Virus record (IMG/VR): IMGVR_UViG_3300013128_001480
Location: 1-22,291 of that record
Length of the DNA stretch: 22,291 nt
Source of the DNA: a virus
Direction: 5' to 3' (one strand)
Of this stretch, positions 1 to 22,291 are shown piece by piece. A program made the translations under genes and the position numbers. Position 1 is the stretch's first letter, and each line of letters opens with the position of its first letter. Below the pieces are notes generated by a model. That model was not told the DNA's origin. It did not search any database and worked only from the letters and a program-made list of their open reading frames with translations.

Positions 1-2150
1 TATGATTGCCAGCTAGCTAGAGTGGTTCGTCCCATGTTCATCACGTCCTTTATCGGCTTCACCGCGTTATTCACAGCGTCACCGGCAATTGCACCCGCGC
101 CACGCGCGTAGTTCATGATCGGGGGCTCCGTCACACGTGCGAAGGCTTGGCCAAAAGAAGCTTGCTTAGGCTCTGTAGGCGGGGTGCCCCCTGCAAGCAG
201 ACCTGTGCCAAAGGCCGCAGCGCTTCCACCCAGGTGTACTGGCAGATAGTTTCGATCTAGTAGCAGATTGTCAGTACCGCGGTTGTGTAGGATTTGTTGC
301 GCCAGTTCAGGACTTAGTTTGCTGGCCAGGTATTCAGCCCCAGCAGATCCTACACCCAGGGCCGAGCCTATGGATGCACCGCGCGTGATGCCCCTGCGGA
401 TAGCGTCATGCCGCTGACCATCCTCAGCGCCAAGTGCGCCACCTATTCCACCTAAGGTGCCGCCGAAAGCCATGCCAGAACCCGCACGAACACCCGCGCG
501 GCGAAGTAGTTCCCGTAGACCTTCAGCGGGTACGCCTGTAGCACTCGTCGCAGCATTAGCCTGCTTCTCCGCCCCACCAGGCGCAACCATAGCGCCCAAT
601 CCGGCAGTACCCAGCTTGGGCTCTGTAGGCGTCGTGTATCCCGCGGCGACGCCCGCTGCGAGAGGCAGCGTCCCGTGCCCGACTCGGTGCACTATGTTTT
701 GCATTTGGTTTTTAGCATTCAACTCTTGCCGTAGCTTAAGCCCAACATCGCCGGCATTTAGCGCTGCGTTCCACAACTTTACTGCTTCTTCTAGGCGGTT
801 TATTTGGGCGTTGTTCTCTGCGATAACGCCTTTACCGTCGGCCGCTACGAAGTCATTGAAACTGAACTCATTGGTAGGTTTGTTGCGCAGGCGCTGTAGT
901 TCTTCCGCAACACGGGCTGCTTCTTGCTCAGAAGCATGTACCGCGGCAGCGTCAATAGCACGCGGGGTTAGGCCGCGCGCTCTGAGTAATCCCGCGTTCA
1001 AAGCGTGCAAGCCGCCACCAAGGGCGGCACCCGCTACGGCGCCGCGGCCTGCGCCCTCCATGCGGTGGCCTTCACCTGCGGCCAGGCCTCCGGCCAGAGC
1101 GCCGCCGACAGCACCCTGTCCTGTGTGTAATAGCGCACTTTCCAGGCCGGAGAGGGCTGTCTTCACAGAAGCTTCTTTGGGACTGGTAGCGGGGGTCGTG
1201 AACCCACCCACGGCACCGCCCGCTACTGGCAGTCCCAGTGCCGCGTCACCCGCGATGTTAGATAGCCGTTGCGCGGCAGCTTCTCTTTCGTAAAGCGTGG
1301 CGCTCAGTGCCCTTAAGTTTTCGATGGCTTCTGGTGACGCATCGTATGTGCTGCCGGGGTGATTATACGTGGTTGCGCGGAGTGCTTCTAAGGCTTCAGG
1401 TGTTAGCCCGCGCGCTGACCGCACTATGCTGTGGCCTCCATGCACCGCGCCGCCCAGCAGCGCGCCCATAGCAGCACCGCGGCTCGCTCCTTCTACGCGG
1501 TTGCCTTCTCCGCTCGCAATCAACCCGGCTAGAGCGCCCGGTAGTGCCCCGCGAGAGGCGCCGTGGAGTGTCTCCAGACCTACGTCTTTAATAGCCGAGC
1601 CAACTCCCGCCGTTTTCGGCTCTGTAGGCGTCGTCATTCCTCCAAGAGCTCCAGCACCTGCGGCAGCAAGCCCCGTTGCACCCACGCCCACCGGCGTAGC
1701 CATGGCGTTGCCCGCACCGTACGCTCGGCGCGCCATCCCGCGTAGATCATCCATGCCCTGGTGGGCGCTCTGCATGGCTCTACGCAGCTGCGGAGCAGTC
1801 GCACCACCCTGGGCCATTGCTTCTAGAGAATGTGCCGCAGCTTCCTGCATACCGGGCTGCACGTGCCCGAACACAGCTGGTGCGGAACGCAGCGCGGCGG
1901 ATCCCGCACCCAGCGTACCGCCCACCGCAGCGCCGGCCGCACCACCGCGTAGAGCACCTTCGAGGCCCTGGCCTTCTGGGGCAGCCATGTAGCCCGCACC
2001 GGCCCCTAGAGCAGCGCCACCGCCAGCACCGATGGCACCGCGAGTGGCTACGCCCTTGGCGAGAGAACCTAGGCCCGGGGCAAGAGTTGCCGCCGCACTC
2101 GCGGACTTAGCGGTTTCGGGGGTAGTAGTCATCGGGTCTACGTTCGACAT
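1..2150 (-). CDS. Modular Gly/Ala-rich virion or membrane-associated protein, 3' end cut by window
   Basis: The reading frame is open from the ATG at 2150 down to base 1 (at least 716 codons), so the C-terminus is off the window or just at its edge; the last two bases are TA. I do not recognise the family. The protein is built of repeated modules: Gly/Ala-rich glycine-zipper segments with a charged core of the type EG-x-R-x-EGA-x2-G (near residues 58, 210, 358 and 572) alternate with a TTPTEPK-type linker (near residues 171, 317, 504 and 654). At DNA level the linker shows as GGCTCTGTAGGCGTCGT at 1618-1634 and again at 619-635, with a shorter copy at 169-180. Glycine zippers usually pack helices in membranes, so an internal virion protein that inserts into the host membrane is one inference. 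No Shine-Dalgarno is visible; TATACT lies 10 nt before the ATG. The coding call is secure, the function is not. Confidence 0.8.
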   Translation of the reverse strand, partial: MSNVDPMTTTPETAKSASAAATLAPGLGSLAKGVATRGAIGAGGGAALGAGAGYMAAPEGQGLEGALRGGAAGAAVGGTLGAGSAALRSAPAVFGHVQPGMQEAAAHSLEAMAQGGATAPQLRRAMQSAHQGMDDLRGMARRAYGAGNAMATPVGVGATGLAAAGAGALGGMTTPTEPKTAGVGSAIKDVGLETLHGASRGALPGALAGLIASGEGNRVEGASRGAAMGALLGGAVHGGHSIVRSARGLTPEALEALRATTYNHPGSTYDASPEAIENLRALSATLYEREAAAQRLSNIAGDAALGLPVAGGAVGGFTTPATSPKEASVKTALSGLESALLHTGQGAVGGALAGGLAAGEGHRMEGAGRGAVAGAALGGGLHALNAGLLRARGLTPRAIDAAAVHASEQEAARVAEELQRLRNKPTNEFSFNDFVAADGKGVIAENNAQINRLEEAVKLWNAALNAGDVGLKLRQELNAKNQMQNIVHRVGHGTLPLAAGVAAGYTTPTEPKLGTAGLGAMVAPGGAEKQANAATSATGVPAEGLRELLRRAGVRAGSGMAFGGTLGGIGGALGAEDGQRHDAIRRGITRGASIGSALGVGSAGAEYLASKLSPELAQQILHNRGTDNLLLDRNYLPVHLGGSAAAFGTGLLAGGTPPTEPKQASFGQAFARVTEPPIMNYARGAGAIAGDAVNNAVKPIKDVMNMGRTTLASWQS

Positions 2151-2168
2151 AGCAGTGATGAGTATAGG

Positions 2169-2315
2169 CTAGATGCCCAGCAAATCGGCGGCGTGGTTCG
2201 CTCCCACATCATACTTGCAGGATCCAAACTTAGACGCAACTTCACGGGTTCGTGCGATCGGAGTCATGTGCGGGGTCGCCACAAGATCCGAAGGGGCCAC
2301 CAGCTTGTTTTCCAT
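2169..2315 (-). CDS. Small 48-residue hypothetical protein ending in the shared YxxG..LG motif
   Basis: A 48-codon ORF begins with ATG at 2315 and ends with TAG at 2169, upstream of and in the same frame as the large gene that starts at 2150. Its last residues are YDVGANHAADLLGI, which fit the first part of the motif seen near the N-terminus of four other proteins here (Y-x2-G-x3-A-x3-LG), but in this case the stop codon follows directly. There is no clear ribosome binding site. It may be a separate small protein, or the true N-terminus of the downstream gene interrupted by an amber codon. Six sense codons lie between the TAG and the ATG at 2150. Only motif content and position support it, so confidence is moderate. 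Confidence 0.45.
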   Translation of the reverse strand: MENKLVAPSDLVATPHMTPIARTREVASKFGSCKYDVGANHAADLLGI

Positions 2316-2344
2316 TGTAGGTTAAGTGTCGGGCGTGTACTATC

Positions 2345-3567
2345 ATGGGTTTCATGAATAGGGCCGCCGGCGCGCTAGCAGCTATGCATGATCTTGGGCT
2401 CGCTAAGTTTGCGCAAGACCCCAGCGACCATTCCTCATATTTACCGGGGCTCTTGCTCTCGGAGGACTTGCTCTTGGAGGTTTAGGCGGGTACAAATTAC
2501 TGCGTCGTCAGCACTTGAGCGATATACCTGTACTGAGACAGCTGCAGCAGCGCGCCGGAGATTTGCCCTTTGAGGTAGCAACCATGCGCCCCGTAGAAGG
2601 GCGCATGAACAACCTGTTGCGGCGCATACTGTATGGCGCGCGAGACATATCCCCTGAGGTCGAGGCGGCAGGGCGGGCAGGCGTAACGTATCAGGCTCCG
2701 GGAACGGTGCTACACCACGGCAGCCCTTGGGACCAGCTTCCTGTAAAAGGCAAGATAGATATCAATGCGCCTAAGGATCATCTAGTCACTGCTCTTGCGG
2801 ATAAGGGTAGTTTCGCAAAGATATTCCAGGATGTAGAGAACACGCCGGGCATGGGTGCGGTAATTCCTAGCACTGTCCCGCTTGCGGACATGAAGGCGGG
2901 CGTGAAGGGTGACTATGAATATATGCGTCGTTATCTAAAAGATACGATGTCCGCAGATGGTTGGATCATAAAGCCCACAGATGAATCTCTAGGCAGCCTG
3001 GAAGGTTTCATAAACCAGAATACCAACCCGCACAGCGCGCAGGTGCAGCAGGCGTGGGACAAACCTAAAAATTATATACTCCAAGAGAAGTTGCCGTTCG
3101 ACGCAGAATACCGCGTGCATACCATGCAGGGAGTTCCGTTTGCGTCCACGCACCGCCGAGCTCCCCCGGGGAAATTCCGCGATGCGTGGAATCGCATTTC
3201 CAAGTCCATGGGTATCGGGGAGGGTGGGTTTGCGCACGTCCCCGTACAGGGAGAAGAGGCGCAGCGGTTGCACGACTTTATCAGCAAAGTCAATGAACCG
3301 CTGCACTTCAACTACGGACAGGCTCCGGTACACCAGGCGTTTGACGTGGGGCGTATGCCCGACGGGTCTTTCAGACTCATAGAGTCTAACCCCACTCCCG
3401 GCACGTTCAACAATCCGGGCATTAGTCGCAAACTACAAGAGGCGGTCACCGGGCGTATGCATCCAGACAAAGCCTTGGCCGGCGCAGCCTTGATAGGCGC
3501 GGGTGGCGGTGCGGCAGGATATGGGGTCGGCACGGGCATAGACGCCGCCACGCAAGAAAAGCGCTAA
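2345..3567 (+). CDS. ATP-grasp-like ligase with terminal Gly-rich hydrophobic segments; frame broken near 2446
   Basis: The long frame (TTG at 2515 to 3567, 350 residues) carries ATP-grasp features. Numbering from that TTG, they are K153 in GWIIKP, Q190-E191 in YILQEKL, EYRVH shortly after, an FDVG aspartate near 276, and E290-S-N292 in FRLIESNP. The D then E-x-N pattern is the metal and ATP site of RimK or tubulin-ligase type enzymes, which join a carboxylate to an amine using ATP. The C-terminus has a Gly-rich hydrophobic stretch (ALAGAALIGAGGGAAGYGVG). Upstream, ATG 2345 or 2354 opens another frame encoding the shared motif GALAAMHDLGLAKFA, which stops at the TAG ending at 2484. One extra base in the GGGG run at 2446-2449 would fuse the two frames into YLPGALALGGLALGGLGG, a glycine zipper. 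I therefore annotate one gene with a frameshift that is programmed, mutational or a sequencing error. The substrate is unknown. TACTAT at 2338-2343 is a possible -10 box. Confidence 0.7.
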
Positions 3568-3899
3568 CTGCGGTTGTAACCGTGCTCTAGACCTTCAGAT
3601 ATGCGCATCCGCAGATGCGCGTCGCTGGTGGAATTGTCGCATACGATTATGGCGACGGGGCGGTATCTGATGTAGCCCTTCAGTGCGTTGGCCCATGTGT
3701 AGTTGGGCTTGATCTGCAATAGTATGTCTTTCCTATCGGTAGTTACGACTACGTCGATACCGCCGGATTTCAATAGGCCGTCGGCGCGGCGGGCCGTACG
3801 CACCCAGTGTGAAAATTCAGGGGATTTCAGCGCGGAAAGCACGCGCTCTTCATTGTGTCTATTGAGGTATGAGGGGATAGCGTTGAGTAGCCGGTACAT
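3564..3899 (-). CDS. Small PD-(D/E)xK / Mrr-like endonuclease-fold protein
   Basis: A 111-residue protein, taking ATG 3899 as the start because GGAG lies at 3904-3907 just upstream; an extension to 3995 is possible but has no such site. The sequence KSGGIDVVVT, then about 8 residues, then ILLQIKPN matches the core of Mrr-type nucleases, GGID...(V)QxK, in which D and the QxK pair build the catalytic site. A short predicted helix precedes it and a beta-rich tail (PVAIIVCDNS) follows, consistent with the fold. It is much shorter than full restriction enzymes, so it may be a stand-alone nuclease, a Holliday-junction or repair nuclease, or a non-catalytic relative. Its 3' end overlaps the convergent ATP-grasp gene by 4 nt, and it is divergent from the gene at 3963. 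TATAAG overlaps the GGAG. Confidence 0.55.
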   Translation of the reverse strand: MYRLLNAIPSYLNRHNEERVLSALKSPEFSHWVRTARRADGLLKSGGIDVVVTTDRKDILLQIKPNYTWANALKGYIRYRPVAIIVCDNSTSDAHLRMRISEGLEHGYNRS

Positions 3900-3949
3900 C
3901 GCACTCCTTATACCACCAAATAGCTGTTCATAAAATCTAGCCAGTTTTT

Positions 3950-3962
3950 GGCATAAGAATAT
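3950..3962 (+). promoter_or_regulatory. Putative promoter -10 element GGCATAAGAATAT
   Basis: GGCATAAGAATAT abuts the ATG at 3963 and matches GGTATAAGAATAT at 14279-14291 at 12 of 13 positions. Similar GGTATAAG cores lie at 4539 (before tRNA-Val) and 6234. No convincing -35 box is visible. Confidence 0.4.
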
Positions 3963-4448
3963 ATGACCAGCAACCCCTACAACGCCGAGGGCCACTCCTC
4001 GGCAACCGTCAACGTCCGTCGCAACCGCAAGGTTGCGCCGGCCACTTCCTCCGACACCGGCGAGACGGTGTCGAAGCTCGCGCCCGAGCTCGTGCAGCTC
4101 GACCGCTGGGTGCGGCGCGTCCAGACGATGAGGCTCTTCTTGGGCGCGGCCGAGGTCGTGTTCGCGTGGGCCCGTGCCACCCGCGCGAGCCTGCCCGAGC
4201 CCACGCGCGAGGTCCCCGCCCCGCTCCCCACCGCCGAGAAGGCGGCGGAGCTCTTCGCGACCGAGGTGGCCCGGGTGTTCCCCGGCGTCACCCTCGACCC
4301 TGCCGCCCTCGTGGCGGCGGGCAAGGTGGCGTTTGCGGGAGGGGCCGTGCCGCAGGACGTCGCCACGCGGCTCGAGACGCTCGCCGCCATGCAGGCCGCC
4401 TTCGGGCCGGGCGAGGAGCCCATGCGGAAGCTGTTCCCGGATCTATGA
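3963..4448 (+). CDS. GC-rich hypothetical protein, 161 residues
   Basis: The ORF starts at ATG 3963 and encodes an Ala-, Arg- and Pro-rich protein with a predicted helical middle (LVQLDRWVRRVQTMRLFLGA) and C-terminal half. I do not recognise the family. Almost every third codon base is G or C, clearly more extreme than in most neighbours and matched here mainly by the gene at 14332; this could mark recent acquisition. There is no Shine-Dalgarno. The ATG sits 5 nt behind CATAAG in an element (GGCATAAGAATAT at 3950-3962) nearly identical to that upstream of 14332, so the transcript may be leaderless. A strong hairpin and T-run lie 14 nt downstream of the stop. The high GC3 makes the ORF itself credible. 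Confidence 0.7.
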   Translation: MTSNPYNAEGHSSATVNVRRNRKVAPATSSDTGETVSKLAPELVQLDRWVRRVQTMRLFLGAAEVVFAWARATRASLPEPTREVPAPLPTAEKAAELFATEVARVFPGVTLDPAALVAAGKVAFAGGAVPQDVATRLETLAAMQAAFGPGEEPMRKLFPDL

Positions 4449-4461
4449 GATCCGAAACAGT

Positions 4462-4515
4462 GGGACCCCTACTATGAGGTAGGGGTCCCCGTGGATGGTG
4501 TGGGTCTCTTTTTTT
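4462..4515 (+). terminator. Hairpin with distal T-run; possible two-state terminator
   Basis: A perfect 11-bp stem (4462-4472 with 4479-4489, loop TATGAG) follows the GC-rich gene but lacks an immediate T-run. The 5' arm GGGACCC can instead pair with GGGTCTC at 4502-4508 (7 pairs, one G-U), which is directly followed by seven Ts (4509-4515). One arm with two mutually exclusive partners resembles an attenuator, although the simple reading is a terminator ahead of the tRNA region. Confidence 0.5.
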
Positions 4516-4559
4516 AGTGCGTAATCAGGGAGATTCCTGGTATAAGAGCTCGTGTTAGT

Positions 4560-4632
4560 CGGCAAGTAGCTCAGTCGGTAGAGCAGCGCCTTTACACGGC
4601 GCGGGTCCTCGGTTCGAGTCCGGGTTTGCCGA
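4560..4632 (+). tRNA. tRNA-Val (anticodon TAC)
   Basis: Full cloverleaf by eye: acceptor CGGCAAG/TTTGCCG, D-stem GCTC/GAGC, anticodon stem GCGCC/GGCGC with loop TTTACAC, T-loop TTCGAGT. The 3' CCA is not encoded. GGTATAAG at 4539-4546 is a possible promoter. Confidence 0.93.
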
Positions 4633-4640
4633 TATCTTAT

Positions 4641-4857
4641 GCGCACGTATGACGGACATAACGCGGAAAACTGAGCTGCGTAGCCCTAAAAAGGCATCGA
4701 CATACCTGCTACCCGACGTCGTTGGACTAGGGGTGTGGGGTTCCTCTAAGGTTGCGGATGCACCGAATGGCAAGGTGGCCCCTGGTCGCTAGGGAAGCGC
4801 GGTTCCTAATAAGAGGATTCAGTGTCGACAATGTGGGTTCGACTCCCGCCGTGCGCG
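4641..4857 (+). ncRNA. Unresolved tRNA-like 3' end with distant matching 5' acceptor strand
   Basis: A perfect T-arm (GTGGG TTCGACT CCCGC at 4833-4849) is followed by CGTGCGC (4850-4856), as at the 3' end of a tRNA. No acceptor partner lies at the usual 75-90 nt distance, but its exact complement GCGCACG occurs at 4641-4647, just after tRNA-Val. A normal D-arm and anticodon arm cannot be drawn. Options are a decayed or interrupted tRNA, or a structured RNA such as a reduced tmRNA. The G3-U70 pair expected of tmRNA is absent and no convincing tag is seen. A 47-codon ORF from ATG 4649 lies inside. A chance 7-nt match is possible. Confidence 0.35.
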
Positions 4858-4864
4858 ATGATTC

Positions 4865-4947
4865 GGGGAAGTGGCGAAATGGCAGACGCGAAAGTTTTAG
4901 GCACTTTTGCTAGAAATAGCGTGCGGGTTCGAGTCCCGCCTTCCCCA
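4865..4947 (+). tRNA. tRNA-Leu (anticodon TAG)
   Basis: Acceptor GGGGAAG/CTTCCCC, anticodon stem AAAGT/ACTTT with loop TTTAGGC, long variable arm GCTA-GAAA-TAGC as expected for class II tRNA, T-stem GCGGG/CCCGC. No encoded CCA; discriminator A. Confidence 0.93.
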
Positions 4948-4961
4948 TTAGATTAGCCCTT

Positions 4962-5045
4962 GGGGCTGTGGCGGAATAGGCAGACGCGGCTGATTTAAAA
5001 TTAGCTGTGAGTGATCACATGCCGGTTCGAGTCCGGCCGGCCCTA
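4962..5045 (+). tRNA. tRNA-Leu (anticodon TAA)
   Basis: Acceptor GGGGCTG/CGGCCCT (7 pairs with G-U at the end), anticodon loop TTTAAAA, variable arm GTGA-GTGA-TCAC, T-stem GCCGG/CCGGC. A class II tRNA only 14 nt after tRNA-Leu(TAG), so probably co-transcribed. Confidence 0.92.
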
Positions 5046-5082
5046 TACATTTTCAACTGGATATTGAAGGGAGAGCAAGAGA

Positions 5083-5583
5083 ATGAACGGTAAGCAGATC
5101 AAGCGTCTCCGAGACACACTCGGAGACACGACGGAGGAGTTTGCGGCGCGCCTCGGTGTGACGCAAAGATCAATCAACAAATGGGAGAACAGCGGCACCC
5201 AGGTGACTGCCAAGAACGCAGCTAAGCTGCGGGATCTCCTGAAGACTGTGAACGGGGCGGAGGAGAGCGCCGAAGCTCCCCAGGAAGAGGCACCTCCGGC
5301 TCCCGCACCCAAGCTGTGTAAGCCGCGTTGGCTTGGAGCGCCCAAAGCGCCTCCGGGACCCCGCGGCGGCAGCCACGGTTCCGTAGCCACTGACTATCTG
5401 CTCCAGGCGACGCAGACGTTCCATGACGCGCGCCGAGCCCGTCTCGTCGACGATGCGCTTACCTACGCGGTGGGAGAGTGCGGCGTGCCGAAGGCGCACG
5501 GGCGCAAGCTCGTGACGCTGTTCTTGCACTTGGTGGGGGAAGAGTCCCCCGCCGAGGTCATGAAGGCGCTGCGGACGCACTAA
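5083..5583 (+). CDS. XRE-type helix-turn-helix DNA-binding protein
   Basis: A 166-residue protein. Residues 1-55 form a Cro/C1 (XRE) helix-turn-helix: KQIKRLRDTLGDTTEEFAAR, then LGVTQRSINKWENSGTQ, the classic pattern with the recognition helix around TQRSINKWE. Residues 56-105 are a Pro/Ala/Glu-rich linker and 106-166 a helical domain that may mediate oligomerisation. The start is supported by GGGAG about 10 nt upstream. It sits just behind the tRNA cluster and may be co-transcribed with it; a strong terminator follows at 5602-5636. The likely role is a transcriptional regulator of phage or host genes, with unknown targets. The first domain is certain enough to name, the second is not recognised. 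Confidence 0.85.
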   Translation: MNGKQIKRLRDTLGDTTEEFAARLGVTQRSINKWENSGTQVTAKNAAKLRDLLKTVNGAEESAEAPQEEAPPAPAPKLCKPRWLGAPKAPPGPRGGSHGSVATDYLLQATQTFHDARRARLVDDALTYAVGECGVPKAHGRKLVTLFLHLVGEESPAEVMKALRTH

Positions 5584-5601
5584 GCAGGGCGCTGTCTGTA
5601 T

Positions 5602-5636
5602 GAAGCGTATGTCCCTCTGGGATGTGCGCTTCTTTT
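5602..5636 (+). terminator. Rho-independent terminator after the XRE gene
   Basis: GAAGCG (5602-5607) pairs with CGCTTC (5627-5632), with an inner TCCC/GGGA stem, and TTTT follows directly. It lies 18 nt after the XRE stop codon and just before the promoter-like TATACT of the next gene. Confidence 0.8.
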
Positions 5637-5640
5637 AGCG

Positions 5641-5646
5641 TATACT
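5641..5646 (+). promoter_or_regulatory. Putative -10 box TATACT, leaderless start
   Basis: TATACT lies between a terminator and the ATG at 5655, with only 8 nt to the start codon and no Shine-Dalgarno. A transcript starting about 7 nt downstream would begin almost at the ATG. Confidence 0.45.
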
Positions 5647-5654
5647 CGGGTGCC

Positions 5655-6209
5655 ATGTTTCATTCGTATTCTACCGGTGCACATGCGGCGTTAGCCGCCT
5701 TGGGATTGACTAAGGTGGGGACTGCTATACCGCGAGGTTCCTCCCTCATGGGGGACATACCTGTGCAGAAGATGTTCTCTGAAGAAGCAGCTAACGTACT
5801 ACGCGCTCGGATGAACTCCTTGGTGGAGGCGGCGCGCCCTGGTACCCTTGCAGACGCTCCGAAAAACCTTCTTTGGGACGTGGCTCACTCGCATAATATC
5901 CCAGGTAGTGTTCCGCACTCGGCACCTACACCGCACGCCGCTTTTACAGACGCAACCACCGCAACAGGCCTAAATACGGCACCACACCCCTCCTTTGAGG
6001 CGCCCACCGCAGTGGGACACCCGCAATCGGCACTCAACGAAGCAACCACCGTAGATCCGATCTCCGGAGTCTATAACCGTGGCGCAGGTGCTGCGCCGAG
6101 TGCGTCTAGGTGGGCGGCAGGATCAGGCGCTTCGGGGGCCGGGCACGGTAGGTTCGATGCAGGTCGCCACGGGGATACTCTTGCGCAGGTCATGCGACGC
6201 GCTCGGTGA
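5655..6209 (+). CDS. Hypothetical protein with shared N-terminal LGLxK motif
   Basis: A 184-residue protein from ATG 5655, chosen over an upstream alternative near 5622 that would lie inside the terminator. Residues 5-21 (YSTGAHAALAALGLTKVG) match the Y-x2-G-x3-A-x3-LGL-x-K-x-A/G motif also found at the N-termini of the proteins starting at 2345, 17081 and 19530. After about residue 70 the sequence becomes low-complexity, rich in Pro, Thr, Ala, His and Gly (repeats of PH-x-A-F/AP and AT-T), and looks disordered. No enzymatic motif is seen. The shared motif suggests it is sorted or packaged with those proteins. The gene is monocistronic in appearance, bounded by the terminator at 5602 and the inverted repeat at 6249. 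Confidence 0.75.
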   Translation: MFHSYSTGAHAALAALGLTKVGTAIPRGSSLMGDIPVQKMFSEEAANVLRARMNSLVEAARPGTLADAPKNLLWDVAHSHNIPGSVPHSAPTPHAAFTDATTATGLNTAPHPSFEAPTAVGHPQSALNEATTVDPISGVYNRGAGAAPSASRWAAGSGASGAGHGRFDAGRHGDTLAQVMRRAR

Positions 6210-6248
6210 GCAGCTTAATCCACGAGAATTCCGGGTATAAGCCACTAG

Positions 6249-6336
6249 TTATATTCCCGGAGCCGCTAACAGCCGGCCTTTTTTGCAGTACGCTCATCGT
6301 GTACACCGATCGCTGTTAGTGGCTCCGGCAATATAA
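6249..6336. repeat. 25-nt near-perfect inverted repeat overlapping a start codon
   Basis: Left arm 6249-6273 and right arm 6312-6336 are reverse complements except at two positions, one of which is G-U compatible in RNA. The 38-nt loop contains a six-T run and a near-palindrome around TGTACA (6301-6311). The right arm ends in ATATAA and includes the A of the ATG at 6336, so folding would bury that start codon. GGGTATAAG at 6233-6241 could drive transcription through it. It may act as an RNA switch, a terminator/antiterminator or a protein binding site. Confidence 0.75.
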
Positions 6337-6623
6337 TGTCCTACGAACAGATAGATACACAGCCTGTAGAGGGCGACGCCCTCAAGACGATCGTTACTTT
6401 TTTCTCTGTCGATGGGCCCGAGGACGCTTTCTTCTTGAGAGTTCCTGGGCTAAATGAATTGTCAGAAGATCTGAATGACAAGGTCAACCGGTTCTTCATT
6501 CAGCAAGAGCTCCCCTGGCGCATGCAGTCGGCGCACTGGGATAGCGATGACCAGGTTCACGTTTTCTTGTTTAGAGGGGTGGACGTAAGCGAAGTCTTCA
6601 CCCTACATACAGAACCCCTATAG
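6336..6623 (+). CDS. Hypothetical protein, 95 residues
   Basis: An acidic small protein (many D/E) with alternating hydrophobic segments (TIVTFFSV, DQVHVFLFRGV), consistent with a small alpha/beta fold. I do not recognise a family. There is no Shine-Dalgarno before the ATG at 6336; the codon lies at the end of the right arm of a 25-nt inverted repeat, and TATAAT overlaps it (6332-6337). The stop codon at 6621 is part of the ribosome binding site of the next gene (TAGGAG), 10 nt before that start, so the two are probably one operon. Confidence 0.7.
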   Translation: MSYEQIDTQPVEGDALKTIVTFFSVDGPEDAFFLRVPGLNELSEDLNDKVNRFFIQQELPWRMQSAHWDSDDQVHVFLFRGVDVSEVFTLHTEPL

Positions 6624-6632
6624 GAGTACGCC

Positions 6633-7541
6633 ATGATCGACGTAAAGCACCGTGTGTACAAAGAGTGGTCCGGTTGTCTAATCCACGGCACTGCACCTGT
6701 ACCGGTGAGTACGTCAGATCTGCATCTCGAGCGTGCGTACTACCTGCTTTCACAACTAGAGGCGCCGAAGTACGGCACGGTCCAGTCGTATGACGGCGCA
6801 GGCATCTCTGGAGGCCCTCTGCATAGCATCGCGGTGCTGCCTAAGACCATGGGGCAGGGTGAGCTCTGGAGGCTTCTGCGGTGGCTGCTGCGCACTACCC
6901 CGGAGGCGCCCGGACTGAAGCAGCTGAACGCGGCATTGACCGCGCAGGGCTGGCGTGTAGCGGACGACGGCACTCTGCGTGCGGGCACTGCGCTAGTGTC
7001 GGGCGCGGATATCCGTAATGAGATCGCACCGCCCAACGGCAAGGTGCCCAAGGCAGGCCCTGACTGGGAGCAGGCTAAGCGCTGGGCAATCCTACTCCAC
7101 ACTGCGCTGTCCGATCCGGCAACGTTCGCTGGACAGAAGGACTACGCGATCGAGTACTTGGTGCGCACTAAGAAAGCTACCGAGGCGCAGTTCTACGGCA
7201 CGCGAGATCTGATGACACTTCGCGTGGGCGCCGGCGGCCTCTCACCAATCGAAGACCTGGCTATGTGCGTGTACCATTCGCACTCGGTCAATGCACCGGG
7301 CCCTGCGTCGGATTGCTTGACTGCTACGCTAAAAATAGCGCCAAGTGGCGATAGATTTGCCCGGCGTTTGATTTGGGAACTAGGGAAGAAACGGTTCGGA
7401 CATTGGCAAGACAACACCGAAGGGAACAGCCGCTATGACCGTACGCAACAAGCTGCTAAGCGTTGCGGGCTATGGCCTAGTGAGTTCTTTGAGGGGCCTA
7501 ACGCGTGTATGCCGAAAAATCTTGGGGGAACCGCCCCCTGA
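6633..7541 (+). CDS. Putative lysozyme-like murein hydrolase
   Basis: A 302-residue protein with a clear ribosome binding site (AGGAG, 6 nt before ATG 6633). Residues 48-62 read YGTVQSYDGAGISGG and are followed by GPLH and, later, MGQGELWRLLRW. The YDGxGIS-x-G-x-L(Q/H) and GxGxL pattern resembles phage cell-wall hydrolases with a lysozyme-like fold, which cut peptidoglycan glycan chains; this comparison is from memory and the catalytic Glu is not assigned with certainty. The middle and C-terminus are Trp-rich and helical (KRWAILLHTAL, RRLIWELGKKRFGHW). There is no signal peptide or transmembrane segment. Its 3' end overlaps the next ORF by 107 nt if that begins at 7435. A DNA-binding or other structural role is not excluded. 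Confidence 0.45.
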   Translation: MIDVKHRVYKEWSGCLIHGTAPVPVSTSDLHLERAYYLLSQLEAPKYGTVQSYDGAGISGGPLHSIAVLPKTMGQGELWRLLRWLLRTTPEAPGLKQLNAALTAQGWRVADDGTLRAGTALVSGADIRNEIAPPNGKVPKAGPDWEQAKRWAILLHTALSDPATFAGQKDYAIEYLVRTKKATEAQFYGTRDLMTLRVGAGGLSPIEDLAMCVYHSHSVNAPGPASDCLTATLKIAPSGDRFARRLIWELGKKRFGHWQDNTEGNSRYDRTQQAAKRCGLWPSEFFEGPNACMPKNLGGTAP

Positions 7542-7788
7542 GGACGCAAAGCCCGCCTCCGTAATACAGCCCGCCTCCAAGGTAAAAGTATCTGAGGAGG
7601 TGGACATGTCCACTAAAGCGCTAAAGGCGCGGATCCTCGAGCTCGAAGCCGAGCGCGAGGATTTGCGGGAGACGCTCCAGCGCACTCTGGAGTATGTTAA
7701 TATCGTGAACCAGCGGTTCGCGGAGATCTATGCGCACGCGCAGAAGATTTCCGCGAACCCGCCGGTTGCTCCGCGAGACCTCAATTGA
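7435..7788 (+). CDS. Coiled-coil protein with possible internal second start at 7606
   Basis: The frame is open from ATG 7435 (117 residues), overlapping the preceding gene by 107 nt. A much better start is ATG 7606, preceded by GAGGAGG at 7594-7600, giving a 60-residue protein MSTKALKARILELEAERE... that is a leucine-zipper-like coiled coil. The N-terminal extension is amphipathic and basic (LLSVAGYGLVSSLRGLTRV). Either only the short form is made, or both are, as in dual-start lysis or scaffold genes. No family is recognised. It is directly coupled to the next ORF, whose TTG start overlaps the stop codon. Confidence 0.6.
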   Translation: MTVRNKLLSVAGYGLVSSLRGLTRVCRKILGEPPPEDAKPASVIQPASKVKVSEEVDMSTKALKARILELEAEREDLRETLQRTLEYVNIVNQRFAEIYAHAQKISANPPVAPRDLN

Positions 7789-7973
7789 GGCCCGCAGAGA
7801 CCGCGCGCCACGCAGAGCTTCTTCTTGAAGTCCTGCGTGGCGAGAAGACCGCCGTTGAGGCCCAAAAAGCCTCGCGGCTACTCACGCCTACGCTTCGCCG
7901 CCCGTGCCGACCTGGCTTGCAAGGGCTGTGTGTTACGCACGGGCAGCCACTCACCGAGTGTGAGCGTGACTGA
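7785..7973 (+). CDS. Small hypothetical protein, TTG start
   Basis: A 62-residue ORF that begins with TTG at 7785, overlapping the TGA of the previous gene (TTGA arrangement), and ends at 7973. The N-terminal half is helical and charged (ETARHAELLLEVLRGEKTAVEAQK); the C-terminal part has two Cys and one His (GLCVTHGQPLTEC), possibly a small metal site. No independent ribosome binding site is seen, so translation would depend on coupling. The tight overlap on both sides (next start at 7966) supports it; the small size keeps confidence moderate. Confidence 0.5.
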   Translation: MRPAETARHAELLLEVLRGEKTAVEAQKASRLLTPTLRRPCRPGLQGLCVTHGQPLTECERD

Positions 7974-8235
7974 CGACGAGCTTATTCAAGTGGTCCTTGC
8001 CGATATCCTGCCCGGTCGCGATGTTGTCCTTAGGTTCAAAACTAAGGAGCGTCGCTACTGGGCAGGGTATTGGCAGTGGAACATGCTCGAGCTAAAGCAC
8101 GAGTATGTAGGTTGGAGCCGCATCATGGCGCGGAAACAATGCAGCCAACGCCGTATCATGGCGAACGCAATTCGCCGGGCGTGGCGCTGGGCGGATGTTG
8201 TGAAGCATTCGCAGAAGATTTTGTCCCGCAGGTGA
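7966..8235 (+). CDS. Basic hypothetical protein, 89 residues, GTG start
   Basis: I chose GTG 7966, which overlaps the previous stop by 8 nt (GTGACTGA); upstream extension in the same frame runs antiparallel to good coding potential in the neighbouring ORF. The protein starts acidic (DDELIQVVLADIL), has a beta-like stretch (GRDVVLRFKTKERRYWAGYW) and ends strongly basic with many Arg, Lys and Trp, which fits a nucleic-acid-binding protein. No known domain is recognised. It is the last gene of the overlapping series 6336-8235; a tRNA follows 46 nt later. Confidence 0.55.
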   Translation: MTDDELIQVVLADILPGRDVVLRFKTKERRYWAGYWQWNMLELKHEYVGWSRIMARKQCSQRRIMANAIRRAWRWADVVKHSQKILSRR

Positions 8236-8281
8236 CTGTGGGAATTTTCCCTCTAGGCACGCACTTAATTCTTTAACGTAA

Positions 8282-8355
8282 GGGCCGTTGAACGTAACTG
8301 GTAACGTCCCCCGCTCATAACGGGAAAATTACGTGTTCGAATCACGTACGGCCCA
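8282..8355 (+). tRNA. tRNA with anticodon CAT (Met or Ile2)
   Basis: Acceptor GGGCCGT/ACGGCCC is perfect, the anticodon loop is CTCATAA, and the T-arm is ACGTG TTCGAAT CACGT. The D-stem and the first pair of the anticodon stem are imperfect. Whether it is an elongator Met tRNA or an Ile tRNA with modified C34 cannot be decided by eye. The last 14 nt overlap the 3' end of the convergent HNH gene. CCA is not encoded. Confidence 0.88.
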
Positions 8356-8935
8356 GAGTCACCGGCAACAGCGGTGCAAACAACTTCCACTTCGTTTCTT
8401 GGAGCTTATGCAGTTCCTCGGTTTGTATCAAACCGGCGTGGTATTCTCGGTGACAGCGGCAGCACAAAGATACGCACTTCTGGACTTCGGCGCGAATAGA
8501 AGCCCACGTGCAGCCGATAATTTCGCGTGTTGTTAGATTATGCAGTTTATGTGCAGGGACTACGTGGTGCCACTCTAATACAGACTTGGCCGCGATTCCT
8601 TTGTCGTAGTCGCAATACCAGCATGCAGTGCCCACGGCCGCGTATATGGCGGCAGATCGCATGTCTCTACGTTTCCTAAGACTACACCCTGCGCATTTCG
8701 TGCCTTTGACTGCGGTATTTGGTTTGTGACAAATGCCGCAAATCCGGAGCTCTCCTGTGAGGCGCGTAGTGCCGTGCCTACGGTCCGCGCTGCCGTCTAG
8801 TTTTTTCGTGTTGTGGTAGCCAAAAGGACTGCACTCTAGACAATATTTACGGCTTGCTAGGTTGTGTATTTTGTCCCCGACACGGTAGCGCGAGGAGAAG
8901 TGTTTTCCGCAAGAAGGAATGGCGCATGTGGGCAT
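8342..8935 (-). CDS. HNH endonuclease (homing type) with zinc-binding Cys clusters
   Basis: A 197-residue protein. The C-terminal half has the HNH layout with zinc pairs: CWYCDYD, then LEWHHVVPAHKLHNL (the His-His of the HNH core), then EVQKCVSLCCRCHREYH, where the final C-x2-C and H complete the beta-beta-alpha-metal site. The N-terminal half has further CxxC-type pairs (CAIPSC, CLEC, CGIC, CAGC), likely zinc-ribbon DNA-binding units. Such enzymes nick or cut DNA and are common free-standing mobile genes in phages. The gene runs opposite to its neighbours and its last codons lie in the 3' end of the CAT tRNA, a typical insertion position. No ribosome binding site is seen; TACTAA lies 8 nt before the ATG. 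Confidence 0.88.
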   Translation of the reverse strand: MPTCAIPSCGKHFSSRYRVGDKIHNLASRKYCLECSPFGYHNTKKLDGSADRRHGTTRLTGELRICGICHKPNTAVKGTKCAGCSLRKRRDMRSAAIYAAVGTACWYCDYDKGIAAKSVLEWHHVVPAHKLHNLTTREIIGCTWASIRAEVQKCVSLCCRCHREYHAGLIQTEELHKLQETKWKLFAPLLPVTLGRT

Positions 8936-9006
8936 GCAGTAGCTTAGTAAAAAGCGTAGCGTATGGCAACCGTTTAGACTACCGATTGTTTTAATCAGGA
9001 GCGCGC

Positions 9007-10464
9007 GTGAGAGAGCTAAAAATATACAACGTGCGAATGGGATTTGCGACTAACTCGTCCTCATCCCATTCGATTATTTTTATCAAAGGCGGCGCCCGTG
9101 ATAACGACGTGTCGGATCACGAGTTCGGATGGAAATATTTTACCGCGGCTAGCTCCGAGACCAAGCGTTGGTGGCTGGCCGCGCAGGCGTATATCGCGTT
9201 GAGTCAATTTACCCCCGGCGAGGTAGCCGCGGATATCCTTCGGGACATGTATGATTTACCTGACATCTCGTTTGAGAAGCACTCATACACCAACGATGGG
9301 TCGGGGCATATTAACGCCAGTGTAGATCATCAGAGCGTACTTACGTTTCCACGTAACTGGCTCGAGAACGATGTTCATCGGCAGTTCTTGGCGCAGTTCA
9401 GTGATTTCATTCTGCAAGACGGCGTAGCCATTCTTGGCGGCAACGACAACGATGATCACATACACCCGCTCTACAACGCAGAGCAGGAGATGCCTACGTC
9501 GTTCTTCGGCGGTGAGGGACGCGGCAACCTCGTTGCGCGCTGGGATTCGCAGTATGCGTTCTGGACGCTGTTCAACCGTCGCTCTGGCGGTAAGATGCGG
9601 TTGGCGTTCGACGACATCACGCTGCAGCGTAAAGTCACTCGTGCGGAGACGCCCGAGCTAGTAGACATCAAGATCACCGACTACTGCACGGCGGGCTGCG
9701 CGTTCTGTTATCAGGACTCCACACCCGAGGGCGTGCACGGCAACACTGCGTACATCAAGCGCGTACTAGACACGCTCTCGGAGTTGCAAGTGTTCGAAGC
9801 TGCGTTGGGCGGTGGCGAGACCACGCAGCACCCGGACTTCGTGGAGATATTGCAGTATGCGCGAGACAAGCACATCGTCCCCAACTTCACGACGAAGCGC
9901 TTGGACTGGCTGCGCAATAAGGCGCTGCGCACGCGTGTACTCGAGCTCTGCGGGGCTTTTGCTTACTCGGCTACGTCCGAGAAGGACGTGAAGAATCTCA
10001 TTCGGCAGCTGGCACAGTCTGATTGCCCTGCGAGCAAAGCAATGGTCCAGTGCGTCATGGGCGTGGTACAGCTCGACGAGCTTGCGCGTATTCTACACAC
10101 CTGCGCCGAGGCGAACATCCGGGTAACACTACTTGGGTACAAAACCGCGGGTCGCGGCAAGTCAGTCATGCCTAGTCTGTACAAAGACTGGTTCACAGTG
10201 GTTGAGCGCGTGGCGGAGAAAGACACGTATCTTCAGATCGGCATCGACACGGCACTGGCCGAGCAGTTCGACGCGCAGCTGAAGGCACGTGGCGTGGACA
10301 CGCGGTTCTATCACGTGCTCGAGGGCGCTTTCTCGGCTTACGTAGATGCTGTGAAGGGGTCTATGGGACCGTCCTCGTACGGCCCCCGTGAGGAGCTGCT
10401 ACCGCTACCGGACCCCCAGGACTTCGTCGCCAAGTATCGCGCGTTCGTGCTGCCGGAGGCTTAG
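9007..10464 (+). CDS. Radical SAM protein with novel N-terminal domain (NSSSSHS motif)
   Basis: A 485-residue protein starting with GTG 9007, supported by AGGAG at 8997-9001. C227, C231 and C234 in DYCTAGCAFCYQD form the CxxxCxxC site for the 4Fe-4S cluster, and GGGE at 268-271 is the SAM-binding motif, so residues about 218-430 are a radical SAM core. These enzymes cleave S-adenosylmethionine to start radical chemistry on peptides, nucleotides or tRNA. Residues 1-215 are not a known accessory domain to me; they begin with MGFATNSSSSHSIIFI, a Ser-rich motif I recall at the start of unrelated hypothetical proteins. No clear SPASM-type Cys cluster is present at the C-terminus. The substrate is unknown. 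The stop codon overlaps the stop of the convergent gene at 10461. Confidence 0.87.
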   Translation: MRELKIYNVRMGFATNSSSSHSIIFIKGGARDNDVSDHEFGWKYFTAASSETKRWWLAAQAYIALSQFTPGEVAADILRDMYDLPDISFEKHSYTNDGSGHINASVDHQSVLTFPRNWLENDVHRQFLAQFSDFILQDGVAILGGNDNDDHIHPLYNAEQEMPTSFFGGEGRGNLVARWDSQYAFWTLFNRRSGGKMRLAFDDITLQRKVTRAETPELVDIKITDYCTAGCAFCYQDSTPEGVHGNTAYIKRVLDTLSELQVFEAALGGGETTQHPDFVEILQYARDKHIVPNFTTKRLDWLRNKALRTRVLELCGAFAYSATSEKDVKNLIRQLAQSDCPASKAMVQCVMGVVQLDELARILHTCAEANIRVTLLGYKTAGRGKSVMPSLYKDWFTVVERVAEKDTYLQIGIDTALAEQFDAQLKARGVDTRFYHVLEGAFSAYVDAVKGSMGPSSYGPREELLPLPDPQDFVAKYRAFVLPEA

Positions 10465-10868
10465 CGCGGCCGCCAGCTGTCGCAGACGTAGTCCTCACTA
10501 ACGTAGAAGTCGTGCAGTTTGCAGTAGTCTTTCTCGGTACCAGCAGTGACGCGGTGTTTGCACGAGCCGCAGCTGGTACTGGTGGAAGACGCTATTCGGT
10601 AACTGGGCGTATCCTCCAAAGCGGCCGTTTTGGGAGGCGCCAAACTGCCTGACGTGGTATACGGCCCTGTGTTGAGTATGCGCGCCTTAGGTGGTGTGTT
10701 GGTCTTTTGGCCCAGGCGGGTCTTGTTAAGATCGGCAACCTCGGCACTCAACATGTTCAAACCAGCACCCATATCACGAGCGGCCTGTTCAGCACCCTGT
10801 AGGTGCGCCGACCCCGTGGTGAGATCCATCGTGGCTGGTTTACCCGCGCTACCTTTTACGTTGGGCAT
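10461..10868 (-). CDS. Hypothetical protein with C-terminal four-Cys cluster
   Basis: A 135-residue protein. The N-terminal 90 residues are polar and probably flexible. The C-terminus reads SCGSCKHR, then KDYCKLHDF, then DYVCDSWRPR, i.e. C-x2-C...C...C followed by D-x-W. I recall similar endings (CxxC...CxLH...VCD-x-F/W) on short phage proteins, where they probably bind zinc or an Fe-S cluster. The gene converges on the radical SAM gene with a few bases of overlap, so it is not in its operon. Its ATG is 6 nt behind TAAAAT with no Shine-Dalgarno, suggesting a leaderless transcript. Confidence 0.75.
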   Translation of the reverse strand: MPNVKGSAGKPATMDLTTGSAHLQGAEQAARDMGAGLNMLSAEVADLNKTRLGQKTNTPPKARILNTGPYTTSGSLAPPKTAALEDTPSYRIASSTSTSCGSCKHRVTAGTEKDYCKLHDFYVSEDYVCDSWRPR

Positions 10869-10890
10869 GTTGTTATTTTAGGCCGATCAC

Positions 10891-10963
10891 GGGACCATAA
10901 CTCAGTCGGTAGAGTAGCGCTCTTTTAAAGCGTCCGTCGCGGGTTCGATCCCCGCTGGTCCCA
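10891..10963 (+). tRNA. tRNA-Lys (anticodon TTT)
   Basis: Acceptor GGGACCA/TGGTCCC, D-stem ACTC/GAGT, anticodon stem GCGCT/AGCGT with loop CTTTTAA, T-stem GCGGG/CCCGC. CCA is not encoded. It lies between divergent small genes. Confidence 0.94.
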
Positions 10964-11014
10964 TTACAGGTAAATCAGGGCATAATGTCTAGGCCATATA
11001 TACTGGAGATGACC

Positions 11015-11317
11015 GTGAGTCGCTACCCCAAACCTGAATGGACCGCGTGTGAAACGCGTGTCCGAAACACAGCTGTAGTTCAAGTGACCGAGTTGCCACT
11101 GCGCGTCCCTCGGTACTCATTCAAAGTAGGTACTGCTCAATACGATGAGCAGACGCAGACTCCCAAGATCGGTCCGTACTTGACCGTGTACAACGTGCAG
11201 GATGCCGCGATCTTGCTCAAGGAGCTAGGCGACAAGTACGTAGCGCTTCGCGCACAGAAGGCGGCTGAGGCTGGCCTCAGCATTCAAGCCAGTCCTGACG
11301 AAGACGCCGCTGAATAA
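11015..11317 (+). CDS. Hypothetical protein, 100 residues
   Basis: Three in-frame starts compete (ATG 10985, ATG 11009, GTG 11015). I prefer GTG 11015 because GGAG at 11005-11008 is well spaced to it and CATAAT at 10981-10986 would then be an upstream -10 box. The protein is beta-rich in its first 60 residues (VVQVTELPLRVPRYSFKVG, YLTVYNV) and ends in a helix with an acidic tail (SPDEDAAE). No family is recognised. It lies just after tRNA-Lys and converges on the minus-strand gene at 11319 with a 1-nt gap. Confidence 0.65.
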   Translation: MSRYPKPEWTACETRVRNTAVVQVTELPLRVPRYSFKVGTAQYDEQTQTPKIGPYLTVYNVQDAAILLKELGDKYVALRAQKAAEAGLSIQASPDEDAAE

Positions 11318-11318
11318 A

Positions 11319-11612
11319 CTACCAGGGCAGCCAAGTCCTCTTGCGCGGGCGAGAGGATTTGGCGTCTTCGGCGGCCAGGATCTCGCGCTCTGTGTTGGAC
11401 ATCGCGCGTTCTAAGGAGTGGTCCTCAGTAAGCTCGGGCGGGACCGTCACTTCGGTGCATACGGAGGGGCGTCCTTCGACCAGCTGAGTGACTTCGCGAA
11501 GCTGTTTGAGCTTCTCGTTTATCTGTGCGGCCTGCATGCGAACCGTCTGACGGTTACGGGCGGCTAACTCGCTCGGGAACTGTCGCTCAGCGGTCGCGGT
11601 CGCGTCTCGCAT
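11319..11612 (-). CDS. Small helical hypothetical protein
   Basis: A 97-residue protein from ATG 11612. The first 45 residues are helical and polar (ARNRQTVRMQAAQINEKLKQL), likely a coiled coil; the C-terminus is basic and aromatic (SRPRKRTWLPW). It overlaps the upstream gene by 26 nt and is the last gene of the minus-strand run starting at 14257. No lipobox or signal peptide is present, which argues against an outer-membrane spanin. Function unknown. Confidence 0.65.
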   Translation of the reverse strand: MRDATATAERQFPSELAARNRQTVRMQAAQINEKLKQLREVTQLVEGRPSVCTEVTVPPELTEDHSLERAMSNTEREILAAEDAKSSRPRKRTWLPW

Positions 11613-11910
11613 ATATACTCCGTAGTTCTTTGGCTAGAGATGCGGTTTGCTCTACGGCGGTCACTACGCTGCGACCGTACTCATCGAGGGTTTGCGCGAC
11701 TTCGGCCTCTCTGTTTATCTGCGCTTGCCGAACAGCGTCAAGCTGCTTGTAGTGCGTTTCGCGGTCAGCCTTGTTCTCGTCTTCTTTTTTAGTGCGAAGA
11801 TCTGCGTGTTCTTTGCGTTCTTTTAGGTATAGCCACACGAATAGCCCTGCAATGAGACCTACGGGTCCCTGGCTAAGCAGTAGCTGTATACCTTCCGGCA
11901 ATTCGCTCAC
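11587..11910 (-). CDS. Single-TM coiled-coil protein (holin/spanin-like topology)
   Basis: A 107-residue protein from GTG 11910, 6 nt after the stop of the preceding gene. Residues about 9-29 form one transmembrane helix (LLLSQGPVGLIAGLFVWLYL), followed by a highly charged coiled coil (KERKEHADLRTKKEDENKAD onward). This topology is seen in some holin-like proteins and in inner-membrane spanins, but also in tail-associated membrane proteins. Its place inside a structural cluster leaves the role open. It shares 26 nt with the next gene, so the two are probably translated together. Confidence 0.7.
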   Translation of the reverse strand: MSELPEGIQLLLSQGPVGLIAGLFVWLYLKERKEHADLRTKKEDENKADRETHYKQLDAVRQAQINREAEVAQTLDEYGRSVVTAVEQTASLAKELRSIYARRDRDR

Positions 11911-11916
11911 GACGAG

Positions 11917-12303
11917 TCACTCGAAGGCCATGAAACTTACGGTCGACCCGGTGGTGGACGCTGGTGTGGTGACTAGGAACCGGTTAATGGTCTGGCCCGT
12001 GGGGTTCGCAATGCAAATCCAACCGGACGCAGCGGCCACCGCGGTAGGTGTGGGCGTCACTACGACGCCATCGGACACTTTGACGACCACGTCGGTCACC
12101 ACCGAACGTACTAGTACGAACTTGGGGGCGGTGACGGTATCCAGTAGAACAGGCACATCAACCGAGCTGGCGGCGATTTGTACCGTCTTTATGGACACCT
12201 CGGTGTACGCCAGGGTGAACGTGAACGGCTCACGGCACGGCACGGATCCATCGGGGACGGTACTGCCGTAGGACAGCGTTAACGTGGCGGTAAGTGTCGG
12301 CAT
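11917..12303 (-). CDS. Beta-rich virion-type hypothetical protein
   Basis: A 128-residue protein of Thr, Val and Ser-rich alternating pattern (TATLTLSYGSTVPDGS, KFVLVRSVVTDVVVKVSDG) typical of beta-sandwich virion proteins. The ATG at 12303 is 6 nt behind a perfect TATAAT with no Shine-Dalgarno, so a leaderless transcript is likely. The next gene follows after 6 nt. It probably belongs to the tail or baseplate, judged from its neighbours only. Confidence 0.7.
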   Translation of the reverse strand: MPTLTATLTLSYGSTVPDGSVPCREPFTFTLAYTEVSIKTVQIAASSVDVPVLLDTVTAPKFVLVRSVVTDVVVKVSDGVVVTPTPTAVAAASGWICIANPTGQTINRFLVTTPASTTGSTVSFMAFE

Positions 12304-12318
12304 GTGGCTATTATAGCG
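12304..12318 (-). promoter_or_regulatory. TATAAT -10 box for the gene starting at 12303
   Basis: Read on the minus strand, CGCTATAATAGCCAC directly precedes the ATG at 12303. The hexamer matches the bacterial -10 consensus exactly and ends 6 nt before the start codon. Confidence 0.5.
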
Positions 12319-12321
12319 TTG

Positions 12322-14115
12322 TCAGCAGGTTCTATCGTTGGTCGGCTGCAGCGCAGCGTTGAAAACGGAGCCGGACGTAGGTTCCGTGGCGGCCGCGGCA
12401 GCGGTGGCTTCGGCGGTCTCGGTCTCGGTACTGCGCGACGCAGTCATGGTGTCGTCAAAGCTGATGGTGTAGGAGGTGGCTGCGACAGCCTCCACGCTGT
12501 CTATGGCGGCCAGCAGGGTAGAGCTCTCGGAGCTACCGAAGAATGCCTCCAGCAGGCTTATAGTGGCCGCCAGCTGGTCGATGCCCGGGGCGCCGCACAG
12601 GAAGACTACGCCGGCGACTAGTTCGCCGTTGTCGAAAGCAGGGCGGGTAGAGTCGGAAGTATCAGACAGGCGGCGGGCCAGCTCTCCCAGCCAGCCGTTG
12701 ATGCCTCCCGACCCTAACGTGATGACCGTAGCGGACAGACCCGCGGCTGATTCTCCGCTGATGGCAGCTAGCCGCGCGTTTACTGAGGAGAGGTCGTCTA
12801 CCACCGCACGTAGCTGTGTGACGGTGCGGTCTAGCTGCGCGATCGTGGCGGTTAGCAGCTGGGACGTGGAGCTCGCCACCGTAGTACGTGTTTGCAGGTT
12901 GGCGAATAGTCCGTTTATGAGTGAAACGACCTCAGTGAGGTTGGGAAATAGGCTGAGCAGGTTGGGCGTCGCTTGCCAGTCGGGGCTGGTGCCGGTGCGT
13001 CCCTGTGATGGCGTGCCTTTGATCTTTACCCGCACACAGTTGGACAGGTCGCTCATGGGCTGAATTTCCGCGTTGCTTACGTCTGCGTCGTCCGGGTTTA
13101 CCGTCGCGTAGCGCACGGAAGTCGCGTAGTAGTACACGTTGCCGGGGGTCAACTCACTGGAGCTGTCTGTATATTTAGGCAATTCGCCGTCGTATGGTAC
13201 CCGAGCAACGACCTTGACCCCGTTCTCTTCCTGCAGGTCGCTGGGACTCTCTCGAGGTTGCCGAGAGAACAACTGGTTCCAGGTGAACTTGTCGCGTAAC
13301 TTCGCGTTCTCAGAACGTAGGATGAAAACCTCTTTGATTTGCATCGTCTCGTTGGTGAACAACCGCAGAGACGTCGGGGCTACGTCGGAGTTCCACTCCA
13401 GAGCCACGCTCATTTGACTAAGGGTGTTCACGTCCGCGGTGACGCGTGCTACCAAGTCCTTAACTGTGGGACGTGTGCCTGCGGCTAACTCAGCGTGATC
13501 TCCTGCCTGGATCAGGCTTGTGAGCAGGTTGAAGTTAGGCTGCAGGCTGGCAAGGTCGGTAGCGCCAAACAGCACGCATACCCCTGCAGTAGCGAAGTTG
13601 TCGGGGAATATCGGGCGGTGCACGTCGCCGGTGTCTGAGGTGGACGCTGACAGTTCCCGCCAGAACCCCTCGTTGCCGCCGATTGCGGAAGACGACGCGT
13701 TGATGAAATTGGCTACGTCGGGAGGTAGCGTATTGATGTCTATATTTGAGAATCCCCCGCCGCTCACGAGGTCGGCGAAGTTGGGAGATTGGGTGCTACC
13801 GAGCTGCTGACCCACCGTGCCTTGCACACCTCGGTAATAGTAGCGCTTCTGTATGGGGATGAAGATGGCATGTATCGTCGTGCCTCTCGCAAGCCCGTTG
13901 ACGATACCCTGAACTTCGTCGATTACTTCACGCAGGGCGCTTTCCAGCGCAGTAGCTGGAGAGCTAGCCGCAAGCGACGAAACCAGCTGCAGCGCTTCTC
14001 GCAGAGTCTCTAGATATGTAGTCAGCGTGTCCAGAACATCGGACACGGCTGTAGTCGTGTCAGTCAGTTCCGCGGGGATCAGCTGGCTTAGATTTACTGT
14101 CGCCCAGTTCGCCAT
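12322..14115 (-). CDS. Virion structural protein with duplicated domain
   Basis: A 597-residue protein. The N-terminal 80 residues are helical (VSDVLDTLTTYLETLREALQ). Two regions repeat: GFWRELSASTSDTGDVHRP then FATAGVCVLFGATDLASLQP in the first third, and GWLGELARRLSDTSDSTRP then LVAGVVFLCGAPGIDQLAAT near the C-terminus, each followed by a leucine-rich helix. The middle has a fibronectin-like beta segment (PGNVYYYATSVRYATV). The tail is low-complexity (TETETAEATAAAAATEPTSG). Its length, beta content and position between baseplate-type genes suggest a tail or baseplate protein. It overlaps the upstream small gene by 56 nt. I do not recognise the exact family. Confidence 0.75.
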   Translation of the reverse strand: MANWATVNLSQLIPAELTDTTTAVSDVLDTLTTYLETLREALQLVSSLAASSPATALESALREVIDEVQGIVNGLARGTTIHAIFIPIQKRYYYRGVQGTVGQQLGSTQSPNFADLVSGGGFSNIDINTLPPDVANFINASSSAIGGNEGFWRELSASTSDTGDVHRPIFPDNFATAGVCVLFGATDLASLQPNFNLLTSLIQAGDHAELAAGTRPTVKDLVARVTADVNTLSQMSVALEWNSDVAPTSLRLFTNETMQIKEVFILRSENAKLRDKFTWNQLFSRQPRESPSDLQEENGVKVVARVPYDGELPKYTDSSSELTPGNVYYYATSVRYATVNPDDADVSNAEIQPMSDLSNCVRVKIKGTPSQGRTGTSPDWQATPNLLSLFPNLTEVVSLINGLFANLQTRTTVASSTSQLLTATIAQLDRTVTQLRAVVDDLSSVNARLAAISGESAAGLSATVITLGSGGINGWLGELARRLSDTSDSTRPAFDNGELVAGVVFLCGAPGIDQLAATISLLEAFFGSSESSTLLAAIDSVEAVAATSYTISFDDTMTASRSTETETAEATAAAAATEPTSGSVFNAALQPTNDRTC

Positions 14116-14257
14116 TCGCGCGCCTCAGTTGTTTCTGTAGCAGTGAGTGTAGTCGCTGCAACTTATCGTCTAGCTCTTTCTTCTTGAGTGCGGAGACTAG
14201 CCGAGATAGCCGCAGGGTGGCGGAAAATACGGGCGGTTTGTTCCAGGTAGGGGGCAT
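14060..14257 (-). CDS. Small basic coiled-coil protein
   Basis: A 65-residue protein from ATG 14257, the first gene of this minus-strand run. It is lysine-, arginine- and leucine-rich with a heptad-like segment (VSALKKKELDDKLQRLHSLL). Its last 56 nt overlap the start of the 597-residue structural gene, suggesting translational coupling. A longer frame to 14305 exists but would extend into the divergent promoter region. No family is recognised. Confidence 0.55.
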   Translation of the reverse strand: MPPTWNKPPVFSATLRLSRLVSALKKKELDDKLQRLHSLLQKQLRRANGELGDSKSKPADPRGTD

Positions 14258-14278
14258 AAAAATTAGACGCGTTGTTGG

Positions 14279-14318
14279 GGTATAAGAATATGTAGACCTC
14301 GGCAAGCTCGCCGAGGAG
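14279..14318 (+). promoter_or_regulatory. Promoter element and leader hairpin over the ribosome binding site
   Basis: GGTATAAGAATAT (14279-14291) closely matches the element at 3950-3962. It is followed by a perfect 7-bp hairpin, CCTCGGC (14297-14303) with GCCGAGG (14310-14316), whose 3' arm covers most of GAGGAG (14313-14318), a possible Shine-Dalgarno for the gene at 14332. Folding could limit translation. Confidence 0.45.
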
Positions 14319-14331
14319 AAAGGTGGGCAAC

Positions 14332-14706
14332 ATGCCCGTGATCCTGTTGGGCGTTTGGGGATGGCTGGTTTTCGCCGTCGGTGGGACGGCGAGCGTGGTG
14401 ATCCTCGGGGTCACCGCACGGTGGATCCTGGAGGGTCGCTCGGCCAAGAAGCTGGCCGAGGACAACGCCGCACTCGTCGAGGCCTGGCAGGCCGACGGGG
14501 TGCGCGGTGTGGAGCTGGCGCTCCACACTCGACGCATGGTCCACAGCGAGCGGGAAGGGCGACTCCTCGCGGAGGTATTCTCCGCGAGGCAGGAGGCCCA
14601 AGCCGCGAAGGCGGCAGCGGCACCAGCGCAGGCGCCTGCCCCGGCACCAGAGCCGGAGCAGGCGCCACCGCCCCCAGCCAACCGCCGTAAGGCGGCGGCG
14701 AGCTGA
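14332..14706 (+). CDS. GC-rich single-TM protein with Pro/Ala tail
   Basis: A 124-residue protein. Residues 1-30 form a transmembrane helix (ILLGVWGWLVFAVGGTASVV), the middle is a charged helix (KKLAEDNAALVEAWQADG) and the C-terminus is Ala/Pro/Glu-rich (PAQAPAPAPEPEQAPPPP) ending RRKAAAS. ATG 14332 was chosen because AGGTG lies about 6 nt upstream; an in-frame GTG at 14323 is less likely. Third codon positions are nearly all G or C, unlike its operon partner at 14719. The cytoplasmic charged tail and single TM resemble small holin-like or membrane-remodelling phage proteins, but this is inference only. Confidence 0.65.
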   Translation: MPVILLGVWGWLVFAVGGTASVVILGVTARWILEGRSAKKLAEDNAALVEAWQADGVRGVELALHTRRMVHSEREGRLLAEVFSARQEAQAAKAAAAPAQAPAPAPEPEQAPPPPANRRKAAAS

Positions 14707-14718
14707 GGACTGGCCCGC

Positions 14719-15048
14719 ATGCCAGCGTTAATCGCGTTGGCGATGTGGGGCGCAGGACTTCTCAGTGTGGGAGCGGGTGTTCTAGTCTTAGAATACCACT
14801 CCCACACTGAGGGAAAAGTCCTAAGAGCGCGCGCGGTAAAACGCGCTGCTCTTTTAGCCCAACGTCGCGGACAAGTAGCTACGTTTTTTACTAGTGACGG
14901 TAAGACCCACGTAGGGACTATCGTCCATACCGACGCGGATATACTGCTAGTAGTCATAGACCCAGTCAAAGACGGGAAAGGGAAACGTAAGGATCTAGTA
15001 GAGGTATCTCTGCTAGATGTGGACGACCTCAATGTGCTCAACGGATGA
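14719..15048 (+). CDS. Single-TM hypothetical protein; coding region contains a large hairpin
   Basis: A 109-residue protein from ATG 14719, 12 nt after the preceding stop, with GAGGA upstream. Residues 3-24 form a transmembrane helix (LIALAMWGAGLLSVGAGVLV), then a basic stretch (KVLRARAVKRAALLAQRR) and a small beta-rich cytoplasmic domain (VATFFTSDGKTHVGTIVHTD, ILLVVID). Codons CTA, GTA and TTA are frequent, opposite to its neighbour at 14332. A long inverted repeat (14754-14822) lies within the region encoding the membrane segment. The function is unknown; a membrane-anchored ligand- or nucleic-acid-binding domain is possible. Confidence 0.7.
   Translation: MPALIALAMWGAGLLSVGAGVLVLEYHSHTEGKVLRARAVKRAALLAQRRGQVATFFTSDGKTHVGTIVHTDADILLVVIDPVKDGKGKRKDLVEVSLLDVDDLNVLNG
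14754..14822 (+). repeat. Long inverted repeat inside a coding region
   Basis: AGGACTT (14754-14760) plus a 13-nt block (14761-14773) is mirrored by the exact reverse complement of that block at 14799-14811, then GGAA, then AAGTCCT (14816-14822). An inner TTCTA-GTCT-TAGAA pair continues the stem. In RNA this would be a stem of about 25 bp with small bulges. Confidence 0.8.
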
Positions 15049-15070
15049 GTAGACATTGACTGTGTCGGTA

Positions 15071-15101
15071 ACAAAAGATCACAGGTGTAGTGGTCTTTTG
15101 T
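15071..15101. terminator. Bidirectional terminator between convergent genes
   Basis: A 12-bp stem, ACAAAAGATCAC (15071-15082) with GTGGTCTTTTGT (15090-15101), loop AGGTGTA. The A-rich and T-rich ends serve as U-tracts on either strand. It lies between the stop of the plus gene (15048) and the stop of the minus gene (15102). Confidence 0.85.
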
Positions 15102-16577
15102 TTAGCTGGAAACTCCGGCCTTCGTGCTTTTTACGTTGTTCAGCATGCTTGTGAGCGTAGAGCCTATTGGCGCGGTAGGCGTGAGCGTGGCGCTGCTAGC
15201 TAGAGGATGGGTATGTGTGTCTAGCGCTATGAAGAGGGCTTGCATCAGCTGCTGCAGTTCTTCGAATTTTGCCAGATGACTCACCAGAGTGTCCCCGCCC
15301 AAGATCACCGAGTCCATGAGACTAGTCTTGAGTTTGATCGTTTGACTGTTGGTGGTGATATTACCTGACGCGGTTTCCAGGGTTATGCCGCCGCCCTGAG
15401 TAGATTTCAGCTCTAGGGCTCCGGCGGTGGTAGTCACCTTGTACGCAGAGTTAGGCGAGTCGACAGAGCCTAAGCTCGTGGTGAAGTCACCATCTTCTAC
15501 GGTCAGGGCTAGCGCGGTGTCGCCTTCACCGCCCTGTATGGAGATAGCCATGTTGCGTCCGGAGGCGATGCCTATGTCGCGGGTGGTCTGTATTCGAGCG
15601 TCGTTTCCGGCATTGATCACATGATCCGCTTCAGTCGTAGTTAGCACTGAGCCAAAGACTGAGAGCGTGTCGTCGGACTCTACTGTGACCTCGCGTGCAC
15701 CCGCTATGGTAACAGCGCTGTCTCCGTTGTGTTCTTCGGCGCGTCCGCCGCCTGTACGGTTTCCAGAGCAGATGTTTACGCCGTTCACACCGAATATCTC
15801 GCAGGCCCCAGAAGAGTCTACGTGCAGTCTAAACAGCGTTTGGCCGCTGGGTGTACACAGCTCGAAGTTGAACAAGTCACCGATGGCGCCGATATCTAGC
15901 TTTACGGTCCAGCGTTCCTCGTCAGGACCAGACTCAGTGCGCTGGTCGCTGGCACCACGGAAGCTCAGGTTTACACGGCCATCCGTATTTTTTACGTTTA
16001 GCTCTCCCATGTCCGTAACATTTCGGTAGTTACGGCTAATTACCTCTACGAGGTCATTGAGATTGTGCGTGCGCACCTGCGCCATGGCACTGCCCTTGAT
16101 AAGTGCAGTGCCGCCGGTCAATACTGCGGCCATTGCACCATCAGGGCCGGTCTGTACCCAGTCGCCCGGCGCTACGTCTCTGGGTTCTGCAGCTAGTCGG
16201 TAGTTGCCACGACCCGCGATTACCGTTCTATTTGGGCCTTCTCCGCCGATACCGGTAGCCTCAGTCACAGCAATAGCTTCGGAGCCCGCGTTGTCCGTAG
16301 CGGGCATGTTGAGGATGCCCATTATTACGGGGAATCCGAAGTCGTAGGTTACGCACACCTCGGTGCCCGGTGATAGCGCTGCGACTTCGCCGGGCGTCGC
16401 GCGCATGCGCGGCACCCCAGACAACGTGCGACCGCGCTCCGTACGGATCGTGGAAGTGTAGTTGTCGGATTGGTAGCTAATTACCGTAGCGAATTCGCCG
16501 CGGCGATTACGGTCAGGCATGCCGCCATGGCGGCCGCTACTCCCATCGGGCGTACTCGTCGGATCAGTCCTGTACAT
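15102..16577 (-). CDS. Tail spike / baseplate puncturing protein (OB-fold, beta-helix, HxH)
   Basis: A 491-residue protein. After a polar N-terminus, residues 28-110 look like an OB-fold (GEFATVISYQSDNYTSTIRT, then PGTEVCVTYDFGFPVIMGIL), as in gp5/gpV-type central spike proteins. The C-terminal half is beta-helical in character, with repeated short strands (VTIAGAREVTVES, TTTAGALELKSTQGGGITLE). Near the end, DTHTHPL carries the HxH motif typical of spike tips or baseplate hub proteins, followed by a Thr/Pro-rich stretch. These proteins sit at the tip of the contractile tail and pierce the cell envelope; no lysozyme domain is evident. The ATG at 16577 has TATCGT 6 nt upstream and no Shine-Dalgarno. 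Confidence 0.8.
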   Translation of the reverse strand: MYRTDPTSTPDGSSGRHGGMPDRNRRGEFATVISYQSDNYTSTIRTERGRTLSGVPRMRATPGEVAALSPGTEVCVTYDFGFPVIMGILNMPATDNAGSEAIAVTEATGIGGEGPNRTVIAGRGNYRLAAEPRDVAPGDWVQTGPDGAMAAVLTGGTALIKGSAMAQVRTHNLNDLVEVISRNYRNVTDMGELNVKNTDGRVNLSFRGASDQRTESGPDEERWTVKLDIGAIGDLFNFELCTPSGQTLFRLHVDSSGACEIFGVNGVNICSGNRTGGGRAEEHNGDSAVTIAGAREVTVESDDTLSVFGSVLTTTEADHVINAGNDARIQTTRDIGIASGRNMAISIQGGEGDTALALTVEDGDFTTSLGSVDSPNSAYKVTTTAGALELKSTQGGGITLETASGNITTNSQTIKLKTSLMDSVILGGDTLVSHLAKFEELQQLMQALFIALDTHTHPLASSATLTPTAPIGSTLTSMLNNVKSTKAGVSS

Positions 16578-16601
16578 GACAGGACGATAGCACAGACTGA
16601 G

Positions 16602-17081
16602 TTACTGGTAATAGCCGTAGGGGTCTTGGTTTGGCTGCGGCGCAGGGCCTGGAGCAAGCCGCCCGGCAGCACCCATGCCTATGGCCGTACCGCCGGCGGT
16701 ACCTGCGTGCTCAATCCACGGCTCCGCAGCGCGTATATGCTCTAGGTTAGTCAGCAGGGTCTCCGTGGAAGGGCGCACTGCTCCCGCGAGCTCAGCTGCG
16801 TCTGCAGCAGCAAGGTGTTTATTTGCTACGCCTTCAGCCCACTGTCTTATGCCGGACCCGGTCCGCCGCCCTAACGCCGCGCCACCAGCGCCTCCAGCAG
16901 CGCCTAGCGCGCTGCCCAGGAGTGCTCCTTCTATACGGTTGCCTTCGCCAGCGGCGAGTGCGCCCGTCGTAGCGCCCAGGCTTGCTCCAAGTAGCCCAGG
17001 CGCCACCAGGCTTGCCTGCTTAAGCAACCCTAAACAGGCGGTTGCGTACAGGCAGCCCGAGCGGTAGGCGCGATGGCGCAT
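16602..17081 (-). CDS. Glycine-zipper protein with shared N-terminal LGLxK motif
   Basis: A 159-residue protein; ATG 17081 lies 2 nt after the stop of the tail tube candidate, so translation is probably coupled. Residues 6-24 (YRSGCLYATACLGLLKQA) match the Y-x2-G-x3-A-x3-LGL-x-K-x-A motif. Residues 28-75 are a glycine zipper with the core GEGNRIEGALLGSALGAAGG, nearly the same as modules in the large protein at 1-2150; even the DNA is alike (16927-16947 compared with 1490-1510). A second Gly/Ala segment (HAGTAGGTAIGMGAAG) precedes a Pro/Gln/Tyr-rich tail. It is likely membrane-active or an internal virion component, by analogy with glycine-zipper proteins. No enzyme motif is seen. Confidence 0.7.
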   Translation of the reverse strand: MRHRAYRSGCLYATACLGLLKQASLVAPGLLGASLGATTGALAAGEGNRIEGALLGSALGAAGGAGGAALGRRTGSGIRQWAEGVANKHLAAADAAELAGAVRPSTETLLTNLEHIRAAEPWIEHAGTAGGTAIGMGAAGRLAPGPAPQPNQDPYGYYQ

Positions 17082-17083
17082 CG

Positions 17084-17836
17084 TCACACCGTGGCGCTTA
17101 CGGTGCTGCTGTCGATCTTCTCTGCGGCGACGTCGGTGTCGGTCGCGTCGATGAAGCCGATGACCTGATCTAGCGAAGCGCGCGACACGTTGGTTAGTAC
17201 CTGGGTGTCTTCGCCGAAGGGTAGGAGGCGATCGAATACGAAGCCCACCTGCTCCATGATCTGGTTGCCGCCTGCTTGGTAGCCGATCGTGTAGTTGGTC
17301 AGCATGGTGAGTTCGGCGTAGAACCCGCCCACGAAGTCGTGAGCCTTGGTTCGGAACACCGAGCCTAGACCGAAGGGGATGAGGTACAGCTCGGAGTCCA
17401 GATTGATGTAGAACTTGGACTGGGCGCTGCGCGCTGCCGGATCGTCCAGCAGATTGACGGGCAGGTTGGCTGCGCGAGCGCAGTGGTAGAGCACGCGGAG
17501 TAGATTACGTCCGTTCACGAACAGGCGCTGCATGTTGCCCTGTCCTTGCGCCTTACCGCTCACGAAGAAAGAGCGGCCTGAACCGATGGCCATCATAGGC
17601 TGGGTGGGCTTGGACTGGCTTAGGCTGAAGTTCTGCAGCATGCCAATCGCTAGCAGCGACTGGATGCTCTGGCCGTTGCTGCGCGCAACGTCTACGGTGT
17701 CTAGACGTGCCGGACCAGCAAGGACAAGCGTGTCGTCAGGGTGCGCGGACGTGTACGCCGCGTTATCCATGACGCGCTCGACATACTGATCCTGGAAGCG
17801 CCAGGATGCTAGATTTCGTGTAATACCGAGGGGCAT
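17084..17836 (-). CDS. Probable tail tube protein
   Basis: A 250-residue protein with a good ribosome binding site (AGGAG, 5 nt before ATG 17836). The central segment IGMLQNFSLSQSKPTQPMMA, then IGSGRSFFVSGKAQGQGNMQ, resembles tail tube or baseplate-tube proteins of contractile phages, in which an IG-x-V-x-SF strand is followed by an IGS and a G-rich turn; I recall this pattern but could not test it. The rest is mixed alpha/beta without transmembrane segments. Its place two genes after the sheath, its size and its beta-rich middle support a tube role. A baseplate or initiator protein is the alternative. Confidence 0.55.
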   Translation of the reverse strand: MPLGITRNLASWRFQDQYVERVMDNAAYTSAHPDDTLVLAGPARLDTVDVARSNGQSIQSLLAIGMLQNFSLSQSKPTQPMMAIGSGRSFFVSGKAQGQGNMQRLFVNGRNLLRVLYHCARAANLPVNLLDDPAARSAQSKFYINLDSELYLIPFGLGSVFRTKAHDFVGGFYAELTMLTNYTIGYQAGGNQIMEQVGFVFDRLLPFGEDTQVLTNVSRASLDQVIGFIDATDTDVAAEKIDSSTVSATV

Positions 17837-17871
17837 GGGAACTCCTGAAGAACGTGTGCGAGTATTCTAGT

Positions 17872-19530
<1,659 letters not shown>

Positions 19531-19542
19531 GGACTTACGTGA

Positions 19543-22278
19543 TCAGCCTACCAGGTGCAGGCCGATTACGTTAAGGGGCTTGGGCAGGTCCACTTCCATG
19601 AAGACTTCGACACGGTCTGCGGAAGCGGTCGACACCTCTAGCGAGGTGATCGAGGCGTCGTTGATGGGCGCGCCGATTCGCGCTACTCGGCGCAGCTTGA
19701 GGTTCTCGGTGCCCGTGTTGAGGGCCTGGCGGATGAACCCGAGCGTGTCGTTGTTGATGTTCCAGATGCCGAGGAACGGGTCGAGGACGCTCACGTAGAA
19801 CACTGACACGAAGTCGAAGTTCTTCACGATGGAGTACTCGCCCGACTCGAGCGTCGCGGGGTCTGTGGTCAGCTGGTGGATGCTGTACGGAATGGACGTC
19901 GGCGCCTGCTGCACGAAGACGTACCAACCACCATCGGACAGGTCCGTGAGCTGCTGCTCGCTGAAGTAGTCGCTCGAGTGTGTGAGACGGCTGATGCCGA
20001 CGACACCCAGGCGGCTGAAGCCCTGGTGGCTGGGGTAGCCCGCGGTCATGCCGCCCACACCGGCAGCGGCGTAGTAGCCCGGCTGCGGGTCTGCAGCCGC
20101 CGCAGTGCCGTCGGGGTTCTTGGGCTTGCTGTTGTCTACGAGACCCGAAACCGTAAGCACGTCGGGCCATGCGAGCAGGGCGCGGCGCGAGTTGAGGCTC
20201 TGCGACTCGGCGACCAGCTGTGTCACCTGCTGGGTCTTGGTCAGATCGCGGATTACGCGGTAGCGGATAGTGAACGGTGTAACCAGCGTGCCGGTCCCGA
20301 GACGATTATCGAAATGGGGCAGCTCTGCTTCCACGACGGAGCTGTTGTTTACGTACAGCCCCGATACGATGTTCGTAATCTCGAGACGCTGTTCGCTGAC
20401 GACGGCGTTGACAGTGAACCGCTTATTACCCGAGGGCGCGAAGACACCATTCGGGTTCTGCGGGATCTCGAGGATGTCTCCGGGCAGAACGCCATCGGTG
20501 AGGAACGTCGCCGCCGCGTCGTAGAAGCGGATGAACACCGTGTCGAGCGCGGTGGTAGACGCCAGGCCGTCCACACCTGCCACCGTACCAGATACGGCAG
20601 TGGCACCGACCGCAACCGGAAACAGCGCCGGCGTAAACGCGAGTGCCACCAGGTTGATGGACCCGCTGAACGGGATCGTGACGCCAGCGCCCGTGTTAAG
20701 GGCAGAGGCAACCTGCGCAGCAGTGATGGACGCGGCGGCCCAGTCACCGTTGATGATCGTAGAGACGTTCGCTACTTCTACGATGCTGTTGATGCCACCG
20801 GGTACGGTGGCGTCCTGGAACAGCTGGATAGTGCGGGCACCCGCAGCGACACCCGCTACGCGGCTGAAATACCGCACGCCGGTGTTGTCGTAGTGGGCTC
20901 GGTTATCAACCAGCGGGATGATCGTAGCGCCGGTGCTCGGACGTACGACCTGGTAGTTGATGCCTTCGGCAACACCTACTGTCGCAGGTAGCGCCTGATC
21001 AAGCTCAATCTGAGTGTTGCTGTTGATGTGCGCAATCGTGTAGGTGCCGTCTAGCGGCGCCACGTTGGGGCTCGCCGAAAGAATAAGCTGGTCCCCAGGG
21101 CGGAGATTGCTGGTGAGGGCCGTGAACGCCGGGATGTTGATCGTACGGATGCCCGGAGGCACCGCGCCAGCGAGCGCCTCCGTATTGCCCGTCACGACCT
21201 CGTCGCTGATATCCTCGGTGACCGGCAGCGTCCCGTTGCCGATAACGACACGGAATTTCTGGGGCACACCCGTAGACAGCGACACCAGCGGATCTGCGAG
21301 ACTCTCGTTGTCGGCCTTGAAGGCAGCAACGATGTTGAGATCGGGGTTCAGGGGGACGATCGCGTAGATGTCCTCGAGCGGCGAGATGACGTCCTTGGCC
21401 TTGTTGTATCCAACGAGGTCGTCCGTATCTACGCCGAAGAACTGGATGGGCGCCTGACCCGAGTTCTGCAAGGCTACGAAGCAGCCCGCAGCGAGCGGGT
21501 TACGCGCGTCGATCTTGCCGATCTTCGTGAGGATCTCTTGCGTGGAGACGACGGTGTCCAGGGTCTGCAGGTCCGTGCGGTATGCGCGGTAACCCACGTA
21601 GACTTCGGCGTAGGTCACGATACGGGGCGTGCCGCCAACCGGGACCGTAACGCCGCCAAGGATCTGTATCTGGTTGGACGTACGGAACGTCTGTGTAGAG
21701 ACGAACGTGTCGTCGATCTCTGTATTAGAGAGCGCGCGCTCAACACGGTAGCGGAGTGTTCCCGCAACTGCCGCGGTGAAATTCGACGTGACTCGCAGTA
21801 CCGTCTGGCTATCGACGCCGCTGATGGTCAGCTTGAGATTGGGCGTGAGCGGGCCGGACGGGTTATCGACGATCAGGATATCACCGGCCTGCACGCCCGC
21901 CGTCTGGAAGGTCGCGCCAGCGGACGTGAAGGTGTTCTCGTTGGGAGCGGTGACCACGGTGGTACCGTCCGTACCTACCGCGAGCCGTACACGGAACTTG
22001 TCGAAGAAGACCCGCACCGAGGCCGGGTCTACCCAACCACCTGCGACGATTCCAGGCGGCGCTGCTAGCGTGATAGCCGGTACGAATGCCACCGGGGGCG
22101 TGTACGGGTTATCGGCGTTGAGCGTGCCGTAGTTAGACACCTGGATATTCGCGCGGTCGTCCGGGAAATCTAGTACCTGATAGGCCGGTCCTAAGATCAG
22201 GCAGTTGAGGTCGGGCGTTACCGGAACCACCGTGGGGGTGGCGGTTTCCTGGAATAGAAGTACTAACGGCCTGGTCAT
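19543..22278 (-). CDS. Contractile tail sheath protein
   Basis: A 911-residue protein, about 200-400 residues longer than many sheath proteins. The C-terminal 300 residues have the typical sheath layout: RRALLAWPDVLTVSGLVDNS, PGYYAAAGVGGMTAGYPSHQ, VVGISRLTHSSDYFSEQQLT, a strand-rich GGWYVFVQQ, TTDPATLESGEYSIVKNFDF, then DRVEVFMEVDLPKPLNVIGL at the end. These build the contractile core that drives the tube into the cell. The N-terminal two-thirds holds three copies of a beta domain (PGD/AGD-x-L-x-I ... Y-x-V-x-R), near residues 115-190, 390-460 and 600-690, likely surface decorations. GGAG lies about 9 nt before ATG 22278 at the window edge. It is the first visible gene of the structural run that continues down to 15102. 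Confidence 0.93.
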   Translation of the reverse strand: MTRPLVLLFQETATPTVVPVTPDLNCLILGPAYQVLDFPDDRANIQVSNYGTLNADNPYTPPVAFVPAITLAAPPGIVAGGWVDPASVRVFFDKFRVRLAVGTDGTTVVTAPNENTFTSAGATFQTAGVQAGDILIVDNPSGPLTPNLKLTISGVDSQTVLRVTSNFTAAVAGTLRYRVERALSNTEIDDTFVSTQTFRTSNQIQILGGVTVPVGGTPRIVTYAEVYVGYRAYRTDLQTLDTVVSTQEILTKIGKIDARNPLAAGCFVALQNSGQAPIQFFGVDTDDLVGYNKAKDVISPLEDIYAIVPLNPDLNIVAAFKADNESLADPLVSLSTGVPQKFRVVIGNGTLPVTEDISDEVVTGNTEALAGAVPPGIRTINIPAFTALTSNLRPGDQLILSASPNVAPLDGTYTIAHINSNTQIELDQALPATVGVAEGINYQVVRPSTGATIIPLVDNRAHYDNTGVRYFSRVAGVAAGARTIQLFQDATVPGGINSIVEVANVSTIINGDWAAASITAAQVASALNTGAGVTIPFSGSINLVALAFTPALFPVAVGATAVSGTVAGVDGLASTTALDTVFIRFYDAAATFLTDGVLPGDILEIPQNPNGVFAPSGNKRFTVNAVVSEQRLEITNIVSGLYVNNSSVVEAELPHFDNRLGTGTLVTPFTIRYRVIRDLTKTQQVTQLVAESQSLNSRRALLAWPDVLTVSGLVDNSKPKNPDGTAAAADPQPGYYAAAGVGGMTAGYPSHQGFSRLGVVGISRLTHSSDYFSEQQLTDLSDGGWYVFVQQAPTSIPYSIHQLTTDPATLESGEYSIVKNFDFVSVFYVSVLDPFLGIWNINNDTLGFIRQALNTGTENLKLRRVARIGAPINDASITSLEVSTASADRVEVFMEVDLPKPLNVIGLHLVG

Positions 22279-22291
22279 TTTTGGGGCTCCA

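Follow-up and report, generated by a model that had tools for sequence, protein, structure and literature searches.

In phage T4, the prohead core and internal proteins (gp22, gp67, gp68, the IPs and Alt) are cut by the protease gp21 at L/I-X-E, and capsid-targeting sequences are part of this system. To our knowledge, the known head proteases of the T4, phiKZ and SPN3US type cut after Glu. Ejection proteins of SPN3US and phiKZ are reported to be cut by gp245/gp175 at A-X-E or S/A-X-E (PMC10052503, PMC9026906); in mature gp47, an ejection protein of SPN3US, a transmembrane segment is predicted at the N-terminus (PMC5694885). The T6SS effector Tde1 requires its glycine zippers to permeabilize and cross the target inner membrane (PMC10240207).

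The stretch of DNA analyzed here (the window) is 22.3 kb of viral DNA from a large contractile-tailed phage that is represented solely by metagenomic sequence. A single open frame on its minus strand (3-2150, ATG at 2150) encodes a tandem glycine-zipper protein of at least 716 residues; no stop was found before the window start, so the C-terminus is missing at the contig end. The product probably joins several ejected, membrane-active hairpins in one polyprotein, and we give an even chance to this polyprotein being internal to the phage head, as part of the prohead core or of the ejected set.

Four zipper modules were delimited on the minus strand, at residues 27-100 (module 1, 1851-2072), 183-256 (module 2, 1383-1604), 329-401 (module 3, 948-1166) and 545-619 (module 4, 294-518), using a module HMM whose seeds include these same modules, so that the independent evidence for the repeat comes from a shuffle test and from the relatives. 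In pairwise comparisons shuffle-controlled for composition, the z-scores were 12.3 for modules 1 and 2, 15.7 for modules 2 and 3, 8.8 for modules 1 and 3 and 8.1 for modules 1 and 4; the pairs 2/4 (3.5) and 3/4 (2.5) were weak. The pattern GxxxGxxxG occurs 17 times in the protein versus 3.4 expected. The tandem repeat of modules and linkers described in an earlier note on this DNA is real. The note's count of at least four EG-x-R-x-EGA units stands for modules as defined by the HMM, whereas the exact motif is strict in two copies only (EGNRVEGA and EGHRMEGA), being loose in module 1 (EGQGLEGA) and diverged in the turn of module 4 (EDGQRHDA).

AlphaFold predicted module 2 as a long helical hairpin with its turn at GEGNR. 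The prediction for one module, made with eight relatives or paralogues, had helices at 2-33 and 39-68 with pLDDT mostly 70-90, while a third helix and the linker were poorly modelled. Hydrophobicity of the modules is moderate (Kyte-Doolittle maximum about 1.3 in a 19-residue window). Their best Pfam matches were the glycine-zipper domains PF13441, PF13488, PF05433 and PF13436 (E about 1e-3 to 1e-2), with scores under the gathering cut-off (17.5 bits vs 28.9 for PF13441, 16.4 vs 27 for PF13436). GxxxG helix pairs are common to these domains and our modules; the latter differ in their own turn signature, E-(G/D)-x-R-x-x-G, and in their tandem arrangement. Foldseek of the module against the PDB gave no significant match, the best being a chain of the TIM23 complex (E = 0.6). 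As judged from sequence and model, the modules are glycine zippers in the structural sense, with repeated GxxxG on paired helices, and the helical-hairpin model together with analogy suggests that they may be membrane-active. The analogy is with Tde1, whose glycine-zipper helices likewise reach their target by way of a contractile injection machine (delivery being predicted in our case); in Tde1 a single zipper is fused to a DNase, and the likeness drawn here is one of helix type.

The four T(T/P)P-x-PK linkers noted before are present, and a fifth that had been overlooked, the N-terminal motif TTPETAK-SA↓S (residues 9-17; 2100-2126, minus strand; ↓, putative cut), raises the count to five. 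The N-terminal piece that it ends is short. The remaining junctions, all on the minus strand, are TTPTEPK-TA↓G (junction 1, residues 173-181; 1608-1634), TTPATSPK-EA↓SVKTA↓L with two K-x-A sites (junction 2, residues 318-332; 1155-1199), TTPTEPK-LG↓T...GGAEK-QA↓N (junction 3, residues 506-531; 558-635) and TPPTEPK-QA↓S (junction 4, residues 656-664; 159-185). In junction 3 the linker reads K-L-G and a K-x-A (AEKQAN) lies 17 residues downstream. Junction 1 holds a 17-nt exact repeat, correctly reported earlier as 619-635 and 1618-1634; the only other repeated 17-mer in the window lies in a CTG run at 18666-18709, which codes for a polyglutamine stretch in the gene between sheath and tube (17872-19530). 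On contig L003 that protein has 549 residues as against 552 here, three fewer, a difference that may lie in the CTG run.

The protein has six K-x-A tripeptides, every one of them at a module junction, and ten further lysines, all outside K-x-A (Fisher p = 6e-4, with sites taken as independent and the test framed after the sequence had been seen). Scored with a matrix of head-protein sites (head mean 1.5, control -1.2), four of the seven sites reached 0.9-1.5 and three fell below zero (K179, -0.5; K512, -2.8; K662, -1.5), because Pro precedes K in these linkers and K512 is also in K-L-G; as a set, the scores are intermediate between the head and control distributions. The earlier proposal of linker cleavage by a phage protease is supported in part: it gained independent support, the informative element being K-x-A(-S) and not TEPK. 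If T4, phiKZ and SPN3US are taken as the model, cleavage would come after A, two residues later than the cut directly after TEPK that had been suggested. TEPK itself is not conserved: in a two-module homologue in the related genome G011 the junction reads KKESSVKTALS, as against PKEASVKTALS in the 3-2150 protein, without TEPK. TEPK was dropped as a recognition element because it is not conserved in the relatives, whereas K-x-A is.

Pfam and PHROGs profile searches with the whole frame gave no matches, a search for related loci with the 716-residue protein found no direct relative, and tblastn against INPHARED up to E = 10 returned nothing. Searched with this protein, the related genomes gave matches at the module level only and no four-module orthologue, and a further alignment scan gave no matches; the alignment of the modules contained no segment of sufficient conservation for such a scan. 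Of 21 related records, 14 contain the module, with between 1 and 8 matches per record. Single-module genes lie between the sheath and tube genes and, in closer relatives, also between tube and spike. Both kinds occur on the minus strand of the window, at 17872-19530 (between sheath and tube genes) and at 16602-17087 (stand-alone, between tube and spike genes), where the earlier note had suspected related zippers; the module HMM confirmed both. The sheath-like (19543-22278), tube-like (17084-17836) and spike-like (15102-16577) proteins were named from gene order, size and conservation, none from family libraries; the sheath-like protein has relatives in, among others, Salmonella phage Arash and three Vibrio phages. 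In G007 and similar phages, zipper proteins with one, two or three modules are encoded in tandem, and the sequence of the 3-2150 protein suggests that units of this kind have been fused. In G011 a neighboring single-module protein ends ...ALGGLAGGGAAGLTTEKKSP, resembling ...AGALGGMTTPTEPK.

With the sheath, capsid and tube proteins as queries we gathered a clade that comprises 178 IMG/VR contigs by capsid protein, several of them of 150-198 kb; gene calls in the relatives were mechanical and ortholog groups were reciprocal best hits. Hosts were sought through metagenome-assembled genomes, and the three contigs matched belonged to unrelated taxa and were probably binned viral contigs, so no host was assigned. 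A capsid-protein profile found no matches among PDB sequences. A protein with a patatin-like signature (GGSRG...GTS(T/V)GAL) is encoded directly before the tail sheath in some relatives (L005:9031-9912, G002 42208-43095, and the G005 and G006 orthologues) and is missing from the overlapping contig L003.

In an unbiased scan, all 400 residue pairs at gaps 0-3 were counted in head-region proteins of G002, Arash and Vibrio phage D181. K-x-A was the top pair in each: 76 vs 27.9 expected in G002 (z 10.9), 44 vs 19.9 in Arash (z 6.1) and 50 vs 20.7 in D181 (z 6.8). Replication and tail proteins of G002 had other pairs at the top. Across about 180 related IMG/VR contigs and two distant lineages of cultured phages, K-x-A leads the residue pairs by a wide margin in proteins whose genes lie between those of the head protease and the major capsid protein. 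The ortholog groups with the highest excess fall mainly in the stretch that starts upstream of the protease and stops just short of the capsid gene, with the head protease gene itself among the most enriched. The logo from 587 sites was L-(E/V)-K-(T/I/V)-A↓S, with L at P5 and E or V at P4; Ser at P1' was enriched 3.1-fold and Pro at P4 was depleted. All 61 capsid proteins examined had K-E-A or K-Q-A ahead of the N-arm, including 17 outside the search pattern (KVR and similar variants), all of which read KEA in the N-terminal sequence. The capsid proteins of Arash and D181 have VKEA and TKEA, respectively, each with G as the next residue. The identical scan of T4 core proteins returned I-x-E and L-x-E as the top two pairs, which is the known specificity of gp21; in SPN3US, A-x-E ranked fifth. 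I-x-E came second in the G002 head proteins (z 4.4), and in both Arash and D181 the first place went to a pair other than x-x-E.

Taken together, the clade-wide enrichment, the logo, the capsid boundary and the T4 control lead us to read K-x-A as the putative prohead-protease signature of the clade, with Ala at P1 in place of the Glu of T4, phiKZ and SPN3US. Site geometry and the Ser preference point to a cut after Ala. A cut after Lys is possible, as in HK97, whose head protease cuts after Lys. A literature search found no paper on a K-X-A prohead protease. The 3-2150 protein would be a substrate by this measure, as its six K-x-A are the tripeptide enriched in head proteins of the clade.

The protease gene of the clade matches the PHROG 'head maturation protease' (E 5e-9) and encodes invariant HH and SMG motifs; in Arash the head protease is gp222. 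Foldseek with a low-confidence model of the protease gave weak matches only, T4 gp21 and the HSV-1 protease among them (E about 0.2-0.3). In L037:6009-6848 and its orthologues the protease has a Cys/His-rich, zinc-finger-like insert (DVCxxCGNxAxTRxxYCDHLK). As in T4, core proteins of the clade are dense in a P3-x-P1 tripeptide with an equal statistical signature in the pair scan, short N-terminal tags end in a site, and the protease gene is near the capsid gene. The clade differs in its putative P3 Lys and P1 Ala versus P1 Glu, and the 3-2150 protein is a tandem zipper chain. With SPN3US and phiKZ, as far as described in the available text of PMC10052503 and PMC9026906, the clade shares large phage size, many processed head proteins (predicted here) and Ser at P1', and the geometry of its logo matches the SPN3US A-X-E↓S (PMC10052503). 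On the other hand, P1 is Glu there and apparently Ala here, and a zipper polyprotein is not among the proteins presented in that text.

Many proteins of the clade share an N-terminal tag, Y-x-x-G-x-x-x-A-L-x-x-L-G-(L/F/I)-x-K-x-A. LG(L/F/I)...K-x-A was found 28 times in the first 45 residues, versus 5.1 in shuffled termini (maximum 13 in 200 shuffles). The tag resembles the T4 capsid-targeting sequence in layout and is unrelated to it in sequence. Its carriers include zipper proteins, among them the G011 two-module homologue (LGLEKTA), and an SNF2-like helicase (G007 26591-28090). In the window both other zipper proteins carry it at their N-terminus, as YRSGCLYATACLGLLKQA↓S in the 16602-17087 protein (17013-17066, minus strand) and YAEGRDLALTGLGLEKVA↓F in the 17872-19530 protein (19450-19503, minus strand), and positional counterparts of the latter in the relatives have K-x-A near the N-terminus. 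Variants occur in ORF 5622-6209 and in the 5' part of an ATP-grasp-like frame at about 2354. The consensus tag is lacking at the N-terminus of the 3-2150 protein, and the tag was absent from the Arash and D181 regions examined. It stands at the extreme C-terminus in G006 75884-76375 and L208 (VYRHGRFQALANLGL) and in L198 (AWWMGKAAALQHFGL).

At 2354-3567 (plus strand) the tagged N-terminus MNRAAGALAAMHDLGLAKFAQ is followed in another frame by an ATP-grasp-like protein (R2K_3, weak), and this seems to be one tagged gene split by a frameshift, real or from assembly. L195:685-1887 encodes a fusion of three parts, namely a LigD phosphoesterase-like domain, an internal K-D-A tag (GQTHALRSLGLLEKDA) and a module of the glycine-zipper type, as if two cargoes shared one precursor. 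A radical SAM protein (Pfam E 1.4e-8) with an N-terminal GFATNSSSSHS stretch is also encoded in the window at 9007-10464 (plus strand).

We propose that the head maturation protease would cut the 3-2150 protein after K-x-A during head maturation, releasing individual hairpin units of about 150 residues each. By analogy, the units would be ejected with the DNA and insert as glycine-zipper hairpins into the host inner membrane, where they might help DNA and co-packaged proteins to cross. Injected zipper hairpins that aid passage of DNA or protein through the inner membrane would be the simplest functional reading.

From the sequence we favor cleavage into module-size units, which in our estimate could equally prove right or wrong, over a chain that stays whole. 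The whole chain, delivered or assembled in one piece, in which flexible Thr/Pro linkers would tether membrane hairpins in a tail-associated or tape-measure-like channel protein, is a possible though less probable arrangement. Pro-rich linkers are typical of flexible tethers, the Pro that precedes several linker sites is depleted at P4 among head-protein sites, and single-module relatives are encoded between the genes for sheath, tube and spike, a setting in which no prohead protease is known to work. It accounts poorly for the confinement of K-x-A to junctions, for relatives that encode the modules as separate proteins and for the similar K-x-A junction of G011 without a TEPK linker. It is rather unlikely that K-x-A instead serves docking or packaging, as a motif to which scaffold or capsid binds, with the uncut protein packaged via several copies of it: multivalent docking would fit the presence of several copies in each core protein, and at least one protein (G006 75884-76375) has the tag at its C-terminus, but the logo is protease-like with its Ser preference directly after A, K-(E/Q)-A stands just before the capsid-protein N-arm, and the control scan recovered T4's true cleavage motif. 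A low-complexity Ala/Gly expansion that lacks modular function and has junction K-x-A by chance, in keeping with the composition (Ala 21%, Gly 17%) and the lack of relatives in protein-level searches of viral and phage collections, is very improbable given the composition-controlled scores of modules 1-3 (z 8.8-15.7), the spread of the module family among related records and the junction placement.

Our preferred reading, cleavage at K-x-A, belongs to a wider proposal for an essentially undescribed, widespread clade of large myophages in which a protease of new specificity (L-E/V-K-x-A↓S) and a portable tag, terminal and about 20 residues long, would load and trim many injected proteins, the 3-2150 polyprotein giving rise to several membrane hairpins; we hold this wider proposal to be evenly poised between right and wrong. 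Its core claim can be put to the test in the two lineages that have been cultured, those of Arash and the Vibrio D phages. If it is true, motif and tag would list the packaged and injected proteins of uncultured phages from sequence alone, including zipper hairpins, the SNF2-like helicase, the LigD phosphoesterase-like fusion and possibly the ATP-grasp protein. It would also mean that T4-type head proteases can switch their P1 requirement yet keep the P3-x-P1 logic, and tandem zipper polyproteins would offer a novel means of supplying a membrane-crossing device in many copies.
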